Source: Curtobacterium sp. MCBD17_013 (GTDB lineage: Bacteria; Actinomycetota; Actinomycetes; Actinomycetales; Microbacteriaceae). From it: a stretch of 64,000 bases of DNA. A program made the position numbers and the translations under genes. Under the pieces are notes generated by a model that was not told where the DNA came from, ran no database searches, and saw only the letters and a program-made list of their open reading frames with translations. The stretch lies in NCBI RefSeq assembly GCF_003234565.1, contig NZ_QKTU01000013.1, forward strand, positions 1 through 64,000, in the 5' to 3' direction. This document shows, piece after piece, positions 1 to 64,000 of this stretch. Positions within the stretch are counted from its first letter, which is position 1. Each line of letters begins with the position of its first letter.

Positions 1-9
1 AAGAGACAG
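1..9. other. Probable Nextera adapter remnant at contig edge
   Basis: The window opens with AAGAGACAG, identical to the last nine bases of the Tn5 mosaic end used in Nextera libraries (which ends TATAAGAGACAG). An exact match at base 1 is unlikely by chance. It suggests untrimmed adapter at the end of an assembled contig. No gene is visible in bases 1-151. Confidence 0.6.
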
Positions 10-151
10 GGTCTGATCGTGGGGGGAGGCGGGGCCGTCGTCGGCCGGATGTGGAGTCACGGTGGGACCATTCTGCCGTCCCCCGCACCCGGACGCGCCC
101 GGTGGGACCGGCCGTCATGCGGGCGTCACCCTCGTCGTGTTGGATGGCGAC

Positions 152-523
152 ATGACTGACCTCAACAGCAAGCCCGAGTTCGACGCCCCGGAGGGCCCCG
201 CCCCGACCGAGCTCGTCATCACCGACATCGTCGAGGGCGACGGCGCGGAGGCCCAGCCCGGATCGACCGTCAAGGTGCACTACGCGGGCGTCGAGTACGA
301 CTCCGGCGAGGAGTTCGACAGCTCCTGGAACCGGGGCGAGCCGATCGACTTCCCGCTCGCGGCGCTCGTCCGCGGCTGGCAAGAGGGCATCCCCGGCATG
401 AAGGTCGGCGGCCGTCGCAAGCTCGTCGTGCCGCCGGATCTCGCCTACGGGCCGGCCGGTGGCGGGCACTTCCTGTCCGGCAAGACCCTGATCTTCGTCA
501 TCGACCTCCTCGGCGTGCGCTGA
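152..523 (+). CDS. FKBP-type peptidyl-prolyl cis-trans isomerase
   Basis: A 123-residue single-domain FKBP that catalyses cis-trans isomerisation of X-Pro bonds. The FKBP core covers about residues 20-123, with the usual active-site positions visible: VHY (42-44), FD (55-56), W76 in VRGWQEGIPGM, Y99 in LAYG and F116 near the C-terminus. There is no signal peptide, so it is probably cytoplasmic. The ATG at 152 was chosen because the FKBP homology begins just after it; an open frame continues upstream to 62, but that part is arginine- and proline-rich and looks non-coding. TTGGAT ends six bases before the ATG, possibly a weak -10 for a leaderless transcript. The TGA overlaps the ATG of the next gene. 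The family assignment is firm; the client proteins are unknown. Confidence 0.93.
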   Translation: MTDLNSKPEFDAPEGPAPTELVITDIVEGDGAEAQPGSTVKVHYAGVEYDSGEEFDSSWNRGEPIDFPLAALVRGWQEGIPGMKVGGRRKLVVPPDLAYGPAGGGHFLSGKTLIFVIDLLGVR

Positions 524-1359
524 TGCCGACCGCGGTCCCCACCGTCGAGCTCAACGACGGCACCGCCTTCCCGCGCCTCGGGCTCGGGACGTACGGGCTG
601 AACGGCGACGAGGGCGTGGCGGCGGTCCGTGCCGGCATCGACGCGGGCTACCGGCTCCTCGACACGGCGCTCAACTACGGCAACGAGGACGCCGTGGGCC
701 GTGCCGTACGCGAGTGCGGTCTCCCGCGTGAGGACCTCGTCGTCACCTCGAAGCTGCCCGGGCGACACCACGGGTACGACGAGGCGCACCGATCGATCGA
801 GGAGACCCTCGGCAACCTCGGGCTGGACTCGGTCGACCTGTACCTCATCCACTGGCCGAACCCGTCCGTCGACAAATTCGTCGACACCTGGAAGGCCTTC
901 GTCGACCTCCGGGACAGCGGCGTCGTCCGCTCCATCGGCGTCTCGAACTTCACCGAGGAGCACCTGCAGCGCATCGTCGACGCGACCGGTGTGGCCCCCG
1001 CGGTCAACCAGGTCGAGCTGCACCCGTACTTCCCCCAGGGCGCCCTCCGCGCGGTGCACGAGCGCCTCGGGATCGTGACCGAGAGCTGGAGCCCGCTCGC
1101 CAAGCAGAGCGAGCTCCTGACCGAACGCGTCGTCACGGACGCCGCGGCGGTGCACGGGGTCACCCCGGGGCAGGTCGTGCTGCGGTGGCACGTGCAGCTC
1201 GGTGCCGTGCCGGTGCCGAAGTCGGGCGACCCCGGACGGCAGCGCGAGAACATCGACGTGTTCGCGTTCGAGCTCACCGACGACGAGATGACGGCGATCT
1301 CCGGGCTCGAGCGTGGCCGGCTCTGGGGCGGCGACCCCGACTCGCACGAGGAGATGTGA
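523..1359 (+). CDS. Aldo/keto reductase (AKR5-like)
   Basis: A 278-residue NADPH-dependent aldo/keto reductase with a TIM barrel. The catalytic tetrad is present: Asp in LLDTALNYGNE, Tyr in the same motif, Lys in VTSKLPG and His in LIHWP. The motif VRSIGVSNF and the C-terminal VPKSGDPGRQREN, which binds the cofactor 2'-phosphate, are typical of the 2,5-diketo-D-gluconate reductase/AKR5 group. The start overlaps the FKBP stop codon (TGATG), so the two genes are likely translationally coupled. A strong hairpin follows at 1365-1393. The substrate cannot be deduced; small aldehydes or keto-sugars are typical for the family. Confidence 0.93.
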   Translation: MPTAVPTVELNDGTAFPRLGLGTYGLNGDEGVAAVRAGIDAGYRLLDTALNYGNEDAVGRAVRECGLPREDLVVTSKLPGRHHGYDEAHRSIEETLGNLGLDSVDLYLIHWPNPSVDKFVDTWKAFVDLRDSGVVRSIGVSNFTEEHLQRIVDATGVAPAVNQVELHPYFPQGALRAVHERLGIVTESWSPLAKQSELLTERVVTDAAAVHGVTPGQVVLRWHVQLGAVPVPKSGDPGRQRENIDVFAFELTDDEMTAISGLERGRLWGGDPDSHEEM

Positions 1360-1364
1360 GCCCG

Positions 1365-1393
1365 CGACGGGGCCGGTCGGACCGGCCCCGTCG
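1365..1393 (+). terminator. Rho-independent-type terminator after FKBP-AKR operon
   Basis: A perfect inverted repeat with 14-base arms beginning CGACGGGGCC around a very short loop lies six bases after the AKR stop. It has no U-tract, as is common in high-GC actinobacteria. It separates this pair from helD. Confidence 0.7.
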
Positions 1394-1434
1394 TACCTCC
1401 ACGCCGACACCTCCCACCACGGCGCGCGCGGGGC

Positions 1435-1440
1435 TACACT
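1435..1440 (+). promoter_or_regulatory. Candidate -10 of helD promoter
   Basis: TACACT lies 27 bases before the GTG start of helD, leaving a short leader that contains the GAAGGG ribosome binding site. No convincing -35 and no rifampicin-associated palindrome is seen. Confidence 0.4.
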
Positions 1441-1467
1441 TGTCACCCCCGTCCCGAAGGGTGTTGC

Positions 1468-3759
1468 GTGACCGAGGAGTCAGAAGTCGACCGCGAACGT
1501 CAGTACGTCGACGGCCTGTTCGCACGGCTCGACGAGTTGTCCGCGGACGCCGCCCGGCGGCTGGCCGAGACCCGTCGTGAGTCCGTCGGTGGGAACCACC
1601 AGAGCCGCAGCGAACGCGACGCCTTCGCCCGCCTCTACGAGGACACCCTCACGACGCTGGAGCGCGTCGGGGACCGGCTCGTGTTCGGCCGCCTCGAGGT
1701 CGCGGACCCGGAGCAGGACGAGAGCGCCTTCCGCTACATCGGCCGCGTCGGGCTCCGCGACGCCGAGCACCGGCCGCTGCTGCTCGACTGGCGCGTCCCC
1801 GGCGCCAGCGCGTTCTACCAGGCGACGGCGGCCCACCCGATGGGCATGCGCGCGCGTCGGCACCTGACGCTGGCCGGTCGCGAGGTCGTCGGCGTCGAGG
1901 ACGAGGTGTTCGACGCGACGCTCTACGACAGCGAGCGCACCCACCTGCAGGGTGAGGGCGCACTGCTGGCCGCCGTGAGCGCGGACCGCACGGGCCGGAT
2001 GACCGACATCGTCGCGACGATCCAGGGCGAGCAGGACCGCATCATCCGGTCCGCCATCGAGGGCGTGCTCGTCGTGCAGGGTGGCCCCGGCACCGGCAAG
2101 ACCGCCGTCGCACTCCACCGGGCGGCCTACCTGCTGTACTCGCACCGCGAGCGTCTCCGCGGCTCCGGCGTGCTCGTCGTCGGTCCGTCGCCGGCGTTCC
2201 TGACGTACATCGAGCAGGTCCTCCCGTCGCTCGGCGAGACGGGCGTCGTCATGGCCTCCCTCGGGTCCCTGTACCCGGGCGTCGACACCGATCGGCACGA
2301 CGGTGCGCGGGCCGCCGCGGTCAAGGGGTCGGCCGAGATGGCCGACCTGCTCCGCCGCGCGGTGCGGTCGCGGCAGATCGTGCCGACCGAGACCGTCACG
2401 GTCGACATCGAGGGCGAGCGTCTCGTGGTCCCGCCGTCGCTCATCGCCGCGGCGATGCGGAAGGCCCAGGAGCGGGGCAAGCCGCACAACGTCGCGCGGG
2501 TGACCTTCAACAAGGCGGCACTCGATGCCCTCACCGGTCTGCTCGCCGAGCAGCTGCGCGAGCGCGGGACCACGGTGGACGAGGCCGACGAGAAGGTCCT
2601 CCGCGAGGACGTCCGTTCGTCGTACGACGTGCGGGTGCTGCTGAACGGCGCGTGGATGCCGCTCCCGGCCGAGAAGTTCGTCGAGGACCTCTACGCGCGC
2701 CCGAACTGGCTCGCCTCGCTGACCCCGCACTGGTCCGCTGACCGGCGGGCGTTGCTCCGACGCTCGCGCGGTGCCGGGTTCACGGTCGAGGACGTCCCGC
2801 TGCTCGACGAGGCCGCCGAGCTCCTCGGCCCGTTCGACCCCTCGGGCGGCGGCGCCCGGCGGCAGGCGAAGGCGGCCCGACAGCGCGACGTCGAGAACGC
2901 CCGCATCGCGATCGAGAACATGGGCGTCGAGGGCATCGTGACGGCGGAGCAGGTCGCGGGGTCCTTCGCCGAGGGCGGTGACCCGCGCACCACCGCGGAG
3001 CGTGCAGCGGAGGACCGCGAGTGGACCTACGGCCACATCGTGGTGGACGAGGCCCAGGAGCTCTCGCCGATGCAGTGGCGGGTGCTCGCGCGGCGGAACC
3101 CGTTGCGGTCCTTCACGATCGTCGGGGACATGGCGCAGGGGTCCTCGCCCGCCGCCGCGCGGAGCTGGGACGACGTGCTCGGTGCCCTCGCCCGCCGTCG
3201 TCGAGGCCGGGCTCCCCGCGTGCCGCTCGACCACCGGATCGAGTACCTCACCGTCAACTACCGCACGCCGCGGCAGATCGTCGAAGCCGCCGGTCGGTTC
3301 GCTGAGGACGCCGGGCTCGCGGTCACCGCCACCCGTGCCGTCCGTGACGGTGATCCGGTCGAGCACGTCGCGGTGTCCCGCGCCGGCCTCGTCGACGCGG
3401 TCGTCGAGCAGGTCCGGGCCGAGCGGCGTCGGATCGGCACGGGCACCATGGGCGTCATCGCGCCCGACGACGCGATCGCGGTGATCCGCGAGCGGCTGGC
3501 GGCGACCACGGACGACCTCCGTTCACTCGAGGCGCCACGGCCCGGCGCGGTCACCGTCCTCACCGGTGCGGAGGCCAAGGGGCTCGAGTTCGACGGCGTG
3601 GTGCTCGTCGACCCGGACGGCGTCGGCGCCGACGCTGCCCGCGCGGCCGCCGCCGTGTACGTCGCCATGACGCGGCCGACCCGGCGGCTCGTCGTGCTCG
3701 ACGTCATCGCGACCGACGAGGACGCCGGTGCGGCGGAGGCGGGGGACGTCGCGGCCTGA
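1468..3759 (+). CDS. helD: HelD/HelR-family RNA polymerase-recycling ATPase (UvrD/Rep-like helicase)
   Basis: A 763-residue superfamily 1 ATPase. Walker A is GGPGTGKT at residues 205-212, and the Walker B region reads HIVVDEAQELSP with D527 and E528. Motif IV/V-like segments (VNYRTPRQI) and a late AKGLEFDGVVLVDP motif follow, ending in VYVAMTRPTRRL. The N-terminal 200 residues start with a charged helical stretch and lack a nuclease domain, as in HelD. In Bacillus HelD and the mycobacterial and Streptomyces HelR proteins, this family pries stalled RNA polymerase from DNA, and HelR can displace rifampicin. GTG 1468 is supported by GAAGGG upstream. The gene is convergent with the GH6 gene, 12 bases away. 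UvrD-like repair helicase is the alternative, but the HelD architecture fits better. Confidence 0.88.
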   Translation: MTEESEVDRERQYVDGLFARLDELSADAARRLAETRRESVGGNHQSRSERDAFARLYEDTLTTLERVGDRLVFGRLEVADPEQDESAFRYIGRVGLRDAEHRPLLLDWRVPGASAFYQATAAHPMGMRARRHLTLAGREVVGVEDEVFDATLYDSERTHLQGEGALLAAVSADRTGRMTDIVATIQGEQDRIIRSAIEGVLVVQGGPGTGKTAVALHRAAYLLYSHRERLRGSGVLVVGPSPAFLTYIEQVLPSLGETGVVMASLGSLYPGVDTDRHDGARAAAVKGSAEMADLLRRAVRSRQIVPTETVTVDIEGERLVVPPSLIAAAMRKAQERGKPHNVARVTFNKAALDALTGLLAEQLRERGTTVDEADEKVLREDVRSSYDVRVLLNGAWMPLPAEKFVEDLYARPNWLASLTPHWSADRRALLRRSRGAGFTVEDVPLLDEAAELLGPFDPSGGGARRQAKAARQRDVENARIAIENMGVEGIVTAEQVAGSFAEGGDPRTTAERAAEDREWTYGHIVVDEAQELSPMQWRVLARRNPLRSFTIVGDMAQGSSPAAARSWDDVLGALARRRRGRAPRVPLDHRIEYLTVNYRTPRQIVEAAGRFAEDAGLAVTATRAVRDGDPVEHVAVSRAGLVDAVVEQVRAERRRIGTGTMGVIAPDDAIAVIRERLAATTDDLRSLEAPRPGAVTVLTGAEAKGLEFDGVVLVDPDGVGADAARAAAAVYVAMTRPTRRLVVLDVIATDEDAGAAEAGDVAA

Positions 3760-3771
3760 TCTCGCCGGCGG

Positions 3772-4872
3772 TCAGCCCCGTTTCCGGTGCTCCACGAGGT
3801 CGAGCGCGTACTGCTGCCACCACTGTCCGGCGGCCGGTCCACCGTTGCACGTGCCGTCGCTCAGCCCGGGGGTCTTCACCCAGAGCAGGGCGTCGAGTCG
3901 GGTGGAGCCGGCGGTGACGTGCGGGGTCTGCCCGAGCCCGGCCCCCGGCGGGTTGCACCAGGTGCCGAGCCACCCCCGGCCGTTGCGGGACACGTCGATG
4001 ACGAAGTGCGGGTCGCCCCCGATGCGGTCCGCGAGCCGGTCGGCGTACGCGCGCTCCTGGTCGACGCGGTAGAAGTTCGACACGTTCGTCGAGAAGCCCT
4101 GGGCCTCGTCGACGCCGGCCTCGCGGAGACGCCGCGCCATGGTGTCCACGGGAACGCGGTCCTCGTTGCCGCCGTCGAGGTACACCGTGAGCCCGGCGTC
4201 GACGAGGGTGTGCACGGCCTGCCGGATCACCGGGATGCGACTCGTCCCGATGCGGGGGCAGTTCGAGATCTGGGCGAGGGAGTCCGGTTCGACGAGCACG
4301 ACGGCGTGCGATCCCCGCATGGCGTCGGCCACGTGCCGCACCCAGTGGCCGTAGGCGGCCGTGCCGAGGCCGCCCTTCGAGTACCCGCCGCAGTCGCGGT
4401 CCGGCACGGCGTAGAGCACGAACGTCGGGGTCGCCTGGTGCGTCTGCGCGCTCTCGAGCACCGCGCGGACCGTGCGCACGGTGTCGGCGTTCGACCCCGC
4501 GCCCGTGAGCCACGTGGCGATCGGCTGGTCCGCGATCACCGAGAGCGCGTTCGCCGTCGCGACGTCGCCGCGGGTGCGAGCGGCGGACTCGGACCGGGCG
4601 GGGTGGTTCACGCTCGTGGGCTGCACGGCGAGTCCGCCGGGGAAGGCCTCAGCCGCGGTCCTGCGGGTCGCGATGACGCGCGTCGGCGTGGGGGTGGCAT
4701 CGGGGGTCGACATGGAGCCTCCGTTCCGGTCGGCGTGGGGCAGGACGACCGTCAACGCGAGCACGAGCAGCAGCGCCAGCCCCACGGCGACCGCGCCGAG
4801 GACGGCCCACTGGCGCCGCCCCGACCGGTGGTGGCCGGCCGGCGGGCGGGGGTCAGGCCGCTCCGTGGGCAT
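3772..4872 (-). CDS. Glycoside hydrolase family 6 protein (cellulase-like), membrane-anchored
   Basis: A 366-residue protein with a short cytoplasmic N-terminus, one hydrophobic segment (about 22-47) and an outside linker rich in Pro and Thr, followed by a GH6 barrel. GH6 enzymes are inverting endoglucanases or cellobiohydrolases. Visible motifs are VPDRDCGG (156-163), VLVEPDSLAQ with the likely acid D197, STNVSNFYR, GTWCNPPGAGLG and ALLWVKTPG with Cys pairs. The normal YLDAGH motif is replaced by YLDGGNEDR (231-239), which may alter substrate contacts. Start ATG 4872 was chosen because GGAGGA lies just upstream and the membrane segment follows closely; the longer frame upstream lacks a binding site. 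No cellulose-binding module is present. A cell-surface role in plant-polymer use is inferred. Confidence 0.88.
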   Translation of the reverse strand: MPTERPDPRPPAGHHRSGRRQWAVLGAVAVGLALLLVLALTVVLPHADRNGGSMSTPDATPTPTRVIATRRTAAEAFPGGLAVQPTSVNHPARSESAARTRGDVATANALSVIADQPIATWLTGAGSNADTVRTVRAVLESAQTHQATPTFVLYAVPDRDCGGYSKGGLGTAAYGHWVRHVADAMRGSHAVVLVEPDSLAQISNCPRIGTSRIPVIRQAVHTLVDAGLTVYLDGGNEDRVPVDTMARRLREAGVDEAQGFSTNVSNFYRVDQERAYADRLADRIGGDPHFVIDVSRNGRGWLGTWCNPPGAGLGQTPHVTAGSTRLDALLWVKTPGLSDGTCNGGPAAGQWWQQYALDLVEHRKRG

Positions 4873-5033
4873 GGCGGTCCTCCTCGTCCTCACGGGTCGG
4901 TCGGACCAGCCTCGCATCACCGGCCCCGCGGCGGCCACTCGCCGGTCCGCTGTGTGCGATCTGCCAGGCGCGGCGCGGTCGGTGTCCAGCCAGGGCACAG
5001 GGGTGCGGCAGGCTGCTGCCCCAGACTGTGCGG

Positions 5034-5474
5034 ATGTTCCGGAGACTGCTGCTGCTCGTCGTCACCGCCGGCTACGCCTGGGTGGTGTGGCGGATGACGC
5101 TGACACCCCAGCTGTTCTCCCGCTCCGGCAGTGATGCGGTCGCCCTCGTCCTCCGGCTGGCCCAGCAGCACGCGGCGACGGCGTGGGTCACCTACGACCG
5201 CGCGGAGTTCATGGCGAACATCGCGATGTTCGTCCCGGTCGGTGCGATCGCGGCGATGTGGCTGCCCCGGCGGGCGTGGTTCCTCGCGGGCATGCTCGCC
5301 GTCGGACTCTCGGTGGGCATCGAGTGGACGCAGCACGTCGCCCTGCCGGGCCGCGTCGCCGATCCGCGCGACGTCCTCTCGAACGGGCTCGGGGGGTTCC
5401 TCGGCGCCACGCTCATCGGGTTGGCCCGGTCGGCGGTGCCCGAACGCCGCCGCCGGCGCCCGCGCATGGTCTGA
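5034..5474 (+). CDS. VanZ-like family membrane protein
   Basis: A roughly 147-residue integral membrane protein with about four hydrophobic segments and the conserved VanZ core: NIAMFVPVGAIAAMWLP in the middle, then GIEWTQHVALPGRVADPRDVLSNGLGG toward the end. VanZ-like proteins have no established enzymatic activity; VanZ itself gives low-level teicoplanin resistance. ATG 5034 was chosen over GTG 5028 because CAGACT, a possible -10, ends six bases before it. The gene is divergent from the GH6 gene and stands alone. Bases 5475-5631 after it hold no gene or clear terminator. Confidence 0.85.
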   Translation: MFRRLLLLVVTAGYAWVVWRMTLTPQLFSRSGSDAVALVLRLAQQHAATAWVTYDRAEFMANIAMFVPVGAIAAMWLPRRAWFLAGMLAVGLSVGIEWTQHVALPGRVADPRDVLSNGLGGFLGATLIGLARSAVPERRRRRPRMV

Positions 5475-5631
5475 CGGCCGCGCGTCGCGCGACCGGTCGA
5501 CCCCGGTCCTCCCGTCCGTCCCCTGGTCCGGCCGTCCGGGGGGCACCCCTTCTGGAGCTGGCACCGGCCTGCCCGGGTCCGACACCCTGGGTGGTGGGCC
5601 GTGCAGGACGGCCCGACAGGAGGACCACCGC

Positions 5632-6459
5632 GTGCCCACCCACGACGTCCCGGGGGCGGTACGACTCGACGACCTCACGGACCGGGTCCCCGGGCAGACG
5701 CTCATGGCGGCCTGCCTCGCCGAGCAGGCGGCCGCGCCACCGCGTGGTCGTCTCGCACGCGTCGTCGGCGCGCGCGTGCTCACCGACGCGGCGCGGTCCT
5801 GGTACGTCGGCGTGGTGGGGGAGCGCGTGACCGCGCGGCTCCTCGAGGGGCTCGGACCGGAGCACGTCGTACTGCACTCCATCCCGGTGACGGACTCGGG
5901 CACGGACATCGACCACCTCGTCGTCGGACCCATGGGTGTCGTCACGGTGCACACGAAGCACCACCGCGACGCTCGCGTGTGGGTCGGCGGCGACACCGTG
6001 CTCGTCGCGGGTCAGCGCCGGCCGTACGTGCACGCGGCACGGAGCGATCGGACGCGCGTGCTGCGTGCCCTGGCGGCGCTCACGCTCCCCGTCGCACCGG
6101 TGACGAGTCTCGTCGCGGTGGTGCACGCCGCCCGGGTGCAGGTCCGATGCGCGCCGGAGGACGTCCGCGTCGTCGACGCCCGTCACCTCGTCCGGACGCT
6201 CCGCCGGCTCCCGACGGTCCTCGGTCAGGACGCGGTATGGGCGCTCGCCGGGGCCGTGACCTCCACCGAGACGTGGGGCGTGCGGCCCGAGGGTGAGCCC
6301 GCCGACGTCGTGGCACGGTTCGCAGCGCTCGGACGGGAGGTACGGGTCGCCCGCGCTGCGCGTCTCGCGTGGGCGGGTGCCGCGTGTGCGGGCGTCGCGG
6401 CCGGCCTCGTCGCGGTCGTCGCGGCCGTCCCCGGCCTCGTCGGGGCACTGTTCAGCTGA
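5632..6459 (+). CDS. NERD (nuclease-related) domain protein with C-terminal membrane segment
   Basis: A 275-residue protein with a NERD domain at about residues 60-150. It contains [13 protein letters not shown], then [23 protein letters not shown], the pattern of the nuclease-related domain whose acidic and lysine residues resemble endonuclease active sites. A hydrophobic segment lies at about residues 248-273, so the C-terminus is anchored in the membrane. GTG 5632 is preceded by AGGAGGA at good spacing. No partner gene is linked. The biological role of actinobacterial NERD proteins is unknown; nucleic-acid processing is only a family-based guess. Confidence 0.82.
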
Positions 6460-6470
6460 CTCCGGGGCAC

Positions 6471-6548
6471 GGACGGGGCTCGTCGGGGTCGTCCGGCAAC
6501 GGGCCGGGGCCGGACGGGGCCCGTCGGGGTCGTCCGGCGACGGGCCGG
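6471..6548 (+). repeat. 37-bp direct repeat, two copies, upstream of rpsO
   Basis: Bases 6471-6507 and 6512-6548 match at 35 of 37 positions, with a period of 41. Each copy contains a small inverted repeat around GTCGGGGTCGTCC. The pair fills the space between the NERD gene stop and the rpsO -10, so it may act as a terminator or an upstream promoter element. Confidence 0.75.
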
Positions 6549-6553
6549 TGGGG

Positions 6554-6559
6554 TATCAT
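6554..6559 (+). promoter_or_regulatory. Candidate -10 of rpsO promoter
   Basis: TATCAT is the only A/T-rich hexamer between the repeat pair and rpsO. It would give a leader of about 80 bases. The rpsO ribosome binding site AGGAAGGGGA lies shortly before the ATG. Confidence 0.45.
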
Positions 6560-6646
6560 CGTCAGGTTGCCGTCGAACGGCCGCGGACACAGAGCGCCCA
6601 CACATCCGGTGTGGTGCACCGCGCAGCAACAGGAAGGGGATCACCC

Positions 6647-6916
6647 ATGGCACTCGAATCGAACGTCAAGAAGGCGATCATCGAAGAGTACGCGACCCAC
6701 CCGGGCGACACGGGATCCCCCGAGGTCCAGGTGGCCGTGCTCACGCAGCGCATCAAGGACCTCACCGAGCACCTCAAGGAGCACAAGCACGACCACCACT
6801 CGCGTCGTGGTCTGCTGCTCCTCGTCGGGCAGCGTCGTCGTCTCCTCGGCTACCTCGCCGACGTCGACATCAACCGCTACCGCTCGCTCATCGAGCGCCT
6901 CGGCCTGCGTCGCTAG
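6647..6916 (+). CDS. rpsO: 30S ribosomal protein S15
   Basis: An 89-residue protein, the normal S15 length. The conserved segments [19 protein letters not shown], the basic [25 protein letters not shown] and the C-terminal [13 protein letters not shown] match S15, which binds the 16S rRNA three-way junction and the 30S platform early in assembly. A strong ribosome binding site precedes ATG 6647. A perfect terminator hairpin follows. In many bacteria rpsO is directly followed by pnp; here two unrelated transcription units separate them (about 3.5 kb). Confidence 0.98.
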
Positions 6917-6986
6917 TCACTGCTCTGTCGGTCACTGCGGTCGACGATCGAAGTGCCTCCGCCAGGCGGGGGATCCGGTCTTGACC

Positions 6987-7024
6987 GAACGCCCCGTCCC
7001 TCCCACCGGAGGGGCGGGGCGTTC
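6987..7024 (+). terminator. Terminator after rpsO
   Basis: A hairpin with 17-base arms starting GAACGCCCCG, a four-base loop and one G-T wobble ends at GTTC. It lies about 70 bases after the rpsO stop. Confidence 0.85.
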
Positions 7025-7141
7025 TGCGTTCCCGACGGGTGCGGTCGTCTCCCCGCGCGTTCGCACGGAGCGGGAATAGCGTGCACTGCACCGTCGTTCG
7101 GCTACCATGTACATGCAAACGCATCGAAAGAGGAGCGCATC

Positions 7142-8254
7142 GTGCAGTTCGGCATCTTCACCGTGGGTGACGTCACCACCGACCCGACGACCGGCAGGAC
7201 GCCGACCGAGGCCGAGCGGATCCAGGCGGTCCTGACCATCGCGCAGAAGGCGGAGGAGGTCGGCCTCGACGTCTTCGCCACGGGCGAGCACCACAACCCG
7301 CCGTTCGTGCCGTCCTCGCCGACCACCATGCTCGGCTACCTCGCCGCGAAGACCGAGCGGCTGGTCCTCAGCACGAGCACGACACTCATCACGACGAACG
7401 ACCCGGTGAAGATCGCCGAGGACTTCGCGATGCTCCAGCACGTGTCCGGCGGCCGCACCGACCTCATCCTCGGCCGCGGGAACACCGGGCCCGTCTACCC
7501 GTGGTTCGGGCAGGACATCCGGCAGGGCGTCAACCTCGCCATCGAGCACTACGCACTCCTCCGCCGCCTCTGGACCGAGGACGTCGTCGACTGGCAGGGC
7601 CACTTCCGCACGCCGCTGCAGGGTTTCACCGCGACGCCGCGCCCACTCGACGGCGTCGCCCCGTTCGTCTGGCACGGCTCGATCCGCACCCCCGAGATCG
7701 CCGAGCAGGCGGCCTACTACGGCGACGGCTTCTTCGCGAACCACATCTTCTGGCCCGCGAGCCACACCGCGAACATGGTCCGGCTCTACCGTGAGCGGTT
7801 CGAGCACCACGGACACGGGCCGGCCGCGAACGCGATCGTCGGGCTCGGCGGCCAGGTGTTCATGCGGAAGAACTCGCAGGACGCCGTCGCGGAGTTCCGC
7901 CCGTACTTCGACAACGCGCCGGTCTACGGCCACGGCCCGAGCCTCGAGGACTTCACGCGGCAGACCCCGCTCACGGTCGGCAGCCCGCAGGAGGTCATCG
8001 ACCGGACCCTCGGCTTCCGCGAGTACGTCGGCGACTACCAGCGCCAGCTGTTCCTCATGGACCACGCGGGGCTGCCGCTCACGACCGTGCTCGAGCAGCT
8101 CGACATCCTCGGCGAGGAGGTCGTGCCCGTGCTCCGGAAGGAGTTCGAGGCCCGCCGTGCCCCGGGCGTCCCCGACGCCCCGACCCACGCCTCGCTCGTC
8201 GCGGCCGCGCAGTCGGCCGCCGTCGCCAGCGACGTCGCGGAGGTGCGCGCATGA
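7142..8254 (+). CDS. LLM-class flavin-dependent monooxygenase (CE1758-like)
   Basis: A 370-residue luciferase-like FMN-dependent oxidoreductase with a TIM barrel. Typical segments are FGIFTVGD at the start, VFATGEHHNPPF, LSTSTTLITTNDPVKIAEDFAMLQHVSGGR and GRGNTGPVYPWFG. It overlaps by four bases an FMN reductase that would supply reduced FMN. This two-component arrangement matches the paired CE1758/CE1759 families of actinobacteria, whose substrate is unknown. GTG 7142 is preceded by AGAGGAG. TACCAT at 7103-7108 is a candidate -10. There is no signal peptide, so it acts in the cytoplasm. Confidence 0.9.
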   Translation: MQFGIFTVGDVTTDPTTGRTPTEAERIQAVLTIAQKAEEVGLDVFATGEHHNPPFVPSSPTTMLGYLAAKTERLVLSTSTTLITTNDPVKIAEDFAMLQHVSGGRTDLILGRGNTGPVYPWFGQDIRQGVNLAIEHYALLRRLWTEDVVDWQGHFRTPLQGFTATPRPLDGVAPFVWHGSIRTPEIAEQAAYYGDGFFANHIFWPASHTANMVRLYRERFEHHGHGPAANAIVGLGGQVFMRKNSQDAVAEFRPYFDNAPVYGHGPSLEDFTRQTPLTVGSPQEVIDRTLGFREYVGDYQRQLFLMDHAGLPLTTVLEQLDILGEEVVPVLRKEFEARRAPGVPDAPTHASLVAAAQSAAVASDVAEVRA

Positions 8255-8877
8255 CCACCATCGCCGTCGTCTCCGCGGGGCTGTCCGAACCGTCGTCGTC
8301 GCGCCTCCTGGCCGACCGGCTGGCGGATGCCGCCGCGACCGCCCTCGGTGACCCTGACGACGGGGTGCCGGGAGGCGCGACGCGCGTCGTGCACGTCGAC
8401 CTGCGCCCGCTCGCGCACGAGATCACCGACGCGATGCTGACGCGCTTCACACCGCCCGCGCTCGGCGCGGCGGTCGCCGAGGTCGTCGAGGCGGACGCCG
8501 TCGTGTTCGTCGCGCCGGTGTTCACCGCGGGCATGAGCGGGCTCGCGAAGTCGTTCCTCGACGTCCTCGAGACGGACGCACTCGTCGACATGCCCGTGCT
8601 GCTCGGTGCGACCGGTGGCTCCCCGCGGCACTCGCTCACGGTCGAGCACGGGTTCCGACCGGTCTTCAGCTATCTGCGCGCCGCCGTGGCGCCGACCGCG
8701 GTGTTCGCGGCCACCGAGGACTGGGGCGACGCCGAGGGCGTGGCGGCACTCGACCGTCGGATCCGCCGGGCGGGGGCCGACCTCGCCCACATGGTCCGGA
8801 CCTCCCGGCGTCGTGTCCCCGTGACGGAGCCCGACGTCGTCGACTTCGGGAGTCTGCTCGAGGGCCTCGGTCAGTAG
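8251..8877 (+). CDS. NADPH-dependent FMN reductase (CE1759-like), partner of LLM monooxygenase
   Basis: A 208-residue flavodoxin-like FMN reductase. It begins with a beta strand and the phosphate-binding loop in VVSAGLSEPSSSRLLADRLADA, and the segment VVFVAPVFTAGMSGLAKSFLD matches the NADPH-FMN reductase family. ATG 8251 overlaps the monooxygenase stop (ATGA), indicating translational coupling. It should provide FMNH2 to the upstream enzyme. The convergent transglycosylase gene starts its 3' end only 25 bases away. Confidence 0.9.
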   Translation: MTTIAVVSAGLSEPSSSRLLADRLADAAATALGDPDDGVPGGATRVVHVDLRPLAHEITDAMLTRFTPPALGAAVAEVVEADAVVFVAPVFTAGMSGLAKSFLDVLETDALVDMPVLLGATGGSPRHSLTVEHGFRPVFSYLRAAVAPTAVFAATEDWGDAEGVAALDRRIRRAGADLAHMVRTSRRRVPVTEPDVVDFGSLLEGLGQ

Positions 8878-8902
8878 GGGGCACGCGGAGGGGGAGAGCC
8901 GC

Positions 8903-10123
8903 TCAGTACCAGTGCGGGTTCTCGCTCATCTCGTGGTTCCACGCGGCGCACGGGCTGCCGTACGCGTCCTTGATGTACGCCAGGCCCCAGTTGATCTGGG
9001 TGTCCTGGTTCGTCCGCCAGTCCGCGCCCGCCGTGGCCATCTTCGACGCGGGCAGTGCTTGCGGGATGCCGTAGGCGCCGCTCGAGACGTTGAGGGCGTT
9101 CGCCCGCCAGCCCGACTCCTGCGTCCACAGCGACACGAGGCACGAGAACTGGTCGGAACCCCAGCCGTAGGCACCGATCGCGCCTCGCGCGTACGCCTGC
9201 GCGCCTGCGGGGTCCGCGGCGACGCCGGAGGGATCCGGGTACGACGTCGTGGGCGCGGCCGCCGCGACGGCGGACGTGGCGCGTTGGGCGGCCGCGCGCT
9301 CCGCAGCGAGCTGCGCGGCCCGCTTCTGGGCCGCGACCTGGGCGGCCACGGCCTGGCCGATCGCGTACTGCCGCTCGACCTTCGCCGTCGTGTCCTTGAG
9401 GGTGGCGAGCTGCGCGTACAGCTCGTCGCTGTGCTGCTGCGTGCTCGACACCGCGGCGTTCGCCGCTGCCTCCGCGGCGTCCGCCGCCGTCGACTTGGTC
9501 TCCGCGGCGTCGGCGAGGCGCTGGCGCTCCGCCTCGGCCCGCTGCGCCTGGTCGTGCAGGGACGTGGCCGTGTTCGCCGCCACGCTCGCGTCGCTCATCA
9601 CACCGGCCCACGTGTCCGACAACTGGTCGAGGGTGCCGAGCTGGTACAGGAGGTCCTGGGGCTTCTTGGAACCGACGATGCGGCTCGTGATCGTGTCGCT
9701 GTCGCCCGAGCGGTAGAGGTGCGCGGCGAGCTGCCCCGCCCGGTCCTTGGCGCGCGCCGCGGTCTCGGCGGCGGCCGCTGCCCTGGCGGTCAGGTCGTCG
9801 GCCGTCTGGGTCGCCGCCCGGAGGTCGGACTCGGCCGCGGCGGCCTGGGCCGACGCGGTGAGCGCGGCGGCGGACTTCTGCGCGGCCACCGACTGGAGGC
9901 CCTTGAGCGCGTCCTGCACCTTCGCGACCTCGGCCTGCGTGGCCGCCTGGTTGCCCTTCGCCGCCTGGACGTCCGCCCACGACGGGTAGGTCGTGGCCTG
10001 GGCCGGGAGGGCTCCGACGACCGGCGCGACGAACGCGCACACGGTCAGGGTGAGGCCCGTCACGAGCAGCCGACGGCGCGCACGTCCGGGCGCGGCGGCA
10101 CGCGTGGGGGAGGAGTGACGCAT
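8903..10123 (-). CDS. Secreted coiled-coil protein with C-terminal lytic transglycosylase-like domain
   Basis: A 406-residue protein. Residues 1-43 form a signal peptide (basic start, hydrophobic core, cleavage near PAQATT). A long alanine-rich coiled coil covers about residues 45-280, like the regulatory coiled coils of RipA- or PcsB-type wall enzymes. The C-terminal ~90 residues contain FSCLVSLWTQESGWRANALN, SSGAYGIPQALPASKM and WGLAYIKDAYGSPCAAWNH, the SLT-like fold with the catalytic Glu in QESGW. It probably cleaves peptidoglycan glycan strands outside the cell. TAGCCT ends six bases before the ATG with no Shine-Dalgarno sequence, so the mRNA is probably leaderless. Confidence 0.87.
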   Translation of the reverse strand: MRHSSPTRAAAPGRARRRLLVTGLTLTVCAFVAPVVGALPAQATTYPSWADVQAAKGNQAATQAEVAKVQDALKGLQSVAAQKSAAALTASAQAAAAESDLRAATQTADDLTARAAAAAETAARAKDRAGQLAAHLYRSGDSDTITSRIVGSKKPQDLLYQLGTLDQLSDTWAGVMSDASVAANTATSLHDQAQRAEAERQRLADAAETKSTAADAAEAAANAAVSSTQQHSDELYAQLATLKDTTAKVERQYAIGQAVAAQVAAQKRAAQLAAERAAAQRATSAVAAAAPTTSYPDPSGVAADPAGAQAYARGAIGAYGWGSDQFSCLVSLWTQESGWRANALNVSSGAYGIPQALPASKMATAGADWRTNQDTQINWGLAYIKDAYGSPCAAWNHEMSENPHWY

Positions 10124-10129
10124 GGGCCC

Positions 10130-10135
10130 AGGCTA
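10130..10135 (-). promoter_or_regulatory. -10 of leaderless promoter for transglycosylase gene
   Basis: On the minus strand TAGCCT ends six bases before the ATG at 10123. No ribosome binding site is present. It is one of the leaderless-type promoters of this window. Confidence 0.5.
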
Positions 10136-10488
10136 ACGACCCACCGCGTGTTCGCCGCGAGCCATGCCGGAGCGGCGGACCCGGATGCTAGGCTCGTGAC
10201 CGTCGGTGACGTATCCGTCATCGATCTGGAACCAACCGGAGCAGGCCGGCACGAAGCTGGTCATCGGTGGTGACCTACGGGACCGTCCCCCACGCGGGGC
10301 GAGCGGCGCCGTGGATTTCTACTGCTGGCCAGGCATGCGTCCCGCTGTCGTGTGGGCGCACGTGCACACCGTGCCCTCGACCCCCGGCCCTGCTGCACAC
10401 ACACCATGCGGCGTCGACCACGACGCCGACACCACCACGCACGCTCGACGAGTGTGCGTGGCCGTCACGCACACGAGGAGGCACCCCT
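10136..10488 (+). promoter_or_regulatory. pnp upstream/leader region
   Basis: About 350 bases without a gene between the divergent transglycosylase gene and pnp. The distal part holds no recognisable element. The proximal part (10409-10461) holds two hairpins, followed by the pnp ribosome binding site GAGGAGG at 10475-10481. Confidence 0.5.
10409..10461 (+). other. Two tandem hairpins in the pnp leader
   Basis: Hairpin 1 (10409-10428) has perfect 8-base arms CGGCGTCG/CGACGCCG and loop ACCA. Hairpin 2 (10435-10461) has arms CCACGCAC/GTGCGTGG extended by a G-T pair and CTC/GAG, closing a GAC loop. They sit 28-80 bases before the TTG start. In E. coli, PNPase autoregulates through an RNase III-cut hairpin in its leader; a similar role here is inferred from position. 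Confidence 0.6.
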
Positions 10489-12750
10489 TTGGAGGGTCCC
10501 GAGATCAAGTTCGCCGAGGCAGTGATCGACAACGGTCGCTTCGGTACCCGTACCGTCCGGTTCGAGACCGGTCGTCTCGCGCAGCAGGCGCAGGGCGCCG
10601 TCGCCGCGTACCTGGACGACGAGACCATGCTGCTGAGCGCCACGAGCGCCGGCAAGCACCCGCGGGAGGGCTTCGACTTCTTCCCGCTCACCGTCGACGT
10701 CGAGGAGCGCTCCTACGCCGCCGGCAAGATCCCCGGCTCGTTCTTCCGCCGCGAGGGCCGACCGTCGACCGAGGCCATCCTGGTCTGCCGGCTCATCGAC
10801 CGCCCGCTCCGTCCGTCGTTCGTCGACGGTCTCCGCAACGAGGTCCAGATCGTCATCACGGTCCTGAGCATCGCGCCGGACGAGTTCTACGACGCCCTCG
10901 CGATCAACGCGGCGTCGGCCTCCACGCAGATCTCCGGTCTGCCGTTCTCCGGCCCGATCGCCGGTGTGCGCCTCGCGCTCATCGACGGCCAGTGGGTCGC
11001 GTTCCCGAAGCACTCGCAGCTCGAGCAGGCCGTGTTCGACCTGACCGTCGCCGGCCGGGTCGTCACCGACGAGGCCGGCAACGAGGACGTCGCGATCATG
11101 ATGGTCGAGGCGGAGGCCACCGAGAACAGCTGGGGTCTCATCCAGGGTGGCGCCGTCAAGCCGGACGAGTCCGTCGTGGCGCAGGGCCTCGAGGCCGCCA
11201 AGCCGTTCCTCAAGGTCCTCGTCGAGGCCCAGGCGAAGATGGCCGCGCAGTCCGCCAAGGAGATCCAGGACTACCCGGTGTTCCCGGCGTACTCCGACGA
11301 GGTCTACGCGGCGGTCGAGGGTCTCGCCCTCGACGAGCTCAAGGGCGTGTACCAGATCGCAGGCAAGCTCGAGCGTCAGGACGCCGACGACGCCCTCAAG
11401 GCGCGCGTCAAGGAGGCCGTCGCGGCCCAGGTCGAGGCCGGCACGCTGCCCGCCGAGGCCAACGGTCAGGTCTCCGCCGCCTACAAGTCGGTGACGAAGA
11501 AGGTCGTGCGCGGCCGGATCCTCACCGAGCAGGTCCGCATGGACGGCCGCGGCCTCGCCGACATCCGTCCGCTCGACGCCGAGGTCGCGGTCATCCCGCG
11601 CGTCCACGGTTCGGCGATCTTCCAGCGCGGCGAGACCCAGATCCTGGGCGTCACGACGCTGAACATGCTCAAGATGGAGCAGCAGATCGACTCCCTGAGC
11701 CCGGTCACGAAGAAGCGCTACCTGCACCACTACAACTTCCCGCCCTACTCGACCGGTGAGACCGGCCGCGTCGGTTCGCCGAAGCGTCGCGAGATCGGAC
11801 ACGGCTTCCTCGCCGAGCGCGCCCTCGTGCCGGTCCTGCCGAGCCGCGAGGAGTTCCCCTACGCCATCCGTCAGGTGTCCGAGGCCCTCGGGTCGAACGG
11901 CTCCACCTCGATGGGCTCCGTGTGCGCCTCGACCCTGTCGCTCCTCAACGCCGGTGTGCCGCTGCGCGCGCCCGTCGCGGGCATCGCGATGGGCCTCGTC
12001 TCCGACACCGTCGACGGTCAGACCCGCTACGCGGCCCTCACCGACATCCTCGGTGCCGAGGACGCCCTCGGCGACATGGACTTCAAGGTCGCCGGCACGA
12101 GCGAGTTCGTCACCGCGATCCAGCTCGACACGAAGCTCGACGGCATCCCGTCGTCGGTCCTCGACGCCGCCCTGAAGCAGGCCAAGGAGGCCCGTTCGGC
12201 GATCCTCGGTGTCCTCACCGAGGCGATCGACGCCCCCGACGAGATGGCCGACACCGCGCCGCGCGTCATCAGCGTCCAGATCCCGGTCGACAAGATCGGC
12301 GAGCTGATCGGCCCGAAGGGCAAGACGATCAACGGGATCCAGGACGAGACCGGCGCCGACATCTCGATCGAGGACGACGGCACGGTCTACATCGGTGCGG
12401 TCGACGGTCCCTCGGCCGAGGCCGCCCGCGCCCAGGTCAACGCGATCGCGAACCCGACCAACCCGGAGATCGGGGACCAGTTCCTCGGAACGGTCGTCAA
12501 GATCGCCACGTTCGGTGCGTTCGTCTCGCTCCTCCCGGGCCGAGACGGACTCCTCCACGTGTCCGAGGTCCGCAAGCTCGCCGGTGGCAAGCGCGTCGAG
12601 AACGTCGAGGACGTCCTCGGGGTCGGCCAGAAGGTCCTCGTCGAGGTCACGAAGGTCGACGACCGCGGCAAGCTGTCGCTCGCGCCCGTGATCGCCGAGG
12701 AGGCCGACACGGCGACCGAGTCCGCGGACGCCGAGGGCGCCACGGTCTGA
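10489..12750 (+). CDS. pnp: Polyribonucleotide nucleotidyltransferase (PNPase)
   Basis: A 753-residue PNPase that degrades RNA 3' to 5' with phosphate and can also add tails. Domain order is first RNase PH core, alpha-helical linker, second RNase PH core, KH (about 590-655; [25 protein letters not shown]) and S1 (about 660-735; [27 protein letters not shown]). The [17 protein letters not shown] segment and [18 protein letters not shown] mark the catalytic second core. Start TTG 10489 was chosen because actinobacterial PNPases begin with the sequence that follows ([11 protein letters not shown]) and GAGGAGG lies seven bases upstream; the longer frame upstream does not resemble protein. A strong terminator follows. 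Confidence 0.97.
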
Positions 12751-12764
12751 CGCTCGCGCTCGAC

Positions 12765-12804
12765 GGAACGGCCGTCGGTCCCCTCGGGGGCCGGCGGCCG
12801 TTCC
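12765..12804 (+). terminator. Terminator after pnp
   Basis: Arms GGAACGGCCG/CGGCCGTTCC close an inner stem of nine further pairs (two G-T) around a tiny loop, 15 bases after the pnp stop. Confidence 0.85.
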
Positions 12805-12850
12805 GCGTCTGCGGTCCGGCCGCCGTCCTCCGGCCGCCGTCCGGACACCG

Positions 12851-12908
12851 CGAGATCGCAGACGTTGCCGCTCCGCCCCGCGGCAGAGCGGCAACGACTG
12901 CGATCTCG
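12851..12908. repeat. Long intergenic palindrome between pnp and tetR-type gene
   Basis: Two 23-base arms (12851-12873 and 12886-12908) pair at 22 positions with one A-A mismatch, around a 12-base loop. The arm begins CGAGATCGCA and ends TTGCCGCTC. It is separate from the pnp terminator at 12765-12804 and lies between convergent genes. It may be a bidirectional terminator or a genome-wide repeated palindrome. No second copy is seen in this window. Confidence 0.75.
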
Positions 12909-12972
12909 GCGGGAGAGTCGCAGGGCGGCCGGGCGGCCGGGCGGCCGGGCGGCACGGCGGCCGCGCGGCAGG

Positions 12973-13632
12973 TCAGGCGGCGGGTGCGTCGGTGCCGAGC
13001 ACGCGACTCGCCACGCGGCCCAGAGCCGCGCATGCCGCGATCGTGTCCCCGGCGTACGACCCCACCATCGCGCCGTCACGCGCGAGCATGAGCTCGTCGG
13101 CGCCGTCGCCCGGGAGCGGGTGGCCGGCCTGCTGCAGGAGCTCGGCGAGCTGATCGGTGTACCAGTCGCGGTGGGCCGACACGACCTCACGGACGGGGTG
13201 CCGGGGGTCGTGGTACTCCGCCGCGGCGTTGAGGAACGCGCAGCCCCGGAAGTCGGGGTCGTTGGTGGTGTCCACGACGGTGTCGACCCAGGTGCCGACC
13301 GCAGTCCGTGCGTCGGGTGCCTCGGCGATGATGGTGTCCATCGCCTGCTTGACCTGCTCGTGCCGGCTCCGCACGTAGGCGAGGATCAGGTTGTCCTTCG
13401 AGCCGTAGTGCTTGTAGAAGGTCGCCTTCGTCACGCTCGCCTCGGCGATGAGCCGGTCGACGCCGACGCCACGGATGCCCTCTTCGTAGAAGAGCCGGGC
13501 CGCCGTCTCGAGGATCCGGAGCTTCGCGCCGCCGGTCGGACGCGCGCTGCTGGTCCGGGGAGCTTCGCTCGACCCGGGTGTCGTCGGTCCCGGGAGACGC
13601 TGGACGGTCGGTTGGGGGGAATCGACCGTCAC
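12973..13632 (-). CDS. TetR/AcrR family transcriptional regulator
   Basis: A 219-residue repressor. After a disordered Pro/Ser-rich N-terminus of about 35 residues, the HTH reads AKLRILETAARLFYEEGIRGVGVDRLIAEASVTKATFYKHYGSKDNLI in the usual TetR layout. The C-terminal ligand domain contains DFRGCAFLNAAAEYHDPRHPV, a pattern found in regulators of small-molecule efflux or oxidoreductase genes. GTG 13632 was chosen because GAGGAG lies seven bases upstream; the frame remains open further upstream. On the minus strand TACAGT (bases 13759-13764) is a candidate -10, giving a leader of over 100 bases. Its target is unknown; no obvious target gene is divergent from it. Confidence 0.88.
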   Translation of the reverse strand: MTVDSPQPTVQRLPGPTTPGSSEAPRTSSARPTGGAKLRILETAARLFYEEGIRGVGVDRLIAEASVTKATFYKHYGSKDNLILAYVRSRHEQVKQAMDTIIAEAPDARTAVGTWVDTVVDTTNDPDFRGCAFLNAAAEYHDPRHPVREVVSAHRDWYTDQLAELLQQAGHPLPGDGADELMLARDGAMVGSYAGDTIAACAALGRVASRVLGTDAPAA

Positions 13633-13883
13633 AGCGTGGCTCCTCGGGGCAACGTCGGCTGTCGCGACACCGCGGGGGGACGTGTGTCGCACCAGGACCC
13701 GGTTGTCCGGTAGCCGCCGGACCGGCATCGAGGGGGGCGGTGCCGTTCCGGTGCCGTCACTGTAGCACGAGGAGGACAGACAGACGAGTCCGTATGTCCG
13801 CATCGTGTGTACCCCGTTCCCGGGTCATCCGCGGGCTGTCCACAAGCGCAGGCCGTTCCTGAGTCACGTCGGTGGAGACTCAG

Positions 13884-13889
13884 TAGGCT
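13884..13889 (+). promoter_or_regulatory. -10 of leaderless promoter for M16 peptidase gene
   Basis: TAGGCT ends seven bases before ATG 13897, and no Shine-Dalgarno sequence is present. No -35 is recognisable. The rest of 13633-13896 holds the minus-strand promoter region of the TetR gene. Confidence 0.55.
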
Positions 13890-13896
13890 CGACGCG

Positions 13897-15234
13897 ATGA
13901 ACCGCCCCGTGCCGTTGCCGCTCGAAGCGCCGGAGACCGCCTTCCCCACCGCAGGGGGGACCCTCGTCCGGCGTTCGGTCCTCGCCTCGGGCGTCCGCGT
14001 GCTCACCGAGGCCGTCCCGTCGGCGCGGTCGACGAGCATCGGGTACTGGGTGGGGGTCGGTTCGCGCGACGAGCAACCCGGCCAGTACGGCTCGACCCAC
14101 TTCCTCGAGCACCTGCTCTTCAAGGGCACACGCGAACGCAGCGCGTTGGACATCGCCGTGGCGTTCGACTCGGTCGGCGGCGAGCACAACGCGGCGACCG
14201 CCAAGGAGTACACCTGCTACTACGCCCGCGTCCGGGATCTCGACGTCCCGATGGCCGTGGCCGTGATCGGCGACATGGTGACGAACTCGGTCCTCGACCC
14301 GGAGGCCTTCGACGTGGAGCGCGGGGTGATCCTCGAGGAGCTCGCGATGGCTGCCGACGACCCGGCCGACCTCGCGGGCGAGGCCTTCTTCGCCGCCGCC
14401 TTCGCCGGCCACGCGCTCGGGCGTCCGATCGGTGGCACGCCGGACAGCATCCGTGCGGTCGAGCGCGACGAGGTCTTGGACCACTACCGGCAGCACTACA
14501 TGCCGAGCGGCATCGTGGTCACGGCCGCGGGCGCGGTCGACCACGACCAGCTCGTCGAACTCGTCGCGGCGGCCTTCGGGGACGTCCCGCCGGCCACCCC
14601 GAACCCCCGTCGCTCGGCCGAGGTCCCGGCGGAGGGCGTCGAGCCCCGCCTGGAACTCATCCGTCGTCCCACCGAACAGGTCAGCCTCATCCGGGGGTCG
14701 CACGGGCTCGACCTCCGCGACGACCGCCGCCCGGTGCTCAGCGTGCTCAACGCGGTGCTCGGTGGCGGCATGTCCTCGCGCCTGTTCCAAGAGGTCCGCG
14801 AGCGCCGCGGTCTGGCGTACGCCGTGTCCTCGTTCGCCCCGGCGTACCTCGACAACGGCGCGTTCGGGGTCTACGCCGGTTGTGCGCCCGACAACGTCGG
14901 GGCGCTGCTCGGCATCGTCGACGACGAGTTCCGCAAGATGACGGACAGCGGGATCTCAGCCGACGAGCTCGCGCGTGCGAAGGGCCAGATCGAGGGCGCG
15001 CTGACGCTGTCGCTCGAGGACACGGACGCGCGTATGACGCGGCTCGGCCGCTCCGAGCTCGGGGTGGGGGAGTTCACGGACCTCGCGACGGCCCTCGAGC
15101 GCGTCGATCGCGTGAGCACCGACGACGTCCTCGACCTCGCGCGCGACCTGTTGACCCGCCCCGTGGTCACGAGCGTGGTCGGCGCCGTCGACCGCGCCGA
15201 CCTCGAGGGCGCTCCCGGCGCGGACGACGTCTGA
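13897..15234 (+). CDS. M16 family zinc metallopeptidase (pitrilysin/processing-peptidase type)
   Basis: A 445-residue insulinase-family peptidase. The inverted zinc motif HFLEH is at residues 68-72, and the third ligand E148 lies exactly 76 residues after H72 in VERGVILEEL. The second inactive half carries LGGGMSSRLFQEVRERRGLAYAVSS, the conserved substrate-binding arginine/tyrosine motif. There is no signal peptide. The family cleaves small unfolded peptides. Its position after pnp and before dapB is conserved across actinobacteria, although its cellular substrate is not established. ATG 13897 is set by the leaderless promoter TAGGCT. Confidence 0.94.
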   Translation: MNRPVPLPLEAPETAFPTAGGTLVRRSVLASGVRVLTEAVPSARSTSIGYWVGVGSRDEQPGQYGSTHFLEHLLFKGTRERSALDIAVAFDSVGGEHNAATAKEYTCYYARVRDLDVPMAVAVIGDMVTNSVLDPEAFDVERGVILEELAMAADDPADLAGEAFFAAAFAGHALGRPIGGTPDSIRAVERDEVLDHYRQHYMPSGIVVTAAGAVDHDQLVELVAAAFGDVPPATPNPRRSAEVPAEGVEPRLELIRRPTEQVSLIRGSHGLDLRDDRRPVLSVLNAVLGGGMSSRLFQEVRERRGLAYAVSSFAPAYLDNGAFGVYAGCAPDNVGALLGIVDDEFRKMTDSGISADELARAKGQIEGALTLSLEDTDARMTRLGRSELGVGEFTDLATALERVDRVSTDDVLDLARDLLTRPVVTSVVGAVDRADLEGAPGADDV

Positions 15235-15244
15235 CCGGTCCGGC

Positions 15245-15847
15245 ATGTCGCACTACCTCTACCTCGTCCGGCACGGGGAACACCAGGACGCCGAGCACGG
15301 CCTGCGCGACGGCAAGCTCTCCGAGCGTGGCAAGCGGCAGGCGACGCTCATCGCGGACCGTCTCGGCGGGATCCCGTTCGACTCCGTCTGCCACTCGCCG
15401 CTCGAAGCGCCGGCCGAGACCGCCAGGATCATGCGTGAACGGCTCCCGGCGATCGTGCCCGAGGCCTCGACGCTCCTGTTCGACTGCGTGCCCTCGGGCC
15501 CGACGTCCGAGATGCCGCACGCCTACCGGAGCTTCTTCGGCGGCGTGACGGAAGAGGAGATCGCGGCCGGCCAGGCCCAGATGGGTGACGCCGTCGCCGA
15601 GTGGTTCACGCCCTCCATCGAGGACCGCCACGACCTCCTCATCACCCACAACGCGGTGATCGCCTGGTTCGTGCGCGAGGTGTTCCAGGCGCCGGACTGG
15701 CGCTGGATGGGGACGAGCGTCGCCCACACCGCGCTCACCATCGTCCGCGTCCGGTCGGCGAAGCCGCCGGAGCTGGTGACCCTGAACGACACGGCGCACC
15801 TGCCCGTCGAACTGCGGACGGGCCTCCCGGTCCCGCAACCGCTCTGA
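15245..15847 (+). CDS. Histidine phosphatase superfamily protein
   Basis: A 200-residue phosphoglycerate-mutase-like phosphatase. The catalytic RHG appears in LYLVRHGEHQDAEHGL near the N-terminus, with the second histidine in DLLITHNAVIAWFVREVF. It would hydrolyse a phosphomonoester through a phosphohistidine. The gene follows the M16 peptidase by ten bases and is probably cotranscribed. The substrate is unknown; dedicated mutase activity is unlikely because flanking mutase loops are missing. The convergent GNAT gene ends three bases later. Confidence 0.88.
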   Translation: MSHYLYLVRHGEHQDAEHGLRDGKLSERGKRQATLIADRLGGIPFDSVCHSPLEAPAETARIMRERLPAIVPEASTLLFDCVPSGPTSEMPHAYRSFFGGVTEEEIAAGQAQMGDAVAEWFTPSIEDRHDLLITHNAVIAWFVREVFQAPDWRWMGTSVAHTALTIVRVRSAKPPELVTLNDTAHLPVELRTGLPVPQPL

Positions 15848-15850
15848 CGG

Positions 15851-16324
15851 TCAGCCGACCCGCCGCCGGTACCAGGCGGTCGCGTTCGGGTTGTCGTTGT
15901 ACGGCGCGATCCGCTCGTACCCGCGGCCGCGGTACATGGCGCCGGCGGCGACGAGGCTGTCGTTCGTGTCGAGGACGACGCTCGTGGCGCCGAGGTCGAC
16001 GGCAGCGCGCTCGAGCGCGTCCATGATCGCGGTCGCGACCCCCGCCCCTCGCGCGGCGGGCTCGACGAACACGTGTTTGACCTCGAACCGGACGTCCTCG
16101 CCGTCGTCGTCGATGCGCCGGAGGCCGCCGCAGCCGACGGCGTCCTCGCCGTCGTGTGCGACCACGAAGGTGCCGTGCGGCGGGACGAACTCGCGCGGGT
16201 CGGTCCGCTTGCGTCGGTACGACCCCTGCGCGACGGGGAACGTCGCGGCCCGCTCGTCGAGGTAGTGGTCGAGCAGGACGTCGACCTCGGGCAGATCGGC
16301 GGGGACGGCGCGCACGGAGACCAC
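15851..16324 (-). CDS. GNAT family N-acetyltransferase
   Basis: A 157-residue acetyltransferase using acetyl-CoA. The fold is visible as CGGLRRI, then VFVEPAARGAGVATAIMDALERAA (the R/Q-x-x-G-x-G/A pyrophosphate loop), then SVVLDTNDSLVAAGAMYRGRGYERIAPYNDN near the C-terminus. Start GTG 16324 was preferred because TAGGAT ends six bases before it, the spacing seen at other leaderless genes here; GTG 16315 with GGGAGG upstream is an alternative that would shorten the protein by three residues. The substrate is unknown. It is divergent from dapB. Confidence 0.86.
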   Translation of the reverse strand: MVSVRAVPADLPEVDVLLDHYLDERAATFPVAQGSYRRKRTDPREFVPPHGTFVVAHDGEDAVGCGGLRRIDDDGEDVRFEVKHVFVEPAARGAGVATAIMDALERAAVDLGATSVVLDTNDSLVAAGAMYRGRGYERIAPYNDNPNATAWYRRRVG

Positions 16325-16330
16325 CTCCCG

Positions 16331-16336
16331 ATCCTA
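16331..16336 (-). promoter_or_regulatory. -10 of leaderless promoter for GNAT gene
   Basis: On the minus strand TAGGAT ends six bases before GTG 16324. The divergent dapB start lies 32 bases away on the other strand, so the two promoters share this short region. Confidence 0.5.
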
Positions 16337-16367
16337 CGGGCGGACCGGGGGATGGTTGGATGGGCCC

Positions 16368-17114
16368 ATGAGCATCCCCGTCGCCGTGGTCGGTGCATCC
16401 GGTCGCCTCGGTCGCCTCGTCGTCTCGGTCGTGGAGGCGCTCGACGGGTTCGACCTCGTCGCCTCGCTCGGGTCGGGGGACCACGTGGAGGACGCCGGTC
16501 CGGACGTCTTCGCCGGCGCTCGCGTCGTGGTCGACGTCACGGTGCCGGCGCGGAGCCCGGCGATCGTCGACGCCGCGCTCGCGAGCGGTGCCAACGTCCT
16601 CGTCGGCACCTCGGGGTGGTCCGCGGACCGGCTCGCGCACCTCCGCGCCGTGCTCGGGGACCGGCCGGAGCAGGGGGCGATGGTGGTCCCGAACTTCTCG
16701 ATCGGCTCCGTGCTCGCGACGCACCTCGCGACGATCGCGGCGCCTTGGTTCGACGCGGTCGAGATCGTCGAGGCCCACCACGCGGCGAAGGTCGACTCGC
16801 CGTCGGGGACGGCCGTCCGGACCGCGGAACGCATCGCCGAGGCCCGGCGCGACGTGGGGCCGGTCGCGGCGCCGCACGTGGACCAGCGCGCGCGGGGACA
16901 GCAGGTGGCGAGCGTGCCGGTGCACAGCCTCCGGCTACCGGGCGTCCGGGCGCAGCAGGACGTCGTGCTCAGCGGCGTCGGCGAGACCCTGACGATCCGG
17001 CACGACACGACGGACGATGTCGCCTACACGCCGGGTGTCCGCGCCGCGCTCCGTGCCGTGCCCTCCCTCCGGGGGCTGACGGTCGGGCTCGACAGCGTCC
17101 TCGGCATCGCCTGA
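16368..17114 (+). CDS. dapB: 4-hydroxy-tetrahydrodipicolinate reductase
   Basis: A 248-residue DapB, which reduces 4-hydroxy-tetrahydrodipicolinate with NAD(P)H in the lysine/diaminopimelate pathway. The Rossmann motif VVGASGRLGRLV is at the N-terminus, and the substrate motif VEAHHAAKVDSPSGTA carries the catalytic His and Lys. The C-terminus closes with LTVGLDSVLGI. ATG 16368 was chosen because the Rossmann strand follows at once; TTGGAT ends six bases before it, the same arrangement as at the FKBP gene. It is followed after one base by a small TPR-like gene. The pathway partner dapA is 3 kb downstream and dapF lies at 42.4 kb. Confidence 0.96.
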   Translation: MSIPVAVVGASGRLGRLVVSVVEALDGFDLVASLGSGDHVEDAGPDVFAGARVVVDVTVPARSPAIVDAALASGANVLVGTSGWSADRLAHLRAVLGDRPEQGAMVVPNFSIGSVLATHLATIAAPWFDAVEIVEAHHAAKVDSPSGTAVRTAERIAEARRDVGPVAAPHVDQRARGQQVASVPVHSLRLPGVRAQQDVVLSGVGETLTIRHDTTDDVAYTPGVRAALRAVPSLRGLTVGLDSVLGIA

Positions 17115-17115
17115 C

Positions 17116-17559
17116 GTGCGCTCGCGCTTCGCCGGCGTCGCGCTCATCGCCGCGCTCCTCGTCCTGTACCTCGTGCTCGTCGGTCAGCGCGCGGTGGCGT
17201 TCATCGCGACCGGGCTCGGCATCGGTGTCGGGATCGGGGTCGCGTTGCTCGTCGTGGCCGCGATCGGCGCCGTGCTCCTCGTGCTCGAGCTGCGGTTCGG
17301 CTTCCGCGTCACGCGGCTCGCCACCCGACTCGAGCGTGAGGGCGGCGCCCCCGACGACGTCGTTCCGCTCCGGCCGTCGGGCCGCCCGGACCGCGCGGCG
17401 GCCGACGCGCTGTTCGCGCGCTACCGCGACGCCGTCCAGGCGGCGCCCGAGGACTGGCGGGCGTGGTTCCGCCTCGGAGTCCTGTACGACGCCGCGGGCG
17501 ACCGGCGCCGCGCTCGCGACGCGATGCGCACGGCACTCCGGCTGTCGGCCGGTCACTGA
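17116..17559 (+). CDS. Small membrane protein with TPR-like C-terminus
   Basis: A 147-residue protein with two hydrophobic segments (about 5-25 and 30-58) and a cytoplasmic C-terminal part. Residues 95-145 (ADALFARYRDAVQAAPEDWR, then WFRLGVLYDAAGDRRRARDAMRTAL) form about one and a half tetratricopeptide repeats. It begins one base after dapB and is likely cotranscribed. I do not recognise a named family. A scaffold or protein-interaction role is only suggested by the TPR. Confidence 0.78.
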   Translation: MRSRFAGVALIAALLVLYLVLVGQRAVAFIATGLGIGVGIGVALLVVAAIGAVLLVLELRFGFRVTRLATRLEREGGAPDDVVPLRPSGRPDRAAADALFARYRDAVQAAPEDWRAWFRLGVLYDAAGDRRRARDAMRTALRLSAGH

Positions 17560-17602
17560 CCTGCCGGCCCGCGGCGTGCCGCCCGCGGCCCGCGGCCGGG
17601 TG

Positions 17603-18505
17603 TCAGCCGAGCAGCGCGTCGACCGCCTGCTCCACCGTCTCGTGCCGGAACGTGTAGCCGTCGGCCTGGAGCACCGCCGGGACGAGCAGCTGGCTCGCGA
17701 GCAGGAGTTCGTCCGCGGCGTCGCGGAGCGCCAGGCGCAGGACCGTCTCGGGCACCGTGAGCGCGTACGGTCGGTGCAGGTCCTGCGCGACGCGCCGGAG
17801 GACGTGGTCGGCGAGCGCCGGTGTGGGGCCGGCGAGGTTCACCGGCCCGGCGACCTCGGACGAGCAGAGGTGCACGATCGCGGCGACCTCGTCCTCGAGC
17901 GAGATCCAGGGCCAGTACTGGCCGCCGGTGCCGAGCCGCGATCCGAGTCCGAGTCGGGTGAGGGGCAGCACGGGGGCGAGCGCGCCGCCGTCCGGCCCGA
18001 GCACGAGCCCGGTGCGGAGCAGGACCGTCCGGGTCGTGGAGGGCGCCTCGGAGGCCGCGGCCTCCCACGCGGTGCAGACCTCGGCGAGGAACCCCGCGCC
18101 GGGGTCGGCGGACTCGATGAGCCGGTCGGCGGGGCGGTCGCCGTAGTACCCGGACGCGGAGCCGCTGAGGAACGCGTGGGGCGGCGTCGCCGCGCGCTGC
18201 ATCGCGGTGACGAGGGTCCGGGTCGCGTCGAGGCGCGAGGACCGGACGGCGCGTCGTCGCGCGGCTGTCCACGGCAGCCGGGCGATGCTCGCGCCCGCCA
18301 GGTTCACCACGACGTCGGCACCGTCGACGACCGCGGGGTCGAGGTCGGCGACGCCGGGCTGCCACCGGAACTCGTACGGCGACGTCGGCTCGCGACGCAC
18401 GAGCGTCGTCACGTGGTGCCCCGCGGCGCGCAGGGCGGCCACGAGCGGCGTGCCGATGAAGCCGGACGCGCCGGCCACGAGCACGGAGAGCGGGGCGTCC
18501 GCCAT
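17603..18505 (-). CDS. TIGR01777-type NAD-dependent epimerase/dehydratase family protein
   Basis: A 300-residue extended short-chain dehydrogenase. The NAD(P)-binding motif [17 protein letters not shown] is at residues 9-25. The central [13 protein letters not shown] and [45 protein letters not shown] segments and a C-terminal DUF1731-like part are characteristic of the YfcH/SDR39U1 group. The classical Tyr-x-x-x-Lys is atypical in this subfamily, and no substrate is established. GGAGGA lies close before ATG 18505. The gene is convergent with the preceding dapB operon. Confidence 0.88.
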
Positions 18506-18597
18506 GGGTCCTCCTTCGACCGCCCCACCGTACCGACGACGACCGACGCACGACCGGGAGGGCCGACGCGCCCCCGCCGGATCGGGTCACGCCCGCC

Positions 18598-18685
18598 CGC
18601 CGGTCGCCCTGCCGCCGATCGCTCGGCCTACCGCCGGTCGCCCTGCCGCCGTTGGCTTGCCCTGCCGCCGGTCGCCCTGCCGCCG
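18598..18685 (+). repeat. 34-bp tandem repeat upstream of thyA
   Basis: The 20-base word CGCCGGTCGCCCTGCCGCCG occurs exactly three times, at 18598, 18632 and 18666, a constant period of 34. The intervening 14 bases are less conserved. The array lies between the divergent epimerase gene and the thyA -10, so it could influence either promoter. It has only three units and no cas genes, so it is not a CRISPR. Confidence 0.85.
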
Positions 18686-18709
18686 CTCGCGGAGGACGGT
18701 GGTCGCCCG

Positions 18710-18715
18710 TAGGCT
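18710..18715 (+). promoter_or_regulatory. -10 of leaderless promoter for thyA
   Basis: TAGGCT ends seven bases before ATG 18723. No Shine-Dalgarno sequence is seen. It lies just after the 34-bp repeat array. Confidence 0.55.
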
Positions 18716-18722
18716 CGGAGCC

Positions 18723-19565
18723 ATGACCGACACCGCGTCGCCGACCTCCGTCAAGCAGCCCGACCCGTCCGTCGCCACCCCGTACGAGGACCTGCTCCGG
18801 AAGGTGCTGGACGAGGGCGTGCCGAAGGGCGATCGCACCGGCACCGGCACGCGGAGCCTGTTCGGCGCGCAGCTGCGGTTCGACCTCGCGCAGGGGTTCC
18901 CCCTGGTCACGACCAAGCGCGTCCACTTCAAGTCCGTCGCGTACGAGCTGCTGTGGTTCCTCCGCGGCGAGTCGAACGTGCGGTGGTTGCAGGAGCACGG
19001 TGTGCGGATCTGGAACGAGTGGGCCGACGCGGACGGCGAGCTCGGTCCCGTGTACGGCGTGCAGTGGCGCTCGTGGCCCACGCCTTCGGGCGACCACGTC
19101 GACCAGATCGCCGAGGTCATCGAGCAGATCCGGACGAACCCGGATTCGCGTCGGCTCATCGTGTCGGCGTGGAACGTCGCCGACATCCCGTCGATGGCCC
19201 TCGCGCCGTGCCACGCGTTCTTCCAGTTCCACGTCGTCGACGGCAAGCTCTCGTGCCAGCTGTACCAGCGGAGCGCCGACATGTTCCTCGGTGTCCCGTT
19301 CAACATCGCCAGCTACGCGCTCCTGACGCACATGGTGGCCGCGCAGACCGGGCTCGAGGTCGGCGACTTCGTGTGGACCGGCGGCGACTGCCACATCTAC
19401 GACAACCACGTCGAGCAGGTGCGCGAGCAGCTCGCGCGGACCGCGTACGCGCCGCCGCAGCTCCGGATCGCCCCGCGCGACGGCATCGACGCCTACGAGT
19501 ACGAGGACTTCGAGCTCGTCGACTACGCGCACCACCCGACGATCCGCGGCGCGGTCGCCGTCTGA
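18723..19565 (+). CDS. thyA: Thymidylate synthase
   Basis: A 280-residue ThyA, which methylates dUMP to dTMP using methylenetetrahydrofolate. The nucleophile C163 lies in [12 protein letters not shown]. The motifs [62 protein letters not shown] and GDCHIYDNH are all present. The TGA overlaps the ATG of dfrA, so thyA and dfrA form a coupled pair that makes dTMP and regenerates tetrahydrofolate. ATG 18723 is supported by the leaderless promoter; the frame is open far upstream without protein-like sequence. Confidence 0.97.
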
Positions 19566-20074
19566 TGCCCCGGGGCGAGGTCGGTCTGATCTGGGCGCGC
19601 TCGCGCGACGGCGTGATCGGTGCCGACGGGGACATCCCCTGGCACCTCCCGGAGGACCAGGCCGAGTTCCGCCGGGTGACGAACGGGGCGACCGTGGTCA
19701 TGGGACGGCGCACGTGGGACTCGCTCCCGCCGCGGTTCCGGCCACTGCCGGGGCGCCGCAACGTCGTGCTGACCCGCGACCGGTCGTGGTCGGCGGACGG
19801 CGCCGAGGTCGTCCACGACGTCGACACCGCCCTCACGGTGGCCGCGGACGGGCCCACGTGGGTGATCGGCGGCGCGCAGGTGTACGAGGCGGCGCTGTCG
19901 CGAGCGGACCGCGTCCTCGAGACCGTGATCGACCTCGACGTCGACGGGGACACCACTGCACCCGAGCTCGGACCCGATTGGCACACGGTCGCCGCCACGC
20001 CCTCGGCGACGGAGTGGCTGACGTCGCGGACGGGTCTGCGCTACCGCTTCGTCGAGTCGCGCCGTCGTGCCTGA
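19565..20074 (+). CDS. dfrA: Dihydrofolate reductase
   Basis: A 169-residue DHFR that reduces dihydrofolate with NADPH. Visible are IWARSRDGVIGADGDIPWHLPED (catalytic acidic residue in PWHLPED), NGATVVMGRRTWDSLP, LPGRRNVVLTRD and the WVIGGAQVYEAAL loop near residue 100. Its ATG overlaps the thyA stop by one base. Length and motifs are normal, with no sign of a trimethoprim-resistant type. Confidence 0.95.
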   Translation: MPRGEVGLIWARSRDGVIGADGDIPWHLPEDQAEFRRVTNGATVVMGRRTWDSLPPRFRPLPGRRNVVLTRDRSWSADGAEVVHDVDTALTVAADGPTWVIGGAQVYEAALSRADRVLETVIDLDVDGDTTAPELGPDWHTVAATPSATEWLTSRTGLRYRFVESRRRA

Positions 20075-20123
20075 GCCGGTCCGGGCCTCCCGACCGCTGG
20101 TCCCGGTGGATGAGCGCTGCCGG

Positions 20124-20129
20124 TACGCT
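20124..20129 (+). promoter_or_regulatory. -10 of leaderless promoter for dapA
   Basis: TACGCT ends seven bases before GTG 20137. No ribosome binding site is present. Confidence 0.5.
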
Positions 20130-20136
20130 GGTTCGC

Positions 20137-21114
20137 GTGTCCTCGCGTGAGAATCCCCTCGGTCAGGTCCTCGTCGCGCTCGTGACGCCGTTCACCGCCG
20201 ACGGCGAGGTGGACTGGCCGGGCGTCGAACGGCACATCGACGACTGCATCACGGCGGGTGCCGACGGCATCGTCGTGACCGGCACCACGGGCGAGACCTC
20301 GACGCTCACGGACCCCGAGAAGCTCCGGCTCGTCGAGGTCGGCAAGTCGGTCGCGGCGGGCCGCGCGAAGATCATCACGGGTGGTGGCTCGAACGAGACC
20401 GCGCACGCGATGCAGCTGTACAAGCAGAGCGAGCGCGCCGGCGCGGACGGCGTCATGATCGTCACGCCCTACTACAACAAGCCGACACAGGCCGGCGTCC
20501 TGACGCATTTCCGGATGATCGCGGACGCCACCGACCTGCCGGTGATCCTCTACGACATCCCGGGCCGGACCGGCGTCCCGATCATGTACGACACGATCGT
20601 CCGTGCCTCGAAGCACCCGAACATCGTCGCGGTGAAGGACGCCAAGGGCTCCTTCAGCGAGGTCAGCCGGGTGCTCAACAACACTGACCTCATGTACTTC
20701 TCGGGCGACGACGCCAACGTGCTGCCGCACCTGGCGATCGGGGCGACCGGTCTGATCGGCGTGACGGCGAACATCGCGGCGGCACCGTACCGCACGATCG
20801 TCGACGCGGTGAACCGGGGCGACCTCGCGGCGGCGACGGCCGAGCACCAGCGGCTCGAGCCCCTGGTCCGCGCCGTCATGACGCACGTGCCCGGCACCGT
20901 CGCGGCGAAGTACATCCTGCACGGCCTCGGCCGGATCGCGAGCCCGCGGGTGCGCCTGCCGCTCGTCGGCCCGGAGGAGTCCGAGGCCGCCGTCATCGAG
21001 GCCGAACTCGAGTTCGTGCGCGACATCCCCGGCGCCGACTTCTCCAACTTCCGCCCGGACCGCAACGCGGCGGCCGGCGGCGCGCTGCCCAAGGTGCCAG
21101 GCACCACCCGTTGA
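20137..21114 (+). CDS. dapA: 4-hydroxy-tetrahydrodipicolinate synthase
   Basis: A 325-residue DapA, which condenses pyruvate and aspartate semialdehyde as the first committed step of lysine synthesis. Motifs are GIVVTGTTGETSTLT, the Tyr motif VTPYYNKPTQ, LYDIPGRTGV and the Schiff-base lysine in NIVAVKDAKGSF. GTG 20137 was chosen because TACGCT lies just before it and the family homology begins with the following residues; an upstream ATG (MSAAGTLVR) in frame is less likely. It is followed by rnj with a short hairpin (21122-21140) between them. Confidence 0.96.
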   Translation: MSSRENPLGQVLVALVTPFTADGEVDWPGVERHIDDCITAGADGIVVTGTTGETSTLTDPEKLRLVEVGKSVAAGRAKIITGGGSNETAHAMQLYKQSERAGADGVMIVTPYYNKPTQAGVLTHFRMIADATDLPVILYDIPGRTGVPIMYDTIVRASKHPNIVAVKDAKGSFSEVSRVLNNTDLMYFSGDDANVLPHLAIGATGLIGVTANIAAAPYRTIVDAVNRGDLAAATAEHQRLEPLVRAVMTHVPGTVAAKYILHGLGRIASPRVRLPLVGPEESEAAVIEAELEFVRDIPGADFSNFRPDRNAAAGGALPKVPGTTR

Positions 21115-21121
21115 CCACCCG

Positions 21122-21140
21122 CGGCGCACCCGGTGCGCCG
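21122..21140 (+). other. Hairpin between dapA and rnj
   Basis: CGGCGCACC and GGTGCGCCG flank a single C. The perfect 9-base arms in the 46-base dapA-rnj gap could be an RNA processing or attenuation element. Confidence 0.5.
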
Positions 21141-21160
21141 CCCACACCCGTCAGGACCAG

Positions 21161-22837
21161 ATGCCCACGAAGACCTCCGAGCCGCAGCCGCTCGAACCCG
21201 GCACCCTCCGCGTGATCCCCGTCGGGGGACTCGGCGAGATCGGCCGCAACATGACCGTGTACGAGTTCGACGGCAAGCTGCTCGTCGTCGACGCCGGCGT
21301 GCTGTTCCCCGAGGAGCACCAGCCCGGCGTGGACTTGATCCTGCCGGACTTCACCCCGATCCGCGATCGTCTCGACGACGTCCTCGGCGTGGTCCTGACG
21401 CACGGCCACGAGGACCACATCGGCGCCGTGCCGTACCTGCTCAAGCTCCGGCAGGACATCCCGCTCATCGGGTCCACCCTGACGCTCGCGCTCGTCGAGG
21501 CGAAGCTCAAGGAGCACCGGATCAAGCCGTACACGCTGACGGTGCGCGAGGACCAGGTCGAGCAGCTCGGCCCGTTCCACCTCGAGTTCGTGGCCGTGAA
21601 CCACTCCATCCCGGACGCGCTCGCCGTCGCCATCACCACTCCGGCGGGCCGTGTGCTCCACACCGGGGACTTCAAGATGGACCAGCTCCCGCTCGACGAC
21701 CGCATCACGGACCTGCGCGCGTTCGCCCGACTCGGCGAAGCCGGGGTCGATCTGTTCCTGCCGGACTCCACGAACGCGGACGTCCCGGGGTTCACCGCGC
21801 CCGAGCGTGACATCGGGCCGGTGCTCGAGAGCGTCATCGCCCGTGCGCGCCGCCGCGTCGTCGTGGCGAGCTTCTCGAGCCACGTCCACCGCGTGCAGCA
21901 GGTGCTCGACGCCGCCGCGGCGAACAACCGCCGGGTGGCGTTCATGGGCCGGTCGATGGTCCGGAACATGACGATCGCGGCCGAGCTCGGGTACCTCCGG
22001 GTGCCGGACGACGTCCTCATCGACGCCAAGAAGGCCAAGGACCTGCCGGACGACCGCATCGTCTACATGTCGACGGGGTCCCAGGGCGAGCCGATGGCCG
22101 TGCTCGCGCGCATGGCGAACCTCGAGCACCAGATCGAGATCGGCGAGGGGGACACCGTCATCCTCGCGTCGAGCCTCATCCCCGGCAACGAGAACGCCGT
22201 CTACCGGGTGATCGACGGGCTGACGAAGCTCGGCGCCAAGGTCGTCCACAAGGGCAACGCGAAGGTGCACGTGTCGGGCCACGCCTCCGCGGGCGAGCTC
22301 CTGTACTGCTACAACATCCTGCGGCCGCGGAACGTCATGCCCGTGCACGGTGAGCACCGCCACCTGTACGCGAGCGCCGACCTGGCGATCCAGACGGGGG
22401 TCCCGCCGCGCAACGTGATCCTCGGCGAGGACGGCACCGTCGTCGACCTCAAGGACGGCGTGGTCCGCGTGGCCGGGCAACTCGACCTCGGCTACGTCTA
22501 CGTGGACGGGTCGACCGTCGGCGAGATCACGGACGCGGACCTCAAGGACCGGCGTGTGCTGGCGGAAGAGGGCTTCATCTCGATCTTCTGCGCCGTCGAC
22601 TTCACCACCGGCCAGTGCATCGTCGGCCCGGAGATCCAGTCGCGCGGGTTCGCCGAGGACGACTCCGTGTTCGACGAGGTCCGGCCGCAGATCGTCCGGG
22701 CGCTCGCCGACACGGCGGCGAACGGCGCGGGTGACCAGCACGCGTTCACGCAGGCCGTCCGTCGCACGGTGGGGCGCTGGGTGAACACGAAGCACCGGCG
22801 GCGACCGATGATCGTGCCGGTGGTCATCGAGGCGTAG
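21161..22837 (+). CDS. rnj: Ribonuclease J
   Basis: A 558-residue RNase J with endo- and 5'-3' exonuclease activity in mRNA decay and rRNA maturation. The metallo-beta-lactamase motif THGHEDHIGA supplies zinc ligands; further ligands lie in VNHSIPD and HTGDFKMD. The beta-CASP region has GSQGEPMAVLARM and VHVSGHASAGE, followed by MPVHGEHRHLYASADLA. The C-terminal domain is complete. Adjacent dapA-rnj is the usual actinobacterial order. Together with pnp (10.5 kb) it gives the cell a Gram-positive-type RNA decay set. A tandem repeat and a strong terminator follow, and after these the accessory sugar operon begins. Confidence 0.96.
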   Translation: MPTKTSEPQPLEPGTLRVIPVGGLGEIGRNMTVYEFDGKLLVVDAGVLFPEEHQPGVDLILPDFTPIRDRLDDVLGVVLTHGHEDHIGAVPYLLKLRQDIPLIGSTLTLALVEAKLKEHRIKPYTLTVREDQVEQLGPFHLEFVAVNHSIPDALAVAITTPAGRVLHTGDFKMDQLPLDDRITDLRAFARLGEAGVDLFLPDSTNADVPGFTAPERDIGPVLESVIARARRRVVVASFSSHVHRVQQVLDAAAANNRRVAFMGRSMVRNMTIAAELGYLRVPDDVLIDAKKAKDLPDDRIVYMSTGSQGEPMAVLARMANLEHQIEIGEGDTVILASSLIPGNENAVYRVIDGLTKLGAKVVHKGNAKVHVSGHASAGELLYCYNILRPRNVMPVHGEHRHLYASADLAIQTGVPPRNVILGEDGTVVDLKDGVVRVAGQLDLGYVYVDGSTVGEITDADLKDRRVLAEEGFISIFCAVDFTTGQCIVGPEIQSRGFAEDDSVFDEVRPQIVRALADTAANGAGDQHAFTQAVRRTVGRWVNTKHRRRPMIVPVVIEA

Positions 22838-22842
22838 GCGCG

Positions 22843-22880
22843 GCGGCACGAGCCAGCGGCACGAGCCAGCGGCACGAGCC
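22843..22880 (+). repeat. 13-bp tandem repeat after rnj
   Basis: GCGGCACGAGCCA is repeated almost three times in a row (22843-22855, 22856-22868, 22869-22880) between the rnj stop and its terminator. Confidence 0.8.
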
Positions 22881-22890
22881 GCGGCAGCAC

Positions 22891-22919
22891 GAGGGCGGGG
22901 TCCGACGGACCCCGCCCTC
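22891..22919 (+). terminator. Terminator after rnj
   Basis: Perfect 14-base arms beginning GAGGGCGGGG fold around a very small loop. It isolates rnj from the sugar operon promoter 18 bases downstream. Confidence 0.85.
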
Positions 22920-22936
22920 GTCGTCGTCCGAATCCG

Positions 22937-22966
22937 TTGACAGACTTCGTTACTTTGGGATAGAAA
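22937..22966 (+). promoter_or_regulatory. Promoter of the glycoside-uptake operon
   Basis: A consensus -35 TTGACA (22937-22942) is followed after 18 bases by TAGAAA (22961-22966); GATAGA at 22959 with 16-base spacing is an alternative. This is the most A/T-rich short stretch of the window and the best sigma-70-type promoter seen. Confidence 0.6.
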
Positions 22967-22968
22967 GT
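22952..22968 (+). promoter_or_regulatory. Candidate repressor operator over the -10
   Basis: ACTTT and AAAGT flank GGGATAG, an inverted repeat centred on the -10. It is a plausible site for the ROK repressor encoded at the end of the operon. Binding is inferred from position only. Confidence 0.35.
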
Positions 22969-23024
22969 CCGCACGGGCTCCCGCAGAGCAGCGGGAGCGG
23001 TTCGGCTATCTCAAAGGAGAGACC

Positions 23025-24347
23025 ATGCACGACACCGACACGCGCGCCGCTGCTGAGGCGATCGGCCGGGGCATCAGCAGGCGCACCCTGTTCCGCTACG
23101 GCGGCGCCGGCGTCGCGAGCGTCGCCCTCGCGGAACTGCTGGCGGCCTGCTCCTCGGGGTCCTCCGCCTCGTCGAGCGGCACGACGACCGTCCGCATGTG
23201 GAGCTGGTACACGGGCCAGCGGGACGTGTTCCCCAAGGTGATCGCCGCGTTCGAGAAGAAGCACCCGAACATCAAGATCCAGAACCGGATCTTCGGGACG
23301 CCGGACCAGTATCTCCCGGCGCTCACCGCGGCCGTCTCGGGTGGTGACGTGCCCGAGATCTTCGCCCCGCACGTCCGCGCCATCACCTACGGCGAACAGG
23401 GGATCTCGGCGGACCTGCGCAAGGAGCTCGGGTCCGGCTTCTTCAAGGACTTCTTCTCGTCGAACAACCAGGAGTACACGAAGAACGGCAAGCAGTACGC
23501 GCTCGGGTTCATGGCGCAGACGTTCGGCCTGTTCTACGACCCGGACATGCTGAGCGCCGCGGGTGTGGACGGGGAGCCGGAGACCTGGGACGACCTCATC
23601 GCCGCCGCCGGGAAGATCGACGCCACGGGCAAGTCCACCGTCGCGTTCAGCGCGAACCCGACGACGAGCGCGCTCGACTTCTTCCTCCCGCTCATCACCC
23701 AGGTGACCGACGACCCGACGTACTACCTCAAGCTCGACCAGCTCGAGAAGGGCTACGCGTACACGAACAAGCCCGTGCTCGAGGCGCTCCAGCTCAACGA
23801 CCGGATCGTCAAGGCGGGCGTGTTCCAGAAGGGCACGACGGGCACGTCGGGCGACCAGGCGACCCAGCTGTTCTACACGGGGGGTGCGGCCATGCTGTTC
23901 GCCGGGTCCTGGATCCCGCAGTCACTCGCGCAGGACGCCCCCAAGGCGTTCCTCGACAAGTACAAGATCATGCGGACCCCGGCGATCAAGAGCGGGGCCC
24001 GACACTGGACCGCCGACCAGGCCGGAGCCGGTTGGGCGGTGTCCGCGACGAGCAAGGCCAAGGACGCCGCGATCGAGTTCCTCAAGTTCATGTACGAGCC
24101 GGCCCAGTACTCGCAGCTCATGAACGACTCGCTGAGCATGCCGTCGACCAAGAGCGCCGCGGACCGCGTGAGCGACCCGCACATCAAGCTCATGACGTCG
24201 TGGCTCCCCGACGGCTGCCCGCACATCCCGTTCGGCGCGGGATCGAGCGCGGCCGGTGACCCCCTCGGCAAGATCTTCGACCAGACCGCCTCGCCGGCCG
24301 AGGTCGCCAAGCAGATGCAGGCCGCCGTCCTCAACGCGAAGGGCTGA
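23025..24347 (+). CDS. Sugar ABC transporter substrate-binding lipoprotein
   Basis: A 440-residue family 1 extracellular solute-binding protein. The N-terminus has twin arginines (19-20, SRRTLF), a hydrophobic stretch and the lipobox LAAC with C42, so it is probably exported folded by Tat and then lipidated. The mature part begins TTVRMWSWYTGQRDVFPKVIAAFEKKHPNIKI and contains WTADQAGAGWAVSATSKAKDAAIEFLKF, as in CUT1-type sugar-binding proteins. AAAGGAG precedes ATG 23025. It starts the operon and would capture the glycoside imported by the two permeases. The ligand cannot be read from sequence; GH1 linkage suggests a beta-glucoside or oligosaccharide. Confidence 0.94.
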   Translation: MHDTDTRAAAEAIGRGISRRTLFRYGGAGVASVALAELLAACSSGSSASSSGTTTVRMWSWYTGQRDVFPKVIAAFEKKHPNIKIQNRIFGTPDQYLPALTAAVSGGDVPEIFAPHVRAITYGEQGISADLRKELGSGFFKDFFSSNNQEYTKNGKQYALGFMAQTFGLFYDPDMLSAAGVDGEPETWDDLIAAAGKIDATGKSTVAFSANPTTSALDFFLPLITQVTDDPTYYLKLDQLEKGYAYTNKPVLEALQLNDRIVKAGVFQKGTTGTSGDQATQLFYTGGAAMLFAGSWIPQSLAQDAPKAFLDKYKIMRTPAIKSGARHWTADQAGAGWAVSATSKAKDAAIEFLKFMYEPAQYSQLMNDSLSMPSTKSAADRVSDPHIKLMTSWLPDGCPHIPFGAGSSAAGDPLGKIFDQTASPAEVAKQMQAAVLNAKG

Positions 24348-24348
24348 C

Positions 24349-25380
24349 ATGGCTGTCACCAATGTGCTCCGGCCGGAGCGGGCGGGACGGTCGGACGAGA
24401 TGGGCCAGCGTGGGCGCGGTCCCCGCGGCACGGGTCGGGGCGGTGGCCCGGGCCGGAACCGCGGGCGGGGACGAGCGGGAGCCTCCGCTCGCCTCCGCCG
24501 CTGGGAGTGGGTCTCCGGGTACACCTTCGTCGCGCCGACCGTCCTGCTGTTCGCGGCGTTCGTCGGCTGGCCGATCCTCTACGCCGCCTACCTGTCGCTG
24601 ACGCGGTGGAGCGGCTTCGGCATCCCGCAGTTCATCGGGCTCGACAACTACACCCGCATGGCGAACGACCCGGTCGCCCGCCACGCGTTCGTCGTGACCG
24701 TGCTCTACGCGGTCGTGACCACGGTCCTCCAGACCGCGATCCCGCTCGTGATCGCGGTGCTCGTCGCGAACGTGTGGAAGGGCCTCAGCGTCGTGGTCCG
24801 GACGATCCTGTTCGTCCCCGGCCTGGTGTCGTTCGTCGTCTCGGGTGCGCTGTGGAAGCTCATCTACGACCCGAACATCGGCACGCTCAACCGGACGCTC
24901 CGCGGGCTCGGGCTCGGCAGTCTCGCCGCGAACTGGCTGTCGACCCCGTCGCTCGTGCTGCCGGCGATCATCGCGGTGTCACTCTGGATGGCGATCGGCA
25001 TGAACATGCTCATCTTCTTCGCCGGCATCCAGGGCATCGACCCCTCGCTCTACGAGGCCGCCGAGGTCGACGGCGCCTCCCGGTTCCAGCAGTTCCGGTT
25101 CGTGACGATCCCGGGCCTCCGGATCGTGACGGCGATCGTGATCAGCCTGAACCTGATGAACGGCTTCAAGGTGTTCGACATCATCTTCGTCATGACCGGC
25201 GGTGGTCCGAGCCACCAGTCCGAGGTGTTCGGCACCTACCTGTACAGCCTCGCGTTCGGGTCCACCGGCGGGTCCGTGCCGCAACTCGGCTACGGCAGTG
25301 CCTTCAGCGTCGTCGTCATGCTCCTGTGCGGCGTCGCCGTGCTCGTCCAGATCGTGCTCGCGAGGAGGGCCGCCCGATGA
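24349..25380 (+). CDS. Sugar ABC transporter permease, MalF/UgpA type
   Basis: A 343-residue inner-membrane permease with six predicted helices and the EAA loop LYEAAEVDGASRFQQFRFVTIP, which docks an ATPase. The first 45 residues are an unusual Gly/Arg-rich cytoplasmic tail (GRGPRGTGRGGGPGRNRGRG). It starts one base after the binding-protein stop and overlaps the next permease by four bases. The system belongs to the CUT1 family. No ATPase gene is present in the operon, so a shared MsiK-type ATPase encoded elsewhere is expected. Confidence 0.94.
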   Translation: MAVTNVLRPERAGRSDEMGQRGRGPRGTGRGGGPGRNRGRGRAGASARLRRWEWVSGYTFVAPTVLLFAAFVGWPILYAAYLSLTRWSGFGIPQFIGLDNYTRMANDPVARHAFVVTVLYAVVTTVLQTAIPLVIAVLVANVWKGLSVVVRTILFVPGLVSFVVSGALWKLIYDPNIGTLNRTLRGLGLGSLAANWLSTPSLVLPAIIAVSLWMAIGMNMLIFFAGIQGIDPSLYEAAEVDGASRFQQFRFVTIPGLRIVTAIVISLNLMNGFKVFDIIFVMTGGGPSHQSEVFGTYLYSLAFGSTGGSVPQLGYGSAFSVVVMLLCGVAVLVQIVLARRAAR

Positions 25381-26264
25381 CCGCCATCAAGCAACCGGTG
25401 TCCCGGACGGACGTCCGCCGCCTCGACCAGGCGCCGCGGCACCGACGGGTCCCGTACGCCCGGTCGGTCGCGGCGATCATCCTCGTGGCGATCTGCGCGG
25501 TGACGGTGTTCCCGCTGCTGTGGCTGCTGGCGACGTCGCTCCGCCCGGAGAACACCGTGTTCAACGGACCGTTCTTCCCGACGATGCTCACGACGCGGGC
25601 ATACGGCACGGCGTGGACGTCGACGGACTTCGGGCTGCACTTCCTCAACAGCCTCTGGATCACCACGGCGACGGTCGCGGGCGTGCTCGTGTTCGCGTCG
25701 ATGACCGGGTACGCCTTCGCCAAGCTCCGGTTCCCGTTCAAGAACGTCCTCTACGTCGCACTCCTGTCGACCCTGATGATGCCGTCGACGGCGCTCATCA
25801 TCCCGCTCTACCTGCAACTCAAGAACATCGGGCTGCTCAACAGCCAGTTCGGCCTGCTCGTGCTCTACATCAGCAGTTCGGCACCGTTCGCCATGTTCCT
25901 CATGCGCGCCTTCTTCGAGACCCTGCCCGACGAACTCGTCCAGGCCGCGCGGATCGACGGTGCCGGCGAGTTCACGGTGTTCTGGCGGGTGATCCTGCCG
26001 TTGGCCCGACCCGGGGTCGCGACGGTCGTCATCTTCCAGTTCCTGTCGACGTGGAACGAGTTCCTCATCGCGAACACGGTGCTGCAGAACACGCGGGCAC
26101 TCCCGCTCCAGCCGGTCCTGTTCAGCCTCATCGGGCAGTACCAGACCGACTGGCCGTCGCTCGCGGCCGGCCTGACGCTGTCGATCGTGCCGGTCGTGCT
26201 CGTGTACGTCTGGATGCAGCGACAGTTCGTCGCGGGCATGACCCTCGGGGCGGTGAAGAGCTGA
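25377..26264 (+). CDS. Sugar ABC transporter permease, MalG/UgpE type
   Basis: A 295-residue permease with six hydrophobic helices. The EAA loop is LVQAARIDGAGEFTVFWRVILPLARP. Other family signs are FPLLWLLATSLRP after the first helix and FLSTWNEFLIAN. ATG 25377 overlaps the previous stop (ATGA). It forms the heterodimeric channel with the upstream permease. Its TGA overlaps the ATG of the following aldo/keto reductase, which ties transport to catabolism in one transcript. Confidence 0.95.
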   Translation: MTAIKQPVSRTDVRRLDQAPRHRRVPYARSVAAIILVAICAVTVFPLLWLLATSLRPENTVFNGPFFPTMLTTRAYGTAWTSTDFGLHFLNSLWITTATVAGVLVFASMTGYAFAKLRFPFKNVLYVALLSTLMMPSTALIIPLYLQLKNIGLLNSQFGLLVLYISSSAPFAMFLMRAFFETLPDELVQAARIDGAGEFTVFWRVILPLARPGVATVVIFQFLSTWNEFLIANTVLQNTRALPLQPVLFSLIGQYQTDWPSLAAGLTLSIVPVVLVYVWMQRQFVAGMTLGAVKS

Positions 26265-27253
26265 TGGTCGACCTCGGTACCACGATCGATCCCGACCTCG
26301 ATGTGACCCCGGGCGGCTGGATGCGGCCCCTCGGGAGGACCGGGCTCACCGTCTCCGCGGTCACCCTCGGCGCCGCACCCCTCGGCAGCATGCCGGAGAA
26401 CTTCGGCCATGCCGTCGAGGAGGACGACGCGGTCGCCCTCGTCGACCAGGTCCTCCACAGCCCGATCCGGACGATCGACACCGCGAACGGGTACTCGGGC
26501 GGCGCGAGCGAACGGCGCATCGGCCTCGGCATCGCGCGCGCCGGCGGCCTGCCGGACGACGTGCTCGTCGTCACGAAGGTGGACGCCCGGGACGGCGACT
26601 ACTCGGGCGCCCGCGTCCGCGCGTCCGTCCGCGAGAGCCAGGAGCGGCTCGGCATCGACCGGCTGCCGCTCGTGCACCTCCACGACCCCGAGTTCCACGA
26701 CCTCGACGCGATGACGGCACCGGGTGGCGCGGTCGACACGCTCGTCGCCCTCCGGGACGAGGGCGTCGTCGAGCACATCGGCCTCGCGGGCGGGGACGTC
26801 CACGTCATGCGGCGGTACCTCGACCTCGGGGTGTTCGAGGTCCTCCTCGTGCACAACCGCCTGACGCTCGTCGACCGCAGCGCCGAGTCGCTCGTGGCCC
26901 GGGCGGCCGAGACCGACGTCGCGGTCGTCAACGCGGCGGTGTTCGGCGGGGGGATCCTCGCCGCACCGCGGAGTGGCCGGACCGACTACGGCTACCGCCC
27001 CGCGCCTCCGGCCACTCGCGCCGCCATCACCGCGATGGCCGACGTCTGCGACCGGTACGGGACCGACCTCGCGACGGCGGCGCTCGCCGCGTCCGTGCGG
27101 GAGCCGGCGGTCGCGAGCACGATCGTCGGGTTCAGTCGACCCGAGCGGATCGCGACGACCGTCGACGCCGCGACCACGGACCTCCCGGACGACCTGTGGG
27201 TGGAACTCGCCGCCCTCCGGCCGGCTCCGGAGCACTGGCTCGACGCCCGCTGA
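26264..27253 (+). CDS. Aldo/keto reductase, aldose 1-dehydrogenase-like
   Basis: A 329-residue aldo/keto reductase of the group that contains L-fucose/D-threo-aldose 1-dehydrogenases and pyridoxal dehydrogenase. The tetrad is Asp and Tyr in RTIDTANGYSGGASERRIG, Lys in VVTKVDARDGDYSG and His in VHLHDPEFHD. The start overlaps the permease stop. Within this operon it may oxidise the released sugar or reduce a keto-sugar; the direction cannot be told from sequence. Cofactor residues near the C-terminus (IVGFSRPERI) resemble NAD(P)-binding ends of this group. Confidence 0.87.
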   Translation: MVDLGTTIDPDLDVTPGGWMRPLGRTGLTVSAVTLGAAPLGSMPENFGHAVEEDDAVALVDQVLHSPIRTIDTANGYSGGASERRIGLGIARAGGLPDDVLVVTKVDARDGDYSGARVRASVRESQERLGIDRLPLVHLHDPEFHDLDAMTAPGGAVDTLVALRDEGVVEHIGLAGGDVHVMRRYLDLGVFEVLLVHNRLTLVDRSAESLVARAAETDVAVVNAAVFGGGILAAPRSGRTDYGYRPAPPATRAAITAMADVCDRYGTDLATAALAASVREPAVASTIVGFSRPERIATTVDAATTDLPDDLWVELAALRPAPEHWLDAR

Positions 27254-27273
27254 GGCGCCGAGCACCACGACAT

Positions 27274-27295
27274 GGGCCCGCACCGACGCGGGCCC
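27274..27295 (+). other. Intra-operon hairpin before the tautomerase gene
   Basis: Perfect arms GGGCCCGC/GCGGGCCC enclose ACCGAC in the only sizeable gap (57 bases) of the operon, between the transport-AKR part and the catabolic part. It could stabilise or attenuate the transcript. Confidence 0.55.
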
Positions 27296-27310
27296 GGGAA
27301 GCAGGAGACC

Positions 27311-27673
27311 ATGCCCCTCGTCCGCGTCGACATGCACGCGGCCCTCGCACCACGTCGCGAGGCCATCAGCGCCGCCATCCACAAGGGACTCGTCGACGGG
27401 CTCGCGATGCCCGAGGACGACCTGTTCCAGGTCTTCCGGCTCCACGAGCCCGGGGAGCTCGTGTACTCACGGACGTTCCCGAACGCGGACCGCAACGACA
27501 TCCTCTTCGTGCAGATCCTGCTCGCCCGCATCTACGGTCCCGAGGACAAGCAGCGCATGTACGGGTGCGTGGTCGACGAGCTGGTGGGTGCCGGGGTGAA
27601 GCGCGACGAGGTCCTCATCGCCGTGACCGAGAACGAGGGCAGCGACTGGTGCGCCCCGGACAAGGAGGCCTGA
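27311..27673 (+). CDS. Tautomerase family protein
   Basis: A 120-residue protein of the 4-oxalocrotonate tautomerase superfamily, long form. After removal of Met, Pro1 (MPLVRVD) is the catalytic base of this superfamily. The body DLFQVFRLHEPGELVYSRTF, the middle LFVQILLARIYGPEDKQ and the end ENEGSDWCAP match tautomerases usually found in sugar or oxidoreductase operons of actinobacteria. Start ATG 27311 is fixed by Pro1 and by AGGAGA upstream. Two bases separate it from the GH1 gene. Its substrate is unknown; a keto-enol step on an oxidised sugar is a speculative option. Confidence 0.87.
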   Translation: MPLVRVDMHAALAPRREAISAAIHKGLVDGLAMPEDDLFQVFRLHEPGELVYSRTFPNADRNDILFVQILLARIYGPEDKQRMYGCVVDELVGAGVKRDEVLIAVTENEGSDWCAPDKEA

Positions 27674-27674
27674 C

Positions 27675-29105
27675 GTGGCGTTCACCAGGAGCGATCTGCC
27701 CGACGACTTCGTCATCGGCACCGCCACGGCCGCGTACCAGGTCGAGGGGTCGGTCGACGTCGACGGCCGCGGACCGAGCATCTGGGACGACTTCGCCCGC
27801 GTCCCCGGCGCGATCACCGACGGCTCGACGGGCGACCCGGCCGACGACCACCTCCGCCGGTACCGCGAGGACGTCGCGATCATGGCGGACCTCGGCGTCG
27901 ACGCGTACCGGTTCTCGGTCGCGTGGCCGCGCGTCCAGGCGGACGGCACCGGGCCGGCGAACCAGGCGGGGCTCGACCACTACCGCCGCCTCGCGGAGTC
28001 ACTGCTCGAGCGGGGCATCACCCCGTGGGCGACGCTGTACCACTGGGACCTCCCGAGCGCGCTCGAGGCGCGGGGCGGCTGGCTCGAGCGGGACACGGCG
28101 GACCGGTTCGCGGAGTACGCGGGCCTCGTCGTCGCGGGCCTCGGTGACCTCGTCGACCACTGGATCACCCTGAACGAGCCGTGGTGCTCGGCGTTCCTCG
28201 GTTACGCGTCGGGTGTGCACGCGCCGGGCAAGCAGCTCGGGACCCGTGCCGCGCACGCGGCCCACCACCTGATGCTCGGGCACGGGCGTGCCGTCCCGGC
28301 CATCCGTGCTGCCGCCCGGCCGACCGCGCAGGTCGGGGTCACGCTCAACCTCTACTCGGTGCGGTCGGCGACCGACTCGGCCGACGACCGCGACGCCGCC
28401 CGACGCATCGACGGCCTCCAGAACCGGCTGTTCCTCGAGCCGCTGCTCCTCGGCCACTACCCGGAGGACGTCGTCCGTGACCTCGGGGAGCAGGACTGGT
28501 TCGCGGCGAACCCCGAGTCCGACGCCGCCGAGATCGCGGCGGACGTCGACTTCGTGGGCGTCAACTACTACAGCCGGCACACCGTGCGGGCCGGTGGCGG
28601 GACCGGCGCGGCGACCAACGCCGGTGGCGCCGTCGGCGCGGTGAGCGCGAACCCGGGCAGCGAGTTCGTCGAGACCGTCGACACCGGTGCACCGCGCACG
28701 CAGATGGGGTGGGAGATCCACCCGGACGGCCTCGTCGACGTCCTGCGCATGGTCCACACGCTCCGGCCCGAGCTGCCGATCGCGGTCACCGAGAACGGCG
28801 CGGCCTACGAGGACGTGGTCGACGAGACGGGTGCCATCGAGGACGAGGAGCGCCGTGCGTACGTCGAGGCGCACCTCGCGGCGTGCGCCGACGCGGTCCG
28901 CGAGGGGATCCCGCTCCGCGGGTACTTCTGCTGGAGCCTCCTCGACAACTGGGAGTGGGCGTTCGGGTACACGCGCCGCTTCGGCATCGTGCACGTCGAC
29001 TACGCGACCCAGCAGCGGACCGTCAAGCGGAGCGGCCGCTGGCTGGCCGGCGTGCTCGGCGGCCCCCTCGCGACCACCACCGAGCAGTCAGGAGCCCAGG
29101 CATGA
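27675..29105 (+). CDS. Glycoside hydrolase family 1 beta-glucosidase
   Basis: A 476-residue GH1 enzyme, full length, without signal peptide, so it acts in the cytoplasm on imported glycosides. The retaining catalytic pair is visible: acid/base E168 in WITLNEPW and nucleophile E373 in AVTENGAAYED. The N-terminal signature FVIGTATAAYQVEGSVDVDGRGPSIWDDF and the C-terminal GYFCWSLLDNWEWAFGYTRRFG are typical. GTG 27675 follows the tautomerase stop immediately; the next gene overlaps by four bases. It should release glucose or a related sugar from beta-glucosides such as cellobiose or plant aryl-glucosides. Confidence 0.95.
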   Translation: MAFTRSDLPDDFVIGTATAAYQVEGSVDVDGRGPSIWDDFARVPGAITDGSTGDPADDHLRRYREDVAIMADLGVDAYRFSVAWPRVQADGTGPANQAGLDHYRRLAESLLERGITPWATLYHWDLPSALEARGGWLERDTADRFAEYAGLVVAGLGDLVDHWITLNEPWCSAFLGYASGVHAPGKQLGTRAAHAAHHLMLGHGRAVPAIRAAARPTAQVGVTLNLYSVRSATDSADDRDAARRIDGLQNRLFLEPLLLGHYPEDVVRDLGEQDWFAANPESDAAEIAADVDFVGVNYYSRHTVRAGGGTGAATNAGGAVGAVSANPGSEFVETVDTGAPRTQMGWEIHPDGLVDVLRMVHTLRPELPIAVTENGAAYEDVVDETGAIEDEERRAYVEAHLAACADAVREGIPLRGYFCWSLLDNWEWAFGYTRRFGIVHVDYATQQRTVKRSGRWLAGVLGGPLATTTEQSGAQA

Positions 29106-30280
29106 CCACCACCGACACGGACCGCACCGACCCGGCCGCCGCTGAGCCACCGCTGCGCACCCCGGCGGTCGCGACCAAGCGCCTCCCGACCGTCGCACCG
29201 ACCCGGTACGCGCTCGTCGGCAACGGGTGGCGCACCGAGGTCTACCTCCGGGTGGCGCAGCTGTTGCCCGACCGGTTCCGGGTGACCGGCGTGGTGACGC
29301 GTCGAGCCGAGGCCGGGGCGGAACTCGAGCGCCGGTGGGGCGTCCCGACCTGGCGGACGCTCGACGACCTCCTGGCCGCGGAGCGTCCCGAGTTCGTCGT
29401 GCCGAGCGTCCCGTGGCCGGTGACGCCCGGGCTCGTCCGCGAGCTCGTCGGACGCGGGGTCCCCGTGCTCACCGAGACGCCGCCGGCGCCGGACCTCGAC
29501 GGCATGCGGTCGCTCTGGGCCGACGTCGGCGCGGCGGACCTCGTCCAGGTCGCCGAGCAGTACCTGCTCATGCCGCTCCACGCCGCTCGGCTGGCAGCGG
29601 TGCGGGACGGGGTAGTCGGTGCCCCGACCTCCGTGCACGTCAGCTCGACGCACCTGTACCACGCGGTGTCGATGATCCGCGGGTTCCTCGACGTCGCCCC
29701 GGGGCCGGTGACCGTGCGGTCCGTGACCTCGACCGCGCCCCTGGTCGACCCGATCACGCCGGACGGCTGGACACACGACACGGAGCCGAAGCCGGCCCGG
29801 ACGATCCTGTCGACGCTCGACCTCGGGGACGGCCGCACGGGGCTCTACGACTTCACGGACAACCAGTGGTGGAACCCGGTGCGTCCGGACCACCTGGCGG
29901 TCCGCGGGTCGACGGGCGAGCTCCACGACGAGACCCTCGTGCGCATGCTCGACGCCACGACCCCGGTGACGTCGCGGTTCGAGCGGGCGCAGACCGGCCA
30001 CGGCATGGACTACGAGGGGCTCGACACGACGCACATCAGCCTCGACGGGCGCCCAGTGTGGCGGAACCTGTACGAGGGCGGACGCCTCATGGACGACGAC
30101 CTCGCCGTCGCCGAGCTGCTGACGCGCACCGGCGCATGGACCCGCGACGAGGCCCCGGGCCCCTACCCGCTCGCCGAGGGCCTGCACGACCACCACGTCG
30201 GGCTCGCCATCGAGGAGGCCGCTGGCACCGGCACGGCGGTGACGATCTCGAACGAGCCCTGGGTGACGTCGCGTGCGTGA
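29102..30280 (+). CDS. Gfo/Idh/MocA family protein with altered EKP motif
   Basis: A 392-residue protein with a Rossmann domain (YALVGNGWRTEVYLRVAQLLPD, about residues 37-58) and a C-terminal Gfo/Idh/MocA alpha/beta domain (VSSTHLYHAVSMIRGFLDV). Members oxidise or reduce sugars with NAD(P); glucoside 3-dehydrogenases belong here. The conserved EKP, whose lysine is catalytic in the family, reads E125-T126-P127 (VLTETPPAP), and the glycine-rich loop is GNGWR instead of GxGxxG. So it may be a divergent enzyme or a non-catalytic protein. ATG 29102 overlaps GH1; the stop overlaps the following DUF1080 gene. Confidence 0.84.
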   Translation: MTTTDTDRTDPAAAEPPLRTPAVATKRLPTVAPTRYALVGNGWRTEVYLRVAQLLPDRFRVTGVVTRRAEAGAELERRWGVPTWRTLDDLLAAERPEFVVPSVPWPVTPGLVRELVGRGVPVLTETPPAPDLDGMRSLWADVGAADLVQVAEQYLLMPLHAARLAAVRDGVVGAPTSVHVSSTHLYHAVSMIRGFLDVAPGPVTVRSVTSTAPLVDPITPDGWTHDTEPKPARTILSTLDLGDGRTGLYDFTDNQWWNPVRPDHLAVRGSTGELHDETLVRMLDATTPVTSRFERAQTGHGMDYEGLDTTHISLDGRPVWRNLYEGGRLMDDDLAVAELLTRTGAWTRDEAPGPYPLAEGLHDHHVGLAIEEAAGTGTAVTISNEPWVTSRA

Positions 30281-31130
30281 CGTCGCCGGCCCTCCCGGCC
30301 GATCCGCGCCGTCGTTCGTCGCGACCGCGCTCTTCGACGGCGTCACGCTCGACGGCTGGCACGCCGTCCCGCGCACGCCCGTGGCCGCACGGCCGGGAGG
30401 CCCGGCACCGGACCCCGCGTCACCCGCGGTCCGCGACGCCCTCGCCACGAGTGGTGCGTGGTCCGTGGTCGACGGCGCCGTCGTGGGTGGCCAGGAGCGC
30501 CGCGGACTCGGCGGCTACCTGGTCAGCGACGAGGTGTTCGGTGACGTCGACCTGACGGTGCTGGTGCGACCGGACTGGCCCGCGGACACCGGGATCATGC
30601 TCCGAGCCTCGGCGCTCGGGTCGCAGGGGTACCAGGTGCTCGTCGACCACCGGCCGTCCGGCTCCATCGGCGGGTTCTACGGCAACGGGATCGGCGGGTT
30701 CCACGCCGTCGGGTTCGCCGTCGACGCCGTCCGCGACGCCGGCGGGCGAGCGGTCGGTCTGACCGAGGACGACCCGGTGACGAGCCGCGAGCCGGTGACG
30801 CCGGAGAAGCGGGCCCTGCTGACGTACGCCGCCAGCGCCGAGGCGTTCCTCGCCGCGTGGCGATGGGACGACTGGAACGAGCTCCGGATCCGGTGCGTGG
30901 GGGAGTGGCCGGTGCTGACGACCTGGGTCAACGGGCTCCTCGTCGCCGAGTGCGACACCGGGGCGCTCCCACCGGACCGGTTCGACCGCGCCGCCGTCCG
31001 CGCCCTGCTCGGTCGCGCCGGGCACATCGCGCTCGAGGTGCACGACAACGACCCCGCGCTCGGGGACGAGCGGTGGGGGCCGGGCGCGGTCGTGCGGTGG
31101 CGGGACCTGCGGGTCGTGCGGCTCGACTGA
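30273..31130 (+). CDS. DUF1080 (3-keto-disaccharide hydrolase) family protein
   Basis: A 285-residue protein of the concanavalin-like DUF1080 family. It begins with the diagnostic ALFDGVTLDGWH, then GAWSVVDGAVVGG, followed by DVDLTVLVRPDWPADTGIMLRAS, QGYQVLVDHRPSGSIGGFYG, WDDWNELRIRCVGEWPVLTTWVNG and HIALEVHDN. Proteins of this family cleave 3-keto-disaccharides or 3-keto-glycosides produced by a sugar 3-dehydrogenase. Many homologues are secreted, but no signal peptide is visible here, which suits action on an imported substrate. GTG 30273 lies inside the end of the Gfo/Idh/MocA gene (8-base overlap), so the two are tightly coupled. The activity is inferred from family membership. Confidence 0.86.
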   Translation: MRDVAGPPGRSAPSFVATALFDGVTLDGWHAVPRTPVAARPGGPAPDPASPAVRDALATSGAWSVVDGAVVGGQERRGLGGYLVSDEVFGDVDLTVLVRPDWPADTGIMLRASALGSQGYQVLVDHRPSGSIGGFYGNGIGGFHAVGFAVDAVRDAGGRAVGLTEDDPVTSREPVTPEKRALLTYAASAEAFLAAWRWDDWNELRIRCVGEWPVLTTWVNGLLVAECDTGALPPDRFDRAAVRALLGRAGHIALEVHDNDPALGDERWGPGAVVRWRDLRVVRLD

Positions 31131-31136
31131 CCGACG

Positions 31137-31198
31137 CCGCCGGGTCCGCCGGAGTCGCGGGGTCCGCCGGGGCCGCCGGGTCCGCCAGGGCCGCCGCG
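31137..31198. repeat. 9-bp GC-rich repeat between convergent genes
   Basis: Imperfect nine-base units of the form CCGCCGGGT run about seven times between the DUF1080 stop and the ROK gene stop. It may serve as a bidirectional terminator region, although no clear hairpin is present. Confidence 0.6.
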
Positions 31199-32467
31199 TC
31201 AGCCGCGACCGGCGCGGGTCCGCGTCAGCCGGGCGTGGAGCACGGCGGCGGCAGCGCCGAGCGCGGCGGCGTCCCGGCCGACGGCGCTCATCGCCACGTG
31301 CACGGGATGCGTGCCCCGCATCACCGCGTGCGCGTGGAGCTCCCGCTGCACCGCCCGCAGGTAGCGCTCGCCGGCGGTGGCGAACCCCGGGCCCGCGAGG
31401 TAGACCTCGTCGAGGTCGAGCAGGTTGACGAGGTTCAGGATCGCCCGCGCCAGGTACTCGGCGGACTCCTCGACGAGGGCGAGCGCGCCGGTGTCGCCCT
31501 GGACGGCCGCGGCCGCGACGCGTGCGAAGGTCGCGCGGACGTCGGCCGTCACCGCCCGGGCGTCGTCGCCGTCCGTGGTGGTGTCGATGCCGAGCCGCGC
31601 GACGAGGGCCGCGTCGGTGCGGGCTCGTGCGACGACGGCGGCGGGCGCGGCGAGGACCTCGAGGCAGCCGCGGGACCCACACCAGCAGGGCGGCCCGTCC
31701 CACCGCAGGGACATGTGCCCGATCTCCCCGGCGTTCGACGACGCGCCCCGGTGGACGTCGCCTCCGACGAGCAGCCCGCACCCGATGCCCGTCGCCATGT
31801 AGACGGTGGCGAAGTCGCGCGTGGACGGCACGCGGCCCGACCAGAACTCGCCGAGGGCGGCGCAGTTCGCGTCGTTGTCGACCGTGACCGGCAGGTCGGT
31901 CGCCGCGGTGAGCGCGTGCCCGAGCGCGAAGTCGTCCCACTCGCTCCACGAGTCGGTGGACCGGAGCACCCGACCGGGCAGGTCGAGCCGTCCCTCGCCG
32001 GCGACGCCGATCCCGATCACGGTGTCGCGGTCGATCCCGTGGTCGGCGAGCATGACGGCGACGTCCCGGGCGACGCGGGCCACGACGGCCTCGGGTGACT
32101 CGGTCCCGGTCCCCGCGACGCTCCGTGCGTCGATCGGGCGACCGCTGAGGTCGACGAGGACGTACACGTCCTGCGCGGTGTCCAGGGCGACCCCGACCGC
32201 GTAGCCGGCGGTGCTGTTCAGCTCGAGCAGGACGGCGCGTTTGCCGCCGGTCGACTCCGCGTACCCGACCTCGGACACGAGGCCGTCGTCGAGCAGGGTC
32301 CGGACGATCTTCGAGATCGTCGCGTTCGTCAGTCCGGACCGCTCCGCGAGCTCCGTGCGGCTGATGGTGCCACTCGAGCGGATGAGGTCCACGATCGCGC
32401 TCCGGGTCTCGGCGACCGAGGCGCCCTTGAGGCGACGGATCGGTGCGTCGGGGCGGACCGTGACCAT
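31199..32467 (-). CDS. ROK family transcriptional regulator
   Basis: A 422-residue regulator. A winged HTH is at the N-terminus ([41 protein letters not shown], about residues 24-64), followed by a ROK sugar-kinase-like domain with [16 protein letters not shown] and the zinc motif [21 protein letters not shown]. The phosphate-loop ATP site of true kinases is poorly matched, so it is a repressor, not a glucokinase. GAGGAGGA precedes ATG 32467. It is convergent with the glycoside operon, which it most likely controls through the inverted repeat at 22952-22968. It is divergent from ftsK. Confidence 0.9.
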
Positions 32468-32563
32468 CGTGTCGTCCTCCTCGTCACTCCTGGCCCCACG
32501 GTACCGGGTGCGGGGGCGCGGCCCGTCACGGCGGGCCTCCCGCCGGACGTCCCCGGCTCGGGT

Positions 32564-32569
32564 TAGGGT
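32564..32569 (+). promoter_or_regulatory. -10 of leaderless promoter for ftsK
   Basis: TAGGGT ends seven bases before ATG 32577; no ribosome binding site is present. Confidence 0.5.
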
Positions 32570-32576
32570 TCCGCTC

Positions 32577-35552
32577 ATGGCCGGGAGCACCAAGTCGTCG
32601 TCGCGCGCGTCCTCGGGGTCCCGCGCGTCCTCGGGGTCGCGGGCGTCCTCGCCCGCGCGCGGGTCCGGCGGCACGGGGGCCCGCGGCAGCACCTCCCGGA
32701 CCCAGGCGACCACCCGGAAGCTCCCGCAACCGGTCGAGGTCGTCGGGCCGAACCCCCTCGTGACCGCCTGGACGGGTGCAGCGCACGGTGTCGGCGCGGT
32801 GTTCCGGCTGCTCGGCAAGGAGTCGCTCGAGCACGACGAACGACGCGACGGCTTCCCGTTCCTGCTGTTCCTGCTCGCGATCGCCGGTGCCGTGGTCGAG
32901 TGGCTCAACCCCGCCAACCCGGTCGCGGTGGCCCTGGACGCCTACACGTTCGGTGGTCTGTTCGGTCGGCTCGCGGTCGCGTTGCCGGTCATCATGATCG
33001 TGTTCGCCGGGTGGTTGTTCCGGCATCCCGCGTCCGTGCACGACAACACCCGCATCGGCATCGGCCTGGGGTTGCTCGTCATCGGCATCTCCTCCGTCTG
33101 TCACATCTACGGCGGTCAGCCCCCGGCGTCCGACGGCATGCCCGTGCTCGCACAGGCGGGCGGGATCATCGGCTGGGTGGTGATCGGCTGGATCGTCGCG
33201 GCCGCGACCGCGTGGATCGCCACCCCCGTGGCCGTGGCGCTCATCGCGCTCTCGCTGTTCATCATCACGAAGACGCCCCCGAACCACGTGGGTCGACGCG
33301 TGCACGAGCTCTACGCGTACCTGTTCGGCACGCCGGGGCCGGCTCCGATCGACGCGGACGCACCCGCGCCCGTGGCACCGCGCCGTGGCCGGAACACCTC
33401 GGCGTCGTCGTCGTTCGACCCGTTCGAGGACCTCGACGGCGACGGCAGCGGCGACGGCTCGGGCGAGGGCGAGCCCGGGACGCTCCCGTGGTGGCGGCGC
33501 AACAAGACCGGGCGCGAGGAGGATCCCGCCTACGACACCCCCGTGCTCCCGCACGCCGAGACGTCCGGCGCCGCGGCCGCCACCGGCCGCGGCGCCGCGG
33601 CTGCGCCGGTCGCCCCGGGTCCGGTCGGGGTCGCGGGAGCGGTGGGCTCGGGCGCCGCGGCGGGCCTCGTCGACCTGACGCCGGCCGAACCCGTGTCGGT
33701 CAACCTCAACGACTCGCTCGAACAGGACGTCGCCGAGGACCTCGACCGCGCCGAGGAGGCCCTCCGTGCGTTCGACGCGCAGGCGCCGGGCCGCGTGCGC
33801 CACGACGAGGCCCAGGCCGCGACCGAGGTCATCCGTCCCGCCGTGGCCGAGCCCGTCACGGACGTGCTGCCCCTCGACGAAGACGAGCAGGACGGCCTGC
33901 CCGACACGACCGCCGACGACGCTCCGGCCGCGCCCTACCGCCTGCCCGCCGCCTCGACGCTGAGCCCGGGCACCCCCGCGACGGCGCACAGCACCGCGAA
34001 CGACGAGATGGTGGCGGCGATCACCGGCGTCCTCACCGAGTTCAAGGTCGACGCCAAGGTCACCGGGTTCTCGCGCGGCCCGACGGTCACCCGGTACGAG
34101 ATCGAGCTCGGCCCGGGGGTCAAGGTCGAGCGCGTCACGGCGTTGAGCAAGAACCTGTCGTACGCGGTCGCCTCGAACGAGGTCCGCATCCTCTCGCCGA
34201 TCCCCGGCAAGAGCGCGATCGGCGTCGAGATCCCGAACTCGGACCGCGAGATCGTCTCGCTCGGCGACGTGCTGCGGTCGAACGCGGCCACGAAGTCGAA
34301 GCACCCGATGACCATCGGCGTCGGCAAGGACGTCGAGGGCGGCTTCGTCGTGGCGAACCTCGCGAAGATGCCGCACCTCCTGGTCGCCGGCTCCACGGGG
34401 TCCGGCAAGTCGAGCTTCGTCAACTCGATGATCACGTCGCTCCTCATGCGCGCGAAGCCGAGCGAGGTCCGCATGGTCCTCGTCGACCCGAAGCGCGTCG
34501 AGCTCTCGATCTACGCCGGTGTCCCGCACCTCATCACCCCCATCATCACGAATCCGAAGAAGGCGGCCGAGGCGCTGCAGTGGGTCGTGAAGGAGATGGA
34601 CATGCGGTACGACGACCTCGCGTCGTTCGGGTTCCGGCACGTCGACGACTTCAACCGTGCCGTGGCGAACGACGAGATCGTCCTGCCCGCCGGCAGCGAG
34701 CGGAAGCTCAAGCCCTACCCGTACCTCCTCGTCGTGGTGGACGAGCTCGCGGACCTCATGCTCGTCGCCCCGCGCGACGTCGAGGACTCGATCGTCCGCA
34801 TCACGCAGCTCGCCCGGGCGGCCGGCATCCACCTCGTCCTCGCGACGCAGCGTCCCTCGGTGGACGTCGTCACGGGGCTCATCAAGGCGAACGTGCCGTC
34901 GCGGCTCGCGTTCGCGGTGACGAGCGTGACGGACTCCCGGGTCATCCTCGACCAGCCGGGAGCCGACAAGCTCATCGGCCAGGGCGACGGACTGTTCCTG
35001 CCGATGGGGTCGTCGAAGGCCGTCCGCGTGCAGGGCGCCTGGGTGCAGGAGAGCGAGATCGCCGAGGTCGTCGCGCACGTCACCCGCCAGGCCCGCCCGG
35101 AGTACCGCCAGGACGTCCAGGCGGTCGTCGAGCGCAAGGAGATCGACGCCGACATCGGTGACGACCTCGAGCTCCTCCTCGCGGCCGTGGAGCAGGTCGT
35201 CTCGACGCAGTTCGGGTCGACCTCGATGCTCCAGCGGAAGCTCCGCGTGGGCTTCGCCAAGGCGGGGCGGCTCATGGACCTCATGGAGTCACGCGAGATC
35301 GTCGGGCCGAGCGAGGGCTCGAAGGCCCGCGACGTCCTCATCACGGTCGAGCAGCTTCCCGAGACCCTCGCGCGACTCCGGGGTGAGGAGCCCCCCGCGC
35401 CGGCCGCCCCGGTCACCCCGACGCGCGACGGCGCGGAGGGCGACGTCGGGTACCGCGGGTCCGACGACCCGGTCGCCGACATGACCCGTGGGTACGATGA
35501 GGTCGAGAGCGATCCGGACGAGGACGCCTGGAGCCTGACCGGCAGGGAGTGA
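32577..35552 (+). CDS. ftsK: DNA translocase FtsK
   Basis: A 991-residue FtsK/SpoIIIE translocase that pumps chromosomal DNA at the division septum. A low-complexity Ser/Arg/Ala N-terminus (1-45) precedes four membrane helices (about 80-235), an acidic Ala/Pro linker, and the motor. Walker A is GSTGSGKS at 605-612 and Walker B is [14 protein letters not shown]. The C-terminal gamma winged-helix ([31 protein letters not shown]), which reads polar DNA sequences, is present. ATG 32577 is supported by a leaderless -10. pgsA starts six bases later. The order ftsK-pgsA-cinA-clgR-recA is standard in actinobacteria; here rnj and ftsK are separated by the sugar operon. Confidence 0.96.
32604..32651 (+). 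repeat. 18-bp in-frame repeat in ftsK
   Basis: The codons for Arg-Ala-Ser-Ser-Gly-Ser occur twice, and a third copy ends after Arg-Ala-Ser-Ser, in the predicted disordered N-terminus of FtsK. Such a repeat can vary in number without breaking the frame. Confidence 0.8.
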
Positions 35553-35557
35553 TCACC

Positions 35558-36199
35558 ATGAGCGCCTCCGGTGAGTCCACCGCGACGCAGAAGCGGTTCC
35601 CGTGGCGGGGGCGGGTGATCCGATCGGGATCGGGGCCGGCGTCGACCGCGAACGTCGCCAACGTCATCACCGTCATCCGGATCCTGATGGCGCCGGTGTT
35701 CTTCGTCTTCCTGCTCCTCGACGCGGGGCAGGACGGTCCCCTCCGGATCTGGGCAGCCGTGCTGTTCGTGGTCGCGATCGTCACCGACAGCGCCGACGGC
35801 ATCATCGCCCGCCGGCAGAACCTCGTCACCGACTTCGGCAAGCTCGTCGACCCGATCGCCGACAAGGTGCTCATCGGCGGCGCCCTCGTCTCGCTCTCGG
35901 TGCTCGGGGAACTGCCCTGGTACGTCACCGTCCTCATCATGGTGCGCGAGATCGGCATCACGGTCTTCCGCTTCGCGGTGCTGAGCGACCGGGTCATCCC
36001 CGCGAGCCGCGGCGGCAAGGTCAAGACGGTCCTGCAGGCCGTCGCGATCACCCTGGCCCTCATCCCCTTCTGGAACGTCTTCGGCGGTTGGGTGCACGTC
36101 GTCGACGCCGTCCTCATGGTGTTGGCGTTCCTCGCGACGATCCTGAGCGGTCTCGACTACCTGTGGCAGGCCTGGCGGCACGGCCGGGAGGCGCGGTGA
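35558..36199 (+). CDS. pgsA: CDP-diacylglycerol-glycerol-3-phosphate 3-phosphatidyltransferase
   Basis: A 213-residue membrane enzyme making phosphatidylglycerol phosphate from CDP-diacylglycerol. The CDP-alcohol phosphotransferase signature D-x2-DG-x2-AR-x8-G-x3-D-x3-D is complete in DSADGIIARRQNLV then TDFGKLVDPIAD. Several hydrophobic helices span the rest. ATG 35558 was chosen because GGAG lies eight bases upstream; GTG 35549 is an alternative. The final GTGA overlaps the start of the cinA-like gene. Confidence 0.93.
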   Translation: MSASGESTATQKRFPWRGRVIRSGSGPASTANVANVITVIRILMAPVFFVFLLLDAGQDGPLRIWAAVLFVVAIVTDSADGIIARRQNLVTDFGKLVDPIADKVLIGGALVSLSVLGELPWYVTVLIMVREIGITVFRFAVLSDRVIPASRGGKVKTVLQAVAITLALIPFWNVFGGWVHVVDAVLMVLAFLATILSGLDYLWQAWRHGREAR

Positions 36200-36732
36200 C
36201 GGTCACCGACGCACCCGACGCTGTCGTGCCTCCCGGCTCGCTGGCGGTCGCGATCGTGCGCGCACTCGCGGCGCGCGGCGAGACGCTCGCCGTCGCGGAG
36301 TCGCTCACCGGCGGTCTCGTCGTGGCGGAGCTCGTCGCCGTCCCGGGTGCGAGCGCGGTCGTGCGCGGGGGTGTGGTCGCCTACGCGACGCCGTTGAAGC
36401 ACCGGCTGCTCGGCGTCGACGCGGCGCTGCTGGCGACCCGGGGGGCGGTCGATCCGGAGGTCGCGCGGCAGATGGCGACCGGGGTGCGTGCGGCGACGGC
36501 GGTCGACGGCCTCGCGGCGACCTGGGGCATCAGCACGACGGGCGTCGCCGGACCGGAACCGCAGGACGGCAAGCCGGTCGGCACGGTGTTCGTCGGGATC
36601 GCGCGGGCCGGTGTCGCGGAGGCGTCCGAACTCCGGCTCGATGGTGACCGTGCGGCAATCCGCGCGGGGGCCGTCTCCGAACTCCTCACACGCTTGCACC
36701 AGGCGGTCACGGCGAGCACGTCCGGGGAATAG
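36196..36732 (+). CDS. cinA: CinA-type nicotinamide-nucleotide amidohydrolase (PncC domain)
   Basis: A 178-residue protein made only of the CinA C-terminal domain, equivalent to PncC, which deamidates nicotinamide mononucleotide. AESLTGGLVVAELVAVPGASAVVRGGVVAYA and TWGISTTGVAGPEPQDGKPVGTVFVGIA are the family motifs. The N-terminal molybdopterin-binding half of full CinA is absent, as is usual in actinobacteria at this locus. GTG 36196 overlaps the pgsA stop by four bases. The clgR gene follows after about 150 bases. Confidence 0.93.
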   Translation: MTVTDAPDAVVPPGSLAVAIVRALAARGETLAVAESLTGGLVVAELVAVPGASAVVRGGVVAYATPLKHRLLGVDAALLATRGAVDPEVARQMATGVRAATAVDGLAATWGISTTGVAGPEPQDGKPVGTVFVGIARAGVAEASELRLDGDRAAIRAGAVSELLTRLHQAVTASTSGE

Positions 36733-36884
36733 GGCGCGTTTCCATCCGGTTACAAGTGGTGCATTCACAAGCACCACCCAGAGCCCCCTGGTTAGCATGC
36801 ACGAACCGGCGGCGATAGTGTTGCTGTCCCGTTCTCGGTCACCGGGATCGAGCGGGATCGGGATGACAGGAAGGAGGAGTTCTC

Positions 36885-37196
36885 ATGGTTCTCGTTCGTC
36901 AGGAAATCGGCGATGTCCTGCGGGACTTCCGCTTGCAGAAGGGCCGGACCCTCCGTCAGGTCGCCAGCAAGGCCAGTGTCGCGCTCGGATACCTGAGCGA
37001 GGTGGAGCGCGGTCAGAAGGAAGCCAGCTCCGAGATCCTCGCTTCGGTCGCCGACGCGCTCGACACGCCCATCTCGGTCATCATGCGCGAAGTCGGTGAC
37101 CGCCTCGCGGTCGTCGAGGGGATCACCTCCCCGGTTCCGGACATGCTGCCGGACGACCTCGTCGCCGAGTTCGACAACGACCTCGCGGTGCGCTGA
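36885..37196 (+). CDS. clgR: XRE-family transcriptional activator ClgR
   Basis: A 103-residue regulator with an HTH at about residues 10-65 (IGDVLRDFRLQKGRTLRQVASKASVALGYLSEVERGQKEASSEILASVADAL). ClgR activates clpP, clpC and related stress-protease genes in actinobacteria; the location between cinA and recA is diagnostic. The C-terminus ends in hydrophobic residues and charged Asp/Arg, and ClgR is itself a Clp substrate in relatives. AGGAAGGAG precedes ATG 36885. TAGTGT at 36816-36821 is a possible -10. A strong terminator follows, so it is transcribed separately from recA. Confidence 0.92.
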   Translation: MVLVRQEIGDVLRDFRLQKGRTLRQVASKASVALGYLSEVERGQKEASSEILASVADALDTPISVIMREVGDRLAVVEGITSPVPDMLPDDLVAEFDNDLAVR

Positions 37197-37210
37197 GCGC
37201 AGTCCGCGTC

Positions 37211-37244
37211 GGAACGCCCCGGTCCTGCTGGACCGGGGCGTTCC
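37211..37244 (+). terminator. Terminator after clgR
   Basis: Perfect 15-base arms beginning GGAACGCCCC fold around loop TGCT, 14 bases after the clgR stop. Confidence 0.9.
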
Positions 37245-37331
37245 GCGTTCCGGGGGCGCGGCGATCAGGGCCAGCGGCGGTGGCCGCCTCGACGAGCGCG
37301 TCCGGCCCCGCCTCGTGTCCGGGGTCCTGGC

Positions 37332-37337
37332 TACCAT
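37332..37337 (+). promoter_or_regulatory. -10 of leaderless promoter for DUF3046 gene
   Basis: TACCAT ends six bases before GTG 37344, and no Shine-Dalgarno sequence is present. Confidence 0.5.
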
Positions 37338-37343
37338 GGGACC

Positions 37344-37568
37344 GTGCGCGTGAGTGAGTTCTGGCAGGCGGTCGAGGACGAGTTCGGTCCGGCCTACGGT
37401 CAGGTGGTCACGCGCGACGTCGTCCTCGGGGCGGTGGGCGGACGCTCGGCGGCCGACGCGCTCGCGGCGGGGGTGCCGGCCCGCGACGTCTGGGAGGCCC
37501 TGTGCGACGCGCAGGACGTGCCCGTCGGACGGCGGCACGGCAAGGGCCTCCGCGCTCCGCGCGACTGA
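37344..37568 (+). CDS. DUF3046 family protein
   Basis: A 74-residue acidic protein. It matches the small DUF3046 family, which is conserved directly before recA in actinobacteria: [38 protein letters not shown], then [19 protein letters not shown]. The function is unknown. The first SOS-like box of recA begins eight bases after its stop, so it is not clearly part of the SOS unit. It has no membrane segment or known catalytic motif. Confidence 0.87.
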
Positions 37569-37575
37569 CGCCCAC

Positions 37576-37591
37576 TCGAACACGTCTTCGG
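37576..37591 (+). promoter_or_regulatory. Degenerate LexA (SOS) box upstream of recA
   Basis: TCGAACACGTCTTCGG keeps a perfect left half (TCGAAC) and four of six bases of the right half GTTCGA. It starts 24 bases before the perfect box. Confidence 0.5.
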
Positions 37592-37599
37592 CGTGTTGC

Positions 37600-37615
37600 T
37601 CGAACGGGTGTTCGA
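37600..37615 (+). promoter_or_regulatory. LexA (SOS) box of recA, perfect palindrome
   Basis: TCGAACGGGTGTTCGA fits the actinobacterial SOS consensus TCGAAC-N4-GTTCGA exactly. It covers the expected -35 position of a promoter whose -10 is TACCGT at 37624-37629, so bound LexA would block RNA polymerase. Confidence 0.9.
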
Positions 37616-37821
37616 CCCGGTGCTACCGTCCTGCACAGATGCTCGTGGCGACGTACCGTCCACAGCGGTCTGCTCTCGGCGCGGTGATGTCGGTGGCCGG
37701 TCGTAGGTTCGGTCCATCGGATGAGCATCCGAGCCTTGTCGGTGAACCGAGGACCCTGCCCCACCGGTCCTCGCGAAGGCGACAGCCTACAGGCGCCGTA
37801 CACGAGCAGAAGGAGCGCATC

Positions 37822-38892
37822 ATGCCCTCACCCGCAGACCGCGAGAAGGCCCTCGAGACCGCACTCGCCCAGATCGACCGACAGTTCGGCAAGGGCACGG
37901 TGATGCGCCTCGGGAGTGACGAACGCGCCCCCGTCGCCACCATCCCCACCGGATCCGTGGCGCTCGACGTCGCTCTCGGCATCGGCGGCCTCCCGCGTGG
38001 TCGCATCATCGAGATCTACGGTCCGGAGTCCTCCGGCAAGACGACCCTGACGCTGCACGCCATCGCGAACGCGCAGCGCAACGGCGGCATCGCGGCCTTC
38101 ATCGACGCGGAGCACGCCCTCGACCCCGAGTACGCGAAGAATCTCGGCGTCGACATCGACGCGCTCCTCGTCTCCCAGCCCGACACGGGTGAGCAGGCGC
38201 TCGAGATCGCGGACATGCTCGTCCGTTCGGGCTCGATCGACCTGGTCGTGGTCGACTCCGTGGCCGCGCTCGTGCCCCGCGCCGAGATCGAGGGCGAGAT
38301 GGGCGACTCACACGTCGGCCTCCAGGCCCGCCTCATGTCGCAGGCACTCCGGAAGCTGGCCGGTGGGCTCAACCAGACGCAGACCACAATGATCTTCATC
38401 AACCAGCTGCGCGAGAAGATCGGCGTGTTCTTCGGCAGCCCGGAGACCACCGCTGGCGGTAAGGCGCTCAAGTTCTACGCCTCGGTCCGGCTGGACATCC
38501 GCCGCATCGAGACCCTGAAGGACGGCACCGAGGCCGTGGGCAACCGCACCCGGGTCAAGGTCGTCAAGAACAAGATGGCGCCGCCCTTCAAGCAGGCCGA
38601 GTTCGACATCCTCTACGGCGTGGGGATCTCGCGCGAGGGCTCGTTGCTCGACTTCGGTGTGGAGCACGGCATCGTCAAGAAGTCGGGCGCCTGGTACACG
38701 TACGAGGGCGACCAGCTCGGCCAGGGCAAGGAGAACTCGCGCAACTTCCTCATCCAGAACGGCGACATCGCCGCCGAGATCGAGCGCAAGATCCTCGCGA
38801 AGCTCGGTGTCGGTGCTGCCGCTGCCACCGCTGACGTCCCGGCGCCGGTCGAGTCCCTCGAGAAGAAACTCGCCGCCAAGAAGGGCGCGTGA
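37822..38892 (+). CDS. recA: Recombinase A
   Basis: A 356-residue RecA that drives homologous recombination and LexA self-cleavage. Walker [12 protein letters not shown] is near residue 68; Walker B ([14 protein letters not shown]) and the DNA-binding loops ([22 protein letters not shown] and [21 protein letters not shown]) are present. No intein interrupts it. AAGGAG precedes ATG 37822; the frame is open 150 codons upstream but that part is promoter DNA. The last four bases overlap recX. Control by LexA is shown by the SOS box at 37600-37615. Confidence 0.98.
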
Positions 38893-39758
38893 GCTCCCGA
38901 GACAGCTCCATGCCTGACGACGGCCTCGCACCGGTCACCGACATCTTCGGTGCGCGGTCGTCGGCACGGGCGACGTCGTCCCGGCGCGGACCGGCGGAAG
39001 GCGGAGCACCGTCTGCCGAGCCCGACGCACGCGGCGCGAGCATGGGCGGCCCGGACGGGGATGACGCGATCCCGGTCGGTCTCGTCCGCGACGAGACCGA
39101 CGTCGACCGCCCGGACGCCTCCAACGCGTGGCTCCCTCCGGTGACGGGTTCCACCGTCGGGTCCGTCGAGACCGTCGGGCCCGCCGCCCCGGTGCGCCGA
39201 CTGCGGGCTGCCGACCGGGACGATGACGCCGAGCACGAGACGGTCGAGTCGCCACCCACGCAGGACGAGTTGCTCGCCGCGGCAGAGCGGATCAGCATCC
39301 GGGCGCTCAGCCGCCGTGGCACGAGCACGTCCGAGCTGCGGACCGTCCTCCTCGGCCGCGAACTCCCGGAGGACATCGTCGAGCACGAGATCGCTCGACT
39401 CGCCCGGGTCGGTCTCCTCGACGACGTGCGGCTCGCTGCCGACCTCGTCGACCGTCTGCACGACCGCAAGGGCCTGGGGCGACAAGGCGTGGTGGCGGAG
39501 CTCCGGCGGCGGGGCGTCGACCAGGCGGCGATCGACGCGGCCCTGGCGGACCAGGACGACGACGCGGCGGAGTCCGAGCGTGCGATCGAGTTGGCCCGCA
39601 AGCGCGCCGGACAGATGCGGGGGCTCGACCACGAGACCGCGGAGCGCCGGCTCTCGGGGTTCCTCATGCGCAAGGGCTACGGCGGATCGGTCGTGCGGAC
39701 CGCCGTCCGGATCGCACTCGACGGCGGCGGCCGACGGGGTGGCGTGCGCTTCGAGTAG
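38889..39758 (+). CDS. recX: Regulatory protein RecX
   Basis: A 289-residue protein whose C-terminal ~160 residues form RecX three-helix repeats ([45 protein letters not shown], then [25 protein letters not shown], then [21 protein letters not shown]). RecX inhibits RecA filaments. The N-terminal ~120 residues are an acidic, Pro/Ala-rich, probably disordered extension beyond the usual length of short RecX proteins. GTG 38889 overlaps recA (GTGA); ATG 38910 is an alternative. It is cotranscribed with recA and hence part of the SOS unit. Confidence 0.93.
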
Positions 39759-39799
39759 GCGGGCCGGGCCTGCCGGTCTGGGCGACGGTGACGCCGCCG

Positions 39800-39805
39800 T
39801 ACACT
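39800..39805 (+). promoter_or_regulatory. -10 of near-leaderless promoter for miaB
   Basis: TACACT ends nine bases before ATG 39815. No ribosome binding site is seen. Confidence 0.5.
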
Positions 39806-39814
39806 GACAGCACC

Positions 39815-41338
39815 ATGGCGACCACCACCGCAGCGCGCCCCCGCACCTACGAGGTCCGGACCTACGGGTGCCAGATGAACGTGCACGACTCGGAGCGTCT
39901 CAGCGGGTCACTCGAGGCGGCCGGGTACGTGCCGGCTGTGGACGAGCAGGCCGACGTCGTCGTGATCAACACCTGCGCGGTCCGCGAGAACGCGGACAAC
40001 CGCCTGTACGGCAACCTCGGCCACCTGGCCGGGGTCAAGCGTGAGCACGAGGGGCTGCAGATCGCCGTCGGTGGGTGCCTGGCGCAGAAGGACAAGAACG
40101 TCATCCTCGAGAAGGCCCCGTGGGTCGACGTCGTGTTCGGCACCCACAACATGGGCTCGCTGCCCGCGATGCTCGAGCGCGCACGCCACAACGGCGAGGC
40201 GCAGGTCGAGATCCTCGAGGCGCTCGAGGTGTTCCCATCGACGCTGCCCACCAAGCGGGACTCCACGCACAGCGGGTGGGTGTCGATCTCCGTCGGCTGC
40301 AACAACACGTGCACGTTCTGCATCGTCCCGTCGCTCCGGGGCAAGGAGAAGGACCGCCGACCGGGCGACGTCCTGGCCGAGATCCAGGCGCTCGTGGACG
40401 ACGGCGCGATCGAGGTCACATTGCTCGGCCAGAACGTCAACTCGTACGGCGTCGAGTTCGGCGACCGCCAGGCGTTCAGCAAACTCCTCCGCGCTGCCGG
40501 TTCGATCGAGGGGCTCGAGCGGGTCCGGTTCACCAGCCCGCACCCCGCCGCGTTCACCGACGACGTCATCGACGCCATGGCCGAGACGCCGAACGTGATG
40601 CCGCAGCTCCACATGCCGCTGCAGTCCGGCTCGGACCGCATCCTCCGGGCGATGCGGCGGAGCTACCGTAGCGACCGCTTCCTCGGGATCCTCGACCGGG
40701 TCCGCGCCCGCATCCCGCACGCGGCGATCTCGACCGACATCATCGTCGGTTTCCCCGGCGAGACCGAGGCCGACTTCCAGGACACGCTCCGGGTCGTCGA
40801 GCGTGCACGGTTCGCGTCGGCGTTCACGTTCCAGTACTCCATCCGCCCGGGGACGCCCGCGGCGACGATGGAGCAACAGGTGCCGAAGGAGGTCGTGCAG
40901 GACCGCTACGACCGACTCGTGGCGCTGCAGGACCGGATCGTCGCCGAGGAGAACGCACGGCAGGTCGGCCGAACGGTCGAGGTCCTCGTCGCGACGGGCG
41001 AGGGGCGGAAGGACGACGCGACGCACCGACTGAGCGGGCGGGCCGAGGACGCCCGTCTCGTGCACTTCGGTGTACCCGCCGGCTCGGAGGTCCCGCGCCC
41101 GGGCGACGTCGTGACGCTCGAGATCACGCGCGGCGCGCCCCGGTACCTCATCGCCGACACGAACGCGCCGCTGCGCGTCCGCCGCACCCGCGCGGGCGAC
41201 GCGTGGGACCGCGCGCAGGCCGCCTCGTGTGGCGTGCCGGTCCGGGCCGACGCCGGTGTGGCGGACGCTGCGGTCGGGCCCCGGCCGGTGTCGCTCGGGC
41301 TGCCGACGCTGCGGGTCGGCGCGCCTTCCGGCCGCTGA
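39815..41338 (+). CDS. miaB: tRNA-2-methylthio-N6-dimethylallyladenosine synthase
   Basis: A 507-residue radical-SAM methylthiotransferase acting on i6A37 of tRNAs. Order: N-terminal MTTase domain with three Cys ([24 protein letters not shown]), radical SAM motif [11 protein letters not shown], then a TRAM domain to about residue 450. The last ~50 residues are a low-complexity extension past the TRAM domain. ATG 39815 was chosen because the family homology begins shortly after and TACACT lies nine bases upstream. miaA, which makes its substrate, begins two bases after the stop, so both modification steps share a transcript. Confidence 0.96.
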
Positions 41339-41340
41339 CG

Positions 41341-42411
41341 GTGCTCGGGACGCCTGCATCGTCGGGGACATCGGCATCGGCATCGGCATCGGCGTCGGCG
41401 TCGGCGTCGTCGGAGGCGCGGGCCAGCGATCCGGGCGTGGAGGGCCCGGACGTCATCGCGATCGTGGGTGCCACGGGCACCGGCAAGTCGGACCTGGCGC
41501 TCGGCATCGCCGAAGCACTCCGCCGAGACGGTCTCCCCGCCGAGATCGTGAACGCCGACGCGATGCAGCTGTACCGCGGGATGGACATCGGGACGGCCAA
41601 GGTCCCGATCGCCGCCCGACGCGGTGTGCCGCATCGACTGCTCGACGTGCTCGACGTGACCGACGAGGCGAGCGTCGCGGCGTACCAGCGTGACGCCCGG
41701 GCGGCGATCGACGCCGTGGTCGGGGCGGGCGCGCCGGTCGTGCTCGTCGGCGGGAGCGGCCTGTACGTGTCGAGCGTGCTCCACGACCTGTCCTTCCCCG
41801 CCACGGATCCGGAACTCCGCGCGGCGCTCGAGCGCGAGGCGGACGAGCACGGGGCGGCCGCACTGCTCGAACGACTGCGTGCCCTCGACCCTGCGGCGGC
41901 GGCAGCGGTCGACCCGCGGAACACCCGGCGTCTGGTGCGCGCCGTCGAGGTCGCGACGAACCGGGATCCGGTGCGCCCGCGCCTCCCGTCCGCACCGCGG
42001 CCGTGGCGACCGATGCGGGTGCTGCACCTGCAACGGCGGCGTGAGGTCCTCGTGCCGATGCTGCACGAGCGTGCCGCGAGGATGTTCGACGACGGCCTCG
42101 TCGACGAGGTCGCGGGGCTCGTCGACGTCGGCCTGGAGGCCGGACGGACGGCCCGCGCGGCGATCGGCTACGCGCAGGCTCTCGACGTGCTGCACGGCCG
42201 CTCGGACCTCGAGGGCGCCGTGACGTCGACCGCGGTCGCGACGCGGCAGTACGCCCGCCGACAGGTTTCCTGGTTCCGGCGGCTGCGCGAGGCGGAGTCG
42301 CTCGACGTGACCGGAGCGGGCCACGACGACCTCGAGCGGGTGGCCGTCGCCGTGGCTGCCGACCGCGGCCGCGGGGACGCGTCCGAGGCCCTCGCTAGGA
42401 TCGGGGCGTGA
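41341..42411 (+). CDS. miaA: tRNA dimethylallyltransferase
   Basis: MiaA transfers a dimethylallyl group to A37 of tRNA. The P-loop GATGTGKS, the [19 protein letters not shown] motif, [10 protein letters not shown] and [10 protein letters not shown] are typical. With GTG 41341, two bases after the miaB stop, the protein has 356 residues and an N-terminal Ser-Ala repeat of hexanucleotide origin. An internal GTG at 41437 would start just before the P-loop, as most MiaA proteins do. Neither start has a Shine-Dalgarno sequence, so the true start is open. The stop overlaps the dapF start. Confidence 0.93.
41371..41406 (+). repeat. Hexanucleotide repeat at the 5' end of miaA
   Basis: TCGGCA three times followed by TCGGCG three times, 36 bases in all, encoding alternating Ser-Ala if translated. 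It lies between the two possible miaA starts. Being a multiple of three it would change length without a frameshift. Confidence 0.85.
42396..42401 (+). promoter_or_regulatory. -10 of leaderless promoter for dapF, inside miaA
   Basis: TAGGAT ends six bases before GTG 42408. It lies within the last codons of miaA and could give dapF its own transcript. Confidence 0.4.
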
Positions 42412-43298
42412 CCGAACTCCACTTCACCAAGGGCCACGGCACGGGCAACGACTTCGTGCTGTTCGCCGACCCGGACGCGACAGTGGACCTGACCCCGGAG
42501 CGCATCCGTGCCATCGCCGATCGTCGCTTCGGCGTGGGTGCCGACGGCGTGATCCGCGCGGTCAGGACGGCCGCGGTGCCGGACGGCCGATCGATCGCCG
42601 GCGTCGCTCCCGAGGCCGAGTGGTTCATGGACTACCACAACGCCGACGGCAGCGTCGCCGAGATGTGCGGCAACGGCGTGCGGGTGTTCGCGCGCTACCT
42701 GACCGACGCCGGACTGGTCGACCTCGCGCCGGGCGAGACCCTGGCGATCGGGACGCGGAAGGGCGTGGTCGACCTGCAGCGGTCGACCAACGGGTTCTCG
42801 GCCGACCTCGGACGATGGGGGCTCGGCATCGCCGGTCTCGACGGCGACGAGGTCCTCGTCCGCGCCCGCAACCTCGACGGCGCGCGCCCGGGCCTCCCGA
42901 TCGACGTCGGCAACCCGCACGTCGTCGTCGCCGTGGCGACGGACGACGAACTCGCGGGGCTCGACCTGACCTACGTGCCGGTCCTCGAGCCGGCACCGCC
43001 CGCGGGCGCGAACGTCGAGTTCGTCCTGCCCGGCGATCCGCTCGTGCGCGACGGCGTCGGCCACATCACGATGCGCGTCCACGAGCGCGGCAGTGGCGAG
43101 ACCCTGTCGTGCGGCACGGGGGCCGTCGCGGCGGCCCTGGCGGTCCGCCACTGGGCCGGTCCGCAGGCGCCGGACACCTGGCGGGTCCGCGTGCCCGGCG
43201 GCGTCCTGACGGTCCGGATGGCCGCTGCGGAGGACGGCGAGCACGTCGCGCTGAGCGGTCCCGCCGACCTGGTGTTCGAGGGCGACCTCACCGTCTGA
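42408..43298 (+). CDS. dapF: Diaminopimelate epimerase
   Basis: A 296-residue DapF that interconverts LL- and meso-diaminopimelate without cofactor. Both catalytic cysteines are in place: [13 protein letters not shown] and [13 protein letters not shown]. The start motif [14 protein letters not shown] and the loop [11 protein letters not shown] are typical. GTG 42408 overlaps the miaA stop (GTGA) and is also preceded by a -10-like TAGGAT. It completes, with dapB and dapA, part of the lysine pathway spread over this window. Confidence 0.96.
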
Positions 43299-43327
43299 CG
43301 GCCGGTGCCATGACGCACCCGCCGCGA

Positions 43328-43939
43328 TCAGCGTGTCCGGTGCACCCGGATGACGCGGTACCCGCGGTCGGTCGTCGCGCGCGTGACCACGAGGTCGGTG
43401 TCGAGCGTCTCGGCCAGCCACCGCTGCAGCGAGTCGCCGCCCAGGTTCTTGGCCACCACGAGCCAGGCGTCCCCACCCGGTTCCAGGCGCGGGAGCCACG
43501 TGAGCAGGATCGAGTGGAGCTCGTCCTTGCCCACCCGGATCGGGGGGTTCGACCAGATGGTGGCGAACCGGAGGTCCTCCGGCACCGCCTCCGGCAGACG
43601 CACCGTGACGTTCCGGGCACCGGCCGTCGCCGCGTTCGCCCGAGCCAGGTCGAGCACACGCTCGTTGACGTCGACGCCCCAGACCTCGGCCTCGGGCGCC
43701 TGCAGCGCCATGGCGATGCTGAGCGGACCCCACCCGCACCCGACGTCGAGGAGCGCCCCGGTCGCGGGCGGTGGCGGCACGCTCTGCAGCAACACCCGCG
43801 TGCCCGCGTCGAGCCGGTCCGGGCTGAAGACGCCCGCGGCGGTGGCGAGGGTGAGCGTCCTCCCGGCCAGGGTGACCGTGATGCGCCGCGGTCGGGCGTC
43901 GCTCTCCGGCTGGGCCGAGAAGTAGTGCTCGTTCGCCAT
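43328..43939 (-). CDS. RsmC-like class I SAM methyltransferase
   Basis: A 203-residue methyltransferase. The SAM motif LLDVGCGWGPLSIAMAL is near residue 65, followed by VWGVDVNERVLDLARANA and the substrate motif SNPPIRVGKDELH, which marks N2-guanine methyltransferases of the RsmC/RlmG type. It most likely modifies rRNA; the exact base is not determinable. TACGGT ends six bases before ATG 43939, so it is probably leaderless. It is divergent from hflX with only 59 bases between the starts. Confidence 0.88.
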   Translation of the reverse strand: MANEHYFSAQPESDARPRRITVTLAGRTLTLATAAGVFSPDRLDAGTRVLLQSVPPPPATGALLDVGCGWGPLSIAMALQAPEAEVWGVDVNERVLDLARANAATAGARNVTVRLPEAVPEDLRFATIWSNPPIRVGKDELHSILLTWLPRLEPGGDAWLVVAKNLGGDSLQRWLAETLDTDLVVTRATTDRGYRVIRVHRTR

Positions 43940-43945
43940 GGATGA

Positions 43946-43951
43946 ACCGTA
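43946..43951 (-). promoter_or_regulatory. -10 of leaderless promoter for RsmC-like gene
   Basis: On the minus strand TACGGT ends six bases before ATG 43939. Confidence 0.5.
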
Positions 43952-43985
43952 CCGGCATCTCCGTGTGTCGCCGGGTGCCCGGAGG

Positions 43986-43991
43986 TAGCCT
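43986..43991 (+). promoter_or_regulatory. -10 of leaderless promoter for hflX
   Basis: TAGCCT ends seven bases before ATG 43999. It is back to back with the divergent RsmC-like promoter 35 bases away. Confidence 0.5.
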
Positions 43992-43998
43992 GTGGACG

Positions 43999-45546
43999 AT
44001 GACGGAGCAGGACGACATGGTCGAGGGTGTCCTCGAGGAGCAGCAGCACGACGGTGTGGTCGAGCGGGTGTTGCGGAACGCCGAGAGCAGGACGACCCCG
44101 GCGGTGTTCGCGCCGGCGCAGGCGATCCAGACCACCGACGCCGAGGTCGTGGGGTGGCAGGGCGACGGCGAACAGTACGACCGTGAGGACCGCGCCGCGC
44201 TGCGTCGCGTGTCCGGTCTGTCCACCGAGCTCGAGGACGTCACCGAGGTCGAGTACCGGCAGCTGCGGCTCGAGCGCGTCGTCCTCATCGGCGTGTACGC
44301 GCAGGGTGACGCCCAGGACGCCGAGAACTCGATCCGTGAGCTCGCTGCCCTCGCGGAGACGGCGGGCGCGGTCGTGCTCGACGGTCTGCTCCAGCGCCGC
44401 CCGCACCCGGACCCGAGCACGTACCTCGGTCGCGGCAAGGCCGAGGAACTCGCGATGGTCGTCAAGGCGACGGGCGCGGACACCGTCATCGCCGACACGG
44501 AACTCGCGCCGAGCCAACGCCGTGCGCTCGAGGACGTCGTCAAGGTGAAGGTCATCGACCGCACCGCCGTCATCCTCGACATCTTCAGCCAGCACGCCAA
44601 GAGCCGCGAGGGCAAGGCACAGGTCGAACTCGCGCAGCTCGAGTACCTGCTCCCGCGCCTCCGTGGTTGGGGTGAGTCGATGTCCCGTCAGGCGGGTGGC
44701 CAGGTCGGCAGCGCGGGCGCCGGCATGGGGTCCCGTGGTCCCGGTGAGACCAAGATCGAGCTCGATCGGCGTCGCATCCACACCCGGATGGCCCGGCTGC
44801 GTCGACAGATCGCGGGGTTCGCCCCGGCGCGCGAGGCGAAGCGCGCCGAGCGGCACCGCAACGAGGTGCCGAGCGTCGCCATCGCGGGGTACACGAACGC
44901 CGGCAAGTCGAGCCTGCTCAACCGCCTGACCTCCGCGGGCGTCCTCGTGCAGAACCAGCTCTTCGCCACCCTGGACGCGACCGTCCGTCGGACCGAGACC
45001 GGGGGCGGCCGCCCGTTCACGTTCGTCGACACGGTCGGGTTCGTCCGGAACCTGCCGCACCAGCTCGTCGAGGCCTTCCGGTCCACGCTCGAGGAGGTCG
45101 GTGAGGCCGACGTCGTGCTGCACGTGGTCGACGGCTCCCACCCCGACCCGGGCGCGCAGCTGAGCACCGTCCGCGACGTCATCGCCGACGTCGGTGCCCG
45201 GGACGTGCCCGAGGTGGTCGCGTTCAACAAGGCCGATCTCGTCGACGCCGACCAGCGTCTCGTCCTCCGCGGCCTCGTACCGGACGCCGTCTTCGTGTCC
45301 GCGCGGACCGGCGAGGGGATCCCCGAGCTGCTCGCCGCGATCGAGGCGCGTCTGCCGGAGCCCGACGTCGAGCTGACGATCGTGGTCCCGTACGACCGAG
45401 GCGACCTCGTGTCCCGGCTGCACGACGAGGGCGCGGTGGAGCAGACCGAGTACCTGGTCGACGGCACCCGCCTGGACGTCCGCGTCTTCGCGCGCCAGGT
45501 CAGCGAGCTCGCGCCGTTCGTGGTCGCGCCGGTCCACTCCGCCTGA
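43999..45546 (+). CDS. hflX: GTPase HflX
   Basis: A 515-residue ribosome-associated GTPase that splits stalled or hibernating ribosomes. An N-terminal HflX domain (LDGLLQRRPHPDPSTYLGRGKAEEL) and a coiled linker precede the G domain: G1 GYTNAGKSSLLN, G3 DTVGFVRNLPHQLVEAFRSTLEE, G4 NKAD. About 60 extra acidic residues lie at the N-terminus. ATG 43999 was chosen on the leaderless -10. In mycobacteria and other actinobacteria HflX is linked to macrolide tolerance and stress; no such link can be read here. It sits upstream of lexA, which is convergent. Confidence 0.94.
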   Translation: MTEQDDMVEGVLEEQQHDGVVERVLRNAESRTTPAVFAPAQAIQTTDAEVVGWQGDGEQYDREDRAALRRVSGLSTELEDVTEVEYRQLRLERVVLIGVYAQGDAQDAENSIRELAALAETAGAVVLDGLLQRRPHPDPSTYLGRGKAEELAMVVKATGADTVIADTELAPSQRRALEDVVKVKVIDRTAVILDIFSQHAKSREGKAQVELAQLEYLLPRLRGWGESMSRQAGGQVGSAGAGMGSRGPGETKIELDRRRIHTRMARLRRQIAGFAPAREAKRAERHRNEVPSVAIAGYTNAGKSSLLNRLTSAGVLVQNQLFATLDATVRRTETGGGRPFTFVDTVGFVRNLPHQLVEAFRSTLEEVGEADVVLHVVDGSHPDPGAQLSTVRDVIADVGARDVPEVVAFNKADLVDADQRLVLRGLVPDAVFVSARTGEGIPELLAAIEARLPEPDVELTIVVPYDRGDLVSRLHDEGAVEQTEYLVDGTRLDVRVFARQVSELAPFVVAPVHSA

Positions 45547-45636
45547 GCGGGGCGTCGCGGCTGGGAGGCCCGAAACCGGCCCGGCGCACCACCGTGCCGT
45601 TCCGCGTCCAGCGGACGGACCCGGGTGTGCGCGACG

Positions 45637-46290
45637 TCACACGGAGCGCAGGACCGCCACGACGCGTCCGAGCACCGTGGCCGCGTCGCCGAGGATCGGC
45701 TCGAACGCGGTGTTCCGCGGGAGCAGCCAGGTGTGGCCGTCGCGCTGGCGGAACACCTTGACCGTCGCCTCCTCGTCGAGCATCGCGGCGACGATCTCGC
45801 CGTTCTCGGCGGTCTGCTGGCTCCGCACGACGACCCAGTCGCCGTCGCAGATCGCGGCGTCGACCATGGAGTCCCCGACCACGCGGAGCATGAACAGGTC
45901 ACCGGTCCCGACCAGCTGACGGGGGAGCGGGACGATCTCGTCGACGTGCTGTTCGGCCGTGATCGGGATACCGGCGGCGATCCGGCCGACGAGGGGAACG
46001 AGCGTCGTCGCGTCGATGTCCGGGCCGTCCTCCGGTCGGGGCTCGTCCACGAGGACCTCGAGCGCGCGCGGTCGGTTCGGATCGCGGCGGATCCAGCCGC
46101 CGAGCTCGAGCTGACCGAGCTGGTGCGTGACGCTCGACAGCGAGGAGAGGCCGACCGCGTCACCGATCTCGCGCATGCTCGGCGGGTACCCGCGGTTCGC
46201 GATCGAGGAGCGGATGGCGTCGAGGATCGCCTGCTGCTTCGGGGTCAGGGGCTTCTGGGTGCGCATCTCGCGTGGTGCGTCGTCTGCCAT
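45637..46290 (-). CDS. lexA: SOS repressor LexA
   Basis: A 217-residue LexA. The N-terminal winged HTH is [53 protein letters not shown]. The peptidase domain has the cleavage region [13 protein letters not shown], the catalytic Ser in [15 protein letters not shown] and the catalytic Lys in [13 protein letters not shown]. Start ATG 46290 is assumed; ATG 46266 (MRTQKP) is a possible alternative. The promoter TTGGCG-17-TACAGT (46382-46410) overlaps an SOS box, indicating autoregulation. It is divergent from a LysM membrane protein, the usual actinobacterial SOS division inhibitor position. Confidence 0.97.
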
Positions 46291-46381
46291 GTGCGTCGTG
46301 CTCCCCGGTCCGGCCAGTGGTCGTCGCCCCGTCCGACGGGAATGTCGGTGGTTCCCGCCAGGCTGGCTCCAGTCGATCGAA

Positions 46382-46410
46382 ACTGTATCCGCCAGGACCA
46401 GGCGCGCCAA
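46382..46410 (-). promoter_or_regulatory. lexA promoter
   Basis: On the minus strand TTGGCG (46405-46410) and TACAGT (46382-46387) are separated by 17 bases. The transcript would have a leader of about 85 bases. Confidence 0.6.
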
Positions 46411-46422
46411 ACACCTGTTCGA
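46407..46422 (-). promoter_or_regulatory. LexA (SOS) box of lexA
   Basis: On the minus strand TCGAACAGGTGTTTGG has a perfect left half and four of six right-half bases of the SOS consensus. It overlaps the -35 of the lexA promoter, consistent with autorepression. Confidence 0.65.
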
Positions 46423-46463
46423 GCGTGTCGTCGATACGACACCCCGTTCAGCATCAGTAGGAC

Positions 46464-46492
46464 TTGCGTGCGCTTCGGATCGAACGTATGTT
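46464..46492 (+). promoter_or_regulatory. Promoter of the LysM gene
   Basis: TTGCGT (46464-46469) and TATGTT (46487-46492) are separated by 17 bases. The -10 lies within the SOS box at 46480-46495. Confidence 0.6.
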
Positions 46493-46495
46493 CGG
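46480..46495 (+). promoter_or_regulatory. LexA (SOS) box of the LysM gene
   Basis: TCGAACGTATGTTCGG matches 15 of 16 positions of TCGAAC-N4-GTTCGA. It covers the -10, so LexA should silence the gene until DNA damage. Confidence 0.85.
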
Positions 46496-46545
46496 TACAA
46501 GTCTTCGGACCACCGAGGCGACCCATGTACGAGGAAGGCGTCAGC

Positions 46546-46899
46546 ATGAGCACCATCAGCAGCACATCCGCCGGTACGGTCCGTCCCCGGCTCCGGATCA
46601 CTCGGCGGGGCCGGGTCGTCCTCACCACCGTCAGTGCACTCCCCGTGTTGCTCGTGGTCGCCCTCGCCGCCCTCAACGGTGGGCAGGCCGCAGCGGGGGA
46701 CCACGCGGCGCACGTGCACTTCACGACGGTGACGATCCAGCCGGGCGAGTCCCTGTGGCAACTCGCGCAGGACGAAGCCCCGAACGTCGACCCGCGCGAC
46801 TTCGTGCAGGACGTCGTCGACCTCAACAACCTCCCGAGCGCCGCCGTCCAGGCGGGCGAGAAGCTCGCCATCCCGACGCAGTACACGACGGGCTCCTGA
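46546..46899 (+). CDS. LysM-domain membrane protein, probable SOS cell-division inhibitor (YneA/DivS position)
   Basis: A 117-residue protein with a basic cytoplasmic start, one membrane helix (about residues 28-46) and an extracellular LysM domain (about 60-112; [35 protein letters not shown]). LysM binds peptidoglycan. B. subtilis YneA, C. glutamicum DivS and M. tuberculosis Rv2719c are small SOS-induced wall or division proteins encoded divergently from lexA. The SOS box over its -10 and the same position support that role here. ATG 46546 is preceded by GAAGG; ATG 46525 in frame is less likely. A terminator follows. Confidence 0.88.
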
Positions 46900-46907
46900 T
46901 CGGCCTC

Positions 46908-46941
46908 CCGGACGGGGTGACGCCGTCGTCATCCCGTCCGG
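46908..46941 (+). terminator. Terminator after LysM gene
   Basis: Arms CCGGACGGG/CCCGTCCGG, extended by five pairs and one G-T pair, close a CCGT loop nine bases after the stop. Confidence 0.75.
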
Positions 46942-46971
46942 CTGGTCGGTCCGCGTTGACTGCCGCCGCCC

Positions 46972-46977
46972 TACGAT
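46972..46977 (+). promoter_or_regulatory. -10 of leaderless promoter for hisC
   Basis: TACGAT ends six bases before GTG 46984; no ribosome binding site is present. Confidence 0.55.
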
Positions 46978-46983
46978 GGTCCG

Positions 46984-48078
46984 GTGGCGATCACCCTGGA
47001 CGACCTCCCCATCCGTGACGACCTCCGTGGTCAGACCCCGTACGGGGCGCCGCAGAAGCACGTCCGCGTCCAGCTGAACGTCAACGAGAACACGCATCCC
47101 GTGCCGCCCGAGGTCGCCGAGGACATCCTCGCCTCGATCGGCGCGGCGCTCGCCACGGTGAACCGCTACCCGGACCGCGAGTTCACCGCGCTGCGCTCGT
47201 CGCTCGCCTCGTACCTCGGGCACGGCCTCGCGCCGGAACACGTCTGGGCTGCGAACGGTTCGAACGAGGTCATCCAGCAGCTCTTGCAGGCGTTCGGTGG
47301 TCCCGGGCGGTCCGTCCTCGGGTTCCCGCCCACCTACTCGATGCACTCCATCATCGCCTCGGGTACCGGTACCCGGTGGATCCCCGCGCAGCGGGACGCC
47401 GAGTTCGGCATCAGCCCGGCGACGGCGGTCGCGGCGGTGCGCGAGCACCGCCCCGACATCGTCTTCTTCTGTGGTCCGAACAACCCGACGGGCACGCCGC
47501 TGTCGCTCGACACCGTGGCCGAGGCCTACGACGCGACGGACGGCATCGTCATGGTGGACGAGGCCTACGCGGAGTTCATGCCGAAGGACCACCCCTCGGC
47601 CCTGACCCTGCTGCCCGGGCGGGAACGGCTCGTCGTGTCGCGGACGATGAGCAAGGCGTTCGCCTTCGCGGGCGCGCGAGTCGGCTACCTGGCGGCCGAT
47701 CCCGCGGTGGTCGACGCGCTCCGCCTCGTCCGGCTGCCGTACCACCTGTCGGCCCTGACGCAGGCCGCCGCGGTCGCCGCGCTGCGGCACGCGCCGGAGA
47801 TGCTCCGGATGGTCGACGACATCGTGGTCCAGCGCGACCGGATGGTCCGCGAGCTCGGGGACATGGGCTTCCGCCCCTACGAGACCTGGTCCAACTTCGT
47901 GCTCTTCGGCGGCGTGGCGGAACCCCGCCGCGTGTTCGAGGAACTCCTCGAGCGTGACGTCATCGTCCGCGACCTCGGGATCCCCGAGCACCTGCGGGTC
48001 AGTGCCGGGACGGCCGACGAGACCTCGGCGTTCCTCACGGCGATGCGCGAGATCGACCCCGTTAGGGTTGGAGCATGA
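46984..48078 (+). CDS. hisC: Histidinol-phosphate aminotransferase
   Basis: A 364-residue PLP enzyme of histidine synthesis that aminates imidazole acetol phosphate. Motifs are [45 protein letters not shown] and the PLP lysine in [20 protein letters not shown] 46984 follows a leaderless-type TACGAT by six bases. hisD, normally upstream, is missing from this locus. hisB overlaps the end by four bases. Confidence 0.96.
48063..48068 (+). promoter_or_regulatory. Possible internal leaderless -10 for hisB
   Basis: TAGGGT lies within the last codons of hisC and ends six bases before ATG 48075. It could be codon coincidence. Confidence 0.3.
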
Positions 48079-48680
48079 CCGGCTCGCGCACCGCTTCGAT
48101 CACCCGCGTGACGAGCGAGTCGAGTGTCACGTTGTCGCTCGACCTCGACGGCACCGGTCGTTCCTCGATCTCGACGTCGGTCCCGTTCTACGACCACATG
48201 CTCACCGCGTTCGCGAAACACTCGCTCATCGACCTCCAGGTCGAGGCGTCGGGTGACACCGACATCGACGCGCACCACACCGTCGAGGACACCGGCATCG
48301 TCCTCGGACAGGCGCTGCGGCAGGCGCTCGGCGACCGCGCCGGGATCGGGCGGTACGGCGATGCGCTCGTGCCCCTGGACGAGGCGCTCGCCCAGGCCGT
48401 GGTCGACGTCTCGGGTCGTCCCTACCTCGTCCACACGGGGGAGCCCGAGGGCTTCGCGTTGCACCGCATCGGCGGCCACTTCACCGGCTCGCTCGTCCGG
48501 CACGTGTTCGAGGCCGTGACGATGCACGCCGGTCTCACCGTGCACGTCCGGGTCCTCGCGGGCCGTGACCCGCACCACATCGCCGAGGCCGAGTTCAAGG
48601 CGTTCGCGCGGGCACTGCGTGCGGCGGTCCAGCCGGACCCGCGGGTGGAGGGCATCCCGTCCACGAAGGGTTCGCTGTGA
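48075..48680 (+). CDS. hisB: Imidazoleglycerol-phosphate dehydratase
   Basis: A 201-residue monofunctional HisB dehydratase. The metal-binding His/Glu motifs [39 protein letters not shown] and the C-terminal [16 protein letters not shown] are present. There is no phosphatase domain, as is usual in actinobacteria, so histidinol-phosphate phosphatase must come from another gene. ATG 48075 overlaps hisC (ATGA) and the stop overlaps hisH. Confidence 0.97.
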
Positions 48681-49312
48681 GCGCTCGTCCGGACGTCGTC
48701 GTGCTCGACTACGGGTCGGGCAACATCCACTCGGCCGCCAAGGCGCTCGAGCGGGCGGGGGCGGACGTCACGGTCACGGCGGACCGCCAGGCGGCGCTCG
48801 CGGCCGACGGGCTCGTCGTCCCTGGGGTCGGCGCGTTCCGAGCGGTGATGGACCAGCTCGACACCGTGCGGGGCGGCGACCTCGTCGACCGACGGCTCGC
48901 CGGGGGCAAGCCGGTGCTCGGCGTGTGCGTCGGCATGCAGGTGATGTTCGAGCGGGGCGTCGAGCGCGGGTCCGATGTGCCGGGACTCGGGCAGTGGCCG
49001 GGGACGATCCACCAGTTGCGCGCGGAGGTCCTGCCGCACATGGGATGGAACACCGTGCAGCCGCCCGCCGACTCCGTGCTCTTCGACGGTCTGAGCGGCG
49101 AGCGGTTCTACTTCGTCCACTCCTACGGCGCGACGTCCCTCGACATCGACGCACAGCCGCCGTTCCCCGCCCCGAAGGTGACGTGGGCGGAGCACGGCGA
49201 GCGCTTCGTCGCGGCGGTCGAGAACGGTGCGCTCGCAGCGACCCAGTTCCACCCGGAGAAGTCGGGCGAGCCGGGCATCGCGCTGCTCCGGAACTGGCTC
49301 CGGACCCTCTGA
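48677..49312 (+). CDS. hisH: Imidazole glycerol phosphate synthase subunit HisH
   Basis: A 211-residue class I glutamine amidotransferase that feeds ammonia to HisF. The nucleophile Cys lies in [13 protein letters not shown], and the His-Glu pair in [28 protein letters not shown] at the start is typical. GTG 48677 overlaps hisB by four bases. Its partner hisF is not in this window, which is notable because the subunits are often encoded close together. Confidence 0.96.
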
Positions 49313-49333
49313 CCCTCCGAACCCGGGAACACC

Positions 49334-50080
49334 ATGAGCGATTCCTCCACCACACCGGCCCTCGTCCTGCTGCCCGCGGTCGACATCGTCGACGGCACGG
49401 CCGTCCGGCTGACCCGGGGCGAAGCCGGCAGCGAGACCGGGTACGGCGACCCCGTCGACGCCGCCGCCGCGTGGCGCGGGCAGGGCGCCGAGTGGATCCA
49501 CCTCGTCGACCTCGACGCGGCGTTCGGTCGTGGCGACAACCGCGATGTGATCGGGCGCGTCATCGCCGCGGTCGACGGCGTGTCGGTCGAGCTGTCCGGA
49601 GGCATCCGTGACGACGCCTCGCTCGAGGCGGCGCTCGCGACGGGAGCGGCCCGGGTCAATCTCGGCACAGCGGCGCTCGAGCACCCGGAGTGGGCCGCTC
49701 GCGTGATCGGCGAGCACGGGGAGCGCATCGCCGTGGGCCTCGACGTCCGCGGGACGACCCTCGCCTCCCGTGGGTGGACCGAGGACGCGGGCGACCTGTT
49801 CACCGTCCTCGCGCGGCTCGAGGACGCCGGGTGTGCCCGCTACGTCGTGACGGACGTGACGAAGGACGGCACGCTGCAGGGGCCGAACGTCGACCTCCTG
49901 CGGCAGGTCCTCGAGCGCACCGAACGACCTGTGGTCGCCTCGGGCGGTGTCTCGGCGCTCGAGGACCTCCGATCGCTCCGCGAACTCGTGCCCCTGGGGC
50001 TCGAGGGCGCGATCATCGGCAAGGCGCTGTACTCCGGTGCGTTCACCCTGCCCGCGGCGCTCGAGGTCGCGGGGGAGTAG
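49334..50080 (+). CDS. priA: PriA-type phosphoribosyl isomerase A (HisA/TrpF)
   Basis: A 248-residue TIM barrel. The N-terminal catalytic Asp is in [24 protein letters not shown] and the second half has [20 protein letters not shown] with the second Asp. [18 protein letters not shown] and [10 protein letters not shown] are typical. In actinobacteria lacking trpF, this gene serves both histidine and tryptophan synthesis; that dual role is inferred from the group and not proven here. ATG 49334 lies 21 bases after hisH. An SseB-family gene follows three bases after the stop. Confidence 0.95.
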
Positions 50081-50083
50081 GGC

Positions 50084-50908
50084 GTGGCCGCCGACCATCA
50101 CGACCACGCCGGTCACCACCACGGTGGCGACGGCACATCCGCGTCCTCCGGCATGGCGGCCGACAGCGCGGGTCTCCCGTGGGCGGGCCGCACGTTCCAG
50201 GCGCACGACACGACGTTCGCGGGCGACGACGGCACGGCCGACCCGGCGCTGTCCGCAGCGCTCGAGGGCGTCCGGGCGGGGACGGGCTCGCACGTCACGG
50301 TGCTCGACGCGCTCCGCGGCGCCCGGTTGCTCGTGCCGCTCGTGGCCCACGCCGGTGACGTCGGGGTGGGACCGGACGGCCGCCCGGTGGACAAGACGCA
50401 GGAGCTCTCGATCGTCACGGTGGCGGGGCCGGACGGGCGCCGCGTGATGCCGGCGTTCACCTCGGTCGACGCCATGCGGTCGTGGGAGCCGCGAGCTCGA
50501 CCCGTCCCGGTCGAGTCCCGCCGCGTCGCGCTCGCGGCGGCGAGTGAGGGCACGGAGCTCATCGTGCTCGACCCGACGGCGCCGACGGAGTTCGTCGTGC
50601 GCCGTCCGGCCGTGTGGGCGCTGGGACAGGACGTCCCCTGGGTTCCCAGCTACGCGGACCCGCTCGTCGGCGAGGCCTTCGTCGCGTCGTTCGCCGACGA
50701 GCCCGACGTCGTCCGGGTGGAATTGGCCCCTGGTGACGCCGGTGGCCGCTTCGCGGGCCCCGAACTCATCGTCGGTCTCGTGCTCGTACCCGGTCTGGAT
50801 GCGGAGGCGGTGCGCGGACTCGTGTCGCGCCTCCAGGCCCGCTGGTCGGCGGACCGGTTCATCACCGAGCACGTCGACAGCCTCGGCGTCGCGCTCCGGG
50901 CGGCCTGA
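50084..50908 (+). CDS. SseB family protein with His-rich N-terminus
   Basis: A 274-residue protein. The central part (about 55-130) carries an SseB domain: RLLVPLVAHAGD, QELSIVTVAGPDGRRVMPAFTSVDAMRSW, VPVESRRVALAA. A second, less conserved half follows. Residues 4-14 are HHDHAGHHHGG, a possible metal-binding stretch. The gene lies between priA and the infC operon, a common place in actinobacteria, and GTG 50084 suggests cotranscription with priA. No function is established for these proteins outside enterobacterial type III secretion, where the name arose. Confidence 0.88.
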   Translation: MAADHHDHAGHHHGGDGTSASSGMAADSAGLPWAGRTFQAHDTTFAGDDGTADPALSAALEGVRAGTGSHVTVLDALRGARLLVPLVAHAGDVGVGPDGRPVDKTQELSIVTVAGPDGRRVMPAFTSVDAMRSWEPRARPVPVESRRVALAAASEGTELIVLDPTAPTEFVVRRPAVWALGQDVPWVPSYADPLVGEAFVASFADEPDVVRVELAPGDAGGRFAGPELIVGLVLVPGLDAEAVRGLVSRLQARWSADRFITEHVDSLGVALRAA

Positions 50909-50909
50909 G

Positions 50910-50971
50910 CGGAGCGCTGGGCCGTCGGGCGGAGCGCTGGGCGGTCGGGGCGGAGCGCTGGGTCGTCCGGC
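50910..50971. repeat. About 20-bp tandem repeat after sseB
   Basis: The word CGGAGCGCTGGG recurs at 50910, 50930 and 50951, each followed by a variable nine-base tail (such as CCGTCGGG), with a partial fourth copy after it. It lies between the convergent SseB and DUF1844 genes. Confidence 0.8.
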
Positions 50972-51031
50972 CGGAGCGCGCGGGGTCGCGTGAGCGGACC
51001 GTGGCGCGCTGGTCGACCGGCCCGCGGCGCC

Positions 51032-51409
51032 CTAGTTGACCGGCCCGGTGTACTTCTCGCCCGGTCCCTGCCCCGGTGCATCGGGGATGCTCGACGCCTC
51101 GCGGAAGGCGAGCTGCACGCTCCGGAGGCCGTCACGGAGTGGACGGGCGTGGTGGTCGCCGATCTCCGGGGCGGCAGCCGTGACCAGCCCGGCCAGGGCC
51201 GTGATCAGCTTCCGCGCCTCGTCGAGGTCCGTCTGCGAGTCCGGGTCGTCCGCGAGCCCGACCTTGACGGCGGCCGCGCTGAGCAGGTGGATGCTGACGG
51301 TGTTGATGAGTTCGACCGCGGGGACCTCCGCGATGTCCCGGGCGGCACCGCCCTCCTCGGGTGACTCGTCCGTCGCGATGGGCTGGGCCTCGTCCGGGCT
51401 GTTGGTCAC
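51032..51409 (-). CDS. DUF1844 domain-containing protein
   Basis: A 125-residue mainly helical, acidic protein of the DUF1844 family: [24 protein letters not shown], then [46 protein letters not shown]. The function is unknown; the family is conserved next to infC in actinobacteria. GTG 51409 is preceded on the minus strand by AGAGGAG. It is divergent from infC, and its start region overlaps the likely infC promoter, so the two may be regulated together. Confidence 0.85.
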
Positions 51410-51703
51410 GGTGCTCCTCTGCTAGACTCTGAGCGGCAGTTGCTGTCCACGTGCTCACGCACCGGCAGCAGCGCGAACAAGAGGAGTCTCTCCCACCCGC
51501 GACCGCGCACCACAGGTTACCGGGTCACAACCGCTCCGCCGACGGTGGCGTCCTGTCCGACAGGGCGTCCCGACGGTCGTCCGGCCCCACGGGCCGGGGT
51601 CGGGCGGGTACCACGGGTCGATCCGTGCGTACGAACTCCTCGCATCGCGTGCCCCGTCCCGGCCGAACCGCCGGACGGAGACCACTTCACGAAGGAGTTC
51701 CGC
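51410..51703 (+). promoter_or_regulatory. infC leader and promoter region
   Basis: 294 bases with no gene between the divergent DUF1844 start and infC. TAGACT at 51423-51428 is a candidate -10, which would give an untranslated leader of more than 250 bases. Long leaders before infC-rpmI-rplT often carry ribosomal-protein or IF3 feedback control, but no known L20-type motif is recognisable here. The ribosome binding site AAGGAG at 51692-51697 ends the leader. Confidence 0.5.
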
Positions 51704-52336
<633 letters not shown>

Positions 52337-52424
52337 CACCGCTCCGAGCACCACCCGGGCCGTCCGGCCCCGTCGCAGCGCTGCGGCACCACGACCCCCA
52401 CACCCCGTACGGAAAGGCACCCAC

Positions 52425-52619
52425 ATGCCCAAGCAGAAGACCCACTCCGGGTCCAAGAAGCGCTTCAAGATCACCGGCTCCGGCAAGATCATGAAGCAGC
52501 AGGCTGGTATGCGTCACAACCTCGAGGTCAAGGCCGCCAAGCGCAAGGCCCGCCTCAACGAGGACCAGGTCCTCGCGAAGGCCGACGTCAAGGCCGTCAA
52601 GAAGCTCCTCGGCCACTGA
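52425..52619 (+). CDS. rpmI: 50S ribosomal protein L35
   Basis: A 64-residue, very basic protein with the L35 signature KQKTHSGSKKRFKITGSGKI and the C-terminal ARLNEDQVLAKADVKAVKKLLG. It sits between infC and rplT as in nearly all bacteria. GGAAAGG precedes ATG 52425. The 88-base gap after infC holds two small inverted repeats but no gene. Confidence 0.97.
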   Translation: MPKQKTHSGSKKRFKITGSGKIMKQQAGMRHNLEVKAAKRKARLNEDQVLAKADVKAVKKLLGH

Positions 52620-52665
52620 TCGGCCCTCGCCGACCATCGCCGACCCGGAACGTTAGGAAACCACC

Positions 52666-53052
52666 ATGGCAAGAGTGAAGAGGGCGGTCAACGCCGCCAA
52701 GAAGCGTCGCGTCGTTCTCGAGCGCGCCGAGGGCTACCGCGGTCAGCGGTCGCGCCTGTACCGCAAGGCGAAGGAGCAGGTCACCCACTCCCTCGTCTAC
52801 GCGTACCGCGACCGCCGCGCCAAGAAGGGCGAGTTCCGTCGCCTCTGGATCCAGCGCATCAACGCCGCGTCGCGCGCGAACGGGCTGACCTACAACCGCC
52901 TCATCCAGGGCCTCGGGCTCGCGGGTGTCGAGGTCGACCGCCGCATCCTCGCCGACCTCGCGGTCAACAACCCGGAGACCTTCGCGGCGCTCGTCGAGAC
53001 CGCCAAGAACGCGCTCCCGGCGGACACGTCCGCGCCGAAGGCCGCTGCCTGA
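52666..53052 (+). CDS. rplT: 50S ribosomal protein L20
   Basis: A 128-residue L20, which binds 23S rRNA early in assembly. [38 protein letters not shown] and [26 protein letters not shown] are conserved. The last ten residues ([10 protein letters not shown]) are a small extension. It ends the infC-rpmI-rplT operon and is followed by a strong terminator. Confidence 0.98.
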
Positions 53053-53066
53053 GCCATCGCGCACCC

Positions 53067-53103
53067 GAGCGGGCCCGACCACGTCACGTGGTCGGGCCCG
53101 CTC
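53067..53103 (+). terminator. Terminator after rplT
   Basis: Eighteen-base perfect arms beginning GAGCGGGCCC flank a single C, 14 bases after the rplT stop. It is the strongest hairpin of the window. Confidence 0.92.
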
Positions 53104-53213
53104 GCTGTCCCGGGGGCGGTCGGGAGGTCCGGTGCGGGCCCGACCCGCGCCTCGCGGCCCGCGGCGCACGCGGCTCGGACGGGCGTGACGGCCGTCCCTG
53201 CCACACTGGGCGG

Positions 53214-54044
53214 GTGACCGAACTGCTCGACAACCCCCGCTCCTCCCGCGTCCGGACGGTCGCACAGCTGTCCCGCAAGGAGGTCCGCGCCGAGACGCGG
53301 CGCTTCCTGCTCGAGGGGCCCCAGGCCGTGTCCGAGGCCCTGCGCTTCCGGCCCGAGCTGCTCCACGACCTGTTCGCGACCCCCACGGCTCTCGAGCGCC
53401 ATCCGGAGCTCGGCGAGGCCGCGGCGGCCGCCGACCTCCCGGTCGTGTTCGTGACGGAGCAGGTCCTCGAGGCGATGGCCGACACCGTCACGCCGCAGGG
53501 TGTGGTCGCCGTGTGCGAGCAGTTCCCGACGTCGGTCAAGGACGTCTTCCGGCCGGGCGCCGGCGAGGACGCGGGTCTGCCCGGTCTCGTGGCGATCCTC
53601 GAACAGGTGCGCGATCCGGGCAACGCGGGCACGATCATCCGTGCCGCGGACGCCGCGGGCGCGCAGGCCGTCGTGATGACCGGTCGGAGCGTCGACCCCT
53701 ACAACCCCAAGGTGGTGCGGTCGACGACGGGGTCGCTGTTCCACGTCCCCGTGTCCGTCGGTGTCGAGCTGGCCTCGGCGGTGGACCGAGCACGCGCCGC
53801 GGGCTACACCGTGCTCGCGGCGGACGTGTCGGGCGATGAACTCCCGGTGGTGCGGAGCGACGGCATGCTCGACGGTCCGACCGCCTGGGTGTTCGGCAAC
53901 GAGGCCCGCGGACTCACCGCCGCGGACCTGGCCCTCGTCGACCGCGCGGTCCGGGTGCCCATCTACGGCCAGGCGGAGTCGATGAACCTCGCGACGGCGG
54001 CGTCGGTCTGTCTGTACGAGAGCGCGTTCGCGCACCGGTCCTGA
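53214..54044 (+). CDS. TrmH/SpoU family RNA 2'-O-methyltransferase
   Basis: A 276-residue knotted SPOUT methyltransferase. An N-terminal substrate-binding domain (VRAETRRFLLEGPQAVSEAL) is followed by the three SpoU motifs: LEQVRDPGNAGTIIRAADAAG, AWVFGNEARGLT and IYGQAESMNLATAASVCLYE. It 2'-O-methylates a nucleotide in rRNA, or less likely in tRNA. GTG 53214 is preceded by CACACT at six bases, so it may be leaderless. Its place between rplT and pheS is conserved in actinobacteria. Confidence 0.93.
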   Translation: MTELLDNPRSSRVRTVAQLSRKEVRAETRRFLLEGPQAVSEALRFRPELLHDLFATPTALERHPELGEAAAAADLPVVFVTEQVLEAMADTVTPQGVVAVCEQFPTSVKDVFRPGAGEDAGLPGLVAILEQVRDPGNAGTIIRAADAAGAQAVVMTGRSVDPYNPKVVRSTTGSLFHVPVSVGVELASAVDRARAAGYTVLAADVSGDELPVVRSDGMLDGPTAWVFGNEARGLTAADLALVDRAVRVPIYGQAESMNLATAASVCLYESAFAHRS

Positions 54045-54128
54045 CCGCTGGTGGTCCTCCACCGTCCGGCAGCCCATGCCGCTGTCCACGGTCCGGACGG
54101 TGTACCGGGAGGCCCGACGCCTGCCCGG

Positions 54129-54134
54129 TAGGCT
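54129..54134 (+). promoter_or_regulatory. -10 of leaderless promoter for pheST
   Basis: TAGGCT ends eight bases before GTG 54143. No T-box or attenuator is seen upstream. Confidence 0.5.
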
Positions 54135-54142
54135 TGCGTACC

Positions 54143-55183
54143 GTGTCAGAACCACTCGAGATCAGCGAGCCGGCGGTCGCCGCTGCCGTGGAGTCGGCAC
54201 TCGTCGCCGTCCGCGCCGCGACGACGGTCGCGGAGCTCAAGCACGCCCGCGCCGAACACACCGGCGAGCAGTCGGTGCTCGCGCGGCTCAACGCGTCCAT
54301 GCGGACGGTGCCGAAGGAGCAGAAGGCCGAGGCCGGCAAGCTCGTCGGCCAGGCGCGGGCCCGGGTGAACCAGGCGATCGCCGAGCAAGAGGCCGTCCTC
54401 GCCGTGGCCGAGGAGCGCGCCCGCCTCGAGTCGGAGCGGGTCGACGTCACGGCGCTGCCGGTGCGCCACCAGCCCGGCGCGCGACACCCGCTGTCGTTGC
54501 TGCAGGAGACGATCGCGGACATCTTCGTCGGCATGGGGTGGGAGGTCGCCGAGGGCCCCGAGCTCGAGCACGAGTGGTTCAACTTCGACGCCCTCAACTT
54601 CGACCAGGACCACCCCGCTCGCGCGATGCAGGACACGCTGTTCGTCGAGCCGGTCGAGCGGCACCTGCTCATGCGCACGCACACGTCGCCCGTCCAGGTC
54701 CGATCGCTCCTGGGGCGCGGTGTGCCGCTGTACGTCATCGCGCCCGGACGCGTGTACCGGTCGGACGAACTCGACGCGACGCACACGCCCGTCTTCACCC
54801 AGGTCGAGGGCATCGCTGTCGACCGGGGACTGACCATGGCGCACCTGCGCGGCACGCTCGAGCACTTCGCGCGGCAGATGTTCGGCGCCGACGCCCAGAT
54901 CCGGCTCCGGCCCAACTACTTCCCGTTCACCGAGCCCTCCGCCGAGATGGACGTCTGGCAGCCGAACGCCAAGGGCGGCGCGCGCTGGGTCGAGTGGGGT
55001 GGGTGCGGCATGGTCAACCCGAACGTGCTCCGCTCGGCCGGCATCGACCCGTCCGAGTACCAGGGCTTCGCGTTCGGCATGGGGATCGAGCGGACGCTGC
55101 AGTTCCGCAACGACCTCAACGACATGCGTGACATGGTCGAGGGCGACATCCGCTTCTCGCAGCAGTTCGGAACGGTGGTCTGA
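54143..55183 (+). CDS. pheS: Phenylalanine-tRNA ligase alpha subunit
   Basis: A 346-residue class II synthetase subunit. An N-terminal coiled coil (about 1-95) binds tRNA. Class II motifs follow: GWEVAEGPELEHEWFNFDALNFDQDHPAR (motif 1/2 area), GRVYRSDELDATHTPVFTQVEG (motif 2) and GFAFGMGIERTLQFRNDLNDMRDM (motif 3). GTG 54143 was chosen since the TTG at 54134 lies inside the -10. The TGA overlaps the pheT ATG, so the two subunits are made together. Confidence 0.97.
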   Translation: MSEPLEISEPAVAAAVESALVAVRAATTVAELKHARAEHTGEQSVLARLNASMRTVPKEQKAEAGKLVGQARARVNQAIAEQEAVLAVAEERARLESERVDVTALPVRHQPGARHPLSLLQETIADIFVGMGWEVAEGPELEHEWFNFDALNFDQDHPARAMQDTLFVEPVERHLLMRTHTSPVQVRSLLGRGVPLYVIAPGRVYRSDELDATHTPVFTQVEGIAVDRGLTMAHLRGTLEHFARQMFGADAQIRLRPNYFPFTEPSAEMDVWQPNAKGGARWVEWGGCGMVNPNVLRSAGIDPSEYQGFAFGMGIERTLQFRNDLNDMRDMVEGDIRFSQQFGTVV

Positions 55184-57675
55184 TGCGCGTCCCACTCCGA
55201 TGGCTCGGTGAGTCCGTCGACCTCCCCGAGGACGCGACCCTCGAGCACGTCCACGCCGCCCTCGTGTCGGTCGGGTTCGAAGAAGAGGCCGAGCACGCGT
55301 TCGACCTGACGGGGCCGATCGTCGTCGGCCGAGTCCTCGAACGCGTGCCGGAGCCGCAGAAGAACGGCAAGACGATCAACTGGTGCCAGGTCGACGTGGG
55401 CGAACCGGAACCGCGGGGCATCGTCTGCGGCGCGCACAACTTCGACGTCGGTGACCTCGTGGTCGTCACGCTGCCTGGTGCCGTGCTGCCCGGTCCGTTC
55501 CCGATCGCCGCCCGGAAGACGTACGGACACGTGTCCGACGGCATGATCGCCTCCGCCCGCGAGCTCGGCCTCGGCGAGGACCACGACGGCATCCTCCGCT
55601 TCGCGGACCTCGGCATGGAGCCCGAGGTCGGCGCGGACGCCATCGCGCTCCTCGGGCTCGACGACGCCGCGGTCGAGATCAACGTCACCCCCGACCGCGG
55701 GTACGCGTTCAGCATCCGTGGCGTGGCGCGCGAGTACGCCCACGCCACGGGGGCGACCTTCCACGACCCCGCCGAGCGTCCGGCTCCGCGGTCGGGTGAC
55801 GGCTTCGCGGTCACCATCGCGGACGACGCACCGATCCGCGGCAACGTGGGCGCCCGGACCTTCGTGACGCGCGTGGTCCGCGGCATCGACCCGACCCGCC
55901 CGACGCCCGCCTGGATGATCGCGCGGCTCCGACTCGTCGGCGTCCGGAGCATCTCGCTGCCCGTGGACATCACGAACTACGTGATGTTCGAACTCGGCCA
56001 GCCCCTGCACGGCTACGACCTCGGCGCGCTGCAGGGCGGGCTCACCGTCCGCCGCGCGACGCCGGGCGAGACCCTCGTGACCCTGGACGACGTCGAACGC
56101 CGACTCGACCCCGAGGACCTTGTCATCGCCGATGACGCCGGCCCGGTCGGGCTCGCGGGCGTCATGGGCGGCGCGCGAACCGAGATCGGAACGGGGACGA
56201 CCGATGTCCTCATCGAGGCCGCCGGATTCGATCCGGTGTCCATCGCTCGGTCGGCCCGTCGGCACAAGCTCCCGAGCGAGGCCTCGAAGCGGTTCGAGCG
56301 GGGTGTGGACCCCCTCGTGGCCGAGGCTGCGGCGGCCCGCGCCGTCGAGCTCCTCGTCGAGCTCGCGGGTGGCACCGCGGACGACCTCGGATCGACGCTC
56401 GTCGATCGCTCGCCCCGCCCGGCGGTGTCGATGCGTCTCGATGCGCCCGAGTCCGTCGTCGGCGTGGCCTACACCGAGGCCGAGGTCGTCGAGACCCTCC
56501 GGTCCGTCGGCGCCGAGGTCACGACCGACGCGGACCTGCTCACGGTCACGCCGCCGTCGTGGCGGCCGGACCTCGTCGACGACGTCTCGCTGATCGAGGA
56601 GGTCGCGCGCATCGTCGGCTACGCGCGGATCCCGAGCGTGCTGCCGGTCGCGCCGCCCGGACGTGGCCTCAGCCGTGCCCAGCGTGCCCGTCGCCGCGTC
56701 GTCGCGGCACTCGCGGCCCAGGGCCTGGTCGAGGTCGTGACGGCCCCGTTCGTCTCCACGGCGACGGCCGATGCGTTCCCCGGGATCGACGCGGCCGGCG
56801 GTCCGAGCGTCGCACTGGCGAACCCGCTCGACAGCGAGCTGCACCTGCTCCGTCGTTCCGGTCTGCCCGGGCTCGTCGACATCGCCCGTCGCAACACGGC
56901 GCGTGGCCTCGTCGACGTCGCGGTGTTCGAGGCGGCCTCCGTGTTCCTGCCCGCCGTGGGGGCCGAACTCGGCACGACGACGATCCCGCGCGGTGCGGAG
57001 CGTCCCGACGACGCCACCCTCGCCGCGATGACCGCGTCGCTCCCGGCGCAGCCCACCCACGTGTCGGCCCTGCTGACGGGGTCGCGGCTCCTCAAGCAGC
57101 CCGGTGTGGCGGCCGAACCGTACGGCGTCGCCGACGCGCTCGACGTGGCGCGGACGGTCGCGTGGGCGGTCGGTGCCGAGCTGACCGTCGCGCAGACGGA
57201 ACACCCGTCGATGCATCCCGGCCGTGCGGCCCTGGTGTCGGTCGGCGATCACCCCGTCGGCGTGGTCGGCGAGCTCCTCCCGTCGACGACGGCCGACGCC
57301 GACCTGCCGCGCGTGGTCGCGGTCGTCGAACTCGACCTCGACGCCCTCGTGGCTGCTGCCCCCGCCGCCGTCCTGCCCGAGGCGATCGTCTCCTACCCCG
57401 CGGCGACGCAGGACCTGTCCCTCGTGGTCGACGTGGATGTGCCGGCGGGCGCGGTGCTCGACGCCGTGCGCGATGGCGCCGGTCCGCTGCTGGAGTATGC
57501 TCGCCTCGTGGACGACTACCGGGGCGCCGGCGTGACGGAGGGACAGAAGTCCCTGACCTTCGCGCTGCGGTTCCGCGCCACGGACCGCACGCTGACCGCC
57601 GCCGAGGCCACCGAGGCCCGAGACGGCGCCGTCCGACGTGCCGGCGAGCGATTCGGGGCGACCCTGCGCGACTGA
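55183..57675 (+). CDS. pheT: Phenylalanine-tRNA ligase beta subunit
   Basis: An 830-residue PheT, full length. Domains in order: N-terminal, tRNA-binding EMAP-like fold (about 40-155; [28 protein letters not shown]), B3/B4 editing domain (about 220-400), B5 (about 410-480), catalytic-like core (to about 690) and the C-terminal FDX-ACB domain (about 735-830; [16 protein letters not shown] to RFGATLRD). It forms the alpha2-beta2 enzyme with PheS and edits tyrosyl-tRNA(Phe). ATG 55183 overlaps the pheS stop. argC follows after 77 bases. Confidence 0.97.
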
Positions 57676-57752
57676 TCCACTCGGGATCAGCCTCGCCCGG
57701 GGTCGCCGCCTCCGACTCCCTCGACCGAAGTCCGATCATCAAGGTGGAACCC

Positions 57753-58811
57753 ATGTCCGTATCCGTCGCCGTGGCGGGAGCCAGCGGCTACGCGGGTGGG
57801 GAGCTCCTGCGCGTGCTCTCCGCCCATCCCGAGTTCGACGTCAGGACGGTGACGGCGTTCTCGAACGCCGGACAACCGCTCATCGCGACGCAGCCGCACC
57901 TCCGCTCGCTCGCACACCTCACCCTGACCGAGACCACCCCGGAGCAGCTGCGCGGGCACGACGTCGTGTTCCTCGCGCTGCCCCACGGCCAGTCCGGCGC
58001 GATCACCGAGCAGCTCGGGGACGACGCGCTCGTGGTCGACTGCGGTGCGGACCACCGTCTGACGGACCCGGCCGACTGGTCGGCGTTCTACGGCGGTGCG
58101 TACCACGGCGCGTGGACGTACGGTCTACCCGAACTCGTGCGGGCCGGCGGATCGGGCGCCGCCGCCAAGCAACGGTCCGAGCTCGTCGGGACGAAGCGCA
58201 TCGCAGTACCGGGGTGCAACGTCACCGCCGTGACCCTGGGGATCGCGCCCGGGGTCGCCGCGGGCGTCGTGGAGACGGACGACATCGTCGCGGTGCTGAG
58301 CGTCGGGCCGTCGGGTGCGGGCAAGAAGCTCGCGACGACCTACCTGGCCGCCGAGATCCTGGGGTCCGCGTCCGCCTACGCGGTCGGGGGCACGCACCGG
58401 CACGTGCCGGAGATCCAGCAGAACCTCCGCGTCGCCGGGGCCTCGTCGGTGCGCGTGTCCTTCACACCCGTGCTCGTCCCGATGGCCCGGGGCATCCTCG
58501 CGACCACGTCCGCGCGGCTCGCGCCCGGTGTGGGCGCGCACGACGTCCGGCTGGCCTGGGAACAGGCGTACGCCGACGAACCGTTCGTCCACCTCCTGCC
58601 CGAGGGCGAGTACCCGCGCGTCGCGGACACGGTCGGTGCGAACACGGCGCTCGTGGGCATCGCGGTCGACGAGGCCGCTCGACGCGTCGTCGCGATCTCG
58701 GCGCTGGACAACTTGGCCAAGGGCACGGCCGGTGCCGCTGTGCAGTCCACCAACATCGCGCTCGGTCTGCCGGAGACGCTCGGTCTCTCGATCGACGGAG
58801 TCGCCCCGTGA
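57753..58811 (+). CDS. argC: N-acetyl-gamma-glutamyl-phosphate reductase
   Basis: A 352-residue ArgC, the NADPH-dependent third step of arginine synthesis. The Rossmann motif [18 protein letters not shown] is at the N-terminus and the catalytic Cys is in [25 protein letters not shown] is the conserved His motif. It opens the argCJBDFG cluster. ATG 57753 has AAGGTGG upstream. The 77 bases after pheT hold no terminator or clear ARG box, so readthrough from pheST is possible. argJ overlaps by four bases. Confidence 0.96.
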
Positions 58812-60004
58812 GCGCGGTGACCGACGGGACCGCGGTGCCGTCCCTCCAGGGCGTCACGGCCGCGGCCGGGTTCCGCGCGACGGGCGTGACCGCCGGGTTG
58901 AAGCCGAGTGGCAAGCCGGACGTCGCCCTCGTCGTCAACGACGGTCCGTCCGACGCGGTCGCCGCGGTGTTCACGAGCAACCGGGCGAAGGCGAACCCGG
59001 TCATCTGGTCCCAGCAGGTCGTCGCGGACGGCGTCGCGCGTGCGGTCGTCCTCAACTCGGGCGGTGCGAACTGCTTCACCGGGTCCTTCGGGTTCCAGAC
59101 GACGCACCAGACGGCCGAGGCGGTGGCCGACGTCATCGGTGTCGGTGCAGCTGACGTCGTGGTGTGCTCGACCGGCCTCATCGGGGTCGGGGGCGAGGCC
59201 TTCCGCGAGGGCGTGCTCCGCGGTGTCGGACTGGCTGCCGCCGGGCTCAGCACCGACGGCGGTCCGGCGGCAGCCGAGGCGATCATCACCACCGACACGC
59301 ACGCCAAGCAGTCGGTGGTGTCCGTCGACGGCTGGACGATCGGTGGCATGGCGAAGGGCGCCGGGATGCTCGCGCCCGGGCTCGCGACGATGCTCGTGGT
59401 GATCACGACGGATGCCGACCTGGCGTCGGACGCGCTGGACCAGGCCCTCCGCGCGGCAACACGCGTCACGTTCGACCGAGTCGACTCCGACGGCTGCATG
59501 TCCACCAACGACACGGTCGTGCTCATGGCCTCCGGCGCCTCCGGGACGACCCCCGAGGTCGGTGACTTCCAGGAGGCCCTCACCGCGGTGTGCGCGGACC
59601 TCGCGCGTCAGCTCCAGCAGGACGCCGAGGGCGCGAGCCACGACATCGCGATCGAGGTCGTCGGCGCGGCCAGCGAGGACGACGCGGTGACGGTCGGGCG
59701 CAGCGTCGCCCGCAACAACCTGTTCAAGGCCGCCGTGTTCGGCAACGACCCCAACTGGGGGCGGGTGCTCGCGGCGATCGGCACGACGGACGCCGAATTC
59801 GACCCGTACGCGGTCGACGTCAGCATGAACGGGGTCCGCGTGTGTCACGCCGGCGCTCCGGACCGCCCGAGCGACCAGGTCGACCTGACGCCGCGCGACA
59901 CGCACGTGCACATCGACCTCGGGGTCGGCCCCCACGCGGCGACGATCCTGACGAACGACCTGACGCACGACTACGTGCACGAGAACAGCGCGTACTCGAG
60001 CTGA
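58808..60004 (+). CDS. argJ: Bifunctional glutamate N-acetyltransferase/amino-acid acetyltransferase
   Basis: A 398-residue ArgJ, which recycles acetyl groups between acetylornithine and glutamate. It self-cleaves before the nucleophilic Thr in [15 protein letters not shown]. The start [27 protein letters not shown] and the end [12 protein letters not shown] are typical; such proteins terminate in this Ser/Tyr sequence. Whether it also takes acetyl-CoA cannot be told. GTG 58808 overlaps argC and the stop overlaps the ATG of argB. Confidence 0.97.
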
Positions 60005-60981
60005 TGGCGAACGGAACACACGTGGACAACGACGGACTCCTCACCGAGGACCAGGAACTCGCCGCGGTCAAGGCCGCCACGCTCATCGAGTCGCTGCCCT
60101 GGATCAAGCGCTACTCCGGCAAGGTCGTCGTCGTGAAGTTCGGCGGCAACGCGATGGTGAACGACGACCTCAAGCGCGCGTTCGCCGAGGACATGGTCTA
60201 CCTGCGCTACGCGGGGCTCCACCCGGTGGTGGTGCATGGTGGCGGCCCGCAGATCTCGGCCGCGCTCGAGCAACAGGGCATCGCGTCGGAGTTCCGTGGC
60301 GGGTACCGCGTGACCACGACCGAAGCGATCACGGTCGTGCGCGACGTCCTGGCCGGTGAGGTCAACCGCGAGATCGTCGACCTGCTCGACGAGCACGGCG
60401 CGGGACTCGGGGTCGGCGTGTCCGGCGACGGCGGCTCGTTGTTCTCCGGGCACAAGCGCGGTGTGGTCATCGACGGCGAGGAGTTCGACCTCGGTCACGT
60501 CGGCGACATCACCGAGGTCGACCCAACCGAGGTGCTCGCCGCGATCGAGGCCAACCGGATCCCGGTGGTGTCGAGCATCGCGATCGACGAGAGCGATCCG
60601 GAGCAGGCCCTCAACGTGAACGCCGACGCCGCCGCGGCAGCCCTGGCGATCGCGCTGCGCGCGTCGAAGCTCATGATGCTGACCGACGTGCCGGGGCTGT
60701 ACCGGAACTGGCCCGACCGGGACTCCGTGATCGACCTCATCTCGGTCGACGAACTCCGGGAACTCCTGCCGAGCCTCGAGTCCGGCATGATCCCGAAGAT
60801 GACCGCCTGTCTCGATGCCGTGGTCGCGGGCGTCGGCGGCGCGACCATCATCGACGGCCGTATCCCGCACTCCATCCTCCTCGAGGTGTTCACCCTGCGC
60901 GGTGCCGGCACCGAGGTCATCCCCAACGAACGACGCGCGCCCGGACACCCGGCCGCTGCTGACGAACGGAACGAAGCATGA
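60004..60981 (+). CDS. argB: Acetylglutamate kinase
   Basis: A 325-residue amino-acid kinase that phosphorylates N-acetylglutamate, the usual arginine-feedback step. [13 protein letters not shown], the [16 protein letters not shown] loop and [30 protein letters not shown] are conserved. The N-terminal helix ([21 protein letters not shown]) is the type found in arginine-inhibited, hexameric enzymes. The C-terminus is slightly longer than usual. ATG 60004 overlaps argJ and the end overlaps argD by four bases. Confidence 0.97.
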
Positions 60982-62174
60982 GCATGACGACCCAGACTGG
61001 CTGGAACGACCGGTTCGGCGCGTCGCTCATGCGATCGCTGACCCCACCGAAGATCATGCTCGAGCGTGGCCGCGGCTGCCGGGTGTGGGACGTCGACGGC
61101 AAGGAGTACCTCGACTTCCTGGCGGGCATCGCCGTGAACTCGCTCGGTCATGCCCACCCCGCGGTGGTCGAGGCCGTGACGGACCAGGCGTCGAAGCTCA
61201 TGCACGTGTCGAACTACTTCGCCACGCCGCCGCAGCTCGAGCTCGCGGAACGCCTCAAGCGCATCACCGGCGCGGGGGACGCGGGTCGCGTCTACTTCGG
61301 TAACTCCGGGGCCGAGGCGAACGAAGCCGCGTTCAAGCTCGCACGGCTGAACAAGGGCGACGGGTCCCGCACGCGGATCCTCGCGTTGCAGAACTCGTTC
61401 CACGGACGCACGATGGGTGCCCTCGCGCTCACCGGCAAGCCCGCCCTCCGCGAGGACTTCGAGCCGATGATCCCCGGGGTCGAACACATCGACTCCACCA
61501 TCGAGGCGCTCGAGGCCGCGATCGACGATCATGTCGCCGCACTCGTGCTCGAACCGATCAAGGGCGAGGCCGGCGTCGTCGACCTGCCCGAGGGCTTCCT
61601 CGCGGCGGCGCGAGCGCTGACGGAGCAGCACGGCGCGTTGCTCATCCTCGACGAGATCCAGACCGGCGTGGGACGCACCGGGTCGTGGTTCGCCTTCCAG
61701 GGGCACGGGATCACGCCCGACGCGATCACGATCGCGAAGGGCATCGCCGGAGGCTTCCCGATCGGCGCACTCGTCACGTTCGGGTGGGCGTCCGACCTGT
61801 TCTCCGCAGGCCAGCACGGGTCCACCTTCGGCGGGAACCCGTTGGCGACGCGGGTCGCGAACGCAGTGCTCGGCGAGATCGAGACCACCGGGCTCGTGGA
61901 GGCGGCGCGCGGCAAGGGCGAGCGCATCCGCGCCGGGATCGCAGCCATCGGCAGCCCGCTCGTCGACGAGGTGCGGGGCGAGGGCCTCCTCGTCGGGATC
62001 GGACTCACCCGACCCGTCGCCCCCGCGATCAACACGGCCGCGCTCGAGCGCGGGCTCATCGTCAACGCTCCGAACGAGTCATCCATCCGGATCGCACCGC
62101 CGCTCATCGTGTCCGACGCCGAGATCGACGAGTTCCTGGTGATCCTCGCGCAGGCGATGGAGGCAGCGGCATGA
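60978..62174 (+). CDS. argD: Acetylornithine aminotransferase
   Basis: A 398-residue class III PLP aminotransferase. [30 protein letters not shown], then [18 protein letters not shown], then [18 protein letters not shown] and the PLP lysine in [15 protein letters not shown] are characteristic. ATG 60978 overlaps argB (ATGA) and its stop overlaps argF. ArgD-type enzymes can also serve in lysine synthesis as succinyl-diaminopimelate aminotransferase; that is not decided here. Confidence 0.96.
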
Positions 62175-63100
62175 CCCGCCACTTCCTCCGGGACGACGAC
62201 CTCACCCAGGCGGAGCAGCTCGAGATCCTCGACCTCGCCGCGGCGATGAAGGTCGACCGCTGGGGCGCGAAGCCGCTGGCGGGGCCGCAGAGCGTGGCGG
62301 TCATCTTCGACAAGTCCTCCACCCGGACGCGCGTGTCGTTCCACGTCGGCATCAGCGACCTCGGGGGCAGCCCGCTCATCATCTCCACCGCCAACAGTCA
62401 GCTCGGCGGCAAGGAGACCCCGTCCGACACGGCGCGCGTGCTCGAACGGATGGTGTCCGCCATCGTCTGGCGCACGTACGCGCAGGCCGGGCTCGAGGAG
62501 ATGGCCGCCGGGACCACGGTGCCGGTCGTGAACGCGCTGTCCGACGACTTCCATCCCTGCCAGCTCCTCGCGGACCTCCTGACGATCCGCGAGCACCGGG
62601 GCACGCTCGCCGGCCAGACGATCGCCTTCGTCGGCGACGGCGCGAGCAACATGGCCCAGTCCTACCTGCTCGCGGGGACGACCGCGGGCATGCACGTCCG
62701 TGTCGCGGCCCCCGTCGCGTTCGCACCCGACCGGCAGGTCGTCGCCGACGCCGAGCGCGTCGGCGCGCGGACCGGTGGCTCCGCCCTCGTCGTGACGGAT
62801 CCCGTCGCGGCGGTGAGTGGTGCCGACGTCGTCGTCACCGACACCTGGGTGTCCATGGGCAAGGAGGACGAGAAGCAAGCGCGCCTCGAGACCTTCGCCG
62901 GGTACCGCGTCGACGACGAGCTCATGGCGCACGCCGCCGACGACGCCGTGTTCATGCACTGCCTGCCCGCCGACCGCGGCTACGAGGTGACCGAAGCGGT
63001 CATCGACGGTCCGCGGAGCATCATCTGGGACGAGGCCGAGAACCGACTGCACGCGCAGAAGGCCCTCCTCGCCTGGCTCCTCGACCACGCGGCCGACTGA
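62171..63100 (+). CDS. argF: Ornithine carbamoyltransferase
   Basis: A 309-residue carbamoyltransferase. The carbamoyl phosphate motif is SSTRTR ([15 protein letters not shown]), the ornithine motif [12 protein letters not shown] and the second MHCLPADRG are complete. ATG 62171 overlaps argD. In many actinobacteria argR lies between argF and argG; here only 58 bases separate them, so the regulator is encoded elsewhere. Confidence 0.97.
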
Positions 63101-63158
63101 CCTCGGCCCGCGACGACATCCACCACCCCGCACCCCGCATCCCCTGAGAAGGAGAACC

Positions 63159-64000
63159 ATGGCAGACCGCGTCGTACTCGCGTACTCCGGAGGACTCGAC
63201 ACCTCCGTCGGCATCGGATGGCTCAAGGACGCCACCGGCAAGGAGGTCGTGGCACTCGCCGTCGACGTCGGCCAGGGCGGCGAGGACATGGACCGCATCC
63301 GTCAGCGCGCGCTCGACTGCGGCGCCGTCGAGTCGATCGTCGTCGACGCCAAGGACGAGTTCGCCGACGACTACCTGATGCCGGCGCTCAAGGCGAACGC
63401 CCTCTACCAGAAGCGCTACCCACTCGTGTCCGCCCTGAGCCGGCCGCTCATCGCGAAGCACCTCGCCCTCACCGCCAAGCAGCTCGGCGCGGACAGCGTC
63501 GCCCACGGCTGCACCGGCAAGGGCAACGACCAGGTCCGGTTCGAGGCAGCGGTCGCCGCGATCGCCCCCGACCTGACGAGTGTCGCGCCGGTCCGGGACC
63601 TCGCACTCACGCGCGACAAGGCGATCGTGTACGCGCAGGAGCACGACCTGCCCATCGAACAGAGCAAGAAGTCGCCGTACTCGATCGACCAGAACGTCTG
63701 GGGCCGCGCGGTGGAGACCGGGTTCCTCGAGGACCCGTGGAACCCGCCGATCGAGGACCTGTACTCGTACACGCAGGACCCGACGGTCGAGCGCGCCGCG
63801 GACGAGGTCACCATCACGTTCGAGCACGGCGTTCCGGTCGCGATCGACGGACAGCGCTTCAGCGCACTCCGCATCGTGCAGGAGCTCAACGCACTGGCGG
63901 GCAAGCACGGCGTCGGGCGGATCGACGTGGTCGAGGACCGGCTCGTCGGCATCAAGAGCCGCGAGGTCTACGAAGCGCCCGCCGCGATGGCGCTCATCGC
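63159..64000 (+). CDS. argG: Argininosuccinate synthase (partial, 3' end beyond window)
   Basis: The first about 280 residues of ArgG, which joins citrulline and aspartate using ATP. The ATP pyrophosphatase motif [11 protein letters not shown] is at residues 8-18. [33 protein letters not shown] and the start of the C-terminal domain are present. The frame is open to the window edge. AAGGAG precedes ATG 63159. It closes the visible arginine cluster; argH is expected downstream but is not seen. Confidence 0.96.

Follow-up and report, generated by a model that had tools for sequence, protein, structure and literature searches.

The stretch of 64,000 nucleotides from Curtobacterium sp. MCBD17_013 analysed here, referred to as the window, contains at positions 23025-31130 a tight run of plus-strand genes encoding a lipoprotein binding protein, two permeases, an aldo/keto reductase (AKR), a tautomerase, a GH1 β-glucosidase, a protein of the Gfo/Idh/MocA fold (Gfo) and a DUF1080 protein, with the gene of a ROK regulator convergent to the run, 68 bases from the DUF1080 gene. 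All nine genes named in the initial annotation, with their families and orientations, have been recovered by profile matches and coordinates. The features, including an upstream element recognised by comparison with the locus L010 from another genus, are as follows:

22945..22967, + strand: 23-base conserved element, likely operator/promoter region, CTTCGTTACnnTnnGATAnAAAG (sequence comparison with L010)
23025..24347, + strand: sugar ABC transporter substrate-binding lipoprotein with Tat-like RR motif (PF01547, 132 bits)
24349..25380, + strand: ABC sugar permease 1 (PF00528, 46 bits)
25377..26264, + strand: ABC sugar permease 2 (PF00528, 84 bits)
26264..27253, + strand: AKR (PF00248, 126 bits)
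27311..27673, + strand: tautomerase-superfamily protein, malonate semialdehyde decarboxylase-like (PF14552, 43.5 bits)
27675..29105, + strand: GH1 β-glucosidase (TIGR03356, 569 bits; cut-off 478.5)
29102..30280, + strand: Gfo/Idh/MocA-fold protein of a Lys-less clade (PF01408, 38.8 bits; cut-off 24)
30273..31130, + strand: DUF1080/3-keto-disaccharide hydrolase family protein of a signal-less subfamily (PF06439, 72.5 bits; cut-off 26.8; nine-row subfamily alignment)
31199..32467, - strand: ROK-family regulator (PF00480, 151.5 bits, with the N-terminal winged helix PF13412)

The intergenic distances within the run are, from 5' to 3', 1, -4, -1, 57, 1, -4 and -8 bases, a spacing that suggests a single transcript covering 23025-31130. 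In the binding protein, the RR motif is at position 19, and LAAC at 39 forms a lipobox; a gene for the ATPase of the importer is absent from the run. The AKR has the L-galactose dehydrogenases as its best-scoring solved relatives (8scc, 115 bits) and, by motif reading, possesses the residues D72, Y77, K105 and H140, the D-Y-K-H tetrad of the AKR superfamily. The tautomerase starts with MPL, i.e. with the proline expected after the initial methionine, and matches 3mjz with an E-value of 5e-14. In the GH1 protein, for which no signal peptide is evident, both E168 in TLNEP (from 165) and E373 in TENG (from 372) are present, these motifs holding the catalytic glutamates.

Concerning the genomic setting, the operon occupies the gap between rnj and ftsK and, as previously proposed, interrupts their synteny, since ftsK is found at most 1.5 kb from rnj in 24 of the 28 other congeneric rnj loci; three of the remaining ones carry an unrelated three-gene set between the two genes and one ends at a contig end. 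The operon is also at this site in L009, a genome labelled as the same species.

The 23-base element is matched only once in the genome of 3.39 Mb with up to two mismatches allowed, and is overlapped by the inverted repeat ACTTT-7-AAAGT at 22952-22968. The same element lies between the ROK and AKR genes in L010, the two intergenic regions sharing 18 of the 23 positions, a value reached by none of 300 shuffle pairs. A formal promoter scan of the region returned no promoter; by eye, TTGACA-18-TAGAAA at 22937-22966 is promoter-like. The regulator unites the winged helix (PF13412) and the ROK domain (PF00480) that characterise ROK regulators, and its relatives (47-52%) adjoin the same genes in L010 and in the Amnibacterium setariae locus L011; it would be the candidate protein for binding the element.

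The Lys-less Gfo clade and the DUF1080 protein

The Gfo protein carries E125-T126-P127 where the family has EKP, i.e. it lacks the catalytic lysine of the canonical dehydrogenases, T126 being aligned with the EKP lysine of 1zh8, 8qc2 and 8qc3. Threonine replaces this lysine in all 80 named relative loci, and ETP is also present in all 24 rows of a further alignment (the window included) as well as in 3/3 plasmid-borne homologues from other phyla, three of the five plasmid records with Gfo having been examined. Judged from these alignments, the window Gfo is a member of a separate clade without the catalytic lysine, seen in Actinomycetota, with homologues in Paenibacillus, Treponema and Lachnospira that are 27-32% identical. 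One Gfo alignment consists of the window and 39 of 74 clean full-length relatives; a tree was based on 39 hand-chosen rows, without L042 and L052 and with only a minority of the 80 named loci, and its labels are gene-context tags assigned by the analyst. In the genome itself, a comparison over eight loci read from 11 PF01408 places (two places besides the window's own being left out) revealed EKP in five loci, one of them only as far as EK, and one more EKP in two overlapping loci, the pattern used giving no clear reading for the remainder.

It should be noted that G40, G42, R44 and R67, in the GxGxR form, are invariant in 80/80 relatives, and therefore the protein may bind NAD(P). Since threonine stands where the catalytic lysine would be, however, a function as glucoside 3-dehydrogenase cannot be taken for granted; this role, put forward in the initial annotation, is not supported as written, because every relative read within the clade has ETP for EKP. 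The annotation of this conserved clade as ordinary dehydrogenases is thus unproven without the lysine. No paper dealing with the clade or with this operon was recognised, by titles and abstract openings, in the open-licence literature.

As for the DUF1080 protein, the earlier claim that it lacks a signal peptide agrees with hydropathy, on which, without a signal-peptide predictor, the check was based: the largest 15-residue Kyte-Doolittle mean within the first 60 residues is 1.29, versus 1.89 for the binding protein. From its membership in the family, the protein is predicted to cleave 3-keto-glycosides; putative active-site positions of the family are given in a figure of PMC9765024. The AlphaFold model, built from two sequences, is unusable (pLDDT 41). 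Its close relatives are rare: matches were obtained in eight of 299 genomes of the bacterial family (E 0.001), namely its own genome, another one of the same species, four with 51-62% and two with weak matches, and in three of 396 genomes of the phylum, i.e. its own and two weak ones. Among plasmid records with DUF1080, four of seven of which were examined, three Ti plasmids (L180-L182) encode relatives of 49-53% identity between importer genes and an EKP-type Gfo gene, and a Novosphingobium plasmid has one near an EKP-type Gfo gene, as does the locus L012. The DUF1080 proteins partnered with ETP-type Gfo do not group as one clade.

Gene partners and the proposed pathway

The suggested comparison of operon conservation showed that the order AKR-GH1-Gfo-DUF1080 recurs, together with a ROK gene, in L010, with 61-72% identity. 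Given this shared order in a second genus and the single occurrence of the 23-base element in the genome, the four genes look like a conserved unit. In Amnibacterium setariae (L011/L056), AKR, Gfo, DUF1080, ROK, importer and tautomerase genes occur together, the DUF1080 gene being on the strand opposite to that of the neighbouring Gfo. The survey of gene partners covered 99 Gfo loci, the window excluded and two loci counted twice (L011=L056, L037=L059). An AKR gene was present in 14 of them, in 13 on the same strand and at most two genes away, and a tautomerase gene in ten, at most two genes away in six and farther in four. The pairing with an AKR and a tautomerase, regarded previously as unusual, was consequently rejected as such, both being recurrent partners of the Lys-less clade, whether GH1 or DUF1080 is present or not. 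DUF1080, for its part, was seen with the clade nowhere but in the window's species and in L010 and L011 (one of the 80 named loci), and adjoins Gfo in each of the three rows, representing two distinct loci, that have it among the 99.

The most likely function of the operon is the uptake of sugar conjugates and their intracellular cleavage by two chemistries. The lipoprotein and the two permeases would take up a glycoside or an oligosaccharide, probably powered by a shared ATPase whose gene lies elsewhere; in the cytoplasm, GH1 would hydrolyse β-glucosides and the DUF1080 protein would cleave 3-keto-glycosides. The redox chemistry, i.e. the oxidation at C3 and/or the reduction of the released keto-sugar, could be provided by either the AKR or the Lys-less Gfo acting with NAD(P), or by the two together; alternatively, the AKR might be responsible for an oxidation of the liberated sugar at C1. 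A possible substrate of the tautomerase is an intermediate that can enolise, either a keto-sugar or a sugar acid. The transported substrate, all the reactions and the order of the steps are inferred. This pathway as a whole—a ROK-regulated cytoplasmic glycoside-utilisation operon combining import, GH1 hydrolysis, DUF1080 cleavage of 3-keto substrates and redox steps by Gfo and/or AKR—is given about even chances. It is suggested by the families and their catalytic residues, the order kept in L010, the shared element and the arrangement of DUF1080, importer and EKP-type Gfo on Ti plasmids; counted against it are the Gfo without the lysine used by the dehydrogenases of the fold as well as by GH188, the lack of a Pfam match to a TIM-barrel hydratase/eliminase among the nine genes, the rarity of DUF1080 beside the ETP clade and its opposite strand in L011. 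Of the 3-keto route that the initial annotation placed beside GH1, the part concerning DUF1080 has thus gained from the conserved unit, the PF06439 membership, the Ti-plasmid clusters and the lack of evident signal peptides on GH1 and DUF1080; the part assigning the C3 oxidation to Gfo has not.

A more tentative extension, seen as possible but not probable, is that the ETP clade represents an unrecognised class of sugar-metabolism enzymes acting on C3- or C1-oxidised sugars from a partner AKR. Here it would replace the EKP-type Gfo that accompanies the same DUF1080 subfamily elsewhere, giving a redox cleavage route of new design beside GH1.

The AKR and tautomerase may also be part of a sugar-oxidation module existing without GH1 or DUF1080. 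In two Kineococcus loci, L095 and L125, neither GH1 nor DUF1080 is matched; AKR, Gfo and tautomerase occur there with permeases and a binding protein (40-44%), and a zinc-alcohol dehydrogenase (named by eye; truncated in L095, where the contig ends) comes next. L125 additionally has an SDR and an IlvD/Edd-like dehydratase at this place, both named by eye. In L039, L040 and L043, the Pfam run having been made on L039 only, Gfo, tautomerase and importer are found with an IlvD/Edd gene and a gene that, by eye, resembles those of aldehyde dehydrogenases. Together with the L-galactose dehydrogenases as the AKR's closest solved relatives, this favours a reading in which the AKR is an aldose 1-dehydrogenase and processes the released sugar with the Lys-less Gfo and the tautomerase by an oxidative non-phosphorylative route, GH1 and DUF1080 being interchangeable feeders and Gfo having no role at C3. 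The Pfam search of the window operon, however, found no sugar-acid dehydratase or aldolase, the sole IlvD/Edd match of the genome being on another contig and its three MR/MLE matches also outside the operon, and the position of DUF1080 next to Gfo whenever present is left unexplained; the reading is therefore considered a serious but rather doubtful one.

An unlikely alternative sees in the Lys-less Gfo itself a glycosidase or 3-keto-glycoside-processing enzyme similar to GH188 or GH109, with DUF1080 as its partner. The AlphaFold model of Gfo (pLDDT 89) has the two-domain Gfo/Idh/MocA fold (Z 26.5-29.9), and is matched best by the GH188 sulfoquinovosidases (8qc8, Z 29.9; Foldseek ranks 1-6); furthermore, Y154 aligns with Tyr136 of SqgA (numbering offset 13, counted by hand) and H187 falls, by eye and not by superposition, within the motif holding SqgA His193. 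The fold match does not single out GH188, however, since the values of other oxidoreductases of the fold differ from this one by no more than about 1 Z unit (5uhw, Z 28.9), and it was rejected as proof of glycosidase activity. Of the GH188 residues Lys107, Tyr136, His193 and His321 (ArSqgA numbering), Lys107 corresponds to Thr126 in the window, and Y154 is replaced by serine in 19 of 80 relatives; in the HMMER alignment, coverage is limited to the N-terminal half plus a short tail at the C-terminus.

It is still less probable that the operon amounts to a GH1 β-glucoside operon with accessory genes travelling together without a joint pathway, for, although none of the 28 other congeners yielded the DUF1080 protein and the ETP-type Gfo genes of Micromonospora and Cellulomonas are mostly without these partners, the gene order and the element are kept in L010, and the Gfo and DUF1080 genes overlap, by 8 bases in the window and by 4 in L010.

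Comparison with known systems

Few gene sets have been worked out for the redox cleavage of glycosides, and the operon with its two intracellular chemistries would add a small, apparently cytoplasmic actinobacterial set, in which a hydrolytic route and a probable redox one are joined behind one regulatory element. The Caulobacter LacABC system with CCNA_01705 likewise includes a DUF1080 family protein in a glycoside-use cluster; according to PMC9007349, CCNA_01705 is encoded near the lactose 3-dehydrogenase and is important for lactose use, the oxidation and the proposed DUF1080 step being periplasmic and the dehydrogenase membrane bound. In the operon analysed here, by contrast, no signal peptide is evident downstream of that on the binding protein, and the redox candidates are the Lys-less Gfo and the AKR.

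The Agrobacterium operon, in which GlycDH, AtOGE, AtHYD and a Gfo reductase carry out oxidation, elimination, hydration and reduction (PMC10628242), resembles the present operon in the proposed step-wise redox cleavage of glucosides and in having a Gfo-family member. Among the nine genes described here, however, Pfam detects neither a flavin dehydrogenase nor a TIM-barrel hydratase/eliminase, the latter being present in L012; DUF1080 and GH1 are there instead, and the Gfo is without the lysine. The GH188 NAD-dependent sulfoquinovosidases share with the window Gfo the fold and the tyrosine aligned with Y154, and differ in their catalytic Lys107, which contacts the C3-OH according to PMC10755693 and is a threonine in the window.

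The Ti-plasmid cluster (L180-L182) comprises LacI, a binding protein, two permeases, an ATPase, DUF1080, Gfo, PD40 and GlcG-like genes. It has the same signal-less DUF1080 subfamily, an importer operon and a neighbouring Gfo, whereas its Gfo is of the EKP type, with no BLASTP match to that of the window at E 0.01, its regulator is LacI rather than ROK, and GH1, AKR and tautomerase are missing from the unit. That this DUF1080 subfamily occurs on Ti plasmids suggests a function connected with compounds derived from plants or tumours.

The operon and its insertion site

The gap between rnj and ftsK in the window accommodates eight genes on the forward strand and one on the reverse strand (both flanking genes named from the initial annotation and by eye):

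21161-22837, rnj, left flank of the insert
22945-22967 (+), 23-base element before the first gene of the run
23025-31130 (+), operon of eight genes
31199-32467 (-), convergent ROK regulator gene
32577-35552, ftsK, right flank of the insert

Pfam and NCBIfam assign the nine products as a binding protein, two permeases, an aldo/keto reductase (AKR), a tautomerase, a GH1 β-glucosidase (reaching the NCBIfam equivalog cut-off), a protein with a Gfo/Idh/MocA Rossmann match (Gfo), a DUF1080 protein (3-keto-disaccharide hydrolase family, PF06439) and a ROK regulator. The forward genes overlap—by 8 bases between Gfo and DUF1080—or are separated by a single base, the one wider gap, of 57 bases, preceding the tautomerase gene; the run contains no ATPase gene. 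Gene content, strands and tight spacing thus agree with the compact operon and convergent ROK gene of the initial annotation. In a simple test of hydropathy, no credible signal peptide was seen in the DUF1080 protein, claimed there to be signal-less, or in the GH1, Gfo, AKR and tautomerase proteins.

The claim that this block interrupts rnj-ftsK synteny is borne out by the 28 other congeneric rnj loci: ftsK lies directly 3′ of rnj in 24, three (L186, L187 and L189) carry an exporter-like set consisting, by eye, of a membrane-fusion protein, an ABC ATPase and a permease, and one stops at a contig end. Because most congeners have the two genes adjacent and three hold another insert, the gap is a site receiving inserts repeatedly and the operon belongs to the accessory genes. 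No DUF1080 relative was detected in other congeners (23 of 23 in one search, 5 of 5 in a second), and the protein is present at 99% in G333, a genome labelled as the same species. In the latter, the binding-protein gene (L009, 5477-6797) is read as two overlapping frames resembling a frameshift, either a sequencing error or a broken gene. Among 299 genomes of the family, DUF1080 matches (E 0.001) occur in eight—the window's own, the same-species one, four at 51-62% and two weak. PF06439 has a single match in the window's own genome and exceeds its cut-off in 25 of 199 family genomes, mostly within far longer frames.

The conserved unit and its upstream element

The operon is a conserved unit. 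In a second genus of the family (L010), the ROK, AKR, GH1, Gfo and DUF1080 genes are consecutive on a single strand, the identities to the window being 52, 67, 72, 67 and 61%, respectively. In Amnibacterium setariae (L011, identical to L056), AKR, DUF1080, Gfo and ROK (57, 60, 68 and 47%) are grouped on mixed strands, next to importer genes (23-37%) and a tautomerase gene (50%).

The 3′ end of the 23-base element lies 57 bases upstream of the first gene, and no second match with up to 2 mismatches exists in the 3.39 Mb genome. In L010 the element lies between ROK and AKR, 18 of 23 positions being identical between the two intergenic regions, whereas the best of 300 dinucleotide-shuffled pairs gave 17. 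It should be noted that the pattern was built from these two sites, so that zero mismatches there follow by construction and the evidence consists of the shuffle test and the uniqueness. The related patterns tried did not find it in L011. The element is a putative binding site of the ROK regulator.

The lysine-less Gfo protein and its partners

According to excerpts of PMC5969746, the EKP-motif lysine of canonical Gfo members acts together with Asp and His; in ArSqgA, from the NAD-dependent sulfoquinovosidases of GH188, Lys107 and His193 touch the hydroxyl at C3, and Tyr136 the one at C2 (excerpts of PMC10755693). HMMER aligns T126 of the window's Gfo with the EKP motif of 1zh8, 8qc2 and 8qc3, chain and paper numbering of the GH188 structures differing by 13 by our own count. 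Threonine occupies this position in all 80 named loci and in 24 of 24 rows of a second set that contains the window; the three remote homologues read from plasmids of Paenibacillus, Treponema and Lachnospira eligens have it as well. E125, P127, E152, H184, H187, D250, Q255, G40, G42, R44 and R67 are invariant in the 80 loci. Judged from these residues, the protein appears to be a functional enzyme whose catalytic set has changed, not a degenerate one. The own-genome paralogues readable at the motif, a subset comprising at least six genes, are of the EKP type. The best structural matches of the predicted model (pLDDT 89, built with 40 sequences) are GH188 enzymes (Z 29.9), with other oxidoreductases within about 1 unit. 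Relatives (E 1e-20) occur in 47 of 299 family genomes. Concerning the earlier reading as a glucoside 3-dehydrogenase, threonine in place of the catalytic lysine speaks against the ordinary type; Gfo and AKR are both candidates for the C3 chemistry.

Of 99 Gfo loci (two counted twice, window excluded), 14 have AKR, in 13 of them on the same strand and at most two genes away, and 10 have a tautomerase, 6 of these at most two genes away. GH1 is present in 4 loci (always adjoining, once on the opposite strand) and DUF1080 in 3 (always adjoining, on the opposite strand in both L011/L056 rows). Two Kineococcus loci (L095 and L125) unite binding protein, permeases, AKR, Gfo and tautomerase with no GH1 or DUF1080 match, L125 continuing, by eye, with SDR and IlvD/Edd-like genes; L039, L040 and L043 contain Gfo, tautomerase, importer, aldehyde-dehydrogenase-like and IlvD/Edd genes (the last tested for L039). 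The best-scoring solved relatives are L-galactose dehydrogenases for AKR and malonate semialdehyde decarboxylases for the tautomerase. Based on these relatives and on the recurrence of AKR and tautomerase near Gfo without GH1 or DUF1080, the three may form a sugar-oxidation module that was extended by GH1 and DUF1080. Loci of Micromonospora and Cellulomonas within the L061-L134 set have the lysine-less Gfo in a conserved gene context from which the remaining genes of the operon are missing, and the clade may therefore have a more general role.

A GH10-like protein also recurs in clusters of this Gfo type and tautomerase (GH10 tested for L037, the others by clustering):

L037, 17656-18915
L039, 6685-7950
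L040, 10074-11372
L011, 6292-7566
L043

The DUF1080 protein and the proposed route

DUF1080 relatives at 47.5-54.5% were found in seven plasmid records, the neighbourhoods of four being examined. In three Ti plasmids (L180-L182), genes for LacI, a binding protein, two permeases and an ATPase are followed in turn by DUF1080, Gfo, a PD40 propeller and a GlcG-like gene; this conserved operon, its Gfo being of the EKP type, possibly serves to break down a glycosylated compound from a tumour or plant. The fourth, a Novosphingobium plasmid, has an EKP Gfo near DUF1080; genes of TIM-barrel, SDR and GH2-like type were also recognised there by eye. L012, from the window's family, carries a TIM-barrel gene in addition to an EKP Gfo; L013 has importer, enolase-superfamily and PD40 genes, no Gfo being found there. 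Nine aligned subfamily proteins share long invariant stretches, including PDWPADTG, with no obvious signal sequence by eye.

The Gfo neighbouring DUF1080 is of the EKP type in L012, L179 and L180-L182, and has threonine (ETP) in the window, L010 and L011. The three DUF1080-linked proteins in the Gfo tree (39 chosen rows) fall within one 7-row clade (100/100). In the DUF1080 tree (nine rows), L011 and the proteins linked to an EKP Gfo are split from a group made up of the window, L010 and L013 (100/99), so that the partnership changed hands or DUF1080 was acquired more than once.

A PD40 gene accompanies the DUF1080 subfamily in six of eight loci tested or annotated (window not searched), and its product may itself catalyse a step of the route (the lysine-less Gfo is accompanied in L037):

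L010, 18357-19691, with DUF1080
L011, 17590-18471, with DUF1080
L013, 8996-9817 and 10810-11841, with DUF1080
L180-L182, with DUF1080
L037, 11624-12559, with the lysine-less Gfo

Most likely, the substrate would be imported and its glycosidic bond broken in two ways, through GH1 hydrolysis and by DUF1080 acting on a 3-keto-glycoside, the redox step being carried out by the lysine-less Gfo and/or AKR. A serious alternative is that AKR, Gfo and tautomerase act only on the released sugar. Plant β-glucosides are our guess for the substrate because of the GH1 enzyme and the Ti-plasmid relatives of DUF1080. As far as titles and abstract openings tell, no publication among those listed by the literature searches describes this gene combination or a lysine-less Gfo replacing the EKP type. 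The parts of the operon belong to known families; what appears new is their combination, with a lysine-less Gfo where an EKP Gfo stands elsewhere.
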